Below are positions 1-64,000 of a stretch of DNA of 64,000 nucleotides, in pieces. The notes below the pieces were generated by a model that saw only the letters and a program-made list of their open reading frames with translations, was not told where the DNA came from and searched no databases. Where the stretch lies: NCBI GenBank assembly GCA_022484805.1, contig JAKVKP010000001.1, forward strand, positions 1-64,000. The letters run 5' to 3'. Position 1 is the first letter of the stretch; every line of letters starts with the position of its first letter. The DNA comes from Streptococcaceae bacterium (GTDB lineage Bacteria > Bacillota > Bacilli > Lactobacillales > Streptococcaceae). A program made the position numbers and the translations under genes.

Positions 1-976
1 CACCGGCCGTGCACGCTGAACCAGTAGACACAGCAATTCCTTGCAAATCAAGCTTCATTAGTAGTAAATCTTGCTTAACGCCCTTAAAACCAATATTTAA
101 AACATACGGAACTGCCGACTGTTCACCATTTATATAATAAGAAATGTGGTTTTCCTCTAGGGCAGTAATAATATCTGAGCAATAAGTTTGATATTTTTGA
201 AACTCAATTTCTTGTTTAGCTTCACTAATTTTTAGCGCCTCTGCCATTCCGATAATATATGCTAAATTTTCAGTGCCAGCTCTACGCTTACGCTCTTGAT
301 CACCACCATGCATAAAAACACTCAGTTTGGTACCCGTTTTACAATACAGAAAGCCAACACCCTTTGGACCACCAAACTTGTGAGCAGTAGCAGAAAGTAA
401 ATCGACCTTCAATTGATTCGGCTTAACCGAAATTTTACCAAGCGCTTGAACCGCATCTGTATGAAAAAGAATCGACTTATCAGCTAAATAAGTTCCAATT
501 TCAGTAATCGGATATAGATTACCTATTTCATTATTAACCATCATTATTGATACTAAAATTGTATCTGGTCTAATTGCTGCCTTTAAATCTGCAAGTGAAA
601 TTTGACCATTTGCATCAACCGGTAGATAGGTCACTTCAAAGCCCAGCTCACGCTCTAAAAAGGACATTGGATGTAAAATGCTATGATGCTCAACACTAGT
701 TGTAATCAAATGCTTCCCTTTACTTTGATTAGCAAGTGCTGCACCAATTAAAGCAGTATTGTTACTCTCTGTACCACAGGAAGTAAAAATAATTTCATCT
801 GTTCTAACTTCTAAAATTTGAGCAATTTGTGCTCTCGCTTGTTCTAATTGAGCAGAAGCTTTACGACCATAAGCATGAATACTTGAAGCATTCCCGTAAT
901 TATTCGCCAAAACAGTCGAAATCAATTGATTCACCTCTGGTAATACCGGAGTCGTCGCTGCGTAATCAAAATACAT
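1..976 (-). CDS. Cysteine desulfurase, IscS/NifS type (3' end cut by window)
   Basis: A PLP enzyme that removes sulfur from cysteine for Fe-S cluster or thiolated-tRNA synthesis. Translation begins MYFDYAATTPV, the usual start of this family. The PLP-lysine region HKFGGPKG is present, and the catalytic-cysteine loop reads STGSACTAG close to the window edge, so only the C-terminal tail is missing. The start is an ATG at 976 with a weak purine-rich ribosome site. It lies 32 bp downstream of prs on the same strand and is probably co-transcribed with it. Family certain; choice between IscS and a tRNA-thiolation paralog open. Confidence 0.93.
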   Translation of the reverse strand, partial: MYFDYAATTPVLPEVNQLISTVLANNYGNASSIHAYGRKASAQLEQARAQIAQILEVRTDEIIFTSCGTESNNTALIGAALANQSKGKHLITTSVEHHSILHPMSFLERELGFEVTYLPVDANGQISLADLKAAIRPDTILVSIMMVNNEIGNLYPITEIGTYLADKSILFHTDAVQALGKISVKPNQLKVDLLSATAHKFGGPKGVGFLYCKTGTKLSVFMHGGDQERKRRAGTENLAYIIGMAEALKISEAKQEIEFQKYQTYCSDIITALEENHISYYINGEQSAVPYVLNIGFKGVKQDLLLMKLDLQGIAVSTGSACTAG

Positions 977-1008
977 TGAATCACACTTTCTTTTGTTATC
1001 TTTCTAAG

Positions 1009-1986
1009 TTATTCCTCACTCTTATCATATTGGAATAATGGTGAAATTGGTTTATTCTCATGAATATTAATAATACCATGGGCCAATAATTCATTCGCCG
1101 ACACATGAAGTAAACGCTCTGGTAAGTTCTCTTCAGGAACACAAACGGAATCTGTAACCACAATTTCTTTAATTGGTGAGCGATCTAATAATTCCTTAGC
1201 GTTCTCTGTAAATAAACCATGGGAAGCTGCCGTATAAATTTCCGCCGCACCAGCCTGTTCTAGGACAAGGGAGCCAAAGTATTGAGTGATACCTTTATTA
1301 ATAATATCATCAACAATGATTGCTTTTTTTCCTTTGACATCACCAATGACGTAGCCAAATTCACGACCTTTATCATCCTCCTCATGATCAATAATAGCAA
1401 TTGGTGCCTCTAAATATTCCGCCAAGCTTCTGGCGCGCTTAACACCAGAATTTTTAGGAGAGACAACAACAACATCATCACCCATCAAGCCCTTACTTCT
1501 GTAATATTCAGCAAATAAAGGAATTGTAAATAAATTATCTACTGGTATATCAAAGAATCCTTGAACCTGAACAGTATGTAAATCAAGGGTTAATAGCCTC
1601 GTTGCGCCTGCCTTTTGAATCATATTTGCAACCAACTTTGCTGTAATTGGTTCTCTTGGCGCTGCTGTTCGATCCTGTCTCGCATAGCCAAAATAAGGCA
1701 TTACTAGATTAACCGTTTTCGCACTTGCACGTTTGCAGGCATCAACCATAATCAACATTTCCATCAAATGGTCATTAACTGGATAGTTTGTTGCTTGAAT
1801 AATGTAAATATCTTTCCCGCGAACACTTTCTTCTATGTTAATTTGAATCTCACCGTCCGAAAATTGACGTGAAGAAATTTTACCTAAATCAACACCTGCT
1901 GCTTCACTCACTTTTTCCGCAAGCGACTCATTGGCGTTTAGACTAAATATTTTGAGCTGCGTATCTGGATATTTAATGATTGACAT
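1009..1986 (-). CDS. prs: Ribose-phosphate pyrophosphokinase (PRPP synthetase)
   Basis: Makes PRPP from ribose 5-phosphate and ATP for nucleotide, histidine and tryptophan synthesis in the cytoplasm. It has the full length of the family (325 aa). The N-terminal ATP region contains YFGYARQDR, and the PRPP-binding loop reads VDDIINKG rather than the more usual VDDMIDTAGT. That variation, and the divergent sequence, fit the second Prs type often found beside a cysteine desulfurase in Lactobacillales. AGGAGG lies 7 nt before the ATG. First gene of the pair with the desulfurase. Confidence 0.93.
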
Positions 1987-2101
1987 GAATTCCTCCTAGT
2001 TTTACTATACTTTTTATTTTATCATAACCATAATTAATTGACGAGAATACTTTAATTTTAATTTTCATTAATGAATTATCAAGTATTTATTCTAATTACT
2101 A

Positions 2102-2130
2102 TTGTTGTAAGCGCTTGTTTGTTTTATAAT
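2102..2130 (+). promoter_or_regulatory. Promoter of the lipoprotein gene with a cre-like palindrome
   Basis: A TTGTTG box, a 17-bp spacer and a perfect TATAAT lie 43 bp before the lipoprotein start. Between the two boxes sits TGTAAGCGCTT, whose AAGCGCTT core is a palindrome like the centre of CcpA (cre) sites; the right arm departs from the cre consensus. Carbon-catabolite control is possible but unproven. Confidence 0.55.
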
Positions 2131-2172
2131 TAACATGTAGTGTATTTAGCACACGAAGAAAGGATGTTTTAA

Positions 2173-2766
2173 ATGAAAAAGACAAAATTAGTCGCATTAT
2201 TTGCAACACTTTTAATTTCTGGGAGCGTGTTGACTGCTTGTGGTTCAGATAGTAGTGACTCATCTTCTTCTGAAAGTAGTACAAGTGCCTCATCAAGCAG
2301 TGACAAAGCAGATGCAACAACGGGTGCCTCTGTAACTAATGATGCAACTGAATTAGCTGGTGGTTTGGGCGCCAAAGGTTTTTGGTTAGTTGCAATCACT
2401 GAGAATGTAACTTCTGACGCCGATATCACTGTTAAAGGTGAGTTCAAAAATGACGACGGTGATGTTGCTCGTGAATTAGCACTTTATGCTTCAAATCCAG
2501 ACACACATAAGCCTGACGAATTATATACTTTGACTGTTCCTAAGTTAACAGTGGAGTCTGAAAACTTTGTAATTGCTCAAGGAACAGTTAAGGGTGATGT
2601 TTACGTTAATGCTGAAGGATTCAAATTTGAAAACGATTCAGATAAAGGAACCAAAGGCACAGTTGATGGTAATCTAATCTTTAAAACTCAAGCATTGAAA
2701 GATGCTTACGATGCCTTAGCGGATGAAAACAAAGGCGAAGTAACTGGCGAAATTTCAGTTGGTTAA
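2173..2766 (+). CDS. Serine-rich surface lipoprotein of unknown function
   Basis: 197 aa. A signal peptide (about residues 1-22) ends in the lipobox LTAC, so Cys-23 would be lipidated and the protein anchored outside the membrane. A Ser/Asp-rich linker follows (about residues 24-45), then a roughly 140-residue beta-rich domain with no motif I can name. Single gene with its own promoter and a strong terminator. The low-complexity linker is typical of Gram-positive lipoproteins that hold a domain away from the membrane. Ligand or role unknown. Confidence 0.85.
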   Translation: MKKTKLVALFATLLISGSVLTACGSDSSDSSSSESSTSASSSSDKADATTGASVTNDATELAGGLGAKGFWLVAITENVTSDADITVKGEFKNDDGDVARELALYASNPDTHKPDELYTLTVPKLTVESENFVIAQGTVKGDVYVNAEGFKFENDSDKGTKGTVDGNLIFKTQALKDAYDALADENKGEVTGEISVG

Positions 2767-2792
2767 TTCTAATTAATAAAACTAAACTAATC

Positions 2793-2820
2793 AAGAAGCA
2801 GATAAAATCTGCTTCTTTTT
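2793..2820. terminator. Bidirectional rho-independent terminator
   Basis: Perfect 11-bp stem AAGAAGCAGAT with a 3-nt loop and T-rich flanks, lying between the convergent lipoprotein and PucR-type regulator genes. It can serve both. Confidence 0.85.
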
Positions 2821-2828
2821 GCTATCTT

Positions 2829-4421
2829 CTATCTTTCCTTATCTTTCCTTAATAATAGCAAAGCAATCATTAGCTGCATTCTCACTTCTGAATCTTCCAA
2901 ATTTACACTCAAATACTGTTGAATTTTTTTCAATCGATAAATTACCGTATTACGATGTATATATTGAATAGTTGCCACTTTACTAATTGAACAGCCATTT
3001 AAAAGATACTGATATAACGTCTCTAGTAGCTCATCGCTCTCTATCTGTTGAGGTAAATTAATCAATTCAAATAAATGATTGTCAATGTAGCTTTCAACCT
3101 CATCATTTGGAATCAAATGTAATAATTCTGTAATCGCCTTTGGGCGATATTCGTTTAGAGTTGATACCTTATCCTCACTCCCCAAGGTAAGTGCCTGTTT
3201 GGCCTCTTGGAACAAAACAGGTAGCTCTGTCAAAGCTAGGCTGCTATGTGCATAACCAATGTCAAAATAAAAATTAGCCGAGAAATGTTGATAAAGGTAC
3301 TCCTGAAGCTTAAGTAATTCACTACGATTAATAAAAAAATCGGGGGCAAAAAATATGATATCGTCTCGATAAATAAATATTTGCGCATTCAATTTTTTTT
3401 CCTCAATAAACCATTCCAAATAATCATAAGCCAATCTAACAACACGATGATTGATTAAGCTTCCCAAATTATGCTTGCGGAGTTTAATAATTGCACATTT
3501 TTGAGGTTCTCGACTATTGATTCCTTGGAGTTTTAATTGCTCCTCTAAAGCTTTATGATCTGGAGATTCAACGAGAATTGATGCAAAAAATTCATTTTTA
3601 ATTTGACGCTTAGTTTCCTGATTCATTGACGTTCTCAGAGTCGCAAAGCTTAATAAATTAATGATTTGTTGTATTAATAACGTGATAAACGGATTGTTTT
3701 GATCAAAATTAATAATGCCTAAAAACAAGACATTGGATTTAAAATTAGCTTGAATTGGGTGCAAAACAACAGACTGATTTTTAAAGTGAGTGATCACAAT
3801 TTCTGAAACCTCTAATAACTCTTCAGCAATATTCAGCTTGAGCTGCTCACCAATTTCCTGATGCTGATAGTAAATATTTTGATTTGAGTGTGTAATTTGA
3901 TAATGAGAATTGATTAAAAAAACATCCTTACCGATGATACTTGCAATTTTTTCTAAAAATAAATTCGTTCGTTCTTCCTGAAGGATTAAGTGTGATAACT
4001 CATTATTATATTCAATAATTCGTCTTAAAAGATCGCTTTGTGATTTCAAAAGACGATGCAATAGATTCCTAACAATAACTGATAAGCCAATTGTTTTAGG
4101 CAAGAGCAAAACTGGAAATCTTAATTCATTCGCCAGCATCACTACCTCTGGTGGAATTTCATCAAAATAGCGTTGTTCTTTGATACCAATAGCAGCACAG
4201 CCTCTTTTCTTCATCATTTCAAGCAAAGCAAGTAAGGCTGGCACATCATTTTGAAAATGGTAGCCGGTTGTCACAAGTAATTGCCCGTCAACCAAAAAAT
4301 CCGAAATATCAGGTGCCTCCATCATGCCAATCGTGCTCACCTCAACAGAAAGATCTGCACGCTCATTGACAACCTTAATACCACTCGCTTCTTCCGAATC
4401 AAGCAACTCATACAGTTCCAT
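2829..4421 (-). CDS. PucR family transcriptional regulator
   Basis: 530 aa, a usual length for PucR regulators. The N-terminal PucR domain (about residues 5-125) is followed by a middle sensor-like region and a C-terminal helix-turn-helix near residues 470-520 (SISKVATIQYIHRNTVIYRL), the standard PucR HTH_30 arrangement. PucR proteins respond to purine-degradation intermediates. Here the gene is divergent from the allC-like gene, so the product most probably controls that cluster. GGGAGG precedes the ATG by about 4 nt. Ligand not deducible. Confidence 0.88.
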   Translation of the reverse strand: MELYELLDSEEASGIKVVNERADLSVEVSTIGMMEAPDISDFLVDGQLLVTTGYHFQNDVPALLALLEMMKKRGCAAIGIKEQRYFDEIPPEVVMLANELRFPVLLLPKTIGLSVIVRNLLHRLLKSQSDLLRRIIEYNNELSHLILQEERTNLFLEKIASIIGKDVFLINSHYQITHSNQNIYYQHQEIGEQLKLNIAEELLEVSEIVITHFKNQSVVLHPIQANFKSNVLFLGIINFDQNNPFITLLIQQIINLLSFATLRTSMNQETKRQIKNEFFASILVESPDHKALEEQLKLQGINSREPQKCAIIKLRKHNLGSLINHRVVRLAYDYLEWFIEEKKLNAQIFIYRDDIIFFAPDFFINRSELLKLQEYLYQHFSANFYFDIGYAHSSLALTELPVLFQEAKQALTLGSEDKVSTLNEYRPKAITELLHLIPNDEVESYIDNHLFELINLPQQIESDELLETLYQYLLNGCSISKVATIQYIHRNTVIYRLKKIQQYLSVNLEDSEVRMQLMIALLLLRKDKER

Positions 4422-4461
4422 TTTCCCTCCCGTTCTTTGTATAAAAAGACCTATAATTAGT

Positions 4462-4474
4462 AATTTTTGGTTAT
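4462..4474 (+). promoter_or_regulatory. Candidate PucR operator in the divergent pucR-type/allC intergenic region
   Basis: The 13-mer AATTTTTGGTTAT matches 11 of 13 positions of the Bacillus subtilis PucR site as I remember it (WWWCNTTGGTTAA). A second candidate is the palindrome CAGTATACTG at 4504-4513, flanked by ATATTTT and AAAATAT arms. Either could be the operator. Confidence 0.4.
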
Positions 4475-4546
4475 TTTGCCTAATGATACCATATTTTCCA
4501 ATCAGTATACTGAAAATATGACAAATTAAGTAAGGAGAAAACTAAG

Positions 4547-5776
4547 ATGAAAACAGTTAATCTAACAATTAATCAATTACTTGATCAAATTGCACAATTC
4601 ACCGATCCAGAAACAGAAGGCGTGACGCGATTACTTTACGATGAGCATTGGATTGAAGCGCAAAAATTTCTACTTGAGCTCGGACAAATGATTGGGCTAG
4701 ATAGCGGCTTCGATCAGGTCGGAAATGTTATTCTAACAAAATTCGGCACCGCAAATGATGAAAGTGCAATCACAATTGGTAGCCATATCGATTCTGTCGT
4801 TAACGCTGGAAAATATGATGGCATTTATGGTGTCGCTACAGCAATCATAGCTATTAAAGAGCTGCTGGCGGAATATGGTGCACCCAAAAAAACAATTCAA
4901 ATTCTATCATTCTGTGAAGAGGAAGGTAGTCGTTTCCCTTTTACCTTCACCGGATCAAAAAATTTAATTAATCAGTTACCTGATGATATTTACCAATTAG
5001 TCGACAAAACAGGAGAATCCTTTGAAGAGGCACAAGCCAAAGCAATTTATGCTCTCAAGAACATATTTCCTCTGGTTAGCGCCTTACCACCAACAGCTTA
5101 TGCCGAGATTCACATTGAACAAGGACCGGTTTTAGAGCGATTGAACAAGGAAATCGGTATCGTAACGGCTATCGTTGCTCAAAAACGCTTCACAGTTACA
5201 ATTAATGGAAAAAACAATCATGCGGGTACAACCCCGATGTGGCTAAGGGTTGATCCGTTAAAACAGGCTGTTAAGCTAATCCATCAATTAGAAGTAATTG
5301 CATTAAAAATCGGAGAACCCTTTGTCTTCACTGTTGGGGAAATGGCTATCTCTCCAAATGCCAGCAATGTCATTCCTGAACAGGCAAAATTTTCAATTGA
5401 TATTAGACATACAGATGAAAAAGAACTGCTTTTCTTTGAAGAATTAATTTACAAATTAGCAAAAACACAAATGCAAGAGCTTGCTGGTTTAGAAATCAAA
5501 ATTGATAAGTGGACAGATGTAGGAACCGAAGAGATGAATGAAACCTATATCGAAGCACTCCAGGCAATCTGTAAAGAAAAACAGCTTTCCTTTCATTTGA
5601 TGCCGAGCGGCGCCGGCCATGACACCCAGATTGTTAATCGAATTGCCCCAACAGCACTGTTATTTGTACCAAGTGTTGACGGTATTTCACATTCCCCACA
5701 AGAATTCACTACAACCGAAAACTTAGAAAAGGGTAAAACAGTGTTTAAACAGTTTATTTATGATTTAGCCTATTAA
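4547..5776 (+). CDS. M20-family amidohydrolase, allantoate deiminase (AllC) type
   Basis: Predicted to hydrolyse allantoate or a related N-carbamoyl compound, releasing ammonia and CO2. Metal-site motifs of the M20 amidase/hydantoinase group are visible: GSHIDSVVNAGKYDG (His-80, Asp-91), CEEEGSRF near residue 123, EIHIEQGPVLE near residue 185 and GAGHDTQ near the C terminus. The 409-aa length is normal. AAGGAG lies 9 nt before the ATG. First gene of a rightward cluster with a PucG-type aminotransferase, which favours allantoate over N-carbamoyl amino acids. Ureidoglycolate or beta-ureidopropionate hydrolase remain alternatives. Confidence 0.83.
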   Translation: MKTVNLTINQLLDQIAQFTDPETEGVTRLLYDEHWIEAQKFLLELGQMIGLDSGFDQVGNVILTKFGTANDESAITIGSHIDSVVNAGKYDGIYGVATAIIAIKELLAEYGAPKKTIQILSFCEEEGSRFPFTFTGSKNLINQLPDDIYQLVDKTGESFEEAQAKAIYALKNIFPLVSALPPTAYAEIHIEQGPVLERLNKEIGIVTAIVAQKRFTVTINGKNNHAGTTPMWLRVDPLKQAVKLIHQLEVIALKIGEPFVFTVGEMAISPNASNVIPEQAKFSIDIRHTDEKELLFFEELIYKLAKTQMQELAGLEIKIDKWTDVGTEEMNETYIEALQAICKEKQLSFHLMPSGAGHDTQIVNRIAPTALLFVPSVDGISHSPQEFTTTENLEKGKTVFKQFIYDLAY

Positions 5777-5801
5777 AGCTATTATTTCGCAGGAGGAAAT
5801 T

Positions 5802-7022
5802 ATGAAAGAATTATCAATTAATAAAAGACTAATAATGACACCAGGACCTACCACAATTGATCCCAGAATTAGCAAAGCAATGTCTTCAAGTATACTTGGA
5901 CAGTTTGATCCAGACTTTACTCAAATAATGAATGAAACAATGACATTAATCCGTCAAGCCTTCCAAACAAACAATCATTGGGCTTTCCCAATTGACGGTA
6001 CAAGCCGAGCAGGCCTAGAAGCGATTATCACAAGTATCATTCAACCTGACGATGTCGTTCTTGTACCAATATTCGGACGCTTTGGTCATCTTTTTGTTGA
6101 GCTATGCGAACGAGCGGGCGCTGAAGTCCATACAATTGAAACAGAATGGGGAACCGTTTTTGAGCAACAAGTGATTATCACTGAAATCGAAAAAATCCAG
6201 CCTAAAATAGTCGCAATTGTTCATGGCGAAACCTCAACGGGTAGAATGCAGCCAATTGACAAAATCGGGTCAGCAGTTAGAAAAAACCACGGCTATTTAG
6301 TAGTCGATGCCGTTGCCACTTTTATGGGCGCAGAGTTTAAGACAGATGAGTGGCTAGTAGATGCAGTGGTTGGTGGCGCACAAAAATGTCTTTCAATCCC
6401 CTCAGGCATTACACCAATTACCTTCAATGATCGTTTTGCTGAGGCAGTCAATCAACGAAAACGGGTTGAGGCAGGAGTCAGAACGGACAACGATATAAAT
6501 AGTAAACAATATATCCGAAGCAACTATTTTGATTTAGCACAATTAATGGATTATTGGAGCGATCGCCGCCTTAACCACCATACTGAAGCAACAGTCATGC
6601 TCTATGCATTGCGCGAAGGCTTAAGGATTGCGCTTGCAGAAGGACTGACGCAAAGATTTAAACGCCACCTCAAGCATCAAACCGCAATTAAAAATTCACT
6701 CGCTAAAATGGGATTCAAAATTTTTGGCGATACACAAAATGAGATGCCTAATATGACTTGTGTTGAAATACCTGACGGTGTAAACGGTGAGGCGATTAGA
6801 GCATTTCTTTTAACGAACTACGGTATTGAAATCGCCTCAAGCTTTGGACCAATGCACGGAAAAATTTGGCGTATCGGAAGTATGGGCTACGTTGCTAATC
6901 AAAGCGATATTTTAACTTTCCTAGCTTGCTTTGCCGCTGTGATTAATTACTTTAAAGTAAGCAGTCTAGATACGCAAAAAGGGTTAGATTATGCCTTCTC
7001 ATACTATTTGAATGTGGATTAA
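5802..7022 (+). CDS. PLP aminotransferase, (S)-ureidoglycine--glyoxylate transaminase (PucG) type
   Basis: Class V aminotransferase of the alanine-glyoxylate/PucG group, 406 aa. It begins with the typical MTPGPTTIDPRI segment; the PLP pocket shows DGTSRAG, VDAVATFMG and the Schiff-base lysine in GGAQKCLS (about residue 195). PucG moves the amino group of ureidoglycine, the product of AllC, to glyoxylate. The gene follows the allC-type gene by 25 bp with AGGAGG before its ATG, so the pairing supports the assignment. A plain alanine- or serine-glyoxylate transaminase is the alternative. Confidence 0.82.
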   Translation: MKELSINKRLIMTPGPTTIDPRISKAMSSSILGQFDPDFTQIMNETMTLIRQAFQTNNHWAFPIDGTSRAGLEAIITSIIQPDDVVLVPIFGRFGHLFVELCERAGAEVHTIETEWGTVFEQQVIITEIEKIQPKIVAIVHGETSTGRMQPIDKIGSAVRKNHGYLVVDAVATFMGAEFKTDEWLVDAVVGGAQKCLSIPSGITPITFNDRFAEAVNQRKRVEAGVRTDNDINSKQYIRSNYFDLAQLMDYWSDRRLNHHTEATVMLYALREGLRIALAEGLTQRFKRHLKHQTAIKNSLAKMGFKIFGDTQNEMPNMTCVEIPDGVNGEAIRAFLLTNYGIEIASSFGPMHGKIWRIGSMGYVANQSDILTFLACFAAVINYFKVSSLDTQKGLDYAFSYYLNVD

Positions 7023-7024
7023 TT

Positions 7025-8218
7025 ATGAAAATAAATAATAGAAACTATTCATGGACTTGGTTAGTAGGTACAGCCTTCTTTGGTTGGATATTACTGTATA
7101 GTAATCGTTCAATCTTGAATCCTGTGATGGATATTGTCCAAAAGCAATATTCGCTTAATAATACAAAATTAGGTTTATTAACAAGTGTCTATTTTTTGAC
7201 CTATACGCTCGCTCAGATACCATCTGGACTGCTTGCAGATCGATTAGGATCAAAAAAAATACTTAATATTTGCTTTCTAGCATTTGCCTTGGTCAATTTA
7301 TTCACTGGATTAAATCAAAATATTATCTTATTTATTGCTCTACAAGGCTTTGCTGGACTATTTGCCGGATTATACTACGGACCACAATATAGCCTTACTT
7401 ATCGTTTATTACCTGAAAATAAGCGAACATTAGCGAATGCAATTATTAATTCAGGTATGGCTTTCGGACTATCATTAGGCTATTTATTATCAACACAGCT
7501 GGTTTTGATTCAAAAATTATCATGGCATTCACCCTATCTCGTATTAGTCATACCTTCGATTATTATTTTTATAATGTTCAAAAAAATTATACCGAGCGAT
7601 GATAAGCTAGCCAATAACAATCAAAATATAGAATCTCCTACTAAAATGACTACGATTTTTAAAAACAAAAAACTGATGGCTAGTTTTATCTTAAACTTTG
7701 CTTCAATTTATGCCTATTTCGTCATCATTACTTGGCTACCAAAATTTTTAATCACCGAAAGAAACGTGCCAACTAGTCAAGTTGGCTGGATTTCTAGCTT
7801 TGTGCCATGGGCAGCTTTACCAAGCATGCTTTTAATCGCTCACATTAGCGACAAATACAAATCAATTAATTTTTACTTAAAAATATTAATACCAATCTCA
7901 GCTGTGTCAATTTTATTTGTGGCAAATGCAAAATCACTTGAGCTTATTTCACTAGGATTACTCATCTATGGTTTTTTTGGCAAGCTTGCTTTAGATCCAC
8001 TTTTAATTGCATATGTTGGAAAAAATGCACCTGACAATCAGCTTACTAGTGCTTTAAGCTGTTTAAATTTTTTTGGCATGTCTGCAAGTGTACTAGCCCC
8101 CTTATTAACAGGTATCCTAGCCGATCTATTTGGTACTATGAAAATTGGTTTCTGGTTAGCAGCCATCTTATTAATACTTGGATTAATTCGATTTATTTGG
8201 CAAAGTCAGCAGTCATAA
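7025..8218 (+). CDS. MFS transporter, probable ureide/allantoate carrier
   Basis: 397 aa with about 12 hydrophobic segments. The A-motif-like loop between helices 2 and 3 reads GLLADRLGSKK, and a related GILADLF occurs in the second half. The start codon is 2 bp after the stop of the aminotransferase gene, so translation is probably coupled. Substrate is inferred from position only; sequence style resembles anion/organic-acid MFS carriers. Confidence 0.75.
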   Translation: MKINNRNYSWTWLVGTAFFGWILLYSNRSILNPVMDIVQKQYSLNNTKLGLLTSVYFLTYTLAQIPSGLLADRLGSKKILNICFLAFALVNLFTGLNQNIILFIALQGFAGLFAGLYYGPQYSLTYRLLPENKRTLANAIINSGMAFGLSLGYLLSTQLVLIQKLSWHSPYLVLVIPSIIIFIMFKKIIPSDDKLANNNQNIESPTKMTTIFKNKKLMASFILNFASIYAYFVIITWLPKFLITERNVPTSQVGWISSFVPWAALPSMLLIAHISDKYKSINFYLKILIPISAVSILFVANAKSLELISLGLLIYGFFGKLALDPLLIAYVGKNAPDNQLTSALSCLNFFGMSASVLAPLLTGILADLFGTMKIGFWLAAILLILGLIRFIWQSQQS

Positions 8219-8222
8219 ATAG

Positions 8223-8258
8223 AAAGTCATTGCTTAAATTAGCAATGACTTTTTATTT
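8223..8258 (+). terminator. Rho-independent terminator of the allC-pucG-MFS operon
   Basis: Perfect 12-bp stem AAAGTCATTGCT with a 6-nt loop followed by TTTTATTT, starting 5 bp after the MFS stop codon. Confidence 0.88.
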
Positions 8259-8393
8259 ATCCATTAATTTTTTATGCCAAATTGAAATTCAATCATAGTT
8301 AACATTAAAACCGATGTTATGTTTAATTGTACAAAATAAACAATAAAATAGATAAAATTATGCAAAAAAGCCGATTAACCATTCGACTAAGGT

Positions 8394-8402
8394 TGCTATA
8401 AT
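8394..8402 (+). promoter_or_regulatory. Extended -10 promoter of the symporter gene
   Basis: TGCTATAAT is a perfect extended -10 box about 33 bp before the symporter start. Upstream, GATTAACC at 8373-8380 reads on the other strand as GGTTAATC, resembling half of a PucR-type site, and sits where a -35 box would be. Confidence 0.6.
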
Positions 8403-8435
8403 GAACTCACATCAATTAAGTAAGGAGTGAGCAAA

Positions 8436-9704
8436 GTGAAAAAAATAATGCAATCTACAACAATTCAAATTGTTATTGCAACAATTTCAGGTATTATATT
8501 TGGTTCAATTGTTGGTGAATGGGCGTCTAATTTAAAATTTATCGGCGATATTTTCATTAGACTAATTCAAATGTCAGTTGTGATTCTCGTAATGACGTCA
8601 ATTATTTCAGCAATCGGTGACATGGGAAGAGAAAAGAAAGAAAGTCAATTCGGAATAAAAATGGGCTTAAATACCTTTAAGTGGATTTTACTCTTTACTG
8701 GAATTTCAGCAGCAATCGGCTATTTCTTTTCAGTAATTGTCGAACCTGGAAGAGGCATGCAAGCCGCTGAAGCATATAAAGTCGAAACAGAAACCGGCGC
8801 TTTAGGTATTCAGGAAACCTTAGTCAATTTCGTATCTACAAATATTTTTCAAGCAATGGCAAATGGAGAGATGATACCTATTATCGTTTTTTCAATCCTC
8901 TTCGGAATCGGACTTAATCAAACAATCAAAAAGACTAACACAACACTTATTCTAGACATTATCAAAAGCGTCAATTCAATTATCCTAAATATCATTCAAA
9001 CAGTAATGAAAATCGCACCAATCGGTATCTTCTGCTTACTGGCAAATGTTTCTGGTACCATCGGCTTTAAAATTATGGTTCCAATGTTCAAATATCTTGG
9101 TATTCTTTTTGTCGGCGTGATATTAATGATGCTCATAATGACAATTATTGTTTCAATTCGCTGTAAACTCAATCCATTTTTGCTACCTCAAAAATTTTTA
9201 CAAATGTCAATTATCGCCTTAACTACAACTAGTTCAGCAATCACATTTCCGACCGCTTTAAAGGATTGCATTGAAAAGTTTGGCGTTAAACGAGATGTGG
9301 CAAATTTCACGATGAGCATTGGTATGACAATGGGTAGCTCTGGTGCAGCGATGTGCTATGTTGTGATGATTATGTTTCTTCAGCAAAGTGCAGGGATTGA
9401 GTTACCATTATTAAAATTACTAACTGGAATTGGCTTAGCAATCCTTCTTACACTAGGTACAATCACTGTTCCCGGCGGCTCAGCTGTTGTCGCAACCTTC
9501 TTAGCAACATCAGTTGGTTTACCGGTGGAAGCAATTGCTTTATTAATCGGAGTTGATTGGTTTGCTGGCATGTTCAGAACCTTTCTTAATGTAAACAATG
9601 ATGTTTTTGTCTCACTTCTAGTTGCAAACAGTGTTGATGCTCTTGATAGAGAAGTCTATCATACACAAGCAAGCACAAGTCTTTCAAATGTTATTGAAAA
9701 TTAA
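8436..9704 (+). CDS. Dicarboxylate/amino acid:cation symporter (DAACS family)
   Basis: Secondary transporter of the glutamate/dicarboxylate symporter fold (SDF). About eight membrane segments plus the re-entrant Ser-rich loop ALTTTSSAITFP (residues about 260) and the transport core near the C terminus with GVDWFAGMFRTFLNVNNDV. I place the start at GTG 8436 because AAGGAG (8422-8427) is 8 nt before it; the upstream GTG at 8427 overlaps that Shine-Dalgarno and cannot use it. Located between the ureide cluster and an amidase, so it may import an organic or amino acid linked to that pathway. Confidence 0.85.
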   Translation: MKKIMQSTTIQIVIATISGIIFGSIVGEWASNLKFIGDIFIRLIQMSVVILVMTSIISAIGDMGREKKESQFGIKMGLNTFKWILLFTGISAAIGYFFSVIVEPGRGMQAAEAYKVETETGALGIQETLVNFVSTNIFQAMANGEMIPIIVFSILFGIGLNQTIKKTNTTLILDIIKSVNSIILNIIQTVMKIAPIGIFCLLANVSGTIGFKIMVPMFKYLGILFVGVILMMLIMTIIVSIRCKLNPFLLPQKFLQMSIIALTTTSSAITFPTALKDCIEKFGVKRDVANFTMSIGMTMGSSGAAMCYVVMIMFLQQSAGIELPLLKLLTGIGLAILLTLGTITVPGGSAVVATFLATSVGLPVEAIALLIGVDWFAGMFRTFLNVNNDVFVSLLVANSVDALDREVYHTQASTSLSNVIEN

Positions 9705-9755
9705 GCCTTAATGAGTTCAGCCCCAAATGCGAACTTATCACTCAAAATACAAATT

Positions 9756-9790
9756 AAATTTCAGCAGTTGATATTTCTTCTGCTGAATTT
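9756..9790 (+). terminator. Weak hairpin after the symporter gene
   Basis: TTCAGCAG pairs with CTGCTGAA, extended by AAA/TTT with one bulge; the flanking sequence is T-rich but has no clean U-run. It overlaps the region holding the amidase promoter (TATAAT at 9795-9800). Confidence 0.4.
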
Positions 9791-9831
9791 GTCATATAAT
9801 GGCAGACAAATATAATTAAGGATGTGAACTT

Positions 9832-10986
9832 ATGACAACGCCATATATTGAACCAAATTTTGAAATTGAACCCTTGAAACAAGGTAGGCTAAACGGGTTA
9901 AGCTTTGCGGCTAAGGATCTTTTTGAAATCAAAGGGCATACTGCTTCCTTAGGTAATCCGCAGTGGCGAGCTACCCACCAACCCAGTGCTACGACATCAT
10001 CAATTATCAAAAAGCTATTAAATGAAGGTGCAAGTTTAAAGGGCATCACAATCACCGATGAATTTATGTGGAGTATTAAAGGAGATAACGTTCATTTTGG
10101 TGCACCACTTAACGCAAAGGTACCCGATTCATTTATCGGCGGCTCCTCTAGTGGCTCGGCTTCTGCTGTGGCATGTGGTGATGTAGACTTTGCATTAGGC
10201 ACAGATACTGGTGGTAGTATTCGCGTACCAGCAAGCTATAGCGGATTATTCGGTATTCGACCAACACATCGTTCTTTATCAAGTAGCGGTGTTTTTCCAC
10301 TGGCTCAAAGCTTTGATACTGTTGGCTTCTTTACGAGAGAAATTTCAACAATGTCTCAAATTAGTTCCGTTTTTTTTCAAGAGAGTGTCGAATTACCCCA
10401 AAAATTCTGTCTCATTCAAGACGCGTTTGATACCGTCGAACAACCTTTAAACGAGCAAATAATTGATTACTTTTCGGAAAATTTTTCGGAATCTTTTCAA
10501 TACATTACACTGCCTGAGCAATTTAAAATTGAAAATTTACTGAATACTTACAAACTCATTCAAAGCATTGAAGCATACCAAAACTATGGTGAATGGTACC
10601 AAAAAAATAAAGAAAAAGCGCATTTAGGAAAAGATATTGAAAGTCGATTTGAATGGGCAAGCCATCTAACAAAAGATGAAGCATATCAGAACGCACTTGA
10701 TTTGAAAAAAAACTTTACAATCTATCTTGAAACACTCGTTAATCAATCTTTACTAATCTTACCGAGTGCAACAAGTTTTGCACCCCAAAAATCTTCCAGC
10801 TTTGATACCGTTGAAGCAATTCGCTCAAAAACAATGGCAATTACAAGTATCGCTGGGCTTGCTGGTTTACCACAGCTCAGCATCCCTGTAACTACAACCA
10901 AAAGACCAATTGGTTTGTCAATTATCGGTCCTAAAAATAGCGAAAAAAACTTAATTCAATTTGCAAATACACTGCTTAACCAATAA
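9832..10986 (+). CDS. Amidase-signature hydrolase (AMI1-like, short type)
   Basis: 384 aa; shorter than GatA-type amidases (about 480 aa) and close in layout to plant amidase 1. The Ser-cisSer-Lys triad is visible: Lys-28 in FAAKDLF, the glycine/serine stretch GGSSSGSASAV near residue 103, and the nucleophile serine in DTGGSIRVPAS near residue 128. It cleaves an unknown amide. AAGGAT precedes the ATG. Its place at the end of the ureide region suggests it may take an amide product of that pathway, but no sequence feature defines the substrate. Confidence 0.82.
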   Translation: MTTPYIEPNFEIEPLKQGRLNGLSFAAKDLFEIKGHTASLGNPQWRATHQPSATTSSIIKKLLNEGASLKGITITDEFMWSIKGDNVHFGAPLNAKVPDSFIGGSSSGSASAVACGDVDFALGTDTGGSIRVPASYSGLFGIRPTHRSLSSSGVFPLAQSFDTVGFFTREISTMSQISSVFFQESVELPQKFCLIQDAFDTVEQPLNEQIIDYFSENFSESFQYITLPEQFKIENLLNTYKLIQSIEAYQNYGEWYQKNKEKAHLGKDIESRFEWASHLTKDEAYQNALDLKKNFTIYLETLVNQSLLILPSATSFAPQKSSSFDTVEAIRSKTMAITSIAGLAGLPQLSIPVTTTKRPIGLSIIGPKNSEKNLIQFANTLLNQ

Positions 10987-11038
10987 AAATACAGTCTGAA
11001 GATTAGTAATTTCACTAATCTTCAGACTGTATTTATTT
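10987..11038. terminator. Strong bidirectional terminator
   Basis: A 21-bp perfect stem (10987-11007 with 11014-11034) and a 6-nt loop separate the convergent amidase and copper genes, with A-rich and T-rich flanks on both sides. Confidence 0.9.
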
Positions 11039-11051
11039 AGAATGATTATAA

Positions 11052-11261
11052 TTACTTCACGACATCAAAACCGCGTTCTTCAATCACGTCTTCAATCCCC
11101 GAAACAGTTTGTACAGCTTCGTCAAAGTCAACTTTAGCATATTTTCCCTCAAGCGAAACTTCAACCTGTTTAATCCCCTTCAATTCCTTAATTCCTGTTT
11201 CAATATTATTTTTACAACCATCACAACTCATACCTTCAATTTTAATATTCACTTGACTCAT
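11052..11261 (-). CDS. copZ: Copper chaperone CopZ
   Basis: 69-aa ferredoxin-fold heavy-metal-associated domain that carries Cu(I) to the export ATPase. The metal loop GMSCDGCKN (MxCxxC) lies at residues 10-18. It follows the copA-type gene by 9 bp on the same strand, the usual copA-copZ order. Ends at the shared terminator. Confidence 0.92.
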   Translation of the reverse strand: MSQVNIKIEGMSCDGCKNNIETGIKELKGIKQVEVSLEGKYAKVDFDEAVQTVSGIEDVIEERGFDVVK

Positions 11262-11270
11262 ATTTTCCTC

Positions 11271-13469
11271 CTAATTTTTATTCTGCTTTGACATATTTTT
11301 TTCGACAATAAATTTTAAACGTAAACTATTTAGAACAACTGAAATAGAGCTAAATGCCATCGCTGCCCCAGCTAACCAAGGCGCAAGCAGACCACTTGCA
11401 GCAATTGGAATGCCGATTAAATTATAAATCAATGCCCAAAATAGATTTTCACGAATTGTTTTCATTGTCTGCTTAGAGATTTGTACGGCATCTACTACTT
11501 TCGTAACCTCACCGCTAACCAAGGTCACATCTGCCGATTCAATTGCAACATCGCTCCCTGTCCCCATCGCAATGCCAACATCACTTGTCACAAGCGCAGG
11601 GGCATCATTCACACCATCACCGATCATCGCAACACTTTGATTAGCTTGTAGTCGCTTAATTTGCTCTGCCTTTTCACCTGGTAATACCTCAGCAACCACT
11701 TCTCCAATCCCAATTTCCTTGGCAATTGCCCTCGCTGTTACCAGATTGTCACCCGAAAGCATCACAACTTTTTTTCCAAGCTCAGTAAGGCGTTTCACAG
11801 CCAACTTACTTTCTGGTTTAATTTTATCTTGGATTGCAAAGGTTGCAATATGCTTTTGATTAATTGCCGCAAAGACTAGTGTTTTTCCTTGGTTTTCATG
11901 ACTTAAGATTCCATCGTCAACAAATTGTAAATCAACACCAGCGTTAAGCATTAGATTTCGGTTACCAATCAATACTGCTTTTTGATTAATCAGAGCTGAA
12001 ATACCAAATCCCGGCAATGCCTCAAATTGGCTGATAGCAGCTAACTCAAGCTGCATTTGCTTACCATAGCGTAAAATCGCTTTTGACAACGGATGCTCTG
12101 AATTAGCCTCTGCCGAAACAATCAAGGATAAGGTGGATAAATCTGGATAGTCTGCCGAAACAACTTCCGGCTGACCCGTAGTTAGTGTGCCAGTCTTATC
12201 AAATACCACGGTCTCCACTTTTTCTAAATTTTCTAAATATTGACCACCCTTAAATAAGATGCCATGTTTTGCAGAAGCACCACTACCAACCATAATCGCG
12301 GTCGGTGTTGCCAAGCCCAAAGCACATGGACAAGCAATAACCAATACTGAAACAGCGCCATTGATAGCCATGTAAAAATCGCCACTCACGATTATCCAAA
12401 CACTAAAGGTTAAAATTGAAACTGCAATAACTGCTGGAACAAATATTGACGAAATCTTATCTGCCAAACGTTGAATTGGTACTTTATCACCCTGTGCATT
12501 TTCGATAATTTTAATGATTTGTGACAATGTCGTTTCTTGACCAATACGAGTCACTTCAACCAAAATTGCACCATTTTGATTAATCGAACCCGCAATCACT
12601 GAATCATTAAGCTTCTTATCAATCGGAAGTGACTCACCTGTTAAAAGTGATTCATCAACTGTTGTGGTACCTTTAATAATTTTACCATCAACTGGCATTT
12701 TTTGCCCCGGCACTACTTTAACAATATCACCCAATTTAATTGATTGGATTGATATTTCTTTTTCAATTCCATCCGCTAAGACAATCGCCTCATTTGGTTG
12801 AAGCTGAATCAAGCTTGTAATCGCCGCAGTGGTCTGATTTTTGGCTCTTTTTTCTAAATATTTCCCTAGCAAGACAAAGGTAATCAAAACTGCACTGGTT
12901 TCAAAATAAAGTACTGGATGATGCAAATGACCAAATTGATAGCGCAATGTATTGACCACACTTAAGCCATAGGCAACTGAGGTACCAAGCACAACCAGTA
13001 CATCCATATTGGCGAGACCGCCACGAACAGCGCGATAGGCTGACACGTAAAATGGCGCACCAATTACAAACTGAACGATAGTCGCTGGTACCATTTGAAA
13101 CCACGGATTCATCAACAGACCAAGTGACATACTATTACTGAATGGTAAATGATCAAGCATCGATAGCAGTAAAGGAATGGATAAAATAATTGCCACAATT
13201 AATCGAGCTCTATGTAATTGAAACTCTTTTTTAGCAATTGCCTCCTGATCAGCTTTCTCTTTGACAGGAATATAACCAATTTTCTTTATTTTATTATAAA
13301 TATCGGCTTCAGTTAATTCTGCTGGATTAAAAGCTACCTTACCAGACTCCGTCGCCAAATTAACGACTGCCGAAAAAATATTTGGATCCTTATTTAAAGT
13401 TTTTTCAATTCTCTGCGCACAAGCCGCACAAGTCATACCTTCAATACCTAAATTAATCGTTTTAGACAA
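11271..13469 (-). CDS. copA: Copper-exporting P1B-type ATPase
   Basis: Pumps Cu(I) out of the cell. In order: one N-terminal metal-binding domain with GMTCAACAQ, eight predicted membrane helices with the transport motif CPC (IACPCALGLATP, about residue 380), phosphorylation site DKTGTLT (about residue 420), the SEHPL motif, and the hinge GDGVNDAPA. I place the start at TTG 13469: GGAGGTG lies 6 nt upstream, and an ATG at 13484 overlaps that site. No CopY-type repressor gene is present nearby. Confidence 0.93.
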   Translation of the reverse strand: MSKTINLGIEGMTCAACAQRIEKTLNKDPNIFSAVVNLATESGKVAFNPAELTEADIYNKIKKIGYIPVKEKADQEAIAKKEFQLHRARLIVAIILSIPLLLSMLDHLPFSNSMSLGLLMNPWFQMVPATIVQFVIGAPFYVSAYRAVRGGLANMDVLVVLGTSVAYGLSVVNTLRYQFGHLHHPVLYFETSAVLITFVLLGKYLEKRAKNQTTAAITSLIQLQPNEAIVLADGIEKEISIQSIKLGDIVKVVPGQKMPVDGKIIKGTTTVDESLLTGESLPIDKKLNDSVIAGSINQNGAILVEVTRIGQETTLSQIIKIIENAQGDKVPIQRLADKISSIFVPAVIAVSILTFSVWIIVSGDFYMAINGAVSVLVIACPCALGLATPTAIMVGSGASAKHGILFKGGQYLENLEKVETVVFDKTGTLTTGQPEVVSADYPDLSTLSLIVSAEANSEHPLSKAILRYGKQMQLELAAISQFEALPGFGISALINQKAVLIGNRNLMLNAGVDLQFVDDGILSHENQGKTLVFAAINQKHIATFAIQDKIKPESKLAVKRLTELGKKVVMLSGDNLVTARAIAKEIGIGEVVAEVLPGEKAEQIKRLQANQSVAMIGDGVNDAPALVTSDVGIAMGTGSDVAIESADVTLVSGEVTKVVDAVQISKQTMKTIRENLFWALIYNLIGIPIAASGLLAPWLAGAAMAFSSISVVLNSLRLKFIVEKNMSKQNKN

Positions 13470-13513
13470 TATTTTCACCTCCATTTAATTGTATCACGCT
13501 TTATAAAGCAATC

Positions 13514-13539
13514 TTACCTCATTAATCTACGTTTGTAAA
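13514..13539 (-). promoter_or_regulatory. copA promoter with cop-box-like operator
   Basis: On the minus strand TTTACA and TAAGAT are spaced by 17 bp. Overlapping the -35 is TACAAACGTA (13528-13537), one mismatch from the CopY/CopR cop box TACANNTGTA known from lactococci and enterococci. This predicts copper-inducible control by a repressor encoded elsewhere. Confidence 0.5.
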
Positions 13540-13550
13540 CTATTTAATTT

Positions 13551-13579
13551 TAAAAATAGCACCTAAAAAAGGTGCTATT
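13551..13579 (-). terminator. Terminator of the cyclophilin/S1 operon
   Basis: Stem AATAGCACC with a 7-nt loop, followed on the minus strand by TTTTAAAATT. Lies 80 bp after the last gene of the leftward operon. Confidence 0.75.
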
Positions 13580-13659
13580 ATCCATAGGATAACTATTGTC
13601 AGAATAAAAATATTCAAATTTTGTAAGCCAATCATCATTAAATGATGTCAGCATCGTTA

Positions 13660-14025
13660 TTAAAATATTGGTACGCCAGAAATTTCATAGTCCTCAAAAA
13701 TACCGCCAATTTCTTTTGAAGAATGCCAATTAATTTCATTATGACCTGCTTTAATTAAATTTAAATCGTTTGTCTCAAACACATAAAAAGGCATACTCTC
13801 TTTATGATTAAGCTCTAAACTATTCAATTCAACTAAGAAAAGGTGATTAACATCTAAATCAAAAACCTCTTTAAAATAGGTTAATAAGCTACCTAGTGCC
13901 GTTTTTTCTTCGGCCTGTTGTACCTTTGGAAAAGTCAACTTGCCATTTTCATTCATTACAAAAAATTCTTTTCTGCCATCTGAATGATTCAAAATAATCG
14001 TGCCGCAAATATTTTTACTAATCAT
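13660..14025 (-). CDS. Conserved hypothetical protein, 121 aa
   Basis: Not recognised with certainty. The order of strands and the opening (ICGTIILNHSDGRKEFFVMNENGKLTFP) resemble a Nudix fold, but the catalytic Nudix box GX5EX7REUXEEXGU is absent, so hydrolase activity is not supported. The start overlaps the end of the S1-domain gene by 8 bp (CATGATTAG), which indicates coupling and a role tied to that operon. Confidence 0.6.
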   Translation of the reverse strand: MISKNICGTIILNHSDGRKEFFVMNENGKLTFPKVQQAEEKTALGSLLTYFKEVFDLDVNHLFLVELNSLELNHKESMPFYVFETNDLNLIKAGHNEINWHSSKEIGGIFEDYEISGVPIF

Positions 14026-14416
14026 GAGTAGAAGATCCTTTTTCTGTTTCTGCCAAGCGATTCAAATAGACTAAATCCTCTTTAATCCATCCGGGCATTG
14101 CGCGCTTCAAACTTGCAAAGCCAATATGGCGATTTTTATTTGTGAAGTAGCGTTTCCATGTCTTAGGTTGAATTTTAGCCGGGTGACCCAAAGTACGAAT
14201 TGATAAACTGATTTTACCAGAGTATCCATCAATATCAATTATCTGAACAGTCACCTGTTGATTAATTGAAAATAGCTCATCGATAGCCTTGACAAACCCT
14301 GCCTTTATTTCAGATACATGAATCAAGCCTTGCGTCTGACTGTCAATTTGAACAAACGCGCCATAAGGCTGAATCCCTGTGATAGTGCCTGTAACAATAT
14401 CTCCAATTTTAACCAT
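14018..14416 (-). CDS. S1-domain RNA-binding regulator (YugI/CvfD type)
   Basis: 132 aa. One S1 domain at residues about 3-72 (VGDIVTGTITGIQPYGAFVQ... GLIHVSEI... GKISLSIR) followed by a short tail, the layout of general stress protein 13/YugI and of CvfD, a post-transcriptional regulator in streptococci. GAGGTGA lies 5 nt before the ATG. It stands between the cyclophilin gene and a coupled hypothetical gene. Confidence 0.82.
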   Translation of the reverse strand: MVKIGDIVTGTITGIQPYGAFVQIDSQTQGLIHVSEIKAGFVKAIDELFSINQQVTVQIIDIDGYSGKISLSIRTLGHPAKIQPKTWKRYFTNKNRHIGFASLKRAMPGWIKEDLVYLNRLAETEKGSSTHD

Positions 14417-14436
14417 TAAATCACCTCAATACTTAA

Positions 14437-15024
14437 TTAATCAGTGATAATTACTTGATTGATAACGACATCTGAGGTTGGTTTATCTTGAAAGCCAACT
14501 TCTACGTCTGCAATTTTATCGAGCACATCATAGCTTGCTTGATCAATTAAATGACCAAAAACAGTGTGACGAAAATCTAGCCAAGGTGTCCCACCTTGAT
14601 CATAAGCTTCAACAATCTCACTTGGAAAACCAGCACCCTCTAGCTGTGATTTTAAACCAGGTTCAGCAGAGCCTTTTTGGACAATGAAAAATTGAGAGCC
14701 ATTTGTATTTGGACCAGCGTTAGCCATTGATAATGCACCACGAAGATTGAAAACATTTCTAGAAAATTCGTCTTCAAATTTTGCACCAAAAATACTTTCA
14801 CCACCCATACCAGTCCCCGTTGGGTCGCCACCTTGAATCATAAAATCCTTAATAATTCGATGGAAAATCACACCATCGTAATAGCCCTTTTTAGCCAATT
14901 CAACAAAATTCTGAACAGTTTTAGGTGCTTCATCTGGAAAGAGTTGGATATTTAAATCACCTAAATTAGTTTTAACGGTCGCCTTAGGGCCTTTCACTTT
15001 TTCTAAGTCTAATTGTGGGTACAT
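14437..15024 (-). CDS. Peptidyl-prolyl cis-trans isomerase, cyclophilin type
   Basis: 195-aa cytoplasmic cyclophilin; no signal peptide. Core motifs include [21 protein letters not shown] (catalytic Arg in FHRII), GSQFFIV and HTVFGHLI. It is longer than the 140-aa PpiB of some Firmicutes because of an insertion around residues 120-145 ([20 protein letters not shown]), common in lactic acid bacteria. AGGAGG lies 5 nt before the ATG. First gene of the three-gene operon. Confidence 0.9.
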
Positions 15025-15045
15025 AAATCCTCCTAATATTTTTCT

Positions 15046-15074
15046 TATATAATAAGTGTATGCTTTTTTGACAA
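15046..15074 (-). promoter_or_regulatory. Promoter of the cyclophilin operon
   Basis: TTGTCA, 17-bp spacer, TATATA on the minus strand, ending 22 bp before the cyclophilin ATG. Confidence 0.65.
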
Positions 15075-15140
15075 ATTTGGCTAGTTAATTTAGCGTGAAT
15101 GCGTTTTCAGTAATCAAATTGTCATACTTTAATTTTTTTT

Positions 15141-15169
15141 TTTACAAATTTGATTTGATTTTTTATACT
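15141..15169 (+). promoter_or_regulatory. Promoter of the MFS exporter leader
   Basis: TTTACA, exact 17-bp spacer, TATACT. Transcription would start near 15,176, giving an unusually long leader of about 140 nt before the exporter start, with a terminator inside it. Confidence 0.7.
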
Positions 15170-15237
15170 AAAATATGGTAATTTTAATTTAATAATGTGA
15201 CAACAATCGTACAGATAGCATATTTTGATATGCCGAA

Positions 15238-15284
15238 ACAGAGGCGGTTTCTAGAAATAGAAATCCCTCTGTTTTTATTTTTTT
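15238..15284 (+). terminator. Terminator in the leader of the exporter gene (probable attenuator)
   Basis: Stem of 15 bp (15238-15253 with 15258-15272; one bulged C, one G-T pair) with a GAAA tetraloop, then TTTTTATTTTTTT. No rightward gene precedes it, and it stands between a good promoter and the exporter 30 bp downstream. A second small hairpin, GCATA/TATGC at 15218-15232, lies just upstream and could compete in folding. Confidence 0.8.
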
Positions 15285-15314
15285 CACATTAAATTTTATA
15301 TAACGGGTGATCAA

Positions 15315-16685
15315 GTGCAGCAAACAAAAGAAATTAAATTAGGATTAGCAGTTTTAGCAAGTGGTATTATGTCGTTTTGTGGTGTGCTAATTGAGACCGC
15401 CATGACTGTCACTTTTCCTACTTTAATGACCGAATTTAATGTTTCAACCGCAAATATTCAATGGATTACGACTATTTATCTACTCGTGATAGCGATAACT
15501 GTGCCATTATCAAGCTTTTTACTAAAGAAAATAACCCTTCTCCATTTATTTTTATTTGCAAATCTGATGTTCTTTCTTGGATTAATCACTGATTTTATTG
15601 CTAATAGCTTTGCTATATTACTCTTGGGCAGGTGCCTTCAAGGCCTAGCAACTGGGATTGCATTGCCCTTAATGTTTCATATTATCTTAACTTATGCACC
15701 AATTCATAAAAGAGGGACAATGATTGGTCTGGGTGTCTTAATCACTTCGGTAGCACCCGCCATTGGACCAACCTATGGTGGCATCTTAGCCACGAATTAT
15801 TCTTGGCACTATATCTTTCTTTTATTAATACCAATAATTATTTTTTCATTACTAATTGGACTAATAGCCATTCCTAAGCAAAAAATTCAAAATCAAGCTA
15901 AACTAGATTGGCTTAGCATGGTTGGAATCATCTTGATGTTTAGTGGAGCACTTTGCTTTTTAAGCAACATTGACCAATTAATCAGTTTAGCTTATTTATT
16001 AATGACAATTGTTGGCTTTTTTATTTTTTATCATACTTCAAAAAATAGTAAAGTGCCCTTAATCCAACTTTCCTTATTTTTGAATAAAAAATTTCGACTT
16101 TTTTTATTTGGTTTCCTAATCTGCCAAACAATGCTGCTTGGCATCTCATTTATTGTGCCCAATTATATTCAAATTGTACTTAAGGGTACAGCATTTGAAT
16201 CCGGCCTCGTGATGATTCCTGGGGCTATTATTGGAGCCCTACTAGCGCCGCTTTCTGGGCGTATTTTGGATACATACGGCGCCAAGCGCCCAATTTTAAT
16301 CGGTATTGCAATCACAATTCTAGGCTGGGGCGGTCTGTGTATCGCTTTAGGCAAGATTGGTTTAACAGGTATTATAATTGGTCATGTTTTTTATATGATT
16401 GGCATCGGACTATGCTATAGCAACTTGATGACAGTGGGCATGAATCAGCTCTCAAAGAATAATCAAAATGATGGTAATGCGATTTTCAATACATTGCAAC
16501 AATTTTCAGGAGCTGCTGCAACAGCCCTAGTAGCTACTATTATCAATTTTGTTCAAAATAATGGTTCACTTGAAATTCAAGCAGCGACTACTCTCGGTTC
16601 TCAAATCGCAATGCTAGTCATTCTAATCTCAATGTGCCTAATTTTTATTGGCTGCTTACGAATTTTCACTAAAAAGATAGACTAA
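15315..16685 (+). CDS. MFS drug exporter, DHA2 (14-TM) type
   Basis: 456 aa with about 14 hydrophobic helices. The family antiporter motif appears as GPTYGGILA (motif C, helix 5) and the start GVLIETAMTVTFPTLMTEF has the charged residue in helix 1 common to DHA2 pumps such as LmrB. It starts with GTG 15315 behind a weak GGGTGA site. The leader terminator predicts induced expression, a feature of drug-responsive efflux genes. Substrate unknown. Confidence 0.82.
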   Translation: MQQTKEIKLGLAVLASGIMSFCGVLIETAMTVTFPTLMTEFNVSTANIQWITTIYLLVIAITVPLSSFLLKKITLLHLFLFANLMFFLGLITDFIANSFAILLLGRCLQGLATGIALPLMFHIILTYAPIHKRGTMIGLGVLITSVAPAIGPTYGGILATNYSWHYIFLLLIPIIIFSLLIGLIAIPKQKIQNQAKLDWLSMVGIILMFSGALCFLSNIDQLISLAYLLMTIVGFFIFYHTSKNSKVPLIQLSLFLNKKFRLFLFGFLICQTMLLGISFIVPNYIQIVLKGTAFESGLVMIPGAIIGALLAPLSGRILDTYGAKRPILIGIAITILGWGGLCIALGKIGLTGIIIGHVFYMIGIGLCYSNLMTVGMNQLSKNNQNDGNAIFNTLQQFSGAAATALVATIINFVQNNGSLEIQAATTLGSQIAMLVILISMCLIFIGCLRIFTKKID

Positions 16686-16691
16686 TTCAAG

Positions 16692-16744
16692 CAATTTAAA
16701 AAGCCCTTTGAATTTCTAAAAATTCCAAAGTGCTTTTTAAATTG
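16692..16744. terminator. Bidirectional terminator
   Basis: Long imperfect stem: CAATTTAAAAAGC and CTTTG pair with CAAAG and GCTTTTTAAATTG across a central loop. It separates the convergent exporter and DeoR genes. Confidence 0.85.
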
Positions 16745-16749
16745 CTAGC

Positions 16750-17496
16750 TTAGACGACCACTAATGTTGCCTTACGATGATATGTTCTACTTTCCTCAGC
16801 CTCTAAATTCGTTGTAATAATTGTAGCTTGATCCAAGGGTGCAACATGAGCAAAGGTAATTCGATTAAACTTAGATTCATCGGCAAGGACATAAGATTTA
16901 ATCGCCTGTTTTAAGATAATTCGCTTAAGTAATGCTTCCTCCGGGTCGGGTGTTGAAAAGCCAAAATCCAGATGAATGCCATTCATACCTAAAAAGGCGC
17001 GATTAAAGAAAAACTCACTAATTTGCTTATTGGCAACCGCACCAATAATAGCATCCGTTGCCTGTTTCAACTCGCCACCAATCATATAAACAGGAATTTG
17101 ATATTGATAGCAAGTCTGGGCATGAACTGGTGAATTGGTGACTGCTTTAATTTTTTTTCCTGCTAGATAGGGAATCATTTCACCAATAGTCGTTGAAGAA
17201 TCTAGAAAAATTAAATCACCGTCTTTAACGATATCTGCTGCATATTGACCAATTTTATTTTTTTCTTCTTTGTGTGCTAAGAATTTCTGCTCAACAGACA
17301 TTGAAAAGTCATATAGATCGACACCACGAGCACCACCATGAATACGAACAATTTTTCCAGCCTCTTCCAGAACAGTTAAATCACGACGAATCGTTGACTC
17401 ACTAGCCTTAAAGGCAAGCATCAAATCTTGAGTCTTAACAATTTCCTCTTGCTCTAATTTATCCAAAATTAACTTTCTTCTTCGTTCCGTATTCAT
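16750..17496 (-). CDS. DeoR family regulator of the alpha-galactoside operon
   Basis: 248 aa. N-terminal winged helix (RRKLILDKLEQEEIVK... SESTIRRDLTVLEE... IHGGA, residues 5-55) with the DeoR signature, then the sugar-phosphate sensing domain (GDLIFLDSSTTIGEM, GMNGIHLDFGFS). Such proteins usually repress PTS/sugar operons and release DNA on binding a phosphorylated sugar. It is the last gene of the six-gene operon, 12 bp after the GH13 gene, so it likely controls the promoter near 24,170. Confidence 0.85.
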   Translation of the reverse strand: MNTERRRKLILDKLEQEEIVKTQDLMLAFKASESTIRRDLTVLEEAGKIVRIHGGARGVDLYDFSMSVEQKFLAHKEEKNKIGQYAADIVKDGDLIFLDSSTTIGEMIPYLAGKKIKAVTNSPVHAQTCYQYQIPVYMIGGELKQATDAIIGAVANKQISEFFFNRAFLGMNGIHLDFGFSTPDPEEALLKRIILKQAIKSYVLADESKFNRITFAHVAPLDQATIITTNLEAEESRTYHRKATLVVV

Positions 17497-17508
17497 AACA
17501 CTACACCT

Positions 17509-19185
17509 CTATATTTCGATTATAAACGCTTCATAAGGTCTGATTAAATCCATCAATCGATGACGATCTGAGTAATTTGAGATAATAACCTTCTGCGAAT
17601 TGATATTTGGCAATTCCAGTAACTCACTCAATTCTATCATTTCTTCCGATAGATTTGCTAGTACAATCCATCTTCTATCGTTATCTTGACGCAAATAAGT
17701 AAATAATCGTTGATCCTCAGGTAATAATAACTGGTAATCCCCTTCTCTAAGCATCGTATCTTGCTTACGAAGCTGAATTAATTTCTGATAATAGGCAAAG
17801 ACGGATTTATCCGAGCTCAAATCACGTTCGACATTAATTTCGGAATAATTAGGATTGACTTTAAACCAAGGTGTGCCAGTTGTAAAGCCCGCATTTTTTT
17901 CCGAATTCCATTGCATCGGCGTTCTTGCATTATCACGTGAAATTTTATGAACAGCAGCTAAAAATTCTGCTTCAGTCAATGTTTTTTGCTGCTCAACAAA
18001 GTGTTGATAATTCCCACGTAATTCGATATCCTCGTACTCATTCAATTCAAATTGTGGATTGGTCATGCCAATTTCTTCACCCTGATAAATATAAGGCGTC
18101 CCTTGTAAGCCGTGTAAAATCGTCGCAAAGGCAGTCGCGCATTCATAACGATAATTCGTATCATTTCCCCAGCGGCTGATGACTCTTGCTCGATCATGAT
18201 TTTCAAAATATAAAGCATTCCAGCCATTATCTCGTAATTCATTTTGCCAGTTTGACATAATGGACTTTAAGGCAACTAAATCAGGCTTCTGAAGCGCCCA
18301 ACGACCATTAACATCGCCAGCTTTCCGATCAATATGCATGTGTTCAAAAGTGAAAATCATATCTAATTCCTGACGCTTAGGACTAACTAATTCCCACGCA
18401 TTCCAGCTTTTTGCCGCTGGACTTTCGCCAACACTCATCATATCGAGTGGCGTTAAAATTTCTTGATTCATTTCATGAATAAATTCATGCATCCGAGGAC
18501 CATTTTGTTGATTGGCCGTTGTTAAATCACGTGGATTATCCGGAAAGCTTTGATCCTTAGAAATTGATGTGACAACATCCATTCGCCAGCCATCTACACC
18601 TTTTTGCTTCCAAAAACGCATCATATCATAAATATACTGACGCACATTTGGATTTTCCCAATTCAAATCTGGCTGTTCAGCTGCATAGTAATGCAAATAA
18701 TACTGTTGACGGCTATCATCCCAAGTCCAAGCACTACCACCGAAGCTAGAGCCCCAATTATTCGGCTCTGAGCCATCTGACTTTGCATCTTTCCAGATAT
18801 AAAAATCACTGAAAAAATTGTCTCTACCTTTTCTACTTTCCTGAAACCAGATGCATTGGTCCGAAGTATGGTTGGCCACAAAGTCCATGATGATTTTAAT
18901 ATCGCGTTGATGCGCTTGCTCAATCAATCGGTACATGTCTTCATTGTTTCCGAACATTGAATCAATTTGTCGATAATCAGTAATATCATAACCATTGTCA
19001 ACTTGTGGTGATAAATAGACTGGACTTAACCAAAGCGCATCAATGCCTAATTTATCTAGATACGATAGCTTTTCAATAATACCATTAATATCTCCAATTC
19101 CAGACCCAGTTGTATCATTATAGCTTTTAGGATAAATTTGGTAAATCACCGCATCTTTCCACCACTCACTTCGTTTTGTATCCAT
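17509..19185 (-). CDS. GH13 alpha-glucosidase (oligo-1,6-glucosidase group)
   Basis: 558-aa cytoplasmic glycosidase. All four GH13 regions are visible: DFVANHTSDQ; GWRMDV with the nucleophile Asp near residue 201; the acid/base Glu in MSVGESPAAKSW near 252; FENHDRARV near 327. The Val after GWRMD fits the alpha-1,6-specific group (oligo-1,6-glucosidase, dextran glucosidase), though trehalose-6-phosphate hydrolase and sucrose hydrolases are close relatives. It follows the GH36 gene by 9 bp and would process the glucosyl part of the imported sugar. Confidence 0.85.
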   Translation of the reverse strand: MDTKRSEWWKDAVIYQIYPKSYNDTTGSGIGDINGIIEKLSYLDKLGIDALWLSPVYLSPQVDNGYDITDYRQIDSMFGNNEDMYRLIEQAHQRDIKIIMDFVANHTSDQCIWFQESRKGRDNFFSDFYIWKDAKSDGSEPNNWGSSFGGSAWTWDDSRQQYYLHYYAAEQPDLNWENPNVRQYIYDMMRFWKQKGVDGWRMDVVTSISKDQSFPDNPRDLTTANQQNGPRMHEFIHEMNQEILTPLDMMSVGESPAAKSWNAWELVSPKRQELDMIFTFEHMHIDRKAGDVNGRWALQKPDLVALKSIMSNWQNELRDNGWNALYFENHDRARVISRWGNDTNYRYECATAFATILHGLQGTPYIYQGEEIGMTNPQFELNEYEDIELRGNYQHFVEQQKTLTEAEFLAAVHKISRDNARTPMQWNSEKNAGFTTGTPWFKVNPNYSEINVERDLSSDKSVFAYYQKLIQLRKQDTMLREGDYQLLLPEDQRLFTYLRQDNDRRWIVLANLSEEMIELSELLELPNINSQKVIISNYSDRHRLMDLIRPYEAFIIEI

Positions 19186-19194
19186 TCTAACTCC

Positions 19195-21390
19195 TTAATT
19201 TCTTTTTTTATTTTCAGACTGTCTTATCAGATACCAGGTTTGCGCAAAAAAATCATGCTTCACATCATTTATTGCTAAACCGATTTGCATCAATTCATCA
19301 CCACGCCTAATCACATCCGTACCTGCAATTTGATAGTAGCAGTCGGAATCAATTCCCGTAAGACAGAGACGCTTACTTGGTGTATTAGCCCGTGATAAGA
19401 TTTGAACATAGCTCACAACCACTTCTTGAAAATCAGCTGAAACATAAAGCCAAGCCTTCGCATTTTCACGTTGAGCAGTCTTTAAGCGATAAAGTTCACC
19501 AAATTGTATCGTTTGCCGAATTTGCTTATAAAATTTAATCTGCTGTCTGATGATTTCCTTTTCTTCAATTGTTAATGCTAAAATATCTAATTCATAGCCA
19601 AAATTACCTTGCATCGCAACAATACCACGTGTTTTCAAGCTCGTTAATCGACCATTCTGATGATTAGGACTGGCCGAAACGTGGCAGCCCATACTCGCTG
19701 AAGGGTAAAGCATACTCGTTCCCTCTTGAATTGACAATCTTTCAATGGCATCGGTATCATCACTAGTCCAGGTTTGTGGCATATAATAAGTAAGACCAGC
19801 ATCAAAACGACCACCTCCACCTGCACAATTTTCAAAAAGTACATCAGGAAATGCCGATGTCAGTCTTTCCACAACGTCATATAATCCTAAAATATAACGG
19901 TGTGCCGTTTCCCTTTGACGAAACTTAGGTAAAAATTGACTGCCAATTTCCGTCAAGGAACGATTAAAATCCCACTTAACATAATCAACCCCAGCCTCTT
20001 TAAAAATAGTCATAAAAGTCTCTACTAAATAATCACAAACATCTGGATTTGTTAAATCTAAAACCCATTGATCACGCGAAAGGGAGTGTTGACGTCCTGG
20101 TGTACCAAGCACCCATTCTGGATGTTGCTGATAAAGTAGACTATCAGGGCTAATCATCTCTGGTTCAACCCACAAGCCAAATTTCAATCCCATCGCTTTT
20201 ATTTTTTGGCTAAAGCTACCCAAGCCATTTGGAAATTTTCTTAAATTCACTTGCCAATCACCAAGAGAGGAGCTTGCATTATCTCTTCGACCAAACCAGC
20301 CATCATCCAGTACAAATAGCTCAATACCCAAATCAGCAGATTCCTTGGCAAAATCAAGTAAACGAGCTTCTTCTAAGTCAAAATAAAAGGCTTCCCAGCT
20401 ATTAATTAAAATCGGACGTTCTTGCCATTGATGGTTGCCACGAACCAAAAATCGTTGATGGCTTGTTCGAAAAATTTGGCCCATCTCATGCAGTCCGTTT
20501 TTAGCATAAACTAGTAATGCAGCAGGTGTTTCAAATTTTTCACCCGCCTCAAGCCGCCAGCTAAACTGCGCAGGATTTAAGCCAATTTGCATTCTTAGCG
20601 CATCGTGCATTTCCATTGTGACACTTGCCCGAAAATCACCTGAATAAATCAAGCTCATCGCTCGAATTTCACCATAATTTTCATTAAATTGTGAATCTGC
20701 CAAGGCAATAAATGGTTGATGTTCGTGACTACTTTGTCCTCTTAGGCTTTCGATAATTTGACCATTTTGGGTCAGTTCACTTTGTTGAAACTGCATTTCT
20801 CTAGCCCAGCCACCTGAAAAATGTAATAATTGCTGATTCGTGTTATCAATTTGAACACAAGCTGAGCTCAATTCAGAAATCTGGATGCTTTCAATACCAA
20901 TATTCTCAATTGTTACAAAGCGAACCAAAGCAGCTGTCTGATGATTTAAGCCGTAATATTGCTGCATTTTAAGCTGTTTAACATTATCAATCAAAGTAAT
21001 AATTAAAGTTTCGCCCTTCTCATCAACTAGGCTTGGTAAATTATTTGGCTTCAATAGCTTAGGTTGAATTTCAAAATCAACATATCTGAAATCAGAAATA
21101 TTTGAACCATCAGCGTGTTCTAAAACAAAGGCTGGTTTGCGCAAGTCCGAATTGCCATAAGCTGGATATTCAATTGGTAATCTCTCTAATTTAAATTCCT
21201 TTATTCCGTCAGTGTCAGCGACATAGCTCGCACGCTTGATTTCTGTTATTAAATAGTCTAGCGCTGCGTCCTTTAGTTCATCGCCCCAATATAGATGTGT
21301 TAAATGACCGCTTGGTAAAACCTGCATTACATAACTCATCTGTGAAGTAGATAAATGGAAAATACGCGTTTTTTGATTAAAAGTTATCAT
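19195..21390 (-). CDS. GH36 alpha-galactosidase
   Basis: 731 aa, full length for the tetrameric GH36 group. VLDDGWFGRRDN near residue 360, the nucleophile in KWDFNRS (about residue 472), the substrate-binding ENCAGGGGRFD and the acid/base Asp in QTWTSDDTDAIERL (about 545) are present. It removes alpha-1,6-galactose from melibiose, raffinose or stachyose in the cytoplasm. Situated between the PTS genes and the GH13 enzyme. Confidence 0.92.
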   Translation of the reverse strand: MITFNQKTRIFHLSTSQMSYVMQVLPSGHLTHLYWGDELKDAALDYLITEIKRASYVADTDGIKEFKLERLPIEYPAYGNSDLRKPAFVLEHADGSNISDFRYVDFEIQPKLLKPNNLPSLVDEKGETLIITLIDNVKQLKMQQYYGLNHQTAALVRFVTIENIGIESIQISELSSACVQIDNTNQQLLHFSGGWAREMQFQQSELTQNGQIIESLRGQSSHEHQPFIALADSQFNENYGEIRAMSLIYSGDFRASVTMEMHDALRMQIGLNPAQFSWRLEAGEKFETPAALLVYAKNGLHEMGQIFRTSHQRFLVRGNHQWQERPILINSWEAFYFDLEEARLLDFAKESADLGIELFVLDDGWFGRRDNASSSLGDWQVNLRKFPNGLGSFSQKIKAMGLKFGLWVEPEMISPDSLLYQQHPEWVLGTPGRQHSLSRDQWVLDLTNPDVCDYLVETFMTIFKEAGVDYVKWDFNRSLTEIGSQFLPKFRQRETAHRYILGLYDVVERLTSAFPDVLFENCAGGGGRFDAGLTYYMPQTWTSDDTDAIERLSIQEGTSMLYPSASMGCHVSASPNHQNGRLTSLKTRGIVAMQGNFGYELDILALTIEEKEIIRQQIKFYKQIRQTIQFGELYRLKTAQRENAKAWLYVSADFQEVVVSYVQILSRANTPSKRLCLTGIDSDCYYQIAGTDVIRRGDELMQIGLAINDVKHDFFAQTWYLIRQSENKKRN

Positions 21391-21432
21391 TTTATATCCC
21401 TTATTAAATTCTTTGCAAATCGATAGTACTAG

Positions 21433-22257
21433 TTAAGCAATACCGAGTACTGACGCAATAATGCCAATAATAATCACGCCAACAATCATTTTATTGATTG
21501 AGACATTCTTCTTAGCAATTAACCAGTAGCATAACATTGTAAATGCAAGCGGAATAATGCCGATGAAAATGGAATCCAACATTTCCTGTGATTTCATGAC
21601 TGTCTTACCACTCATAACCATATTCCATTTCAAATCAAATTTGACCATACTTGAAGTCATTGCGCCAACCATTGTAATACCAACAATTGAGGCTGCTTTG
21701 GTTAAAACACTCATTAATCCCGAATTGTACAAATCAGAAATATAAGTCGAGCCTAAGGTATAGCCTAATTTACCAGCAAACCAGCGTGTCAACTGAGTGG
21801 GAATATTAAATATCAGTAAGAAAATAATTGGTGCTAAAATATTCCCTTGATTCGCTAAGGGAATCGCAATACCAGCTGCAATAACTCGAAGTACGCCCCA
21901 AAATACAGAGTCGCCTAAACCAGAAAGTGGGCCCATTAGACTGGTTTTAATTGCTGAAATTGAATCTGAATCGAAATCGGGCTTTTCAGAATTTTCTTTT
22001 TCCATTGAAGCAGCAATTCCCAAGATAAAGGGATAAGTCGCTACAGTTGTATTAAAATAGGCATTGTGCCGCATCATTGCCTGTTTTCTTTCATCCTCTG
22101 TTTGATAATATTTATTTATGAATGGTAACATCGCATAAGTTACACCTGAGCCACCAAGCTTGGTTGGTGTTACTGATGCAAATTCGGTGAATGACCGCCA
22201 ATACATCTGCTTTAATAATTTTTTTTCGTCTTTAGTTAGTTCTGCTTTTGCCATCAT
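21433..22257 (-). CDS. PTS mannose-family IID component
   Basis: 274 aa. Typical IID sequence: EDERKQAMMRHNAYFNTTVATYPFILGI and GPLSGLGDSVFWG, then C-terminal membrane segments. With IIC it forms the membrane channel of the phosphotransferase system. Two adjacent ATGs (22257 and 22254) are possible starts. Confidence 0.93.
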   Translation of the reverse strand: MMAKAELTKDEKKLLKQMYWRSFTEFASVTPTKLGGSGVTYAMLPFINKYYQTEDERKQAMMRHNAYFNTTVATYPFILGIAASMEKENSEKPDFDSDSISAIKTSLMGPLSGLGDSVFWGVLRVIAAGIAIPLANQGNILAPIIFLLIFNIPTQLTRWFAGKLGYTLGSTYISDLYNSGLMSVLTKAASIVGITMVGAMTSSMVKFDLKWNMVMSGKTVMKSQEMLDSIFIGIIPLAFTMLCYWLIAKKNVSINKMIVGVIIIGIIASVLGIA

Positions 22258-22283
22258 TTTTCCTTTCCACTACTTTTTTATCA

Positions 22284-23108
22284 TTATACGTAGAAATCAT
22301 CCACTTCTTGTTGCTTAGGATCACTATTTCTATTTACTGAAGTATTGACACCCTGTTTTAACTGGTCTTTAATCCCTTTAAGCGTGATATCATTTTGTGC
22401 CACAATCACAGCAATAATAATGGCAATCGCTGAAATCGCGATTAACGGAATATCAAGATATGCGATTAAGACAAAGCCCAAGAAAAAGTAAACGGCAATT
22501 TTATTATCCCAAAGCATTTTCAAAAGCATTGCCATACCAACTGCTGGCAATAAGTTCCCTGCAATCTCTAAACCGTGCATAATCACATCAGGAATCATTT
22601 TCAAAACAGATTCTGTTGCCTTTGAACCGACTAAAATAGCAAAAAATGGAATCAAGCTATACAAGCCCCAGTTCAATGTCCATATACCAAAGTGCAAGCG
22701 TGTATAAGCTTTGGCATTACCTTGAGCAGCATACTTATCAAAACGCGTAGACAGCGGTGCAACAACGGCAATCCATATTAATTGCTTAATCTGTAAACCA
22801 ATAATTCCAAGCGGTAAGGCCAAAGTGATCGCATATTCTGTTCCACCACCAAGTTTAATTGCAAAAGCTGCAGCAAGCGCTGAAGCCAGACCAGGCTCAG
22901 CAGAAGCGGCGCCCCCTATGTTGACAACACCCATAAAAATAGTTTCAAGTGCTGCACCTACTAGTAAACCAGTTTGTAAATCTCCCAAAAATAAACCAAC
23001 AAGTGGAGCGATTACAATTGGTCGCCCTAACATTGTAAAACCTAATAATTCCTGCCCTCCAACTGTCAACCAGACAATCAAAGCAACAGCGATTGCTTCA
23101 TATAACAT
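22284..23108 (-). CDS. PTS mannose-family IIC component
   Basis: 274 aa, about seven hydrophobic segments. Family landmarks GRPIVIAPLVGLFLGDLQTG and MGVVNIGGAASAEP near the N terminus. Spacing to neighbours 26 bp each side, one operon with IIAB and IID. Confidence 0.93.
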   Translation of the reverse strand: MLYEAIAVALIVWLTVGGQELLGFTMLGRPIVIAPLVGLFLGDLQTGLLVGAALETIFMGVVNIGGAASAEPGLASALAAAFAIKLGGGTEYAITLALPLGIIGLQIKQLIWIAVVAPLSTRFDKYAAQGNAKAYTRLHFGIWTLNWGLYSLIPFFAILVGSKATESVLKMIPDVIMHGLEIAGNLLPAVGMAMLLKMLWDNKIAVYFFLGFVLIAYLDIPLIAISAIAIIIAVIVAQNDITLKGIKDQLKQGVNTSVNRNSDPKQQEVDDFYV

Positions 23109-23133
23109 TGTTTTTCTCCTTTACTGTCCATTT

Positions 23134-24111
23134 TTATAACAAATTTTTTGCAAGCTCTTTTTTCTCAGCAGGAACCATTTGAATGTCAGTTTGTGGGAAA
23201 ATGTCAACTAGCTCGCCTAGTGAAGTCATCTCCGCTTCTGTCAATAAAACGGTTGATGCAAGTTTTTTCTTTTCACCCTCAACCATCTTGCCGACGTTAC
23301 CAACATTAATTCGATTAAAATAGTTAACTTGACTTGCCAAGCGAGCTGCATCATGAACTGTTCTTACTAAAACTAAAATATTCTTAGTTGCCGAACGATG
23401 GTCGTTCAATATAATTGCCGCATCATCAATCGTTCGCATTAAAACTTTAATCCCATTCGGCGCAGCCATTCTCAATGCATTTTCCTGCAGTTCATTCGTC
23501 ACCACTTCATCATTGGCGACGATAATACCATCAATTTTTAATTCCTTTGTCCAAACCATTGCAATTTGACCATGTATCAGGCGTTCGTCAATACGCATCG
23601 TGATTGCTTTATTTGTTACAGGTCGCTTCAATAGCTTGTCAATCGCTACATCTTTGACCGTTTCGTTCACATCGGCGACTGATTGAACAGCTTCTACCTC
23701 AGAATATTTCAATCCTTCAATCAATTTTACTTGTTTTAACTCCAAACGAGCCGTATTTACTAATTCTTGAATTTTGTGATACGTATAATCCTCACCAGCT
23801 AAAGCGATAGATACGGTTTCTAAAATTAATGGAATATTCATTCCCGCAATCACAAAAAAATTGGTTTTACCATTCGTTTTCATTACTATCTTTTGATTAA
23901 CGCTACCACCATATAAATCCGTAAAAATAATTGCTTGATCCTCGTCACTAATTGATTCAATGAAACGATCCAATGCATCATCTAAATCTGGTACATCATC
24001 CGTATAAGCAGAAATATAGGTAAAATCCTTATTTTCTCCTAAAAATAATTCCAATGTTGCCTTAATACCATCGGCTAATTTGCCATGACCAGCTACTAAA
24101 AATTTCTTCAA
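23134..24111 (-). CDS. PTS mannose-family IIAB fusion protein
   Basis: Carries the phosphate from HPr to the incoming sugar. IIA domain (about residues 1-130) with the phospho-histidine in LVAGHGKLADG; IIB domain (about 165-325) with the second phospho-histidine in RIDERLIHGQIAM. IIA and IIB are joined in one chain, as in ManL/ManX types. I place the start at TTG 24111, because AGGAGG lies 7 nt before it and the 20 codons upstream run through the promoter and cre-like site. Confidence 0.88.
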   Translation of the reverse strand: MKKFLVAGHGKLADGIKATLELFLGENKDFTYISAYTDDVPDLDDALDRFIESISDEDQAIIFTDLYGGSVNQKIVMKTNGKTNFFVIAGMNIPLILETVSIALAGEDYTYHKIQELVNTARLELKQVKLIEGLKYSEVEAVQSVADVNETVKDVAIDKLLKRPVTNKAITMRIDERLIHGQIAMVWTKELKIDGIIVANDEVVTNELQENALRMAAPNGIKVLMRTIDDAAIILNDHRSATKNILVLVRTVHDAARLASQVNYFNRINVGNVGKMVEGEKKKLASTVLLTEAEMTSLGELVDIFPQTDIQMVPAEKKELAKNLL

Positions 24112-24130
24112 ATCTTCCCTCCTAAATATT

Positions 24131-24144
24131 GGTAAGCGTTTTCT
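24131..24144 (-). promoter_or_regulatory. cre-like CcpA site downstream of the PTS promoter
   Basis: On the minus strand AGAAAACGCTTACC matches 12 of 14 positions of the cre consensus TGWAANCGNTNWCA. It lies between the promoter and the ribosome site, where CcpA would block elongation: glucose repression of the galactoside operon. Confidence 0.6.
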
Positions 24145-24161
24145 TATTTGTCGACTATCAA

Positions 24162-24190
24162 AGTATAACACCCTGTTTGACCGTTTGCAA
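24162..24190 (-). promoter_or_regulatory. Promoter and repeat region of the PTS/galactosidase operon
   Basis: TTGCAA, 17-bp spacer, TATACT. Around and upstream are repeats of ACGGT: GACCGTTT at 24179-24186, AACCGTTTT at 24189-24197 and AAACGGTC near 24236-24243. These are candidate operators for the DeoR protein. Confidence 0.65.
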
Positions 24191-24282
24191 CCGTTTTATT
24201 GACTAAATCGTTCATTTTTTAATATTATTTGATTGAAACGGTCTTTTATGCTGTCAAAAAGGCAGTTTTTAAAAAATTGGGT

Positions 24283-24314
24283 AAAAAAAAACTAGAACCA
24301 TTAAAGATTCTAGT
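24283..24314 (-). terminator. Terminator of the four-cysteine protein gene
   Basis: On the minus strand ACTAGAATC and GGTTCTAGT pair around a 6-nt loop and are followed by eight Ts. Confidence 0.85.
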
Positions 24315-24335
24315 CATTTATTAAAATGATGCAAG

Positions 24336-24542
24336 TTATGCAAGTTCTTTCCAAAAAATACATTTGTGATTTGCGGTAACGTCTTTGCCACTTTCTGGAC
24401 TTTCAGAATTACTGCAATTTGCAATCTCACTAGGATTAATGAAAGTAAAACCTGAAGTCGTATCAGTGATATGAGTACCATCCCAATATGCACAGTTTCC
24501 ACAGCTTTCAGCAACAACATTATGCTTAACTACTTTTGCCAT
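24336..24542 (-). CDS. Small four-cysteine protein, possible Fe-S or metal-binding protein
   Basis: 68 aa, no signal peptide. Four cysteines arranged Cx2C-x25-C-x17-C, in contexts SCGNCAYW and KCIFWKEL. This order and the aromatic residues after the pairs recall high-potential iron-sulfur proteins (Cx2C...C...C), but the spacing is longer and I cannot confirm the family. AAGGCGG lies 8 nt before ATG 24542. An extended -10 (TGCTATAAT, 24573-24581) drives it, with Fur-like boxes 40-70 bp upstream. Single-gene unit with its own terminator. Confidence 0.7.
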   Translation of the reverse strand: MAKVVKHNVVAESCGNCAYWDGTHITDTTSGFTFINPSEIANCSNSESPESGKDVTANHKCIFWKELA

Positions 24543-24618
24543 AATCAAAACCGCCTTTCTTATTTTATAGGTTAATTATAGCACCTAAATTAAGAAAAAA
24601 TTATTAAATAATGATGAC

Positions 24619-24649
24619 GACAATGATAATCAGTATCGATTGATAATCA
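24619..24649. promoter_or_regulatory. Two Fur-family-like boxes
   Basis: 24619-24637 matches the classical 19-bp Fur box in 17 of 19 positions. A second copy of its core TGATAATCA follows at 24641-24649; the first core is at 24624-24632. They lie upstream of the four-cysteine protein gene, outside the -35 region. Confidence 0.5.
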
Positions 24650-24688
24650 ATATTACCAAGGGATTTAAGCTAAAGTTAAGCTGACAAT

Positions 24689-25561
24689 TTAGCTTTTTTC
24701 TACTTGAATTTTAATTTTAATACCATTTGGATCACAGATTAATAACGAGCTGCTACTCTCATTTTGATAACTTACCGCCATCTCTTGCCAATGCTGTTCA
24801 ATTCGAGCAATTTCTTTTTCACTTGACACACTAAACGTATAATAATCCAATCCTAAGTCATTTTCCAACATTGCTGGTGTGTTCCTACCAAGCCAGATAT
24901 TTGAACCAATATGATGATGATAATCACCTGCCGCAAAAAATTTTGCTTGATTGCCATAATTAGTTTTTAAATCAAGTCCTAAAACTTCTGTATAAAAATC
25001 TTCCGTTTGCTTTAAATCGGCGACTTTTAAATGAACATGACCAATTGAACTTTCCTTTGGAAACCCTTGCCATTTTCCATCAGCGGATTCAATCAAATCA
25101 TCGCCGTCTAATTCAATCGTAATACCAACAATTTCGCCATCAGAACGAATATCCCACAATTTTCTGGGCTTATCACTATAAACCTCAATTCCGTTCCCCT
25201 CAGGATCATTGAGATAAAGTGCCTCACTATAGCCATGATCGCTTGCTCCGATTAAAGGTGCTTTATTTGTTAAATAGTGAATCAAAGCATTCCCTAAATC
25301 TTTTCTTGTGGGCAATAAAAAGGCGACATGAAAGAGACCCGTTTTCTTACTAACTGGTAATGGATTTTCTACTTTTTTTAAAACTAATAGAATTTCCTTA
25401 TCAACGCCTAAAACGCTCGTCCAATTGGTTTGCTTTAAAAGCGTTAAGCCAATAGTTTCTGTATAAAATTTTGTTTGCTGCTCTAAATCAGCAACCTTAA
25501 GTGATAAATGACCTGGATGAGTCGCTGCCGAAATTTGAAATTTTGGAATTACAGTAGTCAT
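24689..25561 (-). CDS. Two-domain VOC protein, catechol-2,3-dioxygenase-like (CatE/YfiE type)
   Basis: 290 aa from ATG 25561, which has AGAGGAGA 7 nt upstream. Two glyoxalase/VOC modules: the first begins HPGHLSLKVADLEQQTKFYT (about residue 14), the second IGHVHLKVADLKQTEDFYT (about residue 170). Metal-ligand candidates are the His of each GHLSL/GHVHL and Glu residues such as in GIEVYSD. In bacilli similar proteins open catechol rings and are induced by quinones. A palindrome CTTACTTATAGTAAG lies at 25668-25682. Confidence 0.8.
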   Translation of the reverse strand: MTTVIPKFQISAATHPGHLSLKVADLEQQTKFYTETIGLTLLKQTNWTSVLGVDKEILLVLKKVENPLPVSKKTGLFHVAFLLPTRKDLGNALIHYLTNKAPLIGASDHGYSEALYLNDPEGNGIEVYSDKPRKLWDIRSDGEIVGITIELDGDDLIESADGKWQGFPKESSIGHVHLKVADLKQTEDFYTEVLGLDLKTNYGNQAKFFAAGDYHHHIGSNIWLGRNTPAMLENDLGLDYYTFSVSSEKEIARIEQHWQEMAVSYQNESSSSLLICDPNGIKIKIQVEKS

Positions 25562-25667
25562 AATTTTTCTCCTCTGCCTAAACATTAATAATTATTTATA
25601 TTAATAAACCAAGTGTTCAATTCTTTTATTAAAGATTGAATTACTTTAACTGATAATAGTATATCAC

Positions 25668-25682
25668 TTACTTATAGTAAGC
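25668..25682. promoter_or_regulatory. Palindrome upstream of the VOC dioxygenase gene
   Basis: CTTAC-TTATA-GTAAG inverted repeat about 105 bp before the VOC start. It has the look of an operator for MarR- or HxlR-type quinone-responsive repressors; no such gene is adjacent. The rest of 25,562-25,720 holds no gene that I can see. Confidence 0.35.
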
Positions 25683-25721
25683 TTAAGCGTTTTGCTTGTT
25701 CAAAAGTAGATTCGCTAAAAG

Positions 25722-25752
25722 AAAAAAACGCCGAACACTTAATTAAGTGTTC
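25722..25752 (-). terminator. Terminator near the prophage-host boundary
   Basis: Perfect 20-bp palindrome GAACACTTAATTAAGTGTTC (25733-25752). On the minus strand it is followed by GGCGTTTTTTTC, so it ends leftward transcription coming from the prophage and protects the host VOC gene. Confidence 0.7.
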
Positions 25753-25830
25753 GAACGCTATTACCTATATTAATTTAACGTGCTAGGCGATAAATAGCAT
25801 TATTGATATACCAACATAAATTAAACATAT

Positions 25831-25872
25831 CCCCGACTATTCCCCGACCTCTGGACGAGGCTTTTTTATTTA
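25831..25872. other. Candidate end of the prophage: CCCCGAC repeats and short rightward terminator
   Basis: CCCCGAC occurs twice, 11 bp apart (25831-25837 and 25842-25848), in AT-rich surroundings, followed by CCTC-TGGAC-GAGG and CTTTTTTATTT. Such short GC-rich direct repeats are common as integrase arm sites next to att. The host-to-phage transition must lie between the VOC gene and the polymerase gene; the exact core cannot be set because the other end is outside the window. 25,753-25,830 shows nothing else. Confidence 0.35.
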
Positions 25873-27278
25873 TTTTTTTCTACGACTTCCATTCCATCAG
25901 TACCACCAGCATGACCACCAACTGAATTAGCTCTATCTAAGCTAGTTCCATAGTCACTCAAACTTGCTGCTTTAAAAATACTTGTAAAACCATACTTCAA
26001 TCGAATTTCATCCACAGCTTTATCCAATTTTTCATCTTTAATTTGTTTGCTAGGGTCAGAAAATAAGTCTAGCTGCAATTCATCGGTATATGTAAATTTT
26101 CCAAAAGACACTCCAATATGTCTTATCTTAGAATGGCCATTGTAAAATTTATTGAATAAAGACTCTGCAGCTTTTATTACGGCAGATGTTGAATTGGTTG
26201 GTGCCATTTTTAGTTGTCTCGAAAAACCTCTTTCATTTTCACTCATTGCATAACCAACATATAAATGAATAGTTGCAGCTTTAGCACCTCTTTTTCGAAC
26301 TCTAGATATTGTTTGTGATACTTGCTCTTTTAGAATCAACATAAACTCTTTAGCATTATAATCTTTAGGCAGTACTTGATTATTAGATAGTGAATTAGAT
26401 TTAGGCAAATAGCGATTTCTTACTATCGTACGATCAATACCATTGGCATGATGATAATATTCCATGCCCACAATTCCAAATTTATTATTTAAAATATGAA
26501 AATCATAATTAGCTAAATCTTTAATCGATAGAATGCCCATTGACTCAAAACGCTTGGCCATTCGGCTACCAATACTCCAAAACTCTGTTAATGGTTTGAT
26601 TGACCATACCTTTGATTCAACATCAGAATACGTCCATTGTGCTCTCATTGTTCTATTGTGTTTGGCTTCATTATCCATTGCTAATTTAGCAAGAATTACA
26701 TTATCGCCAATGCCAACCGTGACATAAAAACCAAGTTTTTTGTATATTGTTAATTGAATTTCTCGAGCAAGGAGATCACGTTTTTGATATCTAGATAATT
26801 CATTGCCTGGATAAAAATAGTTCAATGAAGCAGTTACATCCAATATCGTTTCATCAATTGAATATGGATGCATATCGATTGGTGCTGTATAATCTTTAAA
26901 TATTTTATTAATTTTCATATTTTCTTTTACATAGTAGCGCATTCGAGGTGGCACACGATAAAATTTCAATTCCTCATCATAAATAGGTAGAGTTTCTTTT
27001 CTTGCTTCAGCAATCAATAATTCCTTATTAAATGACTTTGATATTGGTAAATCTCGTCCACGCATGACATTAGTCACTCCGAAATCCTTTTTTGCAGCTG
27101 GTGAAGCAGCAAGAACTAATCCACCTCTACTTGTATTTTCCGCGTGTGACAAGACAACTAATCGAGTAGTTAAAGGGTCAAGACCACGTATAACGCATTC
27201 ACAGCTTGCATAAAATGACTTAACATCAATCATAAATATATCTTGGATTTTTTCTTTTGAGTAGTCAAAATTTGCCAT
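25866..27278 (-). CDS. Y-family DNA polymerase, UmuC/ImpB/MucB type
   Basis: 470-aa translesion polymerase. The metal-binding DVKSFYASCECV (residues 18-29) and YSIDETILDVT (SIDE motif, near 135) hold the catalytic acids; a helix-hairpin region (SIKDLANYD) and little-finger domain follow. AGGAGG before ATG 27278. On prophages these genes are cargo that helps the host under DNA damage. The last gene of the leftward prophage and preceded by small genes and a 21-bp palindrome. Confidence 0.9.
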   Translation of the reverse strand: MANFDYSKEKIQDIFMIDVKSFYASCECVIRGLDPLTTRLVVLSHAENTSRGGLVLAASPAAKKDFGVTNVMRGRDLPISKSFNKELLIAEARKETLPIYDEELKFYRVPPRMRYYVKENMKINKIFKDYTAPIDMHPYSIDETILDVTASLNYFYPGNELSRYQKRDLLAREIQLTIYKKLGFYVTVGIGDNVILAKLAMDNEAKHNRTMRAQWTYSDVESKVWSIKPLTEFWSIGSRMAKRFESMGILSIKDLANYDFHILNNKFGIVGMEYYHHANGIDRTIVRNRYLPKSNSLSNNQVLPKDYNAKEFMLILKEQVSQTISRVRKRGAKAATIHLYVGYAMSENERGFSRQLKMAPTNSTSAVIKAAESLFNKFYNGHSKIRHIGVSFGKFTYTDELQLDLFSDPSKQIKDEKLDKAVDEIRLKYGFTSIFKAASLSDYGTSLDRANSVGGHAGGTDGMEVVEKNK

Positions 27279-27311
27279 AGATACCTCCTTTTTTCAGTTA
27301 AAAAAGAAATC

Positions 27312-27332
27312 TCATTTCAATATTATTGAAAT
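27312..27332. promoter_or_regulatory. Perfect 21-bp palindrome before the polymerase gene
   Basis: CATTTCAATA-T-TATTGAAATG, 34 bp before the polymerase start. It overlaps the probable promoter region and is a candidate SOS- or phage-repressor operator. Confidence 0.5.
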
Positions 27333-27392
27333 GACTACAACCAAATTATAACTTGAATTCTCAAAAATGCAACAAAAAAAGGCTGATTAATT

Positions 27393-27584
27393 TCAGCCTT
27401 TCAAATTTGATTCCCGCTCTGAAATAAGTTTTTTTAATTCTTCGAGCTCGTCTAAATCGGCATATTTATTGATAAATGTTTTAGCAGCACTTCTCGCTGA
27501 TTGCTTACGTGTTTTTTCTCTATTGCGTTCTCTATATGCTTGCGTTGCTCTTTTTTGTGCATCACTTGTTTTATTTTCGGACAC
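27393..27584 (-). CDS. Small basic helical protein, unknown function
   Basis: 63 aa, starting at GTG 27584 with GGGGGTGG 4 nt upstream. Basic N-terminal half (YRERNREKTRKQSARSAAK) and acidic C-terminal helix (LDELEELKKLISERE). Similar small proteins are common on Lactobacillales plasmids and phages; I do not know a role. Translation is coupled to the preceding membrane peptide. Confidence 0.7.
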   Translation of the reverse strand: MSENKTSDAQKRATQAYRERNREKTRKQSARSAAKTFINKYADLDELEELKKLISERESNLKG

Positions 27585-27585
27585 A

Positions 27586-27735
27586 CTACCACCCCCAATA
27601 ATAGATTAATATGCCAATTATTATAAATAATGGTAATGGATATAATAAAGCAATTTTACTTTTGTTATTCGTATATGTATCATAGATAGCCCAGATATAA
27701 GCTATTACCGAAAATATTACCCAAAATATAAACAT
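27586..27735 (-). CDS. Two-helix membrane peptide, 49 aa
   Basis: Two hydrophobic segments (FIFWVIFSVIAYIWAIY and LPLFIIIGILIYYWGW) joined by a polar turn NNKSK. A strong AAGGAGG precedes ATG 27735. It overlaps the GTG of the 63-aa gene by its stop. Unknown; a holin-like or toxin-like peptide is possible. Confidence 0.65.
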   Translation of the reverse strand: MFIFWVIFSVIAYIWAIYDTYTNNKSKIALLYPLPLFIIIGILIYYWGW

Positions 27736-27763
27736 TGTTTTTACCTCCTTAATATCTTATAAT

Positions 27764-27794
27764 TAAGGCACAGGGAGCTTTCGCCCCCAACCTT
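27764..27794 (-). ncRNA. Stable hairpin with GAAA tetraloop in the leader of the membrane peptide
   Basis: TAAGG pairs with CCTTA and an inner GGGGGC pairs with GCTCCC around a GAAA loop. No U-run, so not a plain terminator. It lies between a strong promoter (27936-27964) and the membrane-peptide ribosome site and could control stability or translation. Confidence 0.45.
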
Positions 27795-27830
27795 AGCCTA
27801 GAGTAATTTGTCAATCAGTTTAAGTATTAT

Positions 27831-27914
27831 GCTAGTTGCGGAACTAATCAATACTGCTTTGACTGCATCTGACATTTTCTCAGGCTTTTTTTTGTGCCGT
27901 TTTTTACTTCTCAC
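27831..27914 (-). CDS. Short basic peptide ORF, possibly truncated by a frameshift
   Basis: 27 aa from GTG 27914 behind AGGAGGTGA. Opening MRSKKRHKKKPEKMSDAV, ending ISSRN. If one C of the CCC at 27839-27841 (minus-strand reading) were absent, the frame would continue as ATSIILKLIDKLL, an amphipathic helix. So the gene may be broken or decay-prone. Function unknown. Confidence 0.35.
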
Positions 27915-27935
27915 TCCCTCACCTCCTATAATTAT

Positions 27936-27964
27936 ATTATATACCAAGGTATATATAAAGTCAA
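27936..27964 (-). promoter_or_regulatory. Strong promoter with an 18-bp palindrome in the spacer
   Basis: TTGACT, 17-bp spacer, TATAAT. The spacer is almost filled by the palindrome TATATACCAAGGTATATA (27938-27955), a classical place for a repressor. It drives the basic peptide, membrane peptide and 63-aa genes, and perhaps the polymerase. Confidence 0.7.
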
Positions 27965-27974
27965 TGTTTTTTTA

Positions 27975-28008
27975 ATAAAAAAAAGCCACCGCAACTATTG
28001 CAATGGCT
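27975..28008 (-). terminator. Terminator overlapping the end of the HTH gene
   Basis: AGCCA/TGGCT with an inner GCAA/TTGC stem, followed on the minus strand by eight Ts. Confidence 0.75.
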
Positions 28009-28213
28009 CTTTGTCAGGTATATATTCAATTAAATCTTCAATCTTACAATCTAAAACTTTGCAAAAAATATTAAGATGGTCTGGATTCATTGTCCTCACA
28101 ATTTCATGATAATACTCATTAATTGTTGCTGGTCTTACACCTGTCTTTTTAGCAAAATCAGATTGTGTCCATCTTCTTTCGCCAAGTAATGTTGATAATT
28201 TAATTTTTATCAT
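27995..28213 (-). CDS. Cro/XRE-type helix-turn-helix regulator
   Basis: 72 aa from ATG 28213. The HTH is clear: RRWTQSDFAKKTGVRPATINEYY, followed by a helical C-terminal part ending in an acidic tail. A GTG at 28240 is an alternative start. It lies just downstream of the Dam gene and is framed by repeat motifs that also occur upstream of Dam, so it probably controls itself and the methylase. Confidence 0.8.
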   Translation of the reverse strand: MIKIKLSTLLGERRWTQSDFAKKTGVRPATINEYYHEIVRTMNPDHLNIFCKVLDCKIEDLIEYIPDKEPLQ

Positions 28214-28244
28214 CTCAAATCCCCATTCAAATTTTATCACTTAA

Positions 28245-28258
28245 GAATTTGAGATGAT
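28245..28258. repeat. GAATTTGAGATGAT motif, shared by the HTH and Dam promoters
   Basis: The 14-mer occurs at 28245-28258 and 29075-29088 on the plus strand, and 12 to 13 bases of it on the minus strand at 28209-28221, the HTH start region. Copies flank only the HTH and Dam genes. Confidence 0.55.
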
Positions 28259-28261
28259 TCT

Positions 28262-28302
28262 ATATTACGTATTTCGTGTTATTCTAACGAATTACGTAAT
28301 AT
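28262..28302. promoter_or_regulatory. Large inverted repeat between the Dam and HTH genes
   Basis: ATATTACGTATTTCGT (28262-28277) is mirrored by ACGAATTACGTAATAT (28287-28302) with one mismatch. It ends at the Dam stop codon and lies about 50 bp before the HTH start. No T-run follows, so an operator is more likely than a terminator. Confidence 0.55.
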
Positions 28303-29049
28303 TTAATAATTTTTAATTATCAATTCCTTATATTTTTCTTTTCCTTTTTGGGTAGCAATATTGTTATTTCTTTCAGTTTCAATAATGTTATACCCTTTGT
28401 ATAAATTTCGAATATATTCATCGTCATTATACGATAAAATAAATTTCCCTTTGATGCCATCTAAAGTTTCTTTTAATCTTAAATGGTCACTTTCTGAAAA
28501 AACATTATCATAATATTTTTCAGTTTTATGATATGGCGGATCTAAGTAAAACAATGCATCGTTTCTATCGTAAACTTTAATTAAGTTTTGAAAATCTTTA
28601 TTTTCAATAACAACTTTTTTTAACCTATTTGTCACTTTTTCCAATTCTTTGATACTCAGATTATTAGGTCGCGTTGCAAAGGTTCTTCTACTTGCAGAAA
28701 AGCTTGATTTTATTAAAAATAAATATCTGGATGCTCGTTGAATTTCAGTTAATCCAGATATATTTGAATCAAGCATATCATTAAATATTTCTCTTGACTG
28801 TATGGTCCAACTATATTCTTCTTCAATGGCCTTTGGATGATATTTCATTGATTTATACAAATTAACTAATTCGCTATTATAATCATTAAATACTTCAAAT
28901 TTGGCGTGCTGCTCTTTTCCAAACAGTACCCATCCAGCACCACCGAAAACCTCAATATATCTTTCAAAATTATCTGGAAACATTTCAATTATCTGTTTTC
29001 TGAGTAATTTTTTTCCACCAATCCACGCTATAAAACTATTCATATACAT
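28303..29049 (-). CDS. DNA adenine methylase, D12 class (Dam-like)
   Basis: 248 aa from ATG 29049, which has GAGGTGA 5 nt upstream; a GTG at 29058 lies inside that site. The SAM pocket motifs are IAWIGGKKLLRKQI (residues 5-18) and VFGGAGWVLFG, and the catalytic motif is YLDPPYHKTEKYYD (DPPY, near 165-170). It methylates N6 of adenine, probably at GATC-type sites, protecting phage DNA or affecting regulation. No partner restriction enzyme is adjacent. Confidence 0.9.
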   Translation of the reverse strand: MYMNSFIAWIGGKKLLRKQIIEMFPDNFERYIEVFGGAGWVLFGKEQHAKFEVFNDYNSELVNLYKSMKYHPKAIEEEYSWTIQSREIFNDMLDSNISGLTEIQRASRYLFLIKSSFSASRRTFATRPNNLSIKELEKVTNRLKKVVIENKDFQNLIKVYDRNDALFYLDPPYHKTEKYYDNVFSESDHLRLKETLDGIKGKFILSYNDDEYIRNLYKGYNIIETERNNNIATQKGKEKYKELIIKNY

Positions 29050-29110
29050 AATATTCACCTCATTATTTATTTGGGAATTTGAGATGATATTATTTACAAT
29101 ATTTTTTCAG

Positions 29111-29980
29111 CTACTCTACTTCCGTTACTGTATTAACATCAATCCATACATCATAACCACCTAAATTAATTCGAGCAATCCACATCAAGTTTTTATAATT
29201 ATGTAATTCTAAAACTTGATAAGTACCATTAATTTTGAAATATGAACCATTTTCCATAACTTGATCACCTGTCGCATTTCCCTTGCTATCAGTTTCTGTA
29301 AGCGGTCCAACTGGGATCCCGTTATCTGCCCAAGCAAAATCATTCGGACATAATGCATGACATCGCACTTGCCATAGTTCATGTTGGTACGAAACTTCAT
29401 CCGCTCTATAAACATTGTTAAACACAATATTTGAGCCAATTTCTAGAATTTGATCTGGTTGAGTTGTTGGAGTGACATTTGATGAATTACCAGTTTTTCT
29501 AAAAATAAACTCGGAAATACCACCATCGTAGTATGATTGGTTATATCCTAGGATTTCATCATAATTGTTCTCAGTAATTCCGTTGTAACCATAATTACAA
29601 TGTATAATATTGTGGCCATCAACGAATATCCCTGTATGCCCTGCACTACCTGCAGAAGCACGTAGGTCACCGTCGGTGAAAGTTTGCAGATTCCTATCTC
29701 CGCCGTTCGGCGCCCAGATAAACACATCACCTGCTTTGGCTTCAAAAATGCCATTCCCTGCGTACACTAATTCGAAACCATTTTCTTCTAACAATTTACG
29801 TTCTGTGACCGTCGAACCCCAGTATCCTAATGAGTTTATTGCGCCACATCGCACCAATGCAGAGTAAATCATGCCTGAACAGTCACAAGTAGAACTCATT
29901 ACATCCCGACTACCATTCATGGAATATGTAACTTTACCTTTTCGACTTCTGCATAATGAAATTACATCATTCATATTCAT
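29111..29980 (-). CDS. Endolysin: peptidoglycan endopeptidase/amidase with C-terminal wall-binding part
   Basis: 289 aa from ATG 29980 (GGAGGG 8 nt upstream). N-terminal Cys/His hydrolase of the bacteriophage peptidoglycan hydrolase family (Amidase_5/NlpC-like): nucleophile Cys in STCDCSGMIYS, His in AGHTGIFVDG and HNIIHCNYG. After a linker (SNVTPTTQPDQ) a roughly 100-residue C-terminal region rich in aromatic residues should bind the wall. No signal peptide, so it needs the holins just upstream. Placement after the holin genes is standard. Confidence 0.88.
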   Translation of the reverse strand: MNMNDVISLCRSRKGKVTYSMNGSRDVMSSTCDCSGMIYSALVRCGAINSLGYWGSTVTERKLLEENGFELVYAGNGIFEAKAGDVFIWAPNGGDRNLQTFTDGDLRASAGSAGHTGIFVDGHNIIHCNYGYNGITENNYDEILGYNQSYYDGGISEFIFRKTGNSSNVTPTTQPDQILEIGSNIVFNNVYRADEVSYQHELWQVRCHALCPNDFAWADNGIPVGPLTETDSKGNATGDQVMENGSYFKINGTYQVLELHNYKNLMWIARINLGGYDVWIDVNTVTEVE

Positions 29981-30011
29981 ATTATTTTCCCTCCAAAATA
30001 AAAGACACAAG

Positions 30012-30350
30012 CTATTCGCTCGTGTCTGTTTCTTTCCAACCTTGTTTTAATCCATAGACAGCACTTTCAATAAAGTACTTCAGATCATCTTCCGTAATAT
30101 TGAGTCCTTTTCCTTCCAAATCTTTTGCTAAACGTTTTTTGGCAAGTTCAAATTTTGCAGGGCCATTTTCATTTTGATAAATTTGTTCAACAGCTTTAAC
30201 TGCAATATTAGCTGACGACTCATACAGCTTAAGTTTTTGTGTCACTCCTTTCTTATCTAGATAAGCCTTAAGTTGACTTACAGCATATGTTGCTACTACC
30301 GTCACAACACTTCCTAATGCAGTAATAATTTGTGCTTGTAATTGATCCAT
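30012..30350 (-). CDS. Holin, LL-H family
   Basis: 112 aa. One N-terminal membrane segment (IITALGSVVTVVATYAV) followed by a long charged helical tail ending KQGWKETDTSE, the layout of phage LL-H holins. It lies 31 bp before the endolysin. Confidence 0.85.
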   Translation of the reverse strand: MDQLQAQIITALGSVVTVVATYAVSQLKAYLDKKGVTQKLKLYESSANIAVKAVEQIYQNENGPAKFELAKKRLAKDLEGKGLNITEDDLKYFIESAVYGLKQGWKETDTSE

Positions 30351-30392
30351 TATTCTTTCCTCCTATAAATTTATATAAAAAAATGACACAAG

Positions 30393-30932
30393 CTATTGTC
30401 TTGTGTCATTATCTTTAATTGTCTTATCGAATTCTGTTTCGATTTCTGAATCTGGGAAATACTTATTTGCTTTAGCCTTTATTTCATTATCTAACCATTT
30501 TAATAGCCATATTGGAAAGTGATTCCCCCAACCTAAAACATATACATTGGCCATTAATGAATAAAAATTGTGATAAATAAAAGCACAAGTGAACAGCGTG
30601 AAAATCACTGAACCTGTGCCAATTAAATAGTCAAATCCATAAGCAATAATGCATATTGCAAAAATCATAAAATCTCTGATCAACGCATCAATTGCATATT
30701 CTGAATTTCTTTTTTTTGCCATTTTAGCTAACCTACCACCAACGAGCCACTCAAAAACAAAAACTACAATCAGTATTCCCAAAAGAATACCATGATATAT
30801 TGTAATTTCTTTACTAATAACCCATTGAGGAATTGTAAGGCTAATTACTCCCCCAATTCCTCCGATAAAAAAACTATGATTGTAAAACATTTTCGTAAAT
30901 TGTTCAATCAACATATCTTTAATCACTTTCAT
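30393..30932 (-). CDS. Membrane protein, probable second holin (holin-4/TcdE-like)
   Basis: 179 aa from ATG 30932 (GGTGAGG upstream). Four hydrophobic segments; the segment GGRLAKMAKKRNSEYAIDAL followed by a membrane helix resembles holins of the UviB/TcdE 'toxin secretion/lysis' family. Charged C-terminal tail. Lies directly before the LL-H type holin, so the phage may carry a holin pair or a holin with a regulator. Family call is tentative. Confidence 0.65.
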   Translation of the reverse strand: MKVIKDMLIEQFTKMFYNHSFFIGGIGGVISLTIPQWVISKEITIYHGILLGILIVVFVFEWLVGGRLAKMAKKRNSEYAIDALIRDFMIFAICIIAYGFDYLIGTGSVIFTLFTCAFIYHNFYSLMANVYVLGWGNHFPIWLLKWLDNEIKAKANKYFPDSEIETEFDKTIKDNDTRQ

Positions 30933-30951
30933 TTTCCTCACCTTCACTTTT

Positions 30952-31149
30952 TTAGTTTTCAATCACAGCTTCCTGCAGCTTTTGCTTACAAACTTCTAGA
31001 ATTGATGTTAGGTCAATTTCAGTTGGCTCTAGTATTAAATTTGCATTCAATGAGTTTCCTTCAACAGCATCATTATCTATAGCGATATTATAGTTAGCGA
31101 TACTGCCACCATCTCCATAAATCGGTATGATATTTGTAATTCTTAACAT
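30952..31149 (-). CDS. Small conserved phage protein
   Basis: 65 aa, strong AAAGGAT site. No motif; beta-type N-terminal half and a helical end. Proteins of this size often follow the tail-fibre gene in lactic phages. Function unknown. Confidence 0.7.
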   Translation of the reverse strand: MLRITNIIPIYGDGGSIANYNIAIDNDAVEGNSLNANLILEPTEIDLTSILEVCKQKLQEAVIEN

Positions 31150-31163
31150 ATAAATATCCTTTC

Positions 31164-34100
31164 TTAAATATATTCAATTAACACATTTACGCCAGTCATA
31201 TTCGCATTACCGGGAAAAGCTTCAACTGTGCAAACTTCATTAGCATTAACCATAACCAATGCGCTTCCCGAAGCGCTATCGTAACCAGAATTTGCACTAG
31301 TACCTTCTAACATAAAATCATTAATTCTTGAGCTTAAAAGTTCTCCCCGAGACGTTGACCTTAACTGTAAGAACGTTCGTACTTTCCTCGGGGAAAGAGC
31401 ATAACCCATAGTGAGCCTAATTAAACCTGCTTTTAAAAACGTAATGTTATTTCCAGATACTGCAACGTATTTCGAATCAGTAATTACTAAATTATTAGTA
31501 GGTTGCAGTGTATTAAATGTTCCACCAGATGCAACTTTAGTATCCTGTGTGAATCTAAGTCCAGGTAATCTGACAGCAGCTGAACCACCGACGGTTAAAT
31601 CACCTATAAATTGATGTTTTGTTCCAGTACCTGCATTATAGAGTAATGCTGGATCTACATTAGGTGAACCATAGGCACCTATATTCCCAAGTTTTTGAGA
31701 ATCTTTAAATAAAAAGTCTGTTTGAAGAACTTCAGCAATCGGAGTTGCTGTAGTTGTATCTAGAGATTCCCACTTATTGTAAAATGAAATATTACCAGAA
31801 CTTAATTTACTACCAATATAAATTCGATATTTATTTGTCGTATTCGTTACCTCTACAGAACGAACCTCACCATTGTCAATTAAGATTCCTTTCGTTTCAT
31901 CAACGTCCATGTAGTAACCAAGGACCGATAGATTATCAACAATAAGATTCCCCCACCCAAGTCCCCAATCTACCCAGTTGCTGCCATCATATCTCTTAAC
32001 TGGCCATGGCTGGTCACCTGACGAGTTTTGCCATAGTTGACCTTTTTTCGGACTGCTTGGAGTAGTATCAGAGATAATCATTGCATCTAGTCCAGCTAGA
32101 CCAGTTTCTCCCATTTTAGCAACGGAGTAGGAGGTTGAAGTTGATGTATCTGTATACGTAGTAACTGTTCGTGACCACAAATATGAACCTGCAGGCACTG
32201 ATGGAATAGTCGTTGTCCATCCCGAAGTTGGCTTAGTAATTCCAGATGTTGAACCAACATATTCAACAACAGGGCTTCCACTAATGCCTTTACCATCGTT
32301 TCCTTTCTGAAATATAAGCCCTTGAGGCAGACGGTAATCTTGAACATAAGAAACATTTCCACGGTTATTGAAAAGCTGCAAAGCTACACCAGTAACACCA
32401 TTGGGAACTAAAATCTTAGCAGTAGTCATAGTCCAAGTATCGTTCGTTGAGATAAGAGTATTAAACTCATGTTCAGTTATATTAGCGCCCTTACCAGTAG
32501 TATTGTTCATCCTGTAATCTACCCAAGATGTGCCAAGATAACTATCTGCAATACCCCAAGGAACAGTATTATTATCCATAAATAAAACACGATAAATAAT
32601 ATTCGAAACATTAAGCGGTGTTGTTCCTGGAATACGAACTGGAATATTAAGTTGTATATAGGTACCTGGAGTAACAGGCATAACCTTAGTAACCAATCCA
32701 TTACTATTTATACCTGGAATACGAACAATATTCGCATCTGGAAAATCAGATTCCGGTGGTAACATAAGATGTGTTGCTGAAGTAGAACCTCGTTTATACC
32801 AACCTATAGAATCACTATCAAGAGCACCATACCCAATAAATTTATTATTAAATATCAATTGATTATTGCTTTGAATAGCTTTTAAATCATTTTGATGTGC
32901 ATACCATACATCAGGCATTTGATCTGGTGTCCCTTGAATAACCATAACCTCACGAAATCTATGACGTTGCGTTATCCTATCGGCGTTAGAAGTTTTCCAT
33001 GGTATAACTTCCATATATCCTGAAACGGTAGCTGTAAATGTAAATTCTTTCCTAACAAAATCTACGGCTTGTGTTATTCCTAATTGGTTTAATGATCTAC
33101 TATAATATTGTTTAGCATCTGCTTGAGCGTTACTTCCTGTTGGACTGTCAAATATTCGGCATGTAAATGCCCATGCATCACTAACGTAAGGAATAACTTC
33201 AATGTCAAAAGCTATAGTATACTGCAGCCCTTCCGTTACTAATATTCTAGGATTATTTTGATGAGTAACGCTACCCAAATTACTAGGTTCTAAAGATAAT
33301 ATTCTAGAATTAGGTTTATCACTTTTTGGATCATTTAAAGATACAAAACTCTTTATACCATCATTAAGAATCCAAGAATCCCAACCTAAAGCCCATGTCG
33401 AATTTTGTAATAGATTGGTATAAATCTTACCATCCTTACCAGCATCCCCAGTAGCGCCTTTTCCACCATCAAGAACCTTATTAACACTAATTACATCGGA
33501 TAGACTGCCGAGCGTTGCTGTGACGACTATTCTATCCCAATCTGCATTTGTCCATAAAGCCGACGTTAAAGTCCTAGATAAGCCACTTCCTGATAATGTA
33601 ATTGCTGACTGCGCTACATCTCCGATATACGGCACTGCGCTGAACGTTGGACTACCAGTGATGTTCTGTAATTTAGCTGTTATTGTGACCGTTTGACTAG
33701 CTTTAATCACATTATCGCCATCGAAAGCCATAGTTTCTGAATTAGCGCTCAAGTATAGCAACTGAGCTGATGCGCCTGTTGCACCCATTTTTCCAATTGA
33801 ATAGGCAACAGTTGGCTCACCACTTGTATATTTCAGAGTCGTTCTTGTCCATAAATACTGATTAGCTGCTACCGTTGGTGGGGTTGCTACCCATGTACCA
33901 GTTGGCGCCTTAGTTCCACTTGCACCAGCTTGATATACGACTTCTTTATCAGTAATACCAATACCTGCTGAACCAGTTGCGCCCATTAAAGTAGGTGTTA
34001 CTCTACTTGATTTTTCACCGTCGGTATAAGTTGTTACTTCTTTAGTCCATAGGTATTGTCCCGCAGGCACATCAGGAATAGAAGACTGCCAAGTCGTCGG

Positions 34101-35498
34101 TGGTGTTGTACCACTTTCTGACTTGGCATAAGACAATTCAGGTTCACCTTTAATCCCACGTCCATCCTCACCATTTTTAACTTTTGTGTAATTGAGTGAA
34201 GCTTCACCATTCGTCATATTCGTTGTTGTGCGAGTCCATAACCATTGACCTGCTTCAAGTGTTGGAATCGTAGTTACCCAACCGATATCGGGAGGTGTAT
34301 CCCCTTGAGTTGAAGTGCAATAATGTGTTTCAACATCAAGAACATAATTAATTTCTTTTTTTAACTTGGCCATTATTGTTGACAAATCATCTAATTTTGA
34401 TTCTAATTCAACAAAATTGCTGAATTCATACTCATTTCTCGAATCATCGTCATCATTGAATTTTTTGACAACCATTCTTGAAGATACAGTTACGATAGGT
34501 TTCATTTTATGGCTCGTAATATATACGTAATCACCTATGTTACCATCGAAACTTCCTTTTGCCGTGTATTCAATTTTTGCATGATCAATCTTTTTCAATT
34601 GGGCCAAGCTTTCAGTCCATAGAGTGTCTTGTGTTTTAGCTTGGGATTCGTATTTTCGATTCATATACCCATCAAATTCACCCGAGTTTTTTTCGGGTAA
34701 ATTAACAAAATATTCTTGATGTGCTTTTACAGAATAAATTCGAGTGTGTGTCTTTGGTGAATAATAAAGCAACTCACCAGTCTTTGTGTCACGTTCTTCA
34801 TAATACTTTCCAGCGAGCGTAATCTCATTACCATCAACTTCTGCACCAACAGGATTGATACATGTCGCCAATTCACTAATCGAACCTTTCCGAGTCAATT
34901 CAGTCAATGAATCATCTTCATCGGTTAATAAAGCGACTGGTTCAGATTCACCTAGTTGCTTGTACACATTCAATACTAATTTTGTAACTGTTGTGCCATC
35001 AAATTCAGGTACTAACTCAGCTTCAGCGTTATCAAAACCATTCAAAACATACTGCAACATCTCTGCATTACTTACGTCCGTCGAAGTATATTCGAGTTGT
35101 CGGTTCAAATTACTGATTTCATTGATTCCCAAAACAATACCTGTATCATAAAATATTAAATTAAAGTAATACTCAAATGATTTTGCACTGTCGGGCTTAA
35201 CGATTGGGTTTGCGTCCTCAGCGATAATGTCAATTGTGCCACTGTATAACGACAACGTTCGGACATCATCATTTAATGCATCGCCATCGTCATAGATTGT
35301 AAACCAGTATTCTCGACCACTTTTAGTCGCGCACATAACGTATCTACCACGAATCCACTGATCAGACATTGCACTATTCACCAGAATATTTAGGTCTAGC
35401 GTTTCTAAGATAGAATCTGTATATTTTCCAATTAAATAATCATCTGTCTCATATGCATCAATTGGATTATACATTCTATCCGTTAGTGTAAAAATCAT
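31164..35498 (-). CDS. Tail-associated lysin/receptor-binding protein (prophage endopeptidase tail)
   Basis: 1444 aa, tail-tip protein. Residues about 1-400 form the Tal/gp27-like tail endopeptidase module that closes the tail tip. From about 400 to 620 come three repeats built on TPP..W...IP.vpaGqYLWtrt...YTdGe..., each ending in a GATG/GEDG collagen-like turn; a fourth copy lies near residue 1080-1140. Two carbohydrate-binding-like domains lie between. The last 130 residues (NTLQPTNNLVIT... MLEGTSANSGYD) resemble BppU/C1q-like receptor-binding heads. The start overlaps the Dit stop by 4 bp. Confidence 0.85.
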   Translation of the reverse strand: MIFTLTDRMYNPIDAYETDDYLIGKYTDSILETLDLNILVNSAMSDQWIRGRYVMCATKSGREYWFTIYDDGDALNDDVRTLSLYSGTIDIIAEDANPIVKPDSAKSFEYYFNLIFYDTGIVLGINEISNLNRQLEYTSTDVSNAEMLQYVLNGFDNAEAELVPEFDGTTVTKLVLNVYKQLGESEPVALLTDEDDSLTELTRKGSISELATCINPVGAEVDGNEITLAGKYYEERDTKTGELLYYSPKTHTRIYSVKAHQEYFVNLPEKNSGEFDGYMNRKYESQAKTQDTLWTESLAQLKKIDHAKIEYTAKGSFDGNIGDYVYITSHKMKPIVTVSSRMVVKKFNDDDDSRNEYEFSNFVELESKLDDLSTIMAKLKKEINYVLDVETHYCTSTQGDTPPDIGWVTTIPTLEAGQWLWTRTTTNMTNGEASLNYTKVKNGEDGRGIKGEPELSYAKSESGTTPPTTWQSSIPDVPAGQYLWTKEVTTYTDGEKSSRVTPTLMGATGSAGIGITDKEVVYQAGASGTKAPTGTWVATPPTVAANQYLWTRTTLKYTSGEPTVAYSIGKMGATGASAQLLYLSANSETMAFDGDNVIKASQTVTITAKLQNITGSPTFSAVPYIGDVAQSAITLSGSGLSRTLTSALWTNADWDRIVVTATLGSLSDVISVNKVLDGGKGATGDAGKDGKIYTNLLQNSTWALGWDSWILNDGIKSFVSLNDPKSDKPNSRILSLEPSNLGSVTHQNNPRILVTEGLQYTIAFDIEVIPYVSDAWAFTCRIFDSPTGSNAQADAKQYYSRSLNQLGITQAVDFVRKEFTFTATVSGYMEVIPWKTSNADRITQRHRFREVMVIQGTPDQMPDVWYAHQNDLKAIQSNNQLIFNNKFIGYGALDSDSIGWYKRGSTSATHLMLPPESDFPDANIVRIPGINSNGLVTKVMPVTPGTYIQLNIPVRIPGTTPLNVSNIIYRVLFMDNNTVPWGIADSYLGTSWVDYRMNNTTGKGANITEHEFNTLISTNDTWTMTTAKILVPNGVTGVALQLFNNRGNVSYVQDYRLPQGLIFQKGNDGKGISGSPVVEYVGSTSGITKPTSGWTTTIPSVPAGSYLWSRTVTTYTDTSTSTSYSVAKMGETGLAGLDAMIISDTTPSSPKKGQLWQNSSGDQPWPVKRYDGSNWVDWGLGWGNLIVDNLSVLGYYMDVDETKGILIDNGEVRSVEVTNTTNKYRIYIGSKLSSGNISFYNKWESLDTTTATPIAEVLQTDFLFKDSQKLGNIGAYGSPNVDPALLYNAGTGTKHQFIGDLTVGGSAAVRLPGLRFTQDTKVASGGTFNTLQPTNNLVITDSKYVAVSGNNITFLKAGLIRLTMGYALSPRKVRTFLQLRSTSRGELLSSRINDFMLEGTSANSGYDSASGSALVMVNANEVCTVEAFPGNANMTGVNVLIEYI

Positions 35499-37012
35499 AC
35501 AAATTCCGCCCTTCCTGTCAATTTAATTTCTGGTGTTGTTGCAAAGCTACTATATGCTATGTATAAAACGGATTTCCCAGGGGGCGCAGTAATTTTTGTT
35601 GAAGCCGGATCTCTTAAATTTAAACCTTGAAGATCATTATAGGTTGCATAGATATTTCTTCCAATTTGACCATATTTCAAAACATCGCCTTTTGAAAACT
35701 TATTAGGATCATTTTTCCATGCATCAACATTTAATTTTTTCATTGATAAATATCTCAAGTGTGAACCAGCTACTAATCCATTAACACTTTTGTTTAAAGG
35801 TCTACCGTTCCATTGACCAACATAAAATTCAATCCAACCGAGTTCTTTGTCTGCTAAACTCGGAACGTTAAATGGAAAATATGCCCCGTACCAATAAAAA
35901 GTGATTTTTCCACCTTCTTTTTTCAAGTCCCAAGGGCCACCACCATTTGCTTGCCTTGAAGTGTACGGATTAGCCGATATCCAATAAGCTGGAGTGAATT
36001 CAATTGATTTTTTTGCTGATGTTGGCGCTTCTCCTGTTACCATGTTTACTTTTGCGGTATTCCCATTTTTGTCAACTTTTTCGATAATGTATGACGCAAT
36101 GAGAGTGCCATCCGTTGCGACAAAATTAAAATTAGTTGCGACCGTTTGTCCCATCTGTGATGTTTCAAACCAACTTCTAGCCCATATATAGAAATTTTTA
36201 GCACCTACTACCCCGTTTGAATCTTCAGGAATCACAATCCTTTTACAACCACCAGTAGCGTCTCCTGACGTTCCCATATTGCCTGACAATTCGCCAAGCA
36301 TTATGCCACTCGAATCGGATGTTGTATTTAAACTCAGAGAACATTTTTTATTCAAATCTTGAGTGTTTTTATTCCATGTTTCCCAATCAGAAAAATTTGT
36401 TGTCGATATTAATTGTTCTGACTTCAAATAAGTATGCCCGTCTGCCTCTTCAATATTTCCGAATAGAACTTTAGTTGAACCATCTGAATTTTCAAGACCT
36501 AAAAAGCCACAATCAGATTTGAAAGTGGCTTCAAGTGTCAATTGTATTGGTTCCGTTCCTGGATTATCAATTTCGATATAATCTAGTAATTGTCCAGATT
36601 CATTTTTATTGCTGACATTGTACGGCTCAACTGAATAAGCAACACCGTCATAAATCTCCCAAGTGATACTTCCTGTGCCTTCAATTCGTAAATCGTTAAA
36701 ATCAACGTCTCCGGATGGCCGAGCTAAATAATATTTATCCGGTTCATCACCAAAAATTAATTGGCATGGTTCACTAACATTTAATGCCTTTGTTGCTTGA
36801 CGCCTTTTTTCTAAAATATCTGAAACCATTATAAAATCCATTGGAATGGTAACCAATGTTGATTCAGTTCCTAAAAAATTAACACCTTTTCTATTATTAC
36901 GATTTTCAGTTCTAGAATTCAGACCAATCTTTAATCCTCTTTCAAGAGAGGTCACGTCTAATATTTGTCCAAATTCAAAGTCATTGAATATCACTGAAAA
37001 TTTTACATCCAT
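35495..37012 (-). CDS. Distal tail protein (Dit), enlarged form
   Basis: 505 aa, about twice the 250-300 aa of a classical Dit. The N-terminal part (MDVKFSVIFNDFEFGQILDV... RKGVNFLGT) and the mid segment YLARPSGDVDFNDLRIEGTGSITWEIYDG are typical Dit belt sequences. The extra 200 residues (about 180-470, with EDWE/W-rich strands) look like an inserted carbohydrate-binding module, as in 'evolved Dit' proteins that help host binding. Forms the ring between tail tube and tip. Confidence 0.83.
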   Translation of the reverse strand: MDVKFSVIFNDFEFGQILDVTSLERGLKIGLNSRTENRNNRKGVNFLGTESTLVTIPMDFIMVSDILEKRRQATKALNVSEPCQLIFGDEPDKYYLARPSGDVDFNDLRIEGTGSITWEIYDGVAYSVEPYNVSNKNESGQLLDYIEIDNPGTEPIQLTLEATFKSDCGFLGLENSDGSTKVLFGNIEEADGHTYLKSEQLISTTNFSDWETWNKNTQDLNKKCSLSLNTTSDSSGIMLGELSGNMGTSGDATGGCKRIVIPEDSNGVVGAKNFYIWARSWFETSQMGQTVATNFNFVATDGTLIASYIIEKVDKNGNTAKVNMVTGEAPTSAKKSIEFTPAYWISANPYTSRQANGGGPWDLKKEGGKITFYWYGAYFPFNVPSLADKELGWIEFYVGQWNGRPLNKSVNGLVAGSHLRYLSMKKLNVDAWKNDPNKFSKGDVLKYGQIGRNIYATYNDLQGLNLRDPASTKITAPPGKSVLYIAYSSFATTPEIKLTGRAEFV

Positions 37013-40000
37013 TAATTTAACCTCCCCTTAGATAGAATGGCTTTTCTTATTTCTTGCTCTGTCTGATATTCAGTGATCAATCCACCAACCTCGTTCAAAC
37101 CAAAATACACACGCATATTTTTTAAATCAGATCCAAATCGTTGCATAATTTTTACCAAGTTGTCTAATCGATCTTCCATTCCAGAAATATCAATATTTAT
37201 ATTCATATTTGATTTAAAATCTTCAGTTCCAATTGACCTTAGATTTTTTACAAAAGTTGAATCTTCTGGAATACCAATACCATCAGCATATCTAGGCACA
37301 CCTAGTCTGGCCATGAATTGTTTTGTTCGACTCGCTCTCAAGACTTTTGTTCCCACAGGCTCATTTAAAAGTACATTTCTACCTTGTGGAATAAACATTT
37401 GACCACTAGGACGAATAATCAATTCTTTCTTAATTGGACCAATCTGGCTTTCATCATTAACAACCATTGGACCACCTGGGTGATAATTTGTTCCTTTAGC
37501 GTTACCAGGTATTTTCGTAGTTGCTATTTCAACATAATTTCTAGCAATTACGGTTCCATCTGTAGACTTGAAATTAGTAATTGCACTGTTTGCATTGGTG
37601 GTATCTGCATCGATATTGATAGTTTTACCAGTCAAACTATTAATATTTGTTTGTGCAGCTGATACTGGACCACCAGTATTATTATTTGCGTTTAAATTTT
37701 TCGCTGGAGGATTGTTCTGCGCCCAGTTATTTAATTCGGCTGTTGCCCCTTCTTTACTTGCTAGAAAATTAGCATTATTACCAAGTAATAATTTTTCTCT
37801 TTCTGGCATTCTATCCCAAATTGCCAGATTTTCTCTTGAGCTAAAGATGGCAGCCATTACATTTGAATTATCACCGAGTAATTGCTTGCTTGCAGGTGTC
37901 ATATTTTCCCAAGAAATTAATGCCTGTTTTGCTTGATCATCATTAAGAATGTAGTTTGCATTATTACCCAATATTAATTTTTCTTGTTCGGGCATTTGAT
38001 TCCATTTTTCAAGTGTCTCTTGAGAACTGAAAATAGCTGCAAGTACATCTGAGTTATCCCCTACCAACTTTTGAACTTCTGGAGACATACCATTCCATGA
38101 TAATAATGCTTGTTTTGCCTGTTCATCATTTTGAATATAGCTCGAATTATCGCCGAGAATATTTTTAATTACATCAGGCATTCCACCCCAAATATTCCAC
38201 ATACTCTCAGATGAAAAGATAGTTGAAGCTAAATTAGTATTATCTGCTAAGAGTTGCTTAGTTTCAGGTGGCAAACCATTCCATCGATTTAAACTTTCTT
38301 CAGATGAAATAATGGTCGCTAACAAATTAACATTATTTGCAAGAAATTCTTGTTCTTCAACAGGAAATTCATTGTATCGACGCAACGCATCGTCTGAACT
38401 CAAAACGGCCGTTAATAGCTTATCGTTTTTAGCGACAAACTCTTTATCAGCTACTTGAAGTTGATTCCAACGATTGAGTCCTTCCTCAGACTCGACAATT
38501 TTAATTAAAGCATCCTGATTATTAACAAGTAATTGTTTCTCTTCAGTTGAAATATTGTTATATCGATTCAAAGCATCTTCTGAATTCAAAACTACTTTAA
38601 GTAACTTGTCATTTTTAACTAAAAATTCCTTTGTTTCAGCATCCAAATTATTCCAACGATTAATCCCATCTTCTGATTCAATGATTGCTTGGATTGCTTT
38701 CCAATTATCGACACCAATTTCTTTTGACAGAATATTGTATTGTTCCCATTTTTTACCATCTGATAAAGTATCAAGGAACGCGATTCTTGCTTCATCACCA
38801 TCAACTAATAATTTCTTTTCTTCAAGCTTAAGTATTCCCCATTGACCAGATTCCATTATCGTTTGAAGCAGTTCTTCCCTGCCTTCAACTGAAATTTTTC
38901 CGGTCTTTGGATCAAGTTTTAAATCTGACCAATTCTTTCCAGCCATCTTTAAGATTTCACCTAAATTTTCGGCTTCTTTAGATGATTCAGAACTACTGGA
39001 TTTAACTAATTTTGCAACTTCTTCAGTTGTCCAACCGTATTTTTCCCAAGCACCCGACATTTGTTCTAAACTAAAACCTTGTTCAAGAGTCAAATTGGCT
39101 AAACCTAAAATCATTGATTCATTATTCTTTTTATTTGCTTTATCTAATTCAGCAAGTTCCTTCTTGTACTCTTTCGTACCTTTTCCATAAATTTCAACTA
39201 ATTTGGATTTCTGTTTCTCGTAGCTTTCTTGCTCTTTAGTCAAGGCATTATCGACATTTAGTGCTCTATCTTGAAGTTGCTTATTCGATAACTTCGATAA
39301 ATCATCTTGATAGGCAGCCTCAATCGCAATTCTTTGATTTTTATTAAAGCCGGCAGCTTTTAATTGATCATCTGATAATTGACTATAATTTTCAGCAATA
39401 TACTGACGTTCCTCATCCGATAAGTTTCGGTTTGCGCTACTTGCATTTGTTAAAATTTGATTAATTTTATCAACAGCAGTTTTAGCCGATGCCACAGTTG
39501 CTTCATCTTTTTTAGCTTGTTCAGCGATATAGGCTTCAGCACGTGATTGCGCTTCTTGGCTATATAGACTTTTAGCGGCTTTTTCATCGCGTTCTTGATC
39601 TTTTTTAATTGTCTTTTCAATTGACTCGACAATTGCATTATTAGCTTGAACAGCTTTTTCAGCTGAACCTCTAACACCATCTGCATATTCATTTACATAA
39701 CTCGTCGCTTTTTCGTTTAATTCATGAGATTTAGTGATTACTTTATCTTGTTCTTTAGTAACACTGGTTCCCCACTTAGCACCAGCTAATTGATGTGCTT
39801 CATATGCTTTGACACCTGCATAAGTTGCTAATCCAATTGCTGCTACTGCAGTGACTGCAATTGCAGCTGGCCCAGCTATTGCGCCTAAACCTGCTATTAA
39901 TCCAGTCGATGCACCTGTTCCACCAACGGCAGTAGTCAAGGCGCCAACGCCACTAGCGCCAGCTGATGTCGCAGCTGAGGTTCCTAAACCAGTTAAAGTT

Positions 40001-41751
40001 GTTGTCAAACCAGCGATAGCCTTTTTCTCAGCAGATTTAGCTGCTAATTTTACTATCCCCGAATTTAAAAGCCCAAAACCAGTTCTTGTTACTCCAACTG
40101 CTTTAGTAACAGACCCCAAAACTTTTATTACTGGTCCAGCAGCTGCAGCATAACCAATCCATCTAATGATACTTTGTTGCTGTTCACTATCAAGTTCATT
40201 GAATTTAGTAGCTAAATCTCCTAATGCTTCAATAACTGGTCTTGCAGCTTGCATGCCATTTCGCAATGCATCTACAAAAGGACCACCTAAATCGATGGCA
40301 GTATCTACAACTTCATTTTTCAACATTTTAAGTTTAGATTCGGTTGTTTCATACCTGGTATTTGCCTCTTTGGTAAGAGCGCTATTTTCATCCCAAGCTT
40401 TATTCGACATGTCAACTGCACTCGTCATTGTGTCTGAAGCTAACGCTAACGATTTAAGCATATTAGACTGCCGAACACCTGACATTTCCAATTCATCCAA
40501 AACAGCAGTTGCAGATTCACCTTTACCGTCCAATTCACCTAGGCCTTTAATAAAGGCTTGAAGAGCCTCAATCGGTTTTTCTTTCCAGGTAGTCGCAAAT
40601 TGTTCGCTACTCATACTTGCGATAGAAGCAAGCTTTTCTAACCCTTCTCCACCAGCGTCTACATATCTTTCAAGAGCCGTTAAAGTTTGAGTCATCGCAG
40701 TACCACCAGCTTCGGCTTCGATACCTACTGAACTCATTGAAGTTGCTAGACCAAGAATTTCTTGATTCGTTAAACCGGCCAACGTCCCTGCAGAAGCTAA
40801 CCGATTAGCCATTTCGACTATGTCTGATTCCGTTGTAGCGAAATTATTACCTAGAGCAACAACTGATGATCCAAACTTTTGATACTCCGCACTGGTTAAA
40901 CCAGTAATGTTAGCAATTTTAGCAATTGCAGATGCTGCATCTTCGGCTGATAAGTTAGTTGATTCACCTAAGTCCAACATAACTTTAGTAAATCCGACAA
41001 CATCTTGTGTTTTAATCCCTAACTGACCTGCTGCTTCAGCTACTGCAGCAATTTCCGTATGGCTTGATGGTAATTCTTTTGATAAATTACGTAAACCAGC
41101 TTCTAAATCTGCATATGAATAAACAACTTGACCATTTGAATTTGTGACCTCATCATTTGTTTTCTTAACGCCAGCGAATGCACTTTCCCATGAAATAGCA
41201 GCAGTTGTTACAGCAGTCACGCCTGCTACAATTGGTGCAGTTAAGCCAACAGTTAAAATTTGACCAGCTTTCGAAATAGTACTGCCAACCTGCGCAATTC
41301 TTTCACCGGATTTAACATAAGCGTCAGCATGCTTATTCATCCAACCAGTAACACCTTGAGTTTCAACTTGTAGCCTAGCCATTTGGCCACTCGTTCTACT
41401 TAGCTCTGCTTCATAGCCAGATAGGGAGGTTAAAGCTTGATTATATTTTTGAGCTGCTTTAGCTGTCGTTGATGTTGCATTTCCTTCTGCATCTAAAGTT
41501 TTTTCATAAGCAGTTTTTAAATATCCTAATTCATTTTTTTGTGCATTAATAACTTTGGTAAGCCCTTGATGTTTAGTTGATAATGCTTGCATTTTATTAC
41601 CAGCATTATCCCAAATCTTAAAACCTGATGCCATTTCTTTAACAGCGGTCTTTGTAGCTCTTGTTGCACCAGTTAAACTACTGGAAAACGCTGTTGTTTC
41701 TAAACCAAGTTCAATTACCATTTGACCTAATGGTTTTCCATTTTGTACCAA
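37012..41751 (-). CDS. Tape measure protein
   Basis: 1579 aa. It sets tail length and helps DNA entry. Residues about 130-480 show the TP901-type tape-measure core (AGQILTVGLTAPIVAGVTAV... AEAAGQLGIKTQDVVGFTKVM... DLGESTNLSAEDAASAIAKI). Hydrophobic segments near 600-680. Coiled-coil region 700-950. Then ten tandem 31-residue repeats (about 1025-1340) of type NRWN.l..e.k.fLv.N..ll..v..se..l. The start is TTG 41751 with AAGGGGGG 7 nt upstream. Its long size predicts a tail of over 200 nm by the usual 1.5 Å per residue rule. Confidence 0.92.
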   Translation of the reverse strand: MVQNGKPLGQMVIELGLETTAFSSSLTGATRATKTAVKEMASGFKIWDNAGNKMQALSTKHQGLTKVINAQKNELGYLKTAYEKTLDAEGNATSTTAKAAQKYNQALTSLSGYEAELSRTSGQMARLQVETQGVTGWMNKHADAYVKSGERIAQVGSTISKAGQILTVGLTAPIVAGVTAVTTAAISWESAFAGVKKTNDEVTNSNGQVVYSYADLEAGLRNLSKELPSSHTEIAAVAEAAGQLGIKTQDVVGFTKVMLDLGESTNLSAEDAASAIAKIANITGLTSAEYQKFGSSVVALGNNFATTESDIVEMANRLASAGTLAGLTNQEILGLATSMSSVGIEAEAGGTAMTQTLTALERYVDAGGEGLEKLASIASMSSEQFATTWKEKPIEALQAFIKGLGELDGKGESATAVLDELEMSGVRQSNMLKSLALASDTMTSAVDMSNKAWDENSALTKEANTRYETTESKLKMLKNEVVDTAIDLGGPFVDALRNGMQAARPVIEALGDLATKFNELDSEQQQSIIRWIGYAAAAGPVIKVLGSVTKAVGVTRTGFGLLNSGIVKLAAKSAEKKAIAGLTTTLTGLGTSAATSAGASGVGALTTAVGGTGASTGLIAGLGAIAGPAAIAVTAVAAIGLATYAGVKAYEAHQLAGAKWGTSVTKEQDKVITKSHELNEKATSYVNEYADGVRGSAEKAVQANNAIVESIEKTIKKDQERDEKAAKSLYSQEAQSRAEAYIAEQAKKDEATVASAKTAVDKINQILTNASSANRNLSDEERQYIAENYSQLSDDQLKAAGFNKNQRIAIEAAYQDDLSKLSNKQLQDRALNVDNALTKEQESYEKQKSKLVEIYGKGTKEYKKELAELDKANKKNNESMILGLANLTLEQGFSLEQMSGAWEKYGWTTEEVAKLVKSSSSESSKEAENLGEILKMAGKNWSDLKLDPKTGKISVEGREELLQTIMESGQWGILKLEEKKLLVDGDEARIAFLDTLSDGKKWEQYNILSKEIGVDNWKAIQAIIESEDGINRWNNLDAETKEFLVKNDKLLKVVLNSEDALNRYNNISTEEKQLLVNNQDALIKIVESEEGLNRWNQLQVADKEFVAKNDKLLTAVLSSDDALRRYNEFPVEEQEFLANNVNLLATIISSEESLNRWNGLPPETKQLLADNTNLASTIFSSESMWNIWGGMPDVIKNILGDNSSYIQNDEQAKQALLSWNGMSPEVQKLVGDNSDVLAAIFSSQETLEKWNQMPEQEKLILGNNANYILNDDQAKQALISWENMTPASKQLLGDNSNVMAAIFSSRENLAIWDRMPEREKLLLGNNANFLASKEGATAELNNWAQNNPPAKNLNANNNTGGPVSAAQTNINSLTGKTINIDADTTNANSAITNFKSTDGTVIARNYVEIATTKIPGNAKGTNYHPGGPMVVNDESQIGPIKKELIIRPSGQMFIPQGRNVLLNEPVGTKVLRASRTKQFMARLGVPRYADGIGIPEDSTFVKNLRSIGTEDFKSNMNINIDISGMEDRLDNLVKIMQRFGSDLKNMRVYFGLNEVGGLITEYQTEQEIRKAILSKGRLN

Positions 41752-41754
41752 TTT

Positions 41755-42308
41755 TTAACCCCCCTTCCCAATTTCTTTAAACCAGTCTTCCATTGAAACA
41801 ACTTTCTTTCTTTTGGGTTTTTCATTCGCGAAAACTATTTCATACAGAAGTTTAACGTCGGTGTTCAAAACATCACTGATAGTCCAATTAGGATGAATAG
41901 TTAAAATCGATCTGACAAAATTTATTTGAAGTTCGTGATGTTCATGTGGTGTTATTTTTTTTCTTTTGGGTCAACAATTACCTCTTCCTGAGGTTTTTCA
42001 TATCCTAAAACACGATACAAAATAATATCCATAATCGTGTCTTTTTCTATTGCATCCATACCTTCAAGTAGAACTTCAACAGTTAAATCCTTGTCATCAA
42101 ATAAATCTGCAACAAATTTTGCTCTATACTCAGCCAATGACCTTTCTGATGGTTGAATTATCTTGCCATCTTTTCCCTCTTTGAAAAGTTCTGCTTCCCC
42201 ATCTGTATAATCTAAAGATTTTGAGTATGGTACATGACTTTGTGTAAATGTTTTCACTGTTCCATTTACAAGCAAATCTAAACGAATTTCTTTTTCTACT
42301 TTTGACAT
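41755..42308 (-). CDS. Tail assembly chaperone GT, frameshifted long product
   Basis: If the ribosome slips -1 on the run of eight As at 41955-41962 the reading continues as KITPHEHHELQINFV... and ends MEDWFKEIGKGG at 41755-41757, 2-3 bp before the tape measure start. This gives a product of about 185 aa sharing its N-terminal 118 residues with the short form. It is the arrangement of lambda G/GT: the T extension is in frame, full length, and has no start codon of its own. The single-frame search misses it. Confidence 0.75.
41952..42308 (-). CDS. Tail assembly chaperone G, short product
   Basis: 118 aa from ATG 42308 (GGAGGG 7 nt upstream; an in-frame TTG at 42323 overlaps that site). It ends in DPKEKK with the stop directly after the A-run. 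Acts with the long form to coat the tape measure protein during tail assembly; family inferred from gene order, size and the frameshift. Confidence 0.8.
   Translation of the reverse strand: MSKVEKEIRLDLLVNGTVKTFTQSHVPYSKSLDYTDGEAELFKEGKDGKIIQPSERSLAEYRAKFVADLFDDKDLTVEVLLEGMDAIEKDTIMDIILYRVLGYEKPQEEVIVDPKEKK
41955..41962 (-). other. Slippery A8 sequence for -1 frameshifting
   Basis: Minus strand GAA AAA AAA TAA: eight As before the stop allow both tRNAs to re-pair in -1. The overlap with the T frame starts here. Confidence 0.7.
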
Positions 42309-42330
42309 TAAATTTCCCTCCAAACAAATT

Positions 42331-42358
42331 AAAAAAGACTAGCAGTACGCTAGTCTCT
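42331..42358 (-). terminator. Terminator between major tail protein and chaperone genes
   Basis: AGACTAGC and GCTAGTCT around a 5-nt loop, followed by TTTTTAATT on the minus strand. It would lower expression of the downstream tail genes relative to the abundant tail-tube protein. Confidence 0.8.
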
Positions 42359-42375
42359 CAATGCTATTTTTCTTC

Positions 42376-42978
42376 TTATCCATTACCTTCAGTTGTACCA
42401 GCTTCAGTTGTACCAGTTGCATCTGCCATCATTTTCGCAAGCATTCCATCTCCACGGGCAAAACCTACAACTTTGTTCTTATCATCAATTTTTTTCGAAA
42501 TTGGTGCAAAAGAATATGAATCTGCATCAGGTTCCGTATTGTTTCCTTCTTTTGTCTTACCTGAAACAGCATTTAATCCAAATTTACCTGCAAACAATGC
42601 AAACCCTAAAACATCATTATTCATCGCATGCGATTCAAAAACTATTGAGCAAAACGGCGGGTTGGTATCTTCACCAGCATAGTAATAACCATCAGCTCCT
42701 TCTTTTTTTCCGCGACCTAAAATAATGTTTTCTGTATCGAAAGGTAAATCCAATGCTGTGAAAGTTGCTAAAACATCTCCCACACCTTGTTGTAAAATTT
42801 GATACGGAATATCTGATCCATAAATTTTTAATGCTTCGGGAGTCAAATTAGAAATTTCGAATGTTTTCGTAACACCTTTATCTGTTTCTCCTTTAATTAC
42901 ATATTGTTTCCCAGCAACTGGTTTCAATTCTTCATCAAATACGGTAATTGTAGCTTTTGTAAATCCTACTGCTGTCAT
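42376..42978 (-). CDS. Major tail protein (tail tube)
   Basis: 200 aa, strong AGGAGG before ATG. MTAVGFTKATITVFDE, then a beta-rich domain (VIKGETDKGVTKTFEIS, NIILGRGKKEGADGYYY) like the phi13-type tail tube proteins; C-terminal Gly/Thr-rich tail. Placed between the tail-completion gene and the chaperone. Confidence 0.88.
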   Translation of the reverse strand: MTAVGFTKATITVFDEELKPVAGKQYVIKGETDKGVTKTFEISNLTPEALKIYGSDIPYQILQQGVGDVLATFTALDLPFDTENIILGRGKKEGADGYYYAGEDTNPPFCSIVFESHAMNNDVLGFALFAGKFGLNAVSGKTKEGNNTEPDADSYSFAPISKKIDDKNKVVGFARGDGMLAKMMADATGTTEAGTTEGNG

Positions 42979-42979
42979 T

Positions 42980-43354
42980 TTATTTCCTCCTAGTATGTGT
43001 GTATTGCCTTATTAAAATGTGGATATTTTCATTTTCTGAATGGGGTCTGTCTTCACCATACACCTGAACATATCCATATTTTTCAAGTCCTCTATCAATT
43101 TTGTCATTCATCTGTTCGATATCAGTAATTAACGGATTAATAAAAACCATCACTTGAAGGCGATAGTTTCTTGAATTATATTTGTCCGATCCAAAAGATG
43201 AATTTGATTCATTTACATTTTCGACTTTAAAAAATGGTAGTTTGCTGAAACTTAAAAAGTCTACTGGAATTTTATACGGAAAAAATAAATCTTCATTGAT
43301 TTCAGGAAAGATTTTCGGTAAACATTCTGAGCAAACTTCTGCAACAGGAGTCAT
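42980..43354 (-). CDS. Tail completion/terminator protein (gpU-like)
   Basis: 124 aa. Order directly before the major tail gene and the pattern of a short alpha/beta protein with RLQVMVFINPL and a late basic end fit the tail terminator. Assignment by synteny; starts 4 bp inside the upstream gene. Confidence 0.7.
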   Translation of the reverse strand: MTPVAEVCSECLPKIFPEINEDLFFPYKIPVDFLSFSKLPFFKVENVNESNSSFGSDKYNSRNYRLQVMVFINPLITDIEQMNDKIDRGLEKYGYVQVYGEDRPHSENENIHILIRQYTHTRRK

Positions 43355-43713
43355 AATCCTAACCCCCTTTTTATTTGTTCCATATACTCATTCATAATTT
43401 CTTCTGATTCAGTTTCAACGGTTTTTTCTACAAAATGTTGACCTGATTGAAATTCAGTTCCCATATTAACAAAATGAGCTCTCCAATATGCGGTTTTCCC
43501 ATAACCAACTAATACATCGCCGTTTTCTTCAACAGGTCCCACCGTCGTTGCTATTTCCAAACCATGACTATCTACTGGTGTATTATCTTCTAAACGTTTA
43601 GCCAATTTTTGACCAGCAGATTTTCCAGCATTTCTCCTAATTTTTCCATCTACATCTGCAATTGTTTTTACAACATTTTTTTCCAATTCTCCCCAATTAA
43701 TGTTTACCGACAT
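43351..43713 (-). CDS. HK97 gp10-family neck/tail protein
   Basis: 120 aa. GKSAGQKLAKRLEDNTPVDSH and HFVNMGTEFQSGQHFVEK are typical of the HK97-gp10 putative tail component family. Overlaps both neighbours by one to four bases. Confidence 0.83.
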   Translation of the reverse strand: MSVNINWGELEKNVVKTIADVDGKIRRNAGKSAGQKLAKRLEDNTPVDSHGLEIATTVGPVEENGDVLVGYGKTAYWRAHFVNMGTEFQSGQHFVEKTVETESEEIMNEYMEQIKRGLGL

Positions 43714-44054
43714 TAATGCACCGCCTTCAATACAATTAACATGAAATCATCATTTTCAACATCTGGATTAATTTCAATAATTTGATATTCATTTCCATCA
43801 ATTTCAGCAATCCAATCTGGTGTAACTATTTCTTTTTGCCTTTGACGAATAATGATATTTAATGTATTTTTATAAACTGTACTTTCGCTTTTGATTTCAT
43901 TAAGAAATTTTTGTTTATAAGCAAACCATGGTTTTATTACTTCTTCATAGTTAGGCTCTTTAATACCATTAACGCCTTTTTTATACCCATTTTGCTTCTT
44001 AAAAATCATTCTTTTGGTTAATTTTCCAGTTCTACTAAGCGCCATCTGAGACAC
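43713..44054 (-). CDS. Head-tail adaptor (head closure) protein
   Basis: 113 aa. Opens with MALSRTGKLTKRMIF and ends in a small beta barrel (WIAEIDGNEYQIIEINP), like the phage head-tail joining family SPP1 gp16/HK97. Between connector and gp10-type gene. Confidence 0.78.
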   Translation of the reverse strand: MSQMALSRTGKLTKRMIFKKQNGYKKGVNGIKEPNYEEVIKPWFAYKQKFLNEIKSESTVYKNTLNIIIRQRQKEIVTPDWIAEIDGNEYQIIEINPDVENDDFMLIVLKAVH

Positions 44055-44382
44055 CTTCTTCTTTGAAAAGCAGATACTTTCCTTTTAGTTGTAATATTAT
44101 GCTTGTAAAACCTAAATCATATTCGCGTAACGTACCAGACATCGTATTGGATTCGATTGTTGCAGAACGAGCTTTGTAATAATGGTCAGCAAGCATAATA
44201 ATTGCCAAGTTTAGCAATTCGGTATCCTTTTGCGTATAAAAAGAGGGTTTGTCGTTCCCGATAGCCCCCTTTACATAAGATACCGCTGCTAAACTTGCTC
44301 TTTTTGCCTCTACATCATCATCATCGTCTATTTTCAAAGCGGTTTTGATTTCCTCTAGGTCTTTATTTGGGTCTAAAATCAT
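44035..44382 (-). CDS. Head-tail connector protein, gp6 type
   Basis: 115 aa, helical: LEEIKTALKIDDDDDVEAKRASLAAVSYVKGAIG and LLNLAIIMLADHYYKARSAT are hallmarks of the gp6-like DNA-packaging/connector family. Overlaps the adaptor gene by 20 bp. Confidence 0.85.
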   Translation of the reverse strand: MILDPNKDLEEIKTALKIDDDDDVEAKRASLAAVSYVKGAIGNDKPSFYTQKDTELLNLAIIMLADHYYKARSATIESNTMSGTLREYDLGFTSIILQLKGKYLLFKEEGVSDGA

Positions 44383-44396
44383 AGAGCTTCACGCTC

Positions 44397-45590
44397 CTAT
44401 TCCCCATCGGACTGATTGGCAATCGTTGTAAATGTCGCCAGAATAATCGCTTCATCATCAATCAATTGTACGTCAAAACGATCAATTACACGTACTTTAG
44501 TCGTATCTGTTTCAAATGCTCCTCCACCAATGTTGGTTGTCAATAATGACATTTGTTCACGATCATACAAAGTTACAGCTTGCTTTAAATCGCCAATGTA
44601 AAGTGGGAATTTCGGTGTAGTTTGTGTGCCTTTGTTTGGCATAAAGCGATTCGCAATTTTTTTTATAGGTTTACCTAAGAATGTATAACCTGTGGCAGAA
44701 GTTACATCTTTTTGCAACAAGTAAGATCCGTCAGAAGCCTTGACTTTGTCTAAAACATTGTACCCATTTTGATTGGTGATAAACATTGCAGTTGAAGCGA
44801 TTGCTGGATCTAATTGAACGTTGACAATATCTTTGACTCCGTCAACATCAGTAACATCTTTCTTTTGCCCTGCCTTGATACCATCAATCGTATCTATAAT
44901 TTTAGTATTTCGAGTGACAACAACTTTCTTTGAAATCCATTGAGATAACCATGCCATAATATTTTCGGCGGTATCTTTTAGTAAAGTATTGGTAACGGTA
45001 GAAATGCCAGCATAACGTTTAATTAAGTATTTGATTAATGTCAATTTAGGGTCGTCATTATTAGCAATTTCCCCATCTTCACTATCCAATTCTGCCAGCG
45101 GTGTAATATCAGACCATTTTTCATAAACTCGTGATCCGTTAGATGTTGTAACATTTTCAACATTTACATATTCTTGCAGAGAATCAAACTGACGAACCAA
45201 AGTATTGATGGTTGTACGGACGTCTGAAGGAATAGTCAATCCAATTGCATTACCCGATTCGTCTGTATCGGAGTTAATCAACGCGATAACTTCGGGTGAA
45301 CCTTTAACCATTCCTTTGAAATCAGTGATAAATTTTGCTTTCAAATTTGCTTGCTCTGGGTCCAACGGATCTTCTTTTGCTTGAATGACTTGTTCCGCTT
45401 CTAGAGCAATCACTTCTTCCTTTGCAATGTCTCGTTTTGCTCGAGCGGCACTCAATTGTGCTTTTAGCTCTTTCATCGCTTCTTCATTTACTGATTCATC
45501 TAATAAAGCCGCTTGTACTTTATCTACTAAATCAGTTACTTTTTCGCCTGCGGTAATCCAAGCGTTTTTTGCATTTTCCAATTTATTCAT
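44397..45590 (-). CDS. Major capsid protein, HK97 fold
   Basis: 397 aa. A helical N-terminal part of about 100 residues (coiled coil with AQLSAARAKRDIAKEEV) acts as the scaffolding delta domain and is removed by the protease. Then the HK97 fold with NVENVTTSNGSRVYEKW, GYNVLDKVKASDGSYLLQ and the C-terminal DRFDVQLIDDEAIILATFT. Directly after the protease gene. Confidence 0.93.
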   Translation of the reverse strand: MNKLENAKNAWITAGEKVTDLVDKVQAALLDESVNEEAMKELKAQLSAARAKRDIAKEEVIALEAEQVIQAKEDPLDPEQANLKAKFITDFKGMVKGSPEVIALINSDTDESGNAIGLTIPSDVRTTINTLVRQFDSLQEYVNVENVTTSNGSRVYEKWSDITPLAELDSEDGEIANNDDPKLTLIKYLIKRYAGISTVTNTLLKDTAENIMAWLSQWISKKVVVTRNTKIIDTIDGIKAGQKKDVTDVDGVKDIVNVQLDPAIASTAMFITNQNGYNVLDKVKASDGSYLLQKDVTSATGYTFLGKPIKKIANRFMPNKGTQTTPKFPLYIGDLKQAVTLYDREQMSLLTTNIGGGAFETDTTKVRVIDRFDVQLIDDEAIILATFTTIANQSDGE

Positions 45591-45593
45591 GTT

Positions 45594-46274
45594 TTATTCT
45601 CCTTTTAAAATTTTTAGTTTTTTTGCTAATAAAGTTGGTTCATTTTCACTTTTTGTGAATGTTTCGGGGACGTTTTTGTATTTCGCAAATAACTCTTTGC
45701 TTATACAAGCTGCGACACGATTCTCAGATAGTAGTTCATCTGCCAAACCATAATCAACTGCTTCTTTTGCTGATAGCCATGTTTCATTATCTAAAAGGGC
45801 AGTTAATTCTTCTTCTGATATTTTTTCGCCAGTTTTGTTCAGATAACTTTCTCGCATTGATACGCCTATCTTATCCAAATCTTCTGCTTGTTTTCGTAAT
45901 TCGTTCGCATTTCCAATTGCATAGGTCCATGGATTGTGAACCATCATCATTGCGTTGTTAGGAATATAGATCTTATCACCCGCCATAGCAATCACACTTG
46001 CAATCGAAGCAGCAAGTCCATCAATGTATACATTAATTTTCGCCTTATGTTGCACAAGCATTTGATAAATAGTTATACCGTCAAAAACACTTCCGCCTGG
46101 GCTATTAATGTGTAAATTAATTTCTGATACATCTCCCAAAGCCTTCAAATCTTTCTGAAAAGTATTAGCTGACGTCTCACTTTCATCCCATTCCCAACCA
46201 CTTGAAACAATTTCACCAAAAATAGAAATTTCCGCAGTATTATCTTTTAAAATCATGTTCCAAAATTTCTTCAT
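45594..46274 (-). CDS. Head maturation protease, ClpP-like
   Basis: 226 aa from ATG 46274 (GGGGGTGG upstream). S14 fold: HINSPGGSVFDGITIYQML, the catalytic Ser in DGLAASIASVIAMAG and His in NNAMMMVHNPWTYA. It processes capsid and scaffold. Sits between portal and capsid genes. Confidence 0.93.
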   Translation of the reverse strand: MKKFWNMILKDNTAEISIFGEIVSSGWEWDESETSANTFQKDLKALGDVSEINLHINSPGGSVFDGITIYQMLVQHKAKINVYIDGLAASIASVIAMAGDKIYIPNNAMMMVHNPWTYAIGNANELRKQAEDLDKIGVSMRESYLNKTGEKISEEELTALLDNETWLSAKEAVDYGLADELLSENRVAACISKELFAKYKNVPETFTKSENEPTLLAKKLKILKGE

Positions 46275-46310
46275 TTTTTTACCACCCCCTTTCAAGGAAA
46301 AATAAAAAGC

Positions 46311-47528
46311 CTAACTATCTTTAGTTACGCTTGCTGTTGTTTTTCTTAATGTCGGATCCATAGATATTGGGTACAAATCTCCAGAAATGTGATGCTCATT
46401 CATTCCCTCTTCTTCACTTGGTGGCATATCTTCATATCTTAGTACGTCATTTGCTGTATATGCGCCACTTCTTCTCATTATCTGATAAAAATTACCGCGT
46501 GATTGCGTGTCAGCTCTTAATAAGCTTGAAATATTAAATTTATACCGGTATCCCTTTTCTTTTTCTCGAGGAGTTAGTGTTTTTTTATTCAATTCTTCTT
46601 CGTATTGATTAACTGTAGGAACCAAGCTATAAGTTAAAAATTCCATATTTAATTGTTCCTGAGAAGAATAACTTGATTGATTACCTCCAATAAAATGCTC
46701 AGGCACATTATAAACCATAGCAATTCTCGATCTAGAGATTTTATCCGTATCAAGTAATTTGCTATCCACTAAATCTCTTTGCAACCTATCAATCGTTACT
46801 CCATTTTCTTCAACTAACAATCCACCATTTTCTTTATAAAATTGTGCAATATTTTTAACAACTTCTTTTTTTGCAGCTTCTTCCATATTAGATTCAAAGC
46901 GAACTTTCAAACCTTCATTGCTTCCGTTTAATTGGTTTAGTGAAATTTGACGAACTTTCATATCATAATCTAATGTGTTAGTTAAAATTTTTATTGGATC
47001 AATTCCTTGAATATTTCCAAATCTAGTCTGTTTAAAATGAAGTATCTCCATGTAGTGCACATAAGCAATTTTTTGATACCGACGTGAGTCTGTTGCCGTG
47101 ACCTGAAAATACAATTCTCCAGAGTCCAAATCAAAAACTGGTACACAACATCCAGGTTTAATCAGTGCCATATCTTCAATTTTTCCGTTTATATTTCTAA
47201 AAAGTTGAACATAAGCATTGCCCTGATAATTTCTTAAAGCTTCAATATCTCTAAAGAAATCAAAACGAGTAAAATATCTAGGACCATTTGATAATAAATT
47301 AAAAGACTCACAGTCTACTGGTTGTTCATATTCACTATCTATTAGTTTCATCGGAAGTGAAGCGAAAACATTTGACACTCGACTAATAACTGAATAGATT
47401 GATTCTGACAACTCCTCCTTACCCATTAAAGTTTCAACTACTTTAGGATCGTTTAAATATAATTCTTCCTTATTTGAAATATCTGTAGACATTCCAAATA
47501 AATTTTTAAATCGATTAAATAATCTCAA
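46311..47528 (-). CDS. Portal protein, HK97 family
   Basis: 405 aa. I place the start at TTG 47528 because AGGAGGTG lies 5 nt upstream; the GTG at 47546 precedes that site. Sequence landmarks: ISRVSNVFASLPMKL, LRNYQGNAYVQLFRN and NVPEHFIGGNQSSYSSQEQLN. Twelve copies form the DNA gate of the capsid. Confidence 0.92.
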   Translation of the reverse strand: MRLFNRFKNLFGMSTDISNKEELYLNDPKVVETLMGKEELSESIYSVISRVSNVFASLPMKLIDSEYEQPVDCESFNLLSNGPRYFTRFDFFRDIEALRNYQGNAYVQLFRNINGKIEDMALIKPGCCVPVFDLDSGELYFQVTATDSRRYQKIAYVHYMEILHFKQTRFGNIQGIDPIKILTNTLDYDMKVRQISLNQLNGSNEGLKVRFESNMEEAAKKEVVKNIAQFYKENGGLLVEENGVTIDRLQRDLVDSKLLDTDKISRSRIAMVYNVPEHFIGGNQSSYSSQEQLNMEFLTYSLVPTVNQYEEELNKKTLTPREKEKGYRYKFNISSLLRADTQSRGNFYQIMRRSGAYTANDVLRYEDMPPSEEEGMNEHHISGDLYPISMDPTLRKTTASVTKDS

Positions 47529-47542
47529 TTCTTCACCTCCTC

Positions 47543-49384
47543 TCACATATTCATAAGATCGTTAACAGAATAATAAGTCACCTTAGTTTCTCCGCGCGGT
47601 TTAGCAAACATATCCACTACAGAGCAATGAGCATTCAAAGTAGCAGCAATTCCATCAATTTTCCTATTTTTTGATTGTTTCGTTGGCATCCAGTTTGAAT
47701 TTCTATCTTTTTTTAACTTAACATTTGAAAGATACCAGCGATACATCTTTGAATTATTGAAAATAACTTTTCCGTCAAGCAATAATTCTTTGAAATGCTT
47801 CATCGGTCCCCCAAGAGTCATAAACCCTTGAATCGTTTCTTCCATAGAAAAACCATATGATTCTAATTGTTGGTTCAATACCAAGCTATTCCTACGGTCA
47901 TATCTTATTTTTATTATTTTATAAATTTTACTTTGATCTTCAAGCCATTGTTCAATATATGAATAATTTACATAATCACCTGGAGTTATTTCTAATGAAC
48001 CTTGTTTAATCCATGCATCTAATCGTTGCTTATTATTATCTTTGTCGTATCTAGCTTGAGAAATCCAACTTTTGCATATAATAACAACTTCACCAGATTC
48101 GATTAATGGAATTTCAATAACCGCAGCAGTAAAATCTTCTGTTTCTGACAAATCATATCCTGCTATAGCTTCTTTACCTTTCAACTTACTCAAATCGTAA
48201 ACTTTTTTATTTTTTTCAATTGTAGGAATATCCACAAAAGACAACTCATCAATATCTGAAAATAAATTAAATTGTTTAGTAATCCAATCTGCAAATTCCT
48301 GTGGATTTTTTTTATCTTGTTTATAATCCGTAACTAAATTAACAACATCCATTAAGCAAAGATTCGGATTAGCTTTAATCCACATATTTGGATTATCTGC
48401 TTCTGAAACATCATCTAATTGCGCTAAAAAATAAAAGAATCGTTCGTCTAAATCATCTTCAAGATGCTCTAAACAATCGATTCCGTTTTCATAAAAATCC
48501 ATCAATGGACCGTCTAATACTGTACCAGCTGTCGTAATATACATGATTAGTGGTTGCTTACGCATTCCACGAGATCGTTTCATAACATTTATTAATATGT
48601 AATCAATAAAATCATGAACCTCATCAAAACAACCAAAATGTAAATTTTCTCCATCTTTTTTCTTTTCTGCAGACATCGCAACCATGCTACATTTTTTCGC
48701 AGGAAATTTTATTTCTCTCGCCATTGCTTTAAATCTTTTTGTTAAATATGGGGAAGCTTCAATCATCGCTTTTGCTTCCTCAAATAAAATATTAGATTGT
48801 TTTTGTGAATTGGCTAGAATATATACATTAGCACCATTTTCTCCATCCTCACCCAACATATAGTTAGACAGCCCAGAAACCATGGTGGTTTTCCCATTTT
48901 TCCTGCCGACAAACTCCAAAGCCTCACGGTACTTTCTGATCCCCGTATCTCTATGAACCCATCCATAAGTACCGCCAATAACAAAATGTTGCCATGGTTG
49001 TGCTACTATCTGTCCAAAATCACCTTTAGATGGTTTACATTTTTTTTCTAAAAATCTAATAGGTCGATGAGCTTTTTCTTCATCAAAAATCCAAGGAAAA
49101 TCATCTGTTCCTTGTCTTTTTAAATCTCTTATATGCCTTTTTGCAGCCTGAATGACTAGTTTACTAGCTGGCATTTGTGAATCCCAAGGAGTCCATGATT
49201 CTTGATTTTTTAAATTTCCAAAATCAATAACTCGCTCAGCGTACCAAGTCGTTAACAATTCTGGATAAGGTTGAACTAAATAACCACCCCAGCTTGACAT
49301 ACCATTTTTATAGTCTACCCACCAATTTTCTAATTCGGTGTATGTCATGTTCATTATTTTATTAGTATTCATCTTCTGGATCAT
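47543..49384 (-). CDS. Terminase large subunit
   Basis: 613 aa from the first ATG; 49372 is an equally plausible start, as both overlap the small-subunit gene and no clear ribosome site decides. ATPase motor: Walker A variant GRKNGKTTMVSG near residue 165, Walker B CFDEVHDF near 245. Nuclease acids in AGYDLSETEDF and RKIDGIAA. Cuts and packages DNA. Stops just before the portal ribosome site. Confidence 0.93.
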   Translation of the reverse strand: MIQKMNTNKIMNMTYTELENWWVDYKNGMSSWGGYLVQPYPELLTTWYAERVIDFGNLKNQESWTPWDSQMPASKLVIQAAKRHIRDLKRQGTDDFPWIFDEEKAHRPIRFLEKKCKPSKGDFGQIVAQPWQHFVIGGTYGWVHRDTGIRKYREALEFVGRKNGKTTMVSGLSNYMLGEDGENGANVYILANSQKQSNILFEEAKAMIEASPYLTKRFKAMAREIKFPAKKCSMVAMSAEKKKDGENLHFGCFDEVHDFIDYILINVMKRSRGMRKQPLIMYITTAGTVLDGPLMDFYENGIDCLEHLEDDLDERFFYFLAQLDDVSEADNPNMWIKANPNLCLMDVVNLVTDYKQDKKNPQEFADWITKQFNLFSDIDELSFVDIPTIEKNKKVYDLSKLKGKEAIAGYDLSETEDFTAAVIEIPLIESGEVVIICKSWISQARYDKDNNKQRLDAWIKQGSLEITPGDYVNYSYIEQWLEDQSKIYKIIKIRYDRRNSLVLNQQLESYGFSMEETIQGFMTLGGPMKHFKELLLDGKVIFNNSKMYRWYLSNVKLKKDRNSNWMPTKQSKNRKIDGIAATLNAHCSVVDMFAKPRGETKVTYYSVNDLMNM

Positions 49385-49805
49385 CTTCTTCAGCCATCTT
49401 TATTGCTAATTTTGCTCTGGCAGATGGTGATAATCCTAAATCAGCGCCAAAGGCACGCATATTTCTTGAACAAGTGTCTAATTGTTTAATCAGTGGATTA
49501 CCAATCTCATCACATAATTCCTTTGATTGTTCTTGAAGTCTCATATGTTCTGAATACCAATAACAATACATTGCTAATGGATATACATCACCATTGGTTA
49601 TTAATTCTATTTGCATTAATTCAAATGCTAAAAATTTAAATGCCCTTTTTCCTTTAGAATCAAGCCACGTTGGAGGACGTATTTTATCAGTTTTCATATG
49701 CAGTCTTTCTTCAATTTCTGCACGCTTTTGTAACTCTTTTTTACTGTTTTTATTAGGATTTCCTTCTAAAAGTTGAAGTTTGGCACTTTTAGCTGGTCGT
49801 GGCAT
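49362..49805 (-). CDS. Terminase small subunit, P27 family
   Basis: 147 aa from ATG 49805 with AAAGGAG 8 nt upstream. P27-type signature PRPAKSAKLQLLEGNPNK, then WLDSKGKRAFKFLAFELMQIELI and the basic LGLSPSARAKLAIKM. Recognises the phage packaging site. Overlaps the large subunit gene by about 20 bp. Confidence 0.9.
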   Translation of the reverse strand: MPRPAKSAKLQLLEGNPNKNSKKELQKRAEIEERLHMKTDKIRPPTWLDSKGKRAFKFLAFELMQIELITNGDVYPLAMYCYWYSEHMRLQEQSKELCDEIGNPLIKQLDTCSRNMRAFGADLGLSPSARAKLAIKMAEEDDPEDEY

Positions 49806-49905
49806 AAAATCAGCTCCTTTCGTATTTTTTTCCGATTTTGCAATAATATAGAAGTTTTTCTCATATTTTAAAAAAGTTGAAAAACGGTAATTTTGTGAAG
49901 GAATA

Positions 49906-49990
49906 ACTGCACCGTTCTTTCGTCTCCCACTTTCGAGCTTTTTAAGGTAGGGGGGGTACCACTTTCCTCTTTTATTTCGATTGTTTCCCC
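49906..49990. other. GC-rich island, candidate cos site
   Basis: Between the small terminase gene and HNH is a non-coding stretch with runs of G/C (GGGGGGG at 49951-49957 and CCCCC at 49986-49990), KpnI-like GGTACC, and GAAAGTGG twice on the minus strand, in a region otherwise about 30% GC. P27-type terminases with an upstream HNH nuclease are usual in cos phages. The rest of 49,806-49,995 holds nothing else. Confidence 0.4.
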
Positions 49991-49995
49991 CACCT

Positions 49996-50313
49996 TTATC
50001 TTTCATTATTTGAATAAAATTTAACTACTTTTACCTTATTTTTCTTTTTCTTTACTCCACCACTTCGTTCTGGATGCTCTTTGTTATGGCATGAATCACA
50101 TATTACTTCGAGATTATCTATATCCCAGAACTTAGATAGATCATCCCTAGCTTCTATCTTGTGATGAATGATTCGCCCTTTAGTTATAATTCCTCTACGT
50201 TTACATTCTTGACATAATCCGAAGTCTCTACGAATAACAACAATTCTCAATTTTTTCCATCTTGTTGTTTTATATAACTTATCAATTTCATCACGTTCTC
50301 TTGCATATCTCAT
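49996..50313 (-). CDS. HNH endonuclease of the packaging module
   Basis: 105 aa. Zinc/active-site order: CQECKRRG, GRIIHHKIEARDD (catalytic HH), NLEVICDSCHNKEHP. It assists terminase at cos in many HK97-type phages. ATG overlaps the upstream stop by 4 bp. Confidence 0.9.
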   Translation of the reverse strand: MRYARERDEIDKLYKTTRWKKLRIVVIRRDFGLCQECKRRGIITKGRIIHHKIEARDDLSKFWDIDNLEVICDSCHNKEHPERSGGVKKKKNKVKVVKFYSNNER

Positions 50314-50615
50314 TTATTAGTATCCATCTTTAATTTATCAACATACAATCCAACTAGTGCACGCTGCACCTTCAGCAAACCTTCAACGCTTAGTGTATTC
50401 ACATCTAATCTTAGATTCTCTTTTATGAATTTAGCATTATGCTTGGCTTTGAGTGTTCTATCAAAAATGTAATAACTTAGTGCAGCTGTCTCATCTACCT
50501 TCAAACCATATATACTTATGATTCCAAGAATGCTTTCAGCAATCTGATCAATATCTTTACTCTCACGTAGTTCAACTAACTTTTTAATTATTTCTTGCTC
50601 GCTTTGTTTGACCAT
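50310..50615 (-). CDS. Hypothetical helical phage protein
   Basis: 101 aa, no motif I recognise; mostly helical with ETAALSYYIFDRTLKAKHNAK. GGCGAGG upstream. Co-translated with the HNH gene, so perhaps packaging-related. Confidence 0.65.
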   Translation of the reverse strand: MVKQSEQEIIKKLVELRESKDIDQIAESILGIISIYGLKVDETAALSYYIFDRTLKAKHNAKFIKENLRLDVNTLSVEGLLKVQRALVGLYVDKLKMDTNK

Positions 50616-50703
50616 TAAATAAACCTCGCCTTTCTATAATAAAAACACCACTCAACAATGAATGCGTTATAATAAAAATATAAATACTAAAAGGAGACGA
50701 ACT

Positions 50704-50931
50704 ATGAACAAAGTATCAATCGACCTTTATAAACTAATTAAACAATATGCATCCAGTGCTATTGACAACTTTGAAACTGAACGACATACATTATTATTTT
50801 CAGATCAAGATGACTTGGCTAGACAAGTTGCTAAACTTACTAATGCAATATCTGATGAATTGCATGAATCAATTAATCTCGAATTACAAATTCTAATATC
50901 AAAAGATATTGCTAGGAAATTAAATAAATAA
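50704..50931 (+). CDS. Rightward small protein inside the leftward late region (moron candidate)
   Basis: 75 aa from ATG 50704, with AAAGGAG 7 nt upstream and a TATAAT at 50671-50676 (GTTATAAT). The protein is acidic and helical (LARQVAKLTNAISDELHESINLELQIL); no family recognised. It is the only full-length gene between 25,600 and 63,800 that I read on the plus strand, so it should be expressed separately from the lytic genes, perhaps in the lysogen. An exclusion or host-interaction role is possible but unsupported. Confidence 0.6.
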   Translation: MNKVSIDLYKLIKQYASSAIDNFETERHTLLFSDQDDLARQVAKLTNAISDELHESINLELQILISKDIARKLNK

Positions 50932-50974
50932 CTTCTTACCGCTGACGATAAGGAGTAGATCTATTTATATTAAA

Positions 50975-51058
50975 ACACCCAAGACGTATCGCACGTCTTT
51001 CTAGGACACTAGTCTACAGGACTCGAACCTGTTCGCATATCAGCTTAACCATGGGTGC
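50975..51058 (-). tRNA. tRNA-like element, class II fold, possible anticodon CGA (Ser-like)
   Basis: 84 nt that folds like a long-arm tRNA. Acceptor: GCACCCA (51052-51058) pairs with TGGGTGT (50975-50981), seven pairs with one G-T. D-loop-like AGCTGATA follows. Anticodon-position hairpin ACAGG-TTCGAGT-CCTGT has T33, anticodon CGA and G37. Variable arm CTAG-TGTC-CTAG. T-arm AGACG-TGCGATA-CGTCT. Weak points: D stem hardly pairs, discriminator is T rather than G, T-loop has G55, no CCA encoded. So a degenerate tRNA or a tRNA mimic. Confidence 0.45.
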
Positions 51059-51065
51059 GTTTTAG

Positions 51066-51173
51066 TTAATTTAAACAACCTACACGCTCTACGTCTACTC
51101 GAGCTACCTTATCCCTCAGTTCCTCATCCTCGGTTGCATATTGCTTGGCTATACAAAATAACCACGATATCAT
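51066..51173 (-). CDS. Small protein, 35 aa
   Basis: MISWLFCIAKQYATEDEEL..., hydrophobic start then a charged helix EDEELRDKVARVDVERV. It lies between the iteron array and the tRNA-like element; the ribosome site (AGGTGA) is 13 nt away, farther than usual. Codon pattern and charge look coding, but it is short. Function unknown. Confidence 0.45.
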   Translation of the reverse strand: MISWLFCIAKQYATEDEELRDKVARVDVERVGCLN

Positions 51174-51200
51174 TATTTCACATAATCACCTGAACAGTCT

Positions 51201-51277
51201 ATGACATAAATATGACACAAATATGCTATCAATGTGCCAGCTATGTGCCTACCATGTGCCAGCTTTATGCCATTTCT
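51201..51277. repeat. Seven 11-bp iterons
   Basis: RTG starts at 51201, 51212, 51223, 51234, 51245, 51256 and 51267, exactly 11 bp apart; most units read RTGMC (ATGAC, ATGAC, ATGCT, GTGCC, GTGCC, GTGCC, ATGCC). One helical turn per unit places them on one face of DNA. The array lies directly after the late-regulator gene and before the late genes. The remainder of 50,932-51,280 is described in the neighbouring entries. Confidence 0.75.
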
Positions 51278-51280
51278 ATT

Positions 51281-51715
51281 TCACTTACTTATGGTAAGCT
51301 TTCTGATCCCTTGACTATACATTCTATTGATGTGCCTCAATGAGTAATTATATTCTTCGGCTATTTGTTCAAAGGATAAATTTTCTATAAAATACGCTTC
51401 TAGTATCTCACAATGTCGAACATCTTCAAGATTATCAATGACCGATAGGACTTTCATTCTGACATCATCGGACTGTTTAATTGCTTTATTAATTCTTATT
51501 TTTAATTCATCTTTCCTAGATATCAATTCATCCAAAGAGATTGGTGTTCCTCCACCCTTCGGCATATCTGAAATAGTTCCTGATCTTATAGAACCAATCT
51601 CTAATTCCAGTTCTAAATATTTTTCTTTTAACCTTTCAACTTTCTTCAAAGAGTATAAATACTTTTTCAAAAATATTTTATTCTTTTCAAAATTGTCCTC
51701 CCGATTCTCAATCAT
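51281..51715 (-). CDS. Late transcription regulator (sigma-70 region-4-like, ArpU/RinA group)
   Basis: 144 aa from ATG 51715 (GGTGAGG 7 nt upstream). Long coiled-coil N-terminal part and a C-terminal region-4-like HTH: ILEAYFIENLSFEQIAEEYNYSLRHINRMYSQGIRKL. Such proteins switch on phage packaging and structural genes. The iteron array immediately downstream is the natural candidate for its binding site. Confidence 0.8.
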   Translation of the reverse strand: MIENREDNFEKNKIFLKKYLYSLKKVERLKEKYLELELEIGSIRSGTISDMPKGGGTPISLDELISRKDELKIRINKAIKQSDDVRMKVLSVIDNLEDVRHCEILEAYFIENLSFEQIAEEYNYSLRHINRMYSQGIRKLTISK

Positions 51716-51754
51716 TTCCAATCCTCACCCGCCATCCTACATCGCATTATTTCT

Positions 51755-52288
51755 TTATTTAATTAACGTATTAAATGATTTATTTATCCACGGACTATTG
51801 ATATAATCCCAAAAATATCCTCGTTGCTCTACTTCTAATGAATCATCGAATAGTCTAATTGGAATGCTCTTCTTATTTTGACGATTCATTTCATCTTTCC
51901 ACTGAAGCCACAAATGAATAGGTACGGCAAAACATTTGTTTAATAATTCAAATCTAATTAGTAAGAAAGCAATTGAATTATTTTTCCCATTCTCAGTGAA
52001 TATACTTAGAAATTCTTCTTGATGAGGTTTCACCATTTGCTTTCCAAAAACCTCTAATGGAAAACTGGTTTTATTTTTCGTATTCTTAGCATCAAATGCA
52101 ACTGGTATTCCTTGAACATGTCCGATAAAATCACATCCAGTTTTATCAGTATTCATTGTTCTAATACCAGCTGCAGTTTTAACAGTTTTATTTCCGTTTG
52201 GTATTTTTGTAATTACACCTAGTCCCCGACGTTCATAATTTTGATTTGTTAATTCGATTTCTTTTTCAAATAAAGACCATTGCTTCAT
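51755..52288 (-). CDS. RecU-like Holliday junction resolvase
   Basis: 177 aa. FEKEIELTNQNYERRGLGVITKIPNG matches the RecU N terminus; the nuclease residues lie in CDFIGHVQGIPVAFDAKNTKNKTSFPL (D..., DAK). It resolves branched replication intermediates before packaging. Starts 4 bp inside the 40-aa gene. Confidence 0.88.
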   Translation of the reverse strand: MKQWSLFEKEIELTNQNYERRGLGVITKIPNGNKTVKTAAGIRTMNTDKTGCDFIGHVQGIPVAFDAKNTKNKTSFPLEVFGKQMVKPHQEEFLSIFTENGKNNSIAFLLIRFELLNKCFAVPIHLWLQWKDEMNRQNKKSIPIRLFDDSLEVEQRGYFWDYINSPWINKSFNTLIK

Positions 52289-52407
52289 CGCACCGCCACC
52301 TTACTTTCAATACTCTTTATTTTAGTTTGATTAGCTGTGCCATTTTGAATTGCTTTATCCAAAAGTCTTTGCTTCTTACGCTTTACTTTTGATTTTCCTC
52401 TACCCAT
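52285..52407 (-). CDS. Small basic protein, 40 aa
   Basis: MGRGKSKVKRKKQRLLDKAIQ...: very basic, probably nucleic-acid binding. Its stop overlaps the RecU start (ATGA), typical of real coupled phage genes. Its start overlaps the next gene's end. Confidence 0.6.
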   Translation of the reverse strand: MGRGKSKVKRKKQRLLDKAIQNGTANQTKIKSIESKVAVR

Positions 52408-52613
52408 TCGCCCTCATACCTTTCCAATTTCGTTCTAGCTTCATAAAGTGAATTTGTCTTGTCAGCTACTTCAATATTTAATTGTTCCACTTTTTCATGT
52501 AACTCTTTTACCTCTTGACTAGATATTGTCCCGAACGCATATGCACCCGTTATTAATCCAAGCAAGCAGCCAAACCAAAACATTAAAAATGCATACTTAT
52601 ATTTTCTCTCCAT
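52383..52613 (-). CDS. Membrane-anchored coiled-coil protein
   Basis: 76 aa. One membrane helix (FLMFWFGCLLGLITGAYAF, residues 9-27) then a coiled coil (LHEKVEQLNIEVADKTNSLYEARTKLERYE). Family unknown. Confidence 0.7.
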   Translation of the reverse strand: MERKYKYAFLMFWFGCLLGLITGAYAFGTISSQEVKELHEKVEQLNIEVADKTNSLYEARTKLERYEGEWVEENQK

Positions 52614-52615
52614 CC

Positions 52616-52828
52616 TTACTCACCCACCGTTCTTGGTCTGCCGTAATCTAATACTTTCCATGTACCTAGTATTTTAGCTTGGCTCACTAACTTGAACCCT
52701 CTCTTGTTATTCCTTCTGAATGCTTCGAATTCTGCACGAACGAATGAACGGTATAAATCGTTGCCGTATTCCACATACACACCATCAACCATTCTGCCCA
52801 ATATATAAATTTCTGGATAAGACTTCAT
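52616..52828 (-). CDS. Hypothetical phage protein, 70 aa
   Basis: Small alpha/beta protein with VYVEYGNDLYRSFVRAEFEAFRR; no known motif. Tightly packed between neighbours (no gap to the 96-aa gene), which supports that it is real. Confidence 0.65.
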   Translation of the reverse strand: MKSYPEIYILGRMVDGVYVEYGNDLYRSFVRAEFEAFRRNNKRGFKLVSQAKILGTWKVLDYGRPRTVGE

Positions 52829-53119
52829 TCACTCACCCTCAATCAACACAATTGATTTACAATAACTTGTACCCTTGTCAAACATATCAAGATTGACCCA
52901 GTCATTATTTTTTATGTCGTAAATCAATTCATTATTATTGCGTGTAATAAACCATCTTTGAGTTGCTATAAGCTCGTTATTTCGATTTATTATAAGTATT
53001 TTGTTACAAGCAAATCTCTTGATGTATTGCTCATTTACAAAATCAACAACTCTCGCAGGTTCATCTTCTGTGTAAATTTCATGTAGTTGGTTGCTTGTTT
53101 TTATCTCAGTAATTTTCAT
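52829..53119 (-). CDS. Hypothetical phage protein, 96 aa
   Basis: Beta-rich with two aromatic strand pairs (KILIINRNNELIATQRWFITRNNNELIYDI). Nothing recognised. Start overlaps the stop of the 55-aa gene. Confidence 0.65.
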   Translation of the reverse strand: MKITEIKTSNQLHEIYTEDEPARVVDFVNEQYIKRFACNKILIINRNNELIATQRWFITRNNNELIYDIKNNDWVNLDMFDKGTSYCKSIVLIEGE

Positions 53120-53283
53120 TCACTCACCTCTCCATTCGGATAATTTTCCTTTTCATACCTGTCTAATACTCTGCCAAAAAGTTGAAACAATTGAACATAT
53201 TCAATATCATTCATGATAGGTATTATAGATTCAGCTGCTTCTAAACCTTTTCTAGTTTCAGATACTGTGATTTGATTGCTCAT
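53116..53283 (-). CDS. Small acidic helical protein, 55 aa
   Basis: MSNQITVSETRKGLEAAESI... with two amphipathic helices. ATGA overlap with the downstream gene. Unknown. Confidence 0.6.
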   Translation of the reverse strand: MSNQITVSETRKGLEAAESIIPIMNDIEYVQLFQLFGRVLDRYEKENYPNGEVSE

Positions 53284-53291
53284 CTCGCACC

Positions 53292-53555
53292 TCACAATTC
53301 TTCCTGCTGAGCTATCAACTCATCTCTGTAATTCCTAATAACTTCAAGAATTTTACTGTTTAATTCTCCGTATACCTCAAATTCTTTAGCGGCAACGGGT
53401 CCGTAAGGAACAGCTTTTAACTTAAACCTAAATTTTTTCTTAAGTAAATGAACTTCGATGCCGCATCCTAAAGTCCTGACATTTTCTAAGAAACTATCAA
53501 TTTTTTTGATTTCTTTTTCTAAAGCGTTAAACTTTTCAGCGGTTTCTTTTTTCAT
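53292..53555 (-). CDS. Hypothetical phage protein, 87 aa
   Basis: From ATG 53555. Helix-strand-helix: KFNALEKEIKKIDSFLENV, a strand part CGIEVHLLKKKFRFKLKAVPYG, then a helix ending EELIAQQEEL. Unknown; overlaps the preceding membrane peptide by ATGA. Confidence 0.65.
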   Translation of the reverse strand: MKKETAEKFNALEKEIKKIDSFLENVRTLGCGIEVHLLKKKFRFKLKAVPYGPVAAKEFEVYGELNSKILEVIRNYRDELIAQQEEL

Positions 53556-53704
53556 TTCGCACCACCATCTTCCCAAAATTTAAAATTAATAATTACTGCT
53601 AAACTCATTAAAACCATTGATTCGAATGATTGAAAATGACTAACTATAAGCAGTAATGAGTATGTACCCACGTAAGTTATTAACAGATATCCCCATGTTT
53701 TCAT
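53552..53704 (-). CDS. Two-helix membrane peptide, 50 aa
   Basis: MKTWGYLLITYVGTYSLLLIV, then MVLMSLAVIINFKFW: two membrane helices, short charged end. GGAGG upstream of ATG 53704 and ATGA overlap downstream. Unknown. Confidence 0.6.
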   Translation of the reverse strand: MKTWGYLLITYVGTYSLLLIVSHFQSFESMVLMSLAVIINFKFWEDGGAK

Positions 53705-53796
53705 TTATTCCTCCCATCAATGTAATCCTTCACAATAACTGCCAATATAACAATCGTAAACAAAGTCAAAGGTATGTAACTAGCTAATTCTTTCAT
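53701..53796 (-). CDS. Single-pass membrane peptide, 31 aa
   Basis: MKELASYIPLTLFTIVILAV..., one membrane helix. Its stop overlaps the start of the next membrane peptide; strong GAGGGCGA site. Unknown. Confidence 0.55.
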   Translation of the reverse strand: MKELASYIPLTLFTIVILAVIVKDYIDGRNK

Positions 53797-54278
53797 TCGC
53801 CCTCCTGTTCTATCTCCCAATACGGTTTAATTTTGTAATACTTTTTAACTTCTCTGCTAGTTGACCTAAGCATGGATTCTAAAACAACTGCAATTGTTGT
53901 ATAATTTACTCGTCGCCTTTTCGCTTTTTTAACATTCTGCCACCCTTTTTCACCAAAGGTGTAAACACCTGTTCCATAACTATTTAATTGAAATAATAAA
54001 ACTGTGTTATTCTCCGCAATTAACTGTCTATATAATTCATCAGGCATTACAAAATAATTAAAGTGGCCAATGAATGTTTTATTAGCTTGAGATAGAAAAT
54101 CTGACTTAGAAACTTTAATTTCATAACACTTAATTTCACTACTTGTGTCATACGTTATGAAATCAACTATTTCATTCCCAAACCAGCCGATAGTCACTTC
54201 AAAACACCCGAATACACCTTGCTTTTGAGTATTATTCCAAACTATTCTTTCTGCTTCTTTTGTTAAATCAGTTTTCAT
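53793..54278 (-). CDS. PD-(D/E)XK nuclease-like protein (MmcB-like)
   Basis: 161 aa from ATG 54278 (AGGAGGG before it). Conserved acids in the order expected for this fold: GCFEVTIGWFGNEIVDFITYD (Glu, Asp) then CYEIKVSKSDFLSQ (ExK). A basic C-terminal part KKAKRRRVN. Probable DNA repair or recombination nuclease; family call from motif only. Confidence 0.65.
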   Translation of the reverse strand: MKTDLTKEAERIVWNNTQKQGVFGCFEVTIGWFGNEIVDFITYDTSSEIKCYEIKVSKSDFLSQANKTFIGHFNYFVMPDELYRQLIAENNTVLLFQLNSYGTGVYTFGEKGWQNVKKAKRRRVNYTTIAVVLESMLRSTSREVKKYYKIKPYWEIEQEGE

Positions 54279-54646
54279 TCGCCCTCCTGTTCGATTACCC
54301 AAGCGCTGAATACCTGTAATACTTGATTCTCTTCTGCAATATTCAATTTCTGTAATGCTTCAACGTGCGGTGGAATTATCTCATCATATTCCTGCCAATT
54401 ATCGTTTATATTATCGTCAACGAGGCAAAAAACAGTTACCATAGCAGACACTTTTAATTTTGGACGGTTCATCTTTTTTAAATAATCCAGCACTACTTGC
54501 TGATTTTTGTTGAGTTCAATTTTATGCTGAAGCTCATGTTCCTCAATTACGTCTCTTGCAACCTTTAAGCCAGCACAAACTCCGTATTCTCCCATATCAC
54601 CAAACTTATCAATTTCAGCGTTTATCTTTTCTGTTAACTCACTCAT
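54275..54646 (-). CDS. DUF1642-type phage protein
   Basis: 123 aa from ATG 54646 (GAGGTG upstream). LTEKINAEIDKFGDM opening, a central KLNKNQQ helix and acidic end QVFSAWVIEQEGE are typical of the DUF1642-like group in streptococcal and lactococcal phages. Role unknown. Confidence 0.55.
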   Translation of the reverse strand: MSELTEKINAEIDKFGDMGEYGVCAGLKVARDVIEEHELQHKIELNKNQQVVLDYLKKMNRPKLKVSAMVTVFCLVDDNINDNWQEYDEIIPPHVEALQKLNIAEENQVLQVFSAWVIEQEGE

Positions 54647-54860
54647 TCGGCACCTCAAAATCCCCATCTTTGATACATTCAATAGCTTCATCAATAGAAT
54701 ATCCCAAAGGCTCCACAGTTAATTCGTCAGAACTGGCAAACCAACCACCATCATAACCTGCCATTTCTATCGGACCGATTAAAGGAATCCACTCAATTAC
54801 AACGTCTTTATGACCTTTTTTCTCAAGTATTTTTTTTATTTTATTGCTTTTATAACTCAT
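54639..54860 (-). CDS. Hypothetical phage protein, 73 aa
   Basis: From ATG 54860 (GAGGTGCC upstream). MSYKSNKIKKILEKKGHKD, then GGWFASSDELTVEPLGYSIDEAIECIKDGDFEVP. The last part resembles small phage proteins that end in a helix-turn with DGDF; no function known. Overlaps both neighbours. Confidence 0.6.
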   Translation of the reverse strand: MSYKSNKIKKILEKKGHKDVVIEWIPLIGPIEMAGYDGGWFASSDELTVEPLGYSIDEAIECIKDGDFEVPNE

Positions 54861-55143
54861 TCGGCACCTCTTCCACTTTAATTTCACCAAATGGCAAACT
54901 GTCATCAATCTTAATCTCTTTTCCAAAAATAATTGAATTAGTTATTGACAATTTAGTAACCTCTGTTTGCATCAAATGGTTTTTTAACAAGTCTAGTGTA
55001 TTAATACTCATTTTTATAATAATTGGTTCTCTAATCCACTGATGTTCTAATTCTTGCTGTTTTTCAAGTTCATGGATAGCTACTAAAATACTGTTAAACG
55101 TATTCACAGCCTTGGTTTTTCCTTGTTTTCTTGATCTACTCAT
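54850..55143 (-). CDS. Hypothetical protein, duplicated copy A
   Basis: 97 aa. MSRSRKQGKTKAVNTFNSIL and helix HELEKQQELEHQWIREPII, then a short strand region. Near-identical to copy B at 55,900-56,190 (about 90% of residues). Function unknown; the two copies differ at the C terminus (EEVPNEL against ENGRGA). Confidence 0.7.
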   Translation of the reverse strand: MSRSRKQGKTKAVNTFNSILVAIHELEKQQELEHQWIREPIIIKMSINTLDLLKNHLMQTEVTKLSITNSIIFGKEIKIDDSLPFGEIKVEEVPNEL

Positions 55144-55151
55144 TCAAAACC

Positions 55152-55373
55152 TCACAGTACATTATTTAATTCAACAGACTTATTATCTAAATCAAAGACA
55201 TCAATCCATATCTTTTTATTGGTTTTTAATTGACCTATTCTTGCCATAGCCCGATTAGTTTCTAGATGTCCGAAAACAATCCCGCCTTTATCAAGATTAT
55301 TCAGCATATACGAACGTATAAACTTATCTGTGTCGCCTTCGAATTCGGTAATCATAATCACTTTTTTAGCCAT
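55152..55373 (-). CDS. Hypothetical phage protein, 73 aa
   Basis: Alpha/beta: MAKKVIMITEFEGDTDKFIR, GGIVFGHLETNRAMARIG, KKIWIDVFDLDNKSVELN. Unknown. Lies between the two copies of the duplicated gene. Confidence 0.65.
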   Translation of the reverse strand: MAKKVIMITEFEGDTDKFIRSYMLNNLDKGGIVFGHLETNRAMARIGQLKTNKKIWIDVFDLDNKSVELNNVL

Positions 55374-55375
55374 CC

Positions 55376-55900
55376 CTACACCTCTTCCACTTCTCCGCCG
55401 ATTAGTTCAGCGACTAGTTCTGCTTTGCGTTTGTCGGTAAATTCATATGCATAATCTTTATTAGCTCCATTTAGACTGTGATAAGGTACGCCGTCAGTAA
55501 CGTGGCTTTTAAATTCGATAAAATACTCTTCGCTTTTTACAACCACCCAACGCTTCGGCTGCTCGACTTCGTAGCCGTTGACGACGGCGTTAATAAATTC
55601 GTCTGAATTTTTTTTTAAATATTTTGAAAAATCATTGTCAGGCTTCTTATCTACAAACCTAAAAGCATTTGCGATAATTTCTAAGTTTGACGCACCTAGT
55701 GCCCTTCCTCCTTTAATAAATTTATCTGTGCAAGTTGGCACCACTGGTTTGCTTGGTGTAGCAGTTAATTGATTAGCCTTTATAATCGCAAAATCAATTC
55801 CATTCTTAACACCTTCTATATATTTTCCTTTATCATTTTTTAATCTTTCATAATGACTTTTTAAAACTTCAATCAATACTTCTTTAGTCAATTCAACCAT
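55376..55900 (-). CDS. DUF1642 family phage protein
   Basis: 174 aa. VNGYEVEQPKRWVVVKSEEYFIEF and the following strand segment to KRKAELVAELIGGEVEEV are the DUF1642 hallmark; N-terminal helices VLIEVLKSHYERLKNDK. A common early accessory protein of Gram-positive phages, function unknown. Codon use is more GC-rich in part (55,380-55,600), hinting at separate acquisition. Confidence 0.75.
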   Translation of the reverse strand: MVELTKEVLIEVLKSHYERLKNDKGKYIEGVKNGIDFAIIKANQLTATPSKPVVPTCTDKFIKGGRALGASNLEIIANAFRFVDKKPDNDFSKYLKKNSDEFINAVVNGYEVEQPKRWVVVKSEEYFIEFKSHVTDGVPYHSLNGANKDYAYEFTDKRKAELVAELIGGEVEEV

Positions 55901-56190
55901 TAGGCACCTCTTCCATTTTCCACTTTAATTTCACCAAATGACAAACTGTCATCAATCTTAATCTCTTTTCCAAAAATAATTGAATTAGTTGTTGACAATT
56001 TAGTGACCTCTGTTTGCTTAAAATGGTTTTTTAACAAATCTAATGTATCGATACTCATATTTACAATAATTGGCTCTCTAATCCACTGATGTTCTAATTC
56101 TTGCTGTTTTTCAAGTTCGTGAATAGCTACTAAAATACTGTTGAACGTATTTGCAGCCTTGGATTTTCCTTGTTTTCTTGATCTACTCAT
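55900..56190 (-). CDS. Hypothetical protein, duplicated copy B
   Basis: 96 aa, near-identical to copy A (54,850-55,143): same MSRSRKQGK start and helix, a few changes such as KMSINT/NMSIDT. Its start overlaps the next small gene. Unknown function. Confidence 0.7.
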   Translation of the reverse strand: MSRSRKQGKSKAANTFNSILVAIHELEKQQELEHQWIREPIIVNMSIDTLDLLKNHFKQTEVTKLSTTNSIIFGKEIKIDDSLSFGEIKVENGRGA

Positions 56191-56347
56191 TCAGCACCTC
56201 TTCCAGTTCTCTATATAGAAACCAAAACTGCTCACTGTTTGGAAATTCTAGTTTGATTGCACCGCAGTCTCTAATCTCACCAATTTTTATTCCAACATAA
56301 CCTCTTGGGACAACATTTGAATATTTAGTCTTATATTTAACTGCCAT
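56183..56347 (-). CDS. Hypothetical phage protein, 54 aa
   Basis: From ATG 56347 with GAGGTG upstream. MAVKYKTKYSNVVPRGYVGI... then EFPNSEQFWFLYRELEEVLNE. Small beta/alpha protein, unknown. Confidence 0.6.
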   Translation of the reverse strand: MAVKYKTKYSNVVPRGYVGIKIGEIRDCGAIKLEFPNSEQFWFLYRELEEVLNE

Positions 56348-56348
56348 C

Positions 56349-56717
56349 CTACACCTCTTCCACACCATCAAATATTTTTCTAAGTACATTCAGCTCATTC
56401 TCTTCAAAACTTGACCTGTTTTTCTGACAACCGAGAAAAGACATTCTTAGAAATAGTATTCTCTTATCTTTATCTCTAACCCGATTACTATTCTTATTCC
56501 TTGATTTACTTAAAATTTTTAATGCTCCATCTAAAGTATTTGTTTCACCAATTATTAATAAATTAAAAAAATTACAGATAACTTCAGAGGGTACTTCATC
56601 AAATATTCCATAAACATCTTTCCCGATTTTTAGGGCATTCCAAATTCTATAATCCCGTTGCTTCCTAAATTCATTTGCATTCCTTCTTACTTCAAACACA
56701 TAATATTTTTTAATCAT
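56349..56717 (-). CDS. Hypothetical phage protein, 122 aa
   Basis: From ATG 56717. YYVFEVRRNANEFRKQRDYRI, then a basic middle (SKSRNKNSNRVRDKDKRILF). No known domain. Overlaps the HAD-like gene by 4 bp. Confidence 0.6.
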   Translation of the reverse strand: MIKKYYVFEVRRNANEFRKQRDYRIWNALKIGKDVYGIFDEVPSEVICNFFNLLIIGETNTLDGALKILSKSRNKNSNRVRDKDKRILFLRMSFLGCQKNRSSFEENELNVLRKIFDGVEEV

Positions 56718-57067
56718 CGCACCGTCCCCTCTTCGAAATAGTTGTAAATTCTTAGCCAATTGATTCCGTCAGAAAATATATTTTTGTCGTCAATATACAA
56801 ATCAGCTCCTAATTTCCGACAATCATTTTGATACTTATTTTTCAAATCATGATGATTTTCATTGAAATAATCATAATGAATTCTATTTCTAATCAAGAAT
56901 TGTTTAGCTCTCATTTCATCTTCGCCTTGCCTGCAACTCCAAATTAAAATTTTATGGCCTTGACTGTGCAAAACATTGATTACTTCTTTTGCATGTGGTA
57001 ACAGATTTCCAATTCCAGGATATTTATCTTCAACAATCGTTCCATCAAAATCTATCGCTATATACAT
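56714..57067 (-). CDS. HAD-like phosphatase, phage type
   Basis: 117 aa. Motif I IDFDGTIVE at residues 5-13 (nucleophile and acid Asp), motif II region LIWSCRQGE, late acid pair YIDDKNIF. Short HAD proteins of this kind are common in phages; possible 5'-nucleotidase. Starts 1 bp after the Rep stop. Confidence 0.82.
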   Translation of the reverse strand: MYIAIDFDGTIVEDKYPGIGNLLPHAKEVINVLHSQGHKILIWSCRQGEDEMRAKQFLIRNRIHYDYFNENHHDLKNKYQNDCRKLGADLYIDDKNIFSDGINWLRIYNYFEEGTVR

Positions 57068-57925
57068 TTACAATCTCCTTCTCATTCTGTAATAAAGTCT
57101 TAGTCCAACAAATTCATCGCCTCGTAAATCATATTTAACCGTTTCTTTATGTCCTGTATCTGGGTTAACTCTTAAAAATTCGATTAATTCCCAATCAGGA
57201 TTATTTTTCTCCAGTTGTTCTTCAACATCGTTATTGGCAATCCATTTATTTAGCATCGCCTGTTTATATTTAAAATTTTGAGTTCTGGCCACTATCGGTT
57301 TTTTTAGATTCCCTTTTGATGAAAACCACTTACGCACACCTTTTCTATTTTCTTCTTTAAATTCTTTTGTTAAATATGCTGCAAATACTTCGATACCTGG
57401 TACGTATCTGCCAAAGCTTTTTTGCTTTTGAATAATTTTCACACCTGCTATTCCGATAGGTAATTTGTTTTTCCCTCTACCTTTCGTCCACAGTGCTTCA
57501 ATCTCATCTCGATTCAATTCATTGTCCATAATGAAATGATGATGCAATGCTTTTGAGTCTCCTCGACCCTCTATTACTGCCATATATTTGACAGGTGATA
57601 TACCTTTCTTTTTTCTTAGACGATTAATTCTTTGAATAAATAATCTGAATTCTTTTTCTGCTGCTTCAATATTTTCAGGATAATGATCACTATTGTATGT
57701 AAGTAAACCTAAATAATCTCCATCCTTAAAATTAGTAATTGCTGTTAATCGAAACCACTTCTGTGCATTTCTGTAATTTAGATTTTTTTGAACTGGTCTA
57801 CTAACTTCATCTTTCCTTTTCCTAGGTTTACCACCTCTGATTAAATCTACTGGTATTTCTTTACCTAGAATGACCCCCTCTTTATATTTATCTCCAGCAA
57901 ACATCTGGACATTACGCATAAACAT
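57068..57925 (-). CDS. HUH-endonuclease replication initiator (rolling-circle Rep)
   Basis: 285 aa. After a basic N-terminal part the RCR domain shows motif 1 (FRLTAITNFKDGDYLGLLTYN), the HUH motif in ALHHHFIMD near residue 127 and a catalytic Tyr with Lys in AAYLTKEFKEE near 183 (YxxK). This order (strand motif, HxH, Tyr) is that of G2P-like and other rolling-circle initiators; it nicks DNA at the origin and stays bound to the 5' end. Ends in a basic tail YRMRRRL. No helicase or helicase loader gene is in the window. AGAGG lies 10 nt before ATG 57925. Confidence 0.8.
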   Translation of the reverse strand: MFMRNVQMFAGDKYKEGVILGKEIPVDLIRGGKPRKRKDEVSRPVQKNLNYRNAQKWFRLTAITNFKDGDYLGLLTYNSDHYPENIEAAEKEFRLFIQRINRLRKKKGISPVKYMAVIEGRGDSKALHHHFIMDNELNRDEIEALWTKGRGKNKLPIGIAGVKIIQKQKSFGRYVPGIEVFAAYLTKEFKEENRKGVRKWFSSKGNLKKPIVARTQNFKYKQAMLNKWIANNDVEEQLEKNNPDWELIEFLRVNPDTGHKETVKYDLRGDEFVGLRLYYRMRRRL

Positions 57926-57979
57926 AATTAGTCAACCTCTCTATTTTTAACTACGGCTCTAAAGATAAGACCTATTTCA

Positions 57980-58010
57980 AGCTGGTAAACGCTAGCCCAA
58001 AACCAGCGTT
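57980..58010. promoter_or_regulatory. Alternative hairpins in the rep leader
   Basis: AACGCT pairs with AGCGTT, or GCTGG with CCAGC; the two hairpins share bases and exclude each other. They lie between the antisense RNA promoter and the rep start, about 60-100 nt upstream of rep. No U-run follows. Candidate control element or origin. Confidence 0.4.
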
Positions 58011-58015
58011 AAGCC

Positions 58016-58044
58016 TTGAGAAATCAACTGTTTTATGGTATAAT
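58016..58044 (+). promoter_or_regulatory. Strong plus-strand promoter in the rep leader
   Basis: TTGAGA, exact 17-bp spacer, TGGTATAAT (extended -10 with perfect TATAAT). Nothing is encoded on the plus strand here other than the short RNA below. Confidence 0.8.
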
Positions 58045-58050
58045 CCATTT

Positions 58051-58113
58051 ATTCTAGTAGTCGATTTTCTCGATTATTTTTTAGCCATCTTGCGAGGATG
58101 GCTATTTTTTTTT
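58051..58113 (+). ncRNA. Predicted antisense/counter-transcribed RNA of rep, about 63 nt
   Basis: Starts about 7 nt after the extended -10 and ends at a terminator TAGCCATC-loop-GATGGCTA followed by nine Ts. A first hairpin TCGA-TTTTC-TCGA lies upstream. The RNA is complementary to the region between the upstream gene and rep, so it would pair with rep mRNA coming from upstream. Rolling-circle plasmids such as pT181 or pMV158 control Rep this way. No protein is encoded. Confidence 0.65.
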
Positions 58114-58116
58114 ATT

Positions 58117-58449
58117 CTATTCATCTAATAAATTTTGTTGCCCTGGTTGATCGTTGTCTCCAAGTTTTTCTCTAATGACTAATTGTTCAGTCGAATCTTC
58201 AGCAATTAGTGTTACAGTTGTTTTTTTGATTGGTGCTAATTTTGTTATGAATTCGATAGAGACGCCAATTTCATCATTTTGTTTTGGATCAAATGAAAAT
58301 TTAATACTGATACTGCGTTTGCCATCCTCAACATTTTTATCTCGGATATTCTCAACAACTTTAATAATTTCTTTCTTCAACTTTTCGGTCATGTCAAAAT
58401 CGCCGATTTCATTCAAATTAACTAGAACTTTCTTTTTCTTCTCTGCCAT
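58117..58449 (-). CDS. Protein of the phage 'replication terminator protein' family
   Basis: 110 aa. NLNEIGDFDMTEKLKKEIIKVVENIRDKN... KRSISIKFSFDPKQNDEIGVSIEFITKLAPIKK is the layout of a small family usually annotated as replication terminator protein in Lactobacillales phages: helix, then repeated strands with a LAP-K end. Function not proven. It lies directly upstream of the antisense RNA and rep. Confidence 0.65.
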   Translation of the reverse strand: MAEKKKKVLVNLNEIGDFDMTEKLKKEIIKVVENIRDKNVEDGKRSISIKFSFDPKQNDEIGVSIEFITKLAPIKKTTVTLIAEDSTEQLVIREKLGDNDQPGQQNLLDE

Positions 58450-58459
58450 AACGTCGCTC

Positions 58460-58591
58460 CTAATAATCTAAATCATCATTATCCTGATCATCATTACTAT
58501 CTTCATTCGAAATGCTTAGGAACTTATAAAGTCCCCAAGCAGTCGTAATTATTGCAATAGCAATTATTATTTTTCCTATAAAAAATCCCAT
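58460..58591 (-). CDS. Membrane peptide with acidic tail, 43 aa
   Basis: MGFFIGKIIIAIAIITTAWGLYKFL, one membrane helix, then a very acidic end EDSNDDQDNDDLDY. The stop codon leads into AGGAGCG, the ribosome site of the next gene; the start follows the SPFH stop by one base. A partner of the SPFH protein is conceivable. Confidence 0.6.
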   Translation of the reverse strand: MGFFIGKIIIAIAIITTAWGLYKFLSISNEDSNDDQDNDDLDY

Positions 58592-58592
58592 A

Positions 58593-59396
58593 TTAATTAC
58601 CAGCATCCACAATCGCTTCACCAGTTTGTACTTCTACCCAACCATGCTTCATACGTGCTTGAGCTTCTGTATACCTAACCAATTCATCAGAAATTGATTC
58701 AGCTACTTTTTTATTAGATTCTGCTTCTGCCTCTGCTGCTTTTATTTCTTTATATGCATCTGAATCAGCTTTTGTTTTAACAGTTTCTGCGTCCAACTTT
58801 GCTTTTTCATTTTCTTGGCCTGCCCTGATAATGGAATCAATGGTCTTTTGAGTTTCTGAATCCACTTCTGGTACTCCAACTGTTACATCTTCAATAACGA
58901 ATCCTTTTGACTCCACGGCTTTGGCAAAACCTTTTAGTAATTCAGCCTCTACCTCTGTTGATTTACCAGATAAGACATCCAGCAATGAATATTTAGCATA
59001 AATTTCCCTTGCTTCTTTTTGAAGTTTTGACTTAAGCCAACCATTTTCAATGTCTTCAGATGTAATATTCCCGAATTCCTTATACATATTGCTTGCTTTT
59101 GTTGAATCAACTTTGTAATCATACTTAATATCAAGGGTTGTTTTCTTACCATCCGATGTGGATACCGACACATCTTTTGCTTTAATTGTCTGAAGTCTGA
59201 TTGGATATTGAATGACTTTATTCAATCCAACATATTTAACACCCTGAGTTAAAACCTCATCCTTGATTCCACCGTTCATTGAATACTGAACGCCAACATA
59301 ACCATTATCAATTTTTTCAAAAAATTTAAATCCACCAATTACTGACAATAACAAAACAACAACTCCGACAATTCCAACCTTGAATCCTTTTTCCAT
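58593..59396 (-). CDS. SPFH/prohibitin-like membrane protein
   Basis: 267 aa. N-terminal membrane anchor (VGIVGVVVLLLSVIGGFKFF, residues 6-26), then the band-7 domain (NGYVGVQYSMNGGI... QTIKAKDVSVSTSDGKKTTLDIKYDYKV) and a long coiled coil (ENEKAKLDAETVKTKADSDAYKEIKAAEAEAESNKKVAE). Such proteins form membrane scaffolds. Occurs here in the replication block; role in a phage is unclear (superinfection or replication complex docking are possibilities). Confidence 0.88.
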   Translation of the reverse strand: MEKGFKVGIVGVVVLLLSVIGGFKFFEKIDNGYVGVQYSMNGGIKDEVLTQGVKYVGLNKVIQYPIRLQTIKAKDVSVSTSDGKKTTLDIKYDYKVDSTKASNMYKEFGNITSEDIENGWLKSKLQKEAREIYAKYSLLDVLSGKSTEVEAELLKGFAKAVESKGFVIEDVTVGVPEVDSETQKTIDSIIRAGQENEKAKLDAETVKTKADSDAYKEIKAAEAEAESNKKVAESISDELVRYTEAQARMKHGWVEVQTGEAIVDAGN

Positions 59397-59441
59397 TTCT
59401 TACTCCTACTTTCTTTAATTTTTTTGAATCAGATATTTCAT

Positions 59442-59522
59442 CCAACTCTCAATGCTGACCCTGACTTTGTTACAGTTTCCGACCGATCAACAAATTATGT
59501 CAGAGTCATTACTGAGAGTTGG
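59442..59522. repeat. Multistep 81-nt inverted repeat, candidate origin hairpin
   Basis: Outer arms CCAACTCTCA / TGAGAGTTGG (59442-59451, 59513-59522); inner arms TGAC-C-CTGAC / GTCAG-A-GTCA; innermost TTTGTT / AACAAA, closing on a 17-nt loop. No U-run on either strand. It fills the gap between ssb and the SPFH gene, 59,397-59,532. Long hairpins of this type are the single-strand or double-strand origins of rolling-circle replicons. Confidence 0.6.
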
Positions 59523-59532
59523 AGTATTATTG

Positions 59533-60003
59533 TTATAGAAACGGTAAATTGTCATCTAAATTATCAATTGGCCCGTTTCCAAAATCTCTCGTATTCATAT
59601 TTGTTTGATTTTGATATTCTTGATTATTGAAATTATTACTTTGATTAAACGTATCTTCTGATTGCTGTTCTGATTCATTTTGCTTTTTAGATTCCAACAT
59701 TTGAAAATTCTCAACTATAACATCAGTCGTATAAACACGTTGGCCCTGATTATTATCATAATTTCCTGTTTGAATACGGCCAGTTACACCAATTAATGCC
59801 CCTCTTTTAGCCCAACTAGTGAAATTCTCTGCTGCTTTTCGCCAAATCACACAACGAACGAAATCAGCTTCACGCTCACCAGCTTGATTTTTAAATTGGC
59901 GATTGACGGCCAAAGTAAAACTTGCGGTGGCCACACCACCGGATGTATATCTTAAATCTGGATCCTTAGTCAGGCGGCCAACTAAAACAACATTATTTAT
60001 CAT
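59533..60003 (-). CDS. ssb: Single-stranded DNA-binding protein
   Basis: 156 aa. OB fold start [19 protein letters not shown], with [17 protein letters not shown] and [14 protein letters not shown]; glutamine/asparagine-rich linker and the acidic tip DDNLPFL, which binds host repair and replication partners. Coats single-stranded DNA, needed for rolling-circle intermediates. Confidence 0.95.
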
Positions 60004-60119
60004 TCATTTACTCCTACACATTCACTACACAAATCTGATTCCACCCAATAACAGCCACCTTGGCATGCATTAAACCAAGTACATCCACAAACTCTGCATT
60101 TTTGCTCATCATTGCTCAT
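60000..60119 (-). CDS. Small zinc-finger-like protein, 39 aa
   Basis: [20 protein letters not shown]... with seven cysteines: CRVCGC, CQGGC and CSEC. Common in Gram-positive phages beside ssb. Its stop overlaps the ssb start (ATGA). Probably binds Zn; role unknown. Confidence 0.75.
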
Positions 60120-60382
60120 ATTTTTCCTTTCAATTTTTCAAACTTAGTTAATTCTCTTGTAATAGACATCACTATATAGTTATCTTTTTGCTCATAATCA
60201 GTAAGATAGATTACCTTTACTCGAATCACTCGACTAGTAAACTTATTCTTATCATTAATTTCCTGCAAAATTAAAATATCTCCAACACAATAATTTCTAT
60301 CATTTTTTCTAATTTCAAAAGTTTTCGTTCCATTAATGATTGCTTGAAAATATTCACTCCGAATTTTTAATTCGTGGATCAT
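60116..60382 (-). CDS. DUF3850 family protein (ASCH-like)
   Basis: 88 aa. IRSEYFQAIINGTKTFEIRKNDRNYCVGDILILQE is the typical DUF3850 core; ASCH/PUA-like fold associated with RNA or modified-base recognition. Function in phage unknown. Confidence 0.82.
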   Translation of the reverse strand: MIHELKIRSEYFQAIINGTKTFEIRKNDRNYCVGDILILQEINDKNKFTSRVIRVKVIYLTDYEQKDNYIVMSITRELTKFEKLKGKI

Positions 60383-60609
60383 ATAGTTCCACTCCTTTTT
60401 GCTTCTTCATAAGATTTTCTATAGGCTTCATCTGATTCATGAAAGAAAATAACTTTTCTTAATTTCTTAATTTCCTCTCTCATAACTTCTGCAGCATGAT
60501 TTCTTCTTTTTCGCTCTTTTTCTCTTCCTTTTTCAATTCCTTTCATATATCCGTATATACCTGTAACGATTGCTACTACCAAAAAGCAGCAAATTAAGCT
60601 TATAATCAT
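60379..60609 (-). CDS. Small membrane protein with basic coiled region
   Basis: 76 aa. Membrane helix IISLICCFLVVAIVTGIYGYM (residues 2-22), then GIEKGREKERKRRNHAAEVMREEIKKL. Overlaps the DUF3850 gene by 4 bp. Unknown. Confidence 0.7.
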   Translation of the reverse strand: MIISLICCFLVVAIVTGIYGYMKGIEKGREKERKRRNHAAEVMREEIKKLRKVIFFHESDEAYRKSYEEAKRSGTI

Positions 60610-60618
60610 TTTTTCTCC

Positions 60619-60873
60619 TTAAATCCCGGCTTTATGCCTATTTTCGATGTACTGTTCACGATTTTTTATATTTTCTTTTTCTAATTTTTCGATAATATCA
60701 ATTAAGTTTGCTGTACTAAAAACTGAGAAAGATGCTGGGTGAAACTTATAATGTTTCATGCTTGGCCAATATCTTATCTGACCAAGCACTTTATTCTCAC
60801 TATCTTTAACATCAATTACACTATTTTTTATAGTTGGTGTTTTTGGCAATTCTTCAAATATTAAATCACTCAT
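60619..60873 (-). CDS. Hypothetical phage protein, 84 aa
   Basis: Two-part protein: strand-rich segment (KVLGQIRYWPSMKHYKFHPASFSVFS) and a helix (LIDIIEKLEKENIKNREQY). Unknown function; early gene. Confidence 0.65.
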   Translation of the reverse strand: MSDLIFEELPKTPTIKNSVIDVKDSENKVLGQIRYWPSMKHYKFHPASFSVFSTANLIDIIEKLEKENIKNREQYIENRHKAGI

Positions 60874-60906
60874 ACGTTATCTCCCAACTTGTGTTATAAT
60901 TAACTA

Positions 60907-60953
60907 AAATATTTTTTTAAATTCGGTCACTGTTCAAGCAGTGGCTTTTTTTC
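60907..60953 (+). ncRNA. Second predicted plus-strand short RNA, about 47 nt
   Basis: Extended -10 TGTTATAAT at 60892-60900 and, 25 nt later, a hairpin GTCACTG / CAGTGGC with a 6-nt loop followed by seven Ts. The RNA would lie opposite the leader of the 84-aa gene and the 3' end of a 43-aa gene. No clear -35. Confidence 0.45.
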
Positions 60954-61048
60954 ATGTTTCGAATATGTTGCTTTGCCTTAATTCGATGCCATTTTGAATT
61001 AATCAGTTGACAGGCATCTGTCCAATAAATCGTCCATTCTTCGTTCAT
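60917..61048 (-). CDS. Small protein, 43 aa
   Basis: MNEEWTIYWTDACQLINSKWHRIKAKQHIR..., ATG 61048 with GAGG 8 nt upstream. Rich in Trp and basic residues. Plausible phage peptide, but its 3' part overlaps the predicted plus-strand RNA hairpin, so the last residues may be fortuitous. Unknown function. Confidence 0.45.
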   Translation of the reverse strand: MNEEWTIYWTDACQLINSKWHRIKAKQHIRNMKKSHCLNSDRI

Positions 61049-61051
61049 GCA

Positions 61052-61267
61052 TTAATCCTCTAGCCTTTCTGTTATACAGTTTTGGAGATCCTTTAATGCT
61101 GATAAATAACCAATTTCATAATCAGATAAAGGAGTTCCTTTTAATAATTCAATTAATTTTGGTCCTTTTAATTGATCAATCATTGAGTCAATGGTTCTTA
61201 TCTCTATTGCTGATTTTTCTTTGAGTAATTGTTGTAACTCATCTTTCGATATTTTTATATTTTTCAC
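61052..61267 (-). CDS. Hypothetical helical phage protein, 71 aa
   Basis: ISKDELQQLLKEKSAIEIRTIDSMIDQLKG..., all helical, ending NCITERLED. Overlaps the PcfJ-like stop by 4 bp, so translation is coupled. Unknown. Confidence 0.65.
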   Translation of the reverse strand: MKNIKISKDELQQLLKEKSAIEIRTIDSMIDQLKGPKLIELLKGTPLSDYEIGYLSALKDLQNCITERLED

Positions 61268-62622
61268 GCAGCACTCCTTTTCTTCTTATTTTTCAATTTC
61301 CAAGCTAACCATTTATCAACAGCTTTATTCACATCAACAGTTGCATCTTTGTTATGTTTTCCTCTTACTTGAATAATTTGATTATGATTAAATTCCATTG
61401 TGTAAAATGGCTTATCAATCTCATCGCTTCGTCTAATAAATATTATTGTGGTCCTTCCTGTTTTATGACCCTCAACATAATTACTACCGCCAACACAATG
61501 ATGTAATGTCTTGCCCTCAACTACTAAATCATTTAGTTCCTTTGGAAAAATGAAAGAAAAACCATCAAAAGCTGTCTCATAATTTTTGGCTTGCTTCAGT
61601 CTTTCAATGTAAGCTTTTTCCTCAATCTCTATTTTCATTTGAATTAACAATTCAACTGCGTTGTTATGTGCTTTTGTTAAATCTTTTGGAATTATCAAAT
61701 TTTCACTATCAACATTTATTTTTAAATCCTTCAAAAGTGATAGATAATCACGATAATATTTGAAATCAATCTTGTTTTTGATTATCCAATTTTGAAATCT
61801 TACGAGACCGATTCCTTTAGGAATGTAATTAACATCGCGATAATCAATATATTTCTCTATGCCTGGAACAACTTTTCCACCACGTGCTCGAATACGGTTT
61901 TCAAGTTCGTAACTCATGAAACTTCGTTTTGAATTTTTAAAAAATCGCTTATTATTTCTCAACCATTTTTCGTTAATTGTCCTCATGTCCACATTTGCAG
62001 TAATACTACATGCTGAATAACTGTATCTTGGGTACATAATTTCTTCCGCTAACACTGAAGCATTTATTTTCTGAGCGAATTCTATTTCACGCCTATATTT
62101 ATAAAATCGCTCAATATCAATATCATAATTATTATCAAAATTGAGATATCTCAACTCAGACTTTTTTTTCAGTTTTTCTTCCCAGTTATTTGGATAAAAG
62201 ATCGTATCAGTATATGCTCCACCAAAATAATAATTTCTAGATAATCCATAAACAAAGTATTGTCCATATTGATCAGTTACTTTAATATGCTTGTCATTCG
62301 CAAATTTCTCGAAATTTATTAATCGCATTTCAATAGTTTGATTTCCTTCCTTAACCTCAGACCAAAAACCGTATGATTGAATTTCAATTCTTTTTTCAGT
62401 AACTAAAATTATTGCAAATGAATAAAATTTATCGAAAAAGGATAGGTTCGTTCTCTTTGTAAGTCTTTTTTCAACTACAAAACAATTTTTTCTATCTGAA
62501 GCTAAAATCGTTTTTGATTTGTTCGACCATTTAAATGTGTGTATTTGTGAGTAGCACCAATCAAAGAATGCTTTTGGTGGTTTCAATTTATGTTCGATAT
62601 AGTATTTTGGATTCCTTTTCAT
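61264..62622 (-). CDS. PcfJ-like protein
   Basis: 452 aa from ATG 62622 (GAGGTG upstream). The C-terminal PcfJ domain (about residues 360-450): FIFPKELNDLVVEGKTLHHCVGG... GRTTIIFIRRSDEIDKPFYTMEFNHNQIIQVRGKHNKD. First described on the conjugative plasmid pCF10, now common on phages and plasmids. Function unproven; conserved His-Cys in LHHCVG hints at an enzyme or metal site. Sits with the PcfK-like gene, as on plasmids. Confidence 0.8.
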   Translation of the reverse strand: MKRNPKYYIEHKLKPPKAFFDWCYSQIHTFKWSNKSKTILASDRKNCFVVEKRLTKRTNLSFFDKFYSFAIILVTEKRIEIQSYGFWSEVKEGNQTIEMRLINFEKFANDKHIKVTDQYGQYFVYGLSRNYYFGGAYTDTIFYPNNWEEKLKKKSELRYLNFDNNYDIDIERFYKYRREIEFAQKINASVLAEEIMYPRYSYSACSITANVDMRTINEKWLRNNKRFFKNSKRSFMSYELENRIRARGGKVVPGIEKYIDYRDVNYIPKGIGLVRFQNWIIKNKIDFKYYRDYLSLLKDLKINVDSENLIIPKDLTKAHNNAVELLIQMKIEIEEKAYIERLKQAKNYETAFDGFSFIFPKELNDLVVEGKTLHHCVGGSNYVEGHKTGRTTIIFIRRSDEIDKPFYTMEFNHNQIIQVRGKHNKDATVDVNKAVDKWLAWKLKNKKKRSAA

Positions 62623-62629
62623 ATACACC

Positions 62630-63031
62630 TCACATAAAGTCAAAAATCGTGGTTTGATCGTCATCAGGTTTTGATTTAATATTTATTGTTGGTTTAATAT
62701 TCTTTTCTTCGGTGGCAGCATTATTAACTGAAGTAGTAACTTTTGCATTCACTGGCTTAATCTCAACTTTTTCTAAAAGGAAATATTTTTTTACCCAACG
62801 ATATACTGTTGAATCATCAATCATGGCCACGTTATTCTCAGCTTGTTTTTTTGCTTGGCTAGTGCAATATTGCATCGCACCTTTGATTGTTCTATCCTCT
62901 TTCAATATTCCAGCAAATAGTTCCATATCATTTTGTTCGCAGAGCCAATTATGAATTGCATCTTCTGAACCTGAATGCTTTTCATTCATTTCAATTAACA
63001 TTTTTTCCATTGCTTGTTCTTTTAAATTCAT
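62630..63031 (-). CDS. PcfK-like protein
   Basis: 133 aa from ATG 63031 (GAGAGG 8 nt upstream). Helical start EQAMEKMLIEMNEKHSGSEDAIHNWLCEQND, then AMQYCTSQAKKQAENNVAMIDDSTVYRWVKKYFL, a pattern of PcfK proteins; a short acidic end DDDQTTIFDFM (possible sliding-clamp-binding QTTIFDF). Paired with PcfJ. Confidence 0.75.
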   Translation of the reverse strand: MNLKEQAMEKMLIEMNEKHSGSEDAIHNWLCEQNDMELFAGILKEDRTIKGAMQYCTSQAKKQAENNVAMIDDSTVYRWVKKYFLLEKVEIKPVNAKVTTSVNNAATEEKNIKPTINIKSKPDDDQTTIFDFM

Positions 63032-63098
63032 TAGCACATCCTCTCATTTGGTAATTTCATTTAGCAGCTATCATTTTTCAGCCTTGTCCAGAAGCCTT

Positions 63099-63281
63099 TT
63101 ATTTACTATTTTTCTCATCCCATTTTCTAACTGCTAATCTTGACCATTTTTTCCCTGGTTGTTCTTTTGGAAAATCAGTTTTATATCTATAGCATTCATC
63201 GAATGTCGTTGGACTTACACCTAATAAATCACTAACTTCTTTTCGATTAATAAGCAAAGTTTCATCCTTTTGTTTTTCCAT
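63099..63281 (-). CDS. Small HTH DNA-binding protein (excisionase/DUF771-like)
   Basis: 60 aa if started at ATG 63281, 75 aa if at TTG 63326. HTH: INRKEVSDLLGVSPTTFDECYRY, then GKKWSRLAVRKWDEK. Neither start has a good ribosome site, but a 25-codon ORF with a strong one ends 5 bp before the ATG, so translation is probably by coupling. An early regulator; excisionase is possible. Confidence 0.7.
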   Translation of the reverse strand: MEKQKDETLLINRKEVSDLLGVSPTTFDECYRYKTDFPKEQPGKKWSRLAVRKWDEKNSK

Positions 63282-63286
63282 AAGAA

Positions 63287-63364
63287 CTATTTCATTGACT
63301 GCGGATTTAATAATTCTTTTATCCAATCAATCAATGAATGTTGAATATTTTCAAATGTATTCAT
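63287..63364 (-). CDS. Leader ORF coupled to the HTH gene, 25 aa
   Basis: MNTFENIQHSLIDWIKELLN...; GGCGGTGAAAGG is directly before ATG 63364. It overlaps the long form of the HTH gene in another frame and its TAG is followed after 5 nt by ATG 63281. It may be a coupling leader, or the original N terminus separated by a frameshift. Confidence 0.4.
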   Translation of the reverse strand: MNTFENIQHSLIDWIKELLNPQSMK

Positions 63365-63379
63365 CCTTTCACCGCCTTT

Positions 63380-63628
63380 CTAAATAAATTTTTTCGGTTT
63401 TTCCGAAACAGGATCTAAAAAAATATCTTTCACCTTAACTCCAAGAGCTTTTGCTAATTTTTCCAAAGTTGAATATTTCCCATTTCGTAACTTTTTCACA
63501 TCCATTTCATAGCTAATGATTGTTCTAGATGTTACTCCACTTCTTTTAGCTAATTCCTCCTTAGTTAAATTATTAAGAGCCCTCAATTGACTTAACGTGT
63601 ATTTTTCTTCTTTTTCAATTTCACCCAT
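63380..63628 (-). CDS. Cro-like repressor
   Basis: 82 aa from ATG 63628 (GAGGTG upstream). XRE-type HTH: YTLSQLRALNNLTKEELAKRSGVTSRTIISYEM, then LEKLAKALGVKVKDIFL. First leftward gene after the divergent promoter region. Should shut down the repressor promoter for lytic growth. Confidence 0.85.
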   Translation of the reverse strand: MGEIEKEEKYTLSQLRALNNLTKEELAKRSGVTSRTIISYEMDVKKLRNGKYSTLEKLAKALGVKVKDIFLDPVSEKPKKFI

Positions 63629-63659
63629 TTTCAACACCTCTTTCCTTTATTTCAGTTTC

Positions 63660-63688
63660 ATTATATATTTCGGTTTTTCTGAAGTCAA
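63660..63688 (-). promoter_or_regulatory. Lytic promoter of the Cro-like gene
   Basis: TTGACT, 17-bp spacer, TATAAT on the minus strand; the spacer contains AAACCGAAATA, one of several CCGAAA operator elements in this region. Confidence 0.75.
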
Positions 63689-63736
63689 CACTTTATTTCA
63701 TAAATTCCGAAATATATTTCAATATAAATAAAATAT

Positions 63737-63775
63737 GTGAAATGTATTTCACTTTTTCCGAAATAATGGTATTAT
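63737..63775 (+). promoter_or_regulatory. Lysogenic promoter and operators of the repressor gene
   Basis: TTTCAC, 17-bp spacer, TGGTATTAT (extended -10). The 16-bp near-palindrome GTGAAAT-GT-ATTTCAC overlaps the -35 (63737-63752) and CCGAAA lies in the spacer; another CCGAAA at 63707-63712. The pattern of three sites fits a CI/Cro switch. Confidence 0.65.
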
Positions 63776-63813
63776 CTATTTATAAAATATTTGAGCAAGA
63801 AAGAGGAAAAATT

Positions 63814-64000
63814 ATGTTTGCAAAAAATCTTAAATACTTGAGAGAACGTAAAGGACTTGAGCAGATAGAACTTGCTCATATGTTAAATAGAAAAAGTTCC
63901 TCTTCCATTAGCGAATGGGAAAAAGGAAAATATACGCCTAAGTTAGGGGTACTTAATGATATTTCTAAAATATTTAAAGTCGATATTGATGATTTAATGA
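63814..64000 (+). CDS. CI-like phage repressor (N-terminal part, cut by window)
   Basis: 62 residues visible from ATG 63814 (AGAGG 8 nt upstream). XRE HTH: FAKNLKYLRERKGLEQIELAHMLNRKSSSSISEWEKGKYTPKL. Divergent from the Cro-like gene. The cleavage/oligomerisation domain and the integrase should follow beyond the window. Confidence 0.85.
   Translation, partial: MFAKNLKYLRERKGLEQIELAHMLNRKSSSSISEWEKGKYTPKLGVLNDISKIFKVDIDDLM

Follow-up and report, generated by a model that had tools for sequence, protein, structure and literature searches.

The prophage is a complete siphovirus-type element, and we consider it, with a probability of about 0.75, to be a phage-borne rolling-circle replicon in which an HUH Rep is combined with a hairpin origin and an adjoining antisense-RNA unit (Table 1). 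Judged by its sequence, replication of this dormant siphophage most likely proceeds as in small plasmids, with one nicking enzyme and a hairpin origin directly upstream of that enzyme's own gene. The window, i.e. the whole stretch of 64,000 nucleotides analysed, ends just before the integrase (C1:65317–66561, or 1317–2561 of L016), with solely the C-terminal part of a repressor and a lipoprotein-like ORF in between. Of ~100 related phage loci, some 50–75% show this layout of origin and antisense unit again.

A preliminary description of this DNA had suggested a distinct mode of siphovirus replication. This stands in part: gene content supports a rolling-circle-type replicon with an HUH Rep in place of helicase-loader theta modules, both in the prophage and in its relatives, but catalogues already list siphovirus Reps of the rolling-circle kind (phrog_3584, BFVD entries, annotated Latilactobacillus phages). 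What appears undescribed so far is the conserved origin of these phages, together with the antisense unit; in the open-access literature we found neither a prior description of a phage rolling-circle Rep with an antisense RNA nor a phage paper giving the exact origin motif as text.

Table 1. Features of the prophage replication region, with positions in the window.
Feature	Position	Strand	Details
RecU-like Holliday junction resolvase	51755–52288	-	PF03838, E 1.7e-28
rep	57068–57925	-	Single-tyrosine HUH replication initiator, 285 aa
rep active site			H128-H-H130 (HUH), catalytic Y184, YLTK
Putative nick-site motif of double-strand origin	57964–57981	-	CTTGAAATAGGTCTTATC; presumed cut after CTTG
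Origin hairpin	57988–58010	-	AACGCT/AGCGTT, 6 nt before CTTG
Antisense sigma-A promoter	58016–58044	+	TTGAGA-17-TATAAT, extended -10 (TG), 11/12 match
Predicted antisense RNA	58051–58112	+	~60 nt, two stem-loops
Antisense intrinsic terminator	58082–58112	+	10-bp stem and T run; also delimited as 58082–58104
'Replication terminator' family protein	58117–58449	-	phrog_997, E 3.1e-14; name only
Long imperfect hairpin	59441–59523		Outside the conserved origin
ssb	59533–60003	-	Single-strand DNA-binding protein, PF00436, E 3.2e-33
PcfJ and PcfK/AcrIIA9-like	61264–62664 and 62630–63037	-	PF14284, PF14058

Rep, its neighbours and its relatives

The proposal of an HUH Rep was borne out by family and structure searches. 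The protein falls within PF23343 (REP_ORF2-G2P; E 3.8e-9, 37.2 bits against a curated cut-off of 27.8) and phrog_3584 (E 4.8e-48), and PF23343 was the only Pfam family obtained at E<=0.1, with no plasmid Rep families and no Rep_1-type initiator. Across 70 Reps Y184 is invariant and H128 and H130 are conserved in at least 90%, the second histidine being replaced by asparagine in the Pilibacter Rep (L022). The AlphaFold (AF2) model (pLDDT 90.6) has as its best solved fold match in VIA-align an archaeal-virus Rep (2x3g; Z 8.2, rmsd 3.5, 109 residues), followed by AAV Rep (Z 6.9) and parvovirus Reps, with HUH proteins on top. Foldseek against the PDB alone gave a best E of 9.6e-3, no sequence relative of Rep was found in the PDB, and the nearest predicted viral structures were siphovirus and microvirus Reps; we take the model as moderate support for an HUH fold. 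Phage initiators of the P2 gpA type have a two-tyrosine active site, and this type was rejected for Rep, whose active-site helix has one invariant tyrosine. None of Rep, PcfJ and PcfK had a model in NCBIfam.

In line with the preliminary description, profile searches of the early proteins tested revealed neither a helicase nor a loader or primase, and this extends beyond position 64,000 up to the integrase. DnaB_C had no match on the prophage contig, and both DnaB_C and the IstB/DnaC families were absent from 35 other phage records with the same Rep, a profile-search result from records many of which, in IMG/VR, may be incomplete. The host genome encodes a UvrD/PcrA-type helicase.

The ssb, phrog_997, PcfJ and PcfK genes listed earlier were all confirmed by family matches. 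SSB, whose gene lies near rep in several relatives too, is a probable replication partner of Rep, and the RecU-like resolvase a probable late partner. The phrog_997 gene adjoins the antisense terminator, lying immediately upstream of it, and its product matched no Pfam family above cut-off. PcfJ relatives occur in 123 phage records, including phages with DnaC loaders; in phages SM1 and B054 PcfJ/PcfK adjoin replisome organiser and DnaC loader genes, and PcfK shares 57% identity with a protein of B054 that is annotated as AcrIIA9 family. Since the pair also sits beside DnaC-type replication modules and is common in phages, we do not count it as part of the replicon, and the earlier view of these genes as plasmid-derived was dropped; they were met in ordinary phage early regions and not linked to plasmid transfer or replication genes.

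The comparison brought together about 120 distinct Reps, the majority of them from lactic acid bacteria, Paenibacillus and Clostridia. Latilactobacillus phages TMW 1.1365 P2 and TMW 1.1381 P1, Terrisporobacter phage TPDSL_ph2 and Faecalibacterium FP_Toutatis resemble the window prophage in having a PF23343/phrog_3584 Rep as the lone recognisable initiator. These Reps are annotated merely as 'replication protein', and origin and antisense RNA are unannotated. The Latilactobacillus and Terrisporobacter phages share the origin motif and antisense unit with the window, whereas the FP_Toutatis Rep is distant (26%) and the motif was not found there. TMW 1.1365 P2, in which Rep and motif are present, is represented by DNA from an induced, sequenced siphophage, and virions were observed in a lysate of strain TMW 1.1365 (PMC10688831). 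The Rep is also encoded by a natural autonomous 33.9-kb phage-plasmid, in which CTCGTAATAGGTACTAAG stands 70 nt upstream.

Two other accounts of this replicon were weighed. The capture of a plasmid replicon by a phage, put forward in the preliminary description, would fit a layout like that of rolling-circle plasmids, with an origin upstream of rep and a leader antisense RNA (PMC5703833), but we now consider it very improbable: the 72,556 plasmid records searched held a single Rep relative, on a record whose tail, holin and lysin genes mark it as a phage-plasmid, and the Pfam result, the closest predicted viral structures and the phage setting of PcfJ/PcfK all point elsewhere. It is also improbable, though less so, that Rep is accessory and that one of the small unassigned early genes encodes an initiator that escaped recognition and starts theta replication with the DnaB of the host. 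Family matches are lacking for several early ORFs and DnaD-like replisome organisers are diverse, yet no iteron-type repeat array for theta replication was found in 50–64 kb, loader-type families are absent from the 35 relatives, and the group shares only Rep and its origin as recurring features.

A putative rolling-circle origin upstream of rep

Comparison of 100 Rep loci yielded a near-invariant motif directly upstream of rep, CTTGTAATrGGTATTA (CTTG-W-AAT-R-GGTATTA), which occurs once in the window. Motif scores beat all shuffles in 100 of 119 non-redundant Rep loci (best scores 5.6–42 bits, shuffle maximum 3.9), and 37 of these 100 loci, including that of the window (21.3 bits), lay outside the training set. 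In the reverse test, starting from DNA alone, a Rep was found downstream of the motif in 48 of 77 cases. Distant G2P-like Reps in Lactobacillales genomes (below ~60 bits; e.g. L010, L191–L205) were excluded from the conserved set, and the motif is absent from their loci. Two near-invariant positions of the consensus are changed in the window motif, namely T>A after CTTG (found at no other of the 100 loci) and A>C in GGTATTA, hence the window origin may be altered or weakened. The presumed nick context, CTTG^A, resembles that of pC194/pUB110.

A hairpin ends within 9 nt of CTTG in 65 of the 100 loci, against 13.3 expected, and these hairpins comprise 49 different stem sequences, which suggests that structure is conserved while sequence varies. 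Hairpin, 6-nt gap and motif together form a putative rolling-circle double-strand origin which, going by its conservation, would be the site at which Rep nicks. The preliminary description had placed an origin-like hairpin further upstream; that structure does exist (DNA fold z -5.1), but it lies 1.5 kb from rep, is single-copy and had no match among the related loci compared, and was therefore rejected as the origin.

A conserved antisense unit beside the putative origin

An antisense RNA over the rep leader had been proposed from this locus alone, and comparison strengthened the case. An antisense promoter followed by a terminator was found in 47 of 100 rep leaders but in 1.1% of 797 control regions drawn from the same contigs. 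Taken singly, the promoter was present in 76/100 leaders (11% of controls) and the terminator in 70/100 (22% of controls; sense strand 25/100), so that 24 leaders have no recognised promoter and 53 no ordered pair. The 100 loci share descent, forming one cluster at 40% identity and 14 at 50%, and the full pair is present in 8 of these 14. The window RNA has a predicted fold of -19.9 kcal/mol (z -4.45), and comparable RNAs were predicted in 56 loci, with a median of 72 nt. Their length varies (10–90% range 53–86 nt) more than the distance from the antisense -10 box to CTTG, which is fixed (median 55 nt, 25–75% range 54–57); -35 box and hairpin are separated by a median of 6 nt. Such recurrence makes the predicted antisense RNA a genuine conserved unit; its function we infer.

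The sense leader shows no general attenuator or sequestration switch, and sense-strand terminators are not enriched. Refolding of the leader upon antisense binding was modelled and rejected, as in the window the ribosome site of rep is paired whether or not the RNA target is blocked, and no attenuation switch emerges. Rfam gave no match in 50–64 kb.

Likeness to known systems and a proposed mechanism

Rolling-circle plasmids of the pC194/pUB110 type likewise have an origin upstream of rep, a single catalytic tyrosine and a predicted rep-leader antisense RNA (PMC5703833). Our locus differs however, in its Rep family by Pfam, in that rep is expressed as part of a long early operon of the phage, in that the antisense RNA, beginning next to the origin, points away from rep and does not cover its translation start, and in its near absence from plasmids. 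The RNAI countertranscripts of pSK41 and pT181 (83–87 nt, with two stem-loops in pSK41; PMC5703833) are similarly short and antisense to the rep leader, which in our case shows no general switch of this kind. As described in PMC3985674 and PMC5869508, lambda OOP is likewise short, terminated and antisense; it is encoded between the initiator gene and an early gene, beside the origin and convergent to early transcription. The predicted unit matches this layout directly upstream of its initiator gene, whereas lambda initiates theta replication with O/P and our unit adjoins a putative rolling-circle nick site; no sequence relation is claimed. M13/f1, with a gene II nick at CTTT/A (printed as 5'-CTTT/ATT-3'; PMC11765958), shares the HUH nickase and hairpin origin but is a single-stranded filamentous phage, whereas ours is double-stranded and tailed and has packaging genes of the cos type.

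Upon induction, Rep would bind the conserved element and the hairpin would extrude, whereupon Y184 would cut the rep-coding strand after CTTG; the 3' end would be extended through rep by a host PcrA-type helicase and PolC, with SSB coating the displaced strand. The chances are roughly even that the antisense RNA acts like lambda OOP or plasmid countertranscripts and destroys or interferes with read-through early mRNA carrying rep, keeping replication off in the lysogen and limited early. Given the median gap of 6 nt between -35 box and hairpin, binding of Rep to the origin and of RNA polymerase to the antisense promoter may be mutually exclusive. A more tentative proposal is that Firmicute tailed phages share a phage-specific rolling-circle origin in which hairpin nick site and OOP-like antisense promoter form one compact switch: in the lysogen, polymerase at the promoter would hold down both the expression of Rep and access to the origin, whereas Rep, once bound to the origin, would silence the antisense RNA and so commit the phage to replication.

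It is possible, if rather doubtful, that the promoter acts in cis and not through its RNA, negative supercoils behind the polymerase aiding hairpin extrusion while the terminator serves only to keep antisense transcription out of the early genes. Supercoiled DNA is required by HUH nickases, M13 P2 among them (PMC11765958), the lambda pO promoter affects ori function via interference with pR transcription (PMC3985674), and promoter–nick spacing is tighter than RNA length; that spacing may however reflect merely a compact block of hairpin and promoter, and supercoiling needs no strong terminator nearby. It is unlikely that the transcript instead primes synthesis of the strand complementary to the displaced one, in the manner of the M13 minus origin or of single-strand origins in plasmids. 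In M13/f1 the complementary-strand start adjoins the gene II origin. The direction fits, as the template of the RNA is the rep-coding strand, presumably the one displaced, and plasmid ssoA is primed by RNA polymerase in its single-stranded folded form (PMC5703833). Against this, the pairing of a sigma-A consensus promoter with a strong intrinsic terminator behind it, as in 47/100 loci, fits double-stranded DNA and a discrete RNA, and known sso elements are larger folded structures.

A rolling-circle replicon of this kind offers a concrete candidate origin for a widespread, barely studied class of tailed phages with no recognised helicase or loader, and since its 16-base core mostly predicts a Rep gene from DNA alone, origins could be marked in existing phage genomes. 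It raises directly the question of how rolling-circle replication supplies a packaging machine that usually needs concatemers. The proposed mechanism would tie these tailed phages to single-stranded phages and rolling-circle plasmids, and suggests that initiator-adjacent antisense RNAs, known from lambda, recur with an unrelated mode of replication.

Rep initiator and its putative origin

The rep product, 285 aa long, matched PF23343 (37.2 bits, cut-off 27.8) and the phrog_3584 'replication initiation protein' profile (E 4.8e-48), and in an alignment of 70 relatives Y184 was invariant and H128 and H130 nearly so. Among solved structures, its AlphaFold model (pLDDT 90.6, pTM 0.87) most resembled SIRV1 ORF119 (2x3g, Z 8.2), itself a Rep; the next matches were the Rep domains of AAV and parvovirus. 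The HUH assignment made in the preliminary description therefore holds on profiles, conserved HUH/Y residues, model and structure matches. Among predicted viral structures, it was best matched by siphovirus entries labelled 'replication associated protein' (lowest E 1.7e-18); siphovirus Reps like this one are already present in databases, hence the suggestion of a distinct, unrecognised replication mode was not sustained. The genome that holds the window is Streptococcaceae-like, and the nearest relative of its Rep is from Floricoccus tropicus (72%), then Lactococcus species (54–60%). In Pilibacter termitis (loci L022/L119) the Rep reads HFN, the second HUH histidine being replaced, with origin motif and antisense promoter intact.

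We gathered 199 Rep loci (122 non-redundant, 119 usable for the motif scan) and trained a 26-nt origin profile on 63 loci. A site was present upstream of rep in 100 of the 119 (5.6–42 bits; maximum in 238 dinucleotide shuffles, 3.9), 37 of them outside the training set, including the window (21.3 bits); these counts, and the antisense counts below, come from loci related to one another. C-T-.-G and most GGTATTA positions were invariant or nearly so across the 100 sites. In a reverse test independent of protein choice, 77 viral contig stretches were newly retrieved by presence of CTTGTAATRGGTATTA; 48 had a gene of the Rep family immediately downstream in the same orientation, four were cut off and 25 lacked one. 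A hairpin ended ≤9 nt before the motif in 65 of the 100 loci against 13.3 expected, usually with a 6–8 nt gap, and as the 65 hairpins comprised 49 different stem sequences, pairing is kept despite changing sequence, fitting expectation for an extruded origin hairpin. Known rolling-circle nick sites resemble the CTTG context, and by analogy the nick would probably fall after CTTG. M13 is cut at CTTT/A (PMC11765958). The window motif is off-consensus at two near-invariant positions while that of the Floricoccus relative fits the consensus, hence either drift in this particular prophage or co-evolution of its Rep is possible.

Features of the early region and its surroundings (contig JAKVKP010000001.1)
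Feature	Position	Strand	Remarks
Paired small ORFs	54850–55143; 55900–56190	-	near-identical, each beginning MSRSRKQGK; start regions repeated
rep	57068–57925	-	HUH initiator
Origin motif	57964–57981	-	putative; contains CTTG
Competing stem	57981–58007		GCTGGT/ACCAGC; overlaps origin hairpin, ends at nick motif
Origin hairpin	57988–58010	-	
Antisense promoter	58016–58044	+	TTGAGA-17-TATAAT, extended -10; consensus prediction
Antisense terminator	58082–58104	+	downstream of antisense promoter; prediction
SPFH/Band-7 gene	58593–59396	-	located between rep and ssb in the early operon; membrane protein (PF01145, E 3.5e-22)
Long hairpin	59441–59523		imperfect, 83 nt, between SPFH gene and ssb
PcfK-like gene	62630–63037	-	
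Integrase	65317–66561		just past window end; ordinary host genes next

A predicted antisense unit in the rep leader

The predicted antisense RNA of the window is ~60 nt with two stems and has no Rfam match. By consensus prediction, the promoter occurred in 76 of the 100 motif-bearing leaders (shuffles, 15.4), the terminator in 70 (shuffles, 22.4; sense strand, 25) and the ordered pair in 47 (shuffles, 1.4), compared with 11.4%, 21.6% and 1.1% of 797 control regions upstream of other genes on the same contigs. The antisense RNA first proposed for this leader thus stands as a conserved predicted unit. Its -10 box lies a median 55 nt from CTTG and its -35 box a median 6 nt from the origin hairpin. 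At 50% Rep identity the loci form 14 clusters, with the promoter in 11 and the pair in eight, so the unit is not a single recent copy.

A phage replicon or a captured plasmid

The prophage is a complete siphovirus-type element encoding TerL, portal, protease, major head and tail proteins, tape measure, Dit and endolysin, with HNH and P27-type small terminase genes. Since the integrase lies just past the window and host genes follow, the entire early region was in view. Profile searches found no helicase, loader or primase families among the early proteins tested, and DnaB_C and IstB/DnaC-type families were absent from all 35 phage records with this Rep, confirming the reported lack of a recognisable helicase or loader; the one terminase ATPase family searched was found in 17 of these records. 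DnaB_C matches of this genome sit on other contigs, and the host encodes a UvrD/PcrA-type helicase. The paired small ORFs suggest a recent tandem gene duplication. As with the SPFH/Band-7 gene of this early operon, a stomatin/prohibitin-domain gene is annotated near rep, at a distance of ~5 kb, in Faecalibacterium phage FP_Toutatis.

The preliminary description took the early gene set, which also has ssb and a gene of the replication-terminator family, for a plasmid replicon that a siphovirus had captured, and PcfJ/PcfK had been read as plasmid-replicon markers. Relatives of PcfJ were found in 123 phage records, and the PcfK–PcfJ pair of Streptococcus phage SM1 and of Listeria phage B054 adjoins genes for replication initiation/replisome organiser and DnaC-like loader proteins, therefore these genes mark no plasmid replicon. 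The PcfK homologue in this comparison is annotated as an AcrIIA9-family Cas9 inhibitor, and the window product shares 57% identity over 98 residues with the B054 protein so annotated; possible anti-CRISPR activity of this gene, with or without PcfJ, is of interest. The long hairpin described as origin-like folds strongly (DNA z -5.1) but is single-copy in the genome and unmatched in relatives' loci; it may serve as a start site for the lagging strand or as a terminator.

Among 72,556 plasmid records, just one was found to encode a Rep relative: a Paraclostridium element of 33.9 kb whose genes include tail spike, baseplate, holin, amidase and ParM. This element is a phage-plasmid, which argues for the replicon as a phage property and against recent plasmid acquisition, and plasmid capture was not upheld. 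In this element CTCGTAATAGGTACTAAG lies 70 nt upstream of rep, natural support that Rep and origin can sustain replication of a circular phage genome.

Replication and its control

On the most likely reading, Rep would nick the rep-coding strand at the origin motif, rolling-circle synthesis would pass through rep using the host's PcrA and polymerase, and SSB would coat the displaced strand. For the antisense RNA we favour restraint of rep, in the manner of lambda OOP or a plasmid countertranscript, at a probability of about 0.5. The lambda pO promoter affects replication through restraint of convergent transcription (PMC3985674), a direct precedent for rep restraint as well as for the promoter acting in cis at the origin, the latter being perhaps half as probable here. 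That the transcript serves priming seems improbable.

The conserved origin and antisense unit are, provisionally, undescribed in the open-access literature. The observation is real and broader than first noted, a variant of known rolling-circle replicons, neither a captured plasmid nor a wholly new mode. The ~34-kb phage-plasmid of Paraclostridium sordellii (L210, NZ_CP124276.1), in which the same Rep family occurs together with ParM-type partition genes, would readily serve as a natural model of the replicon.
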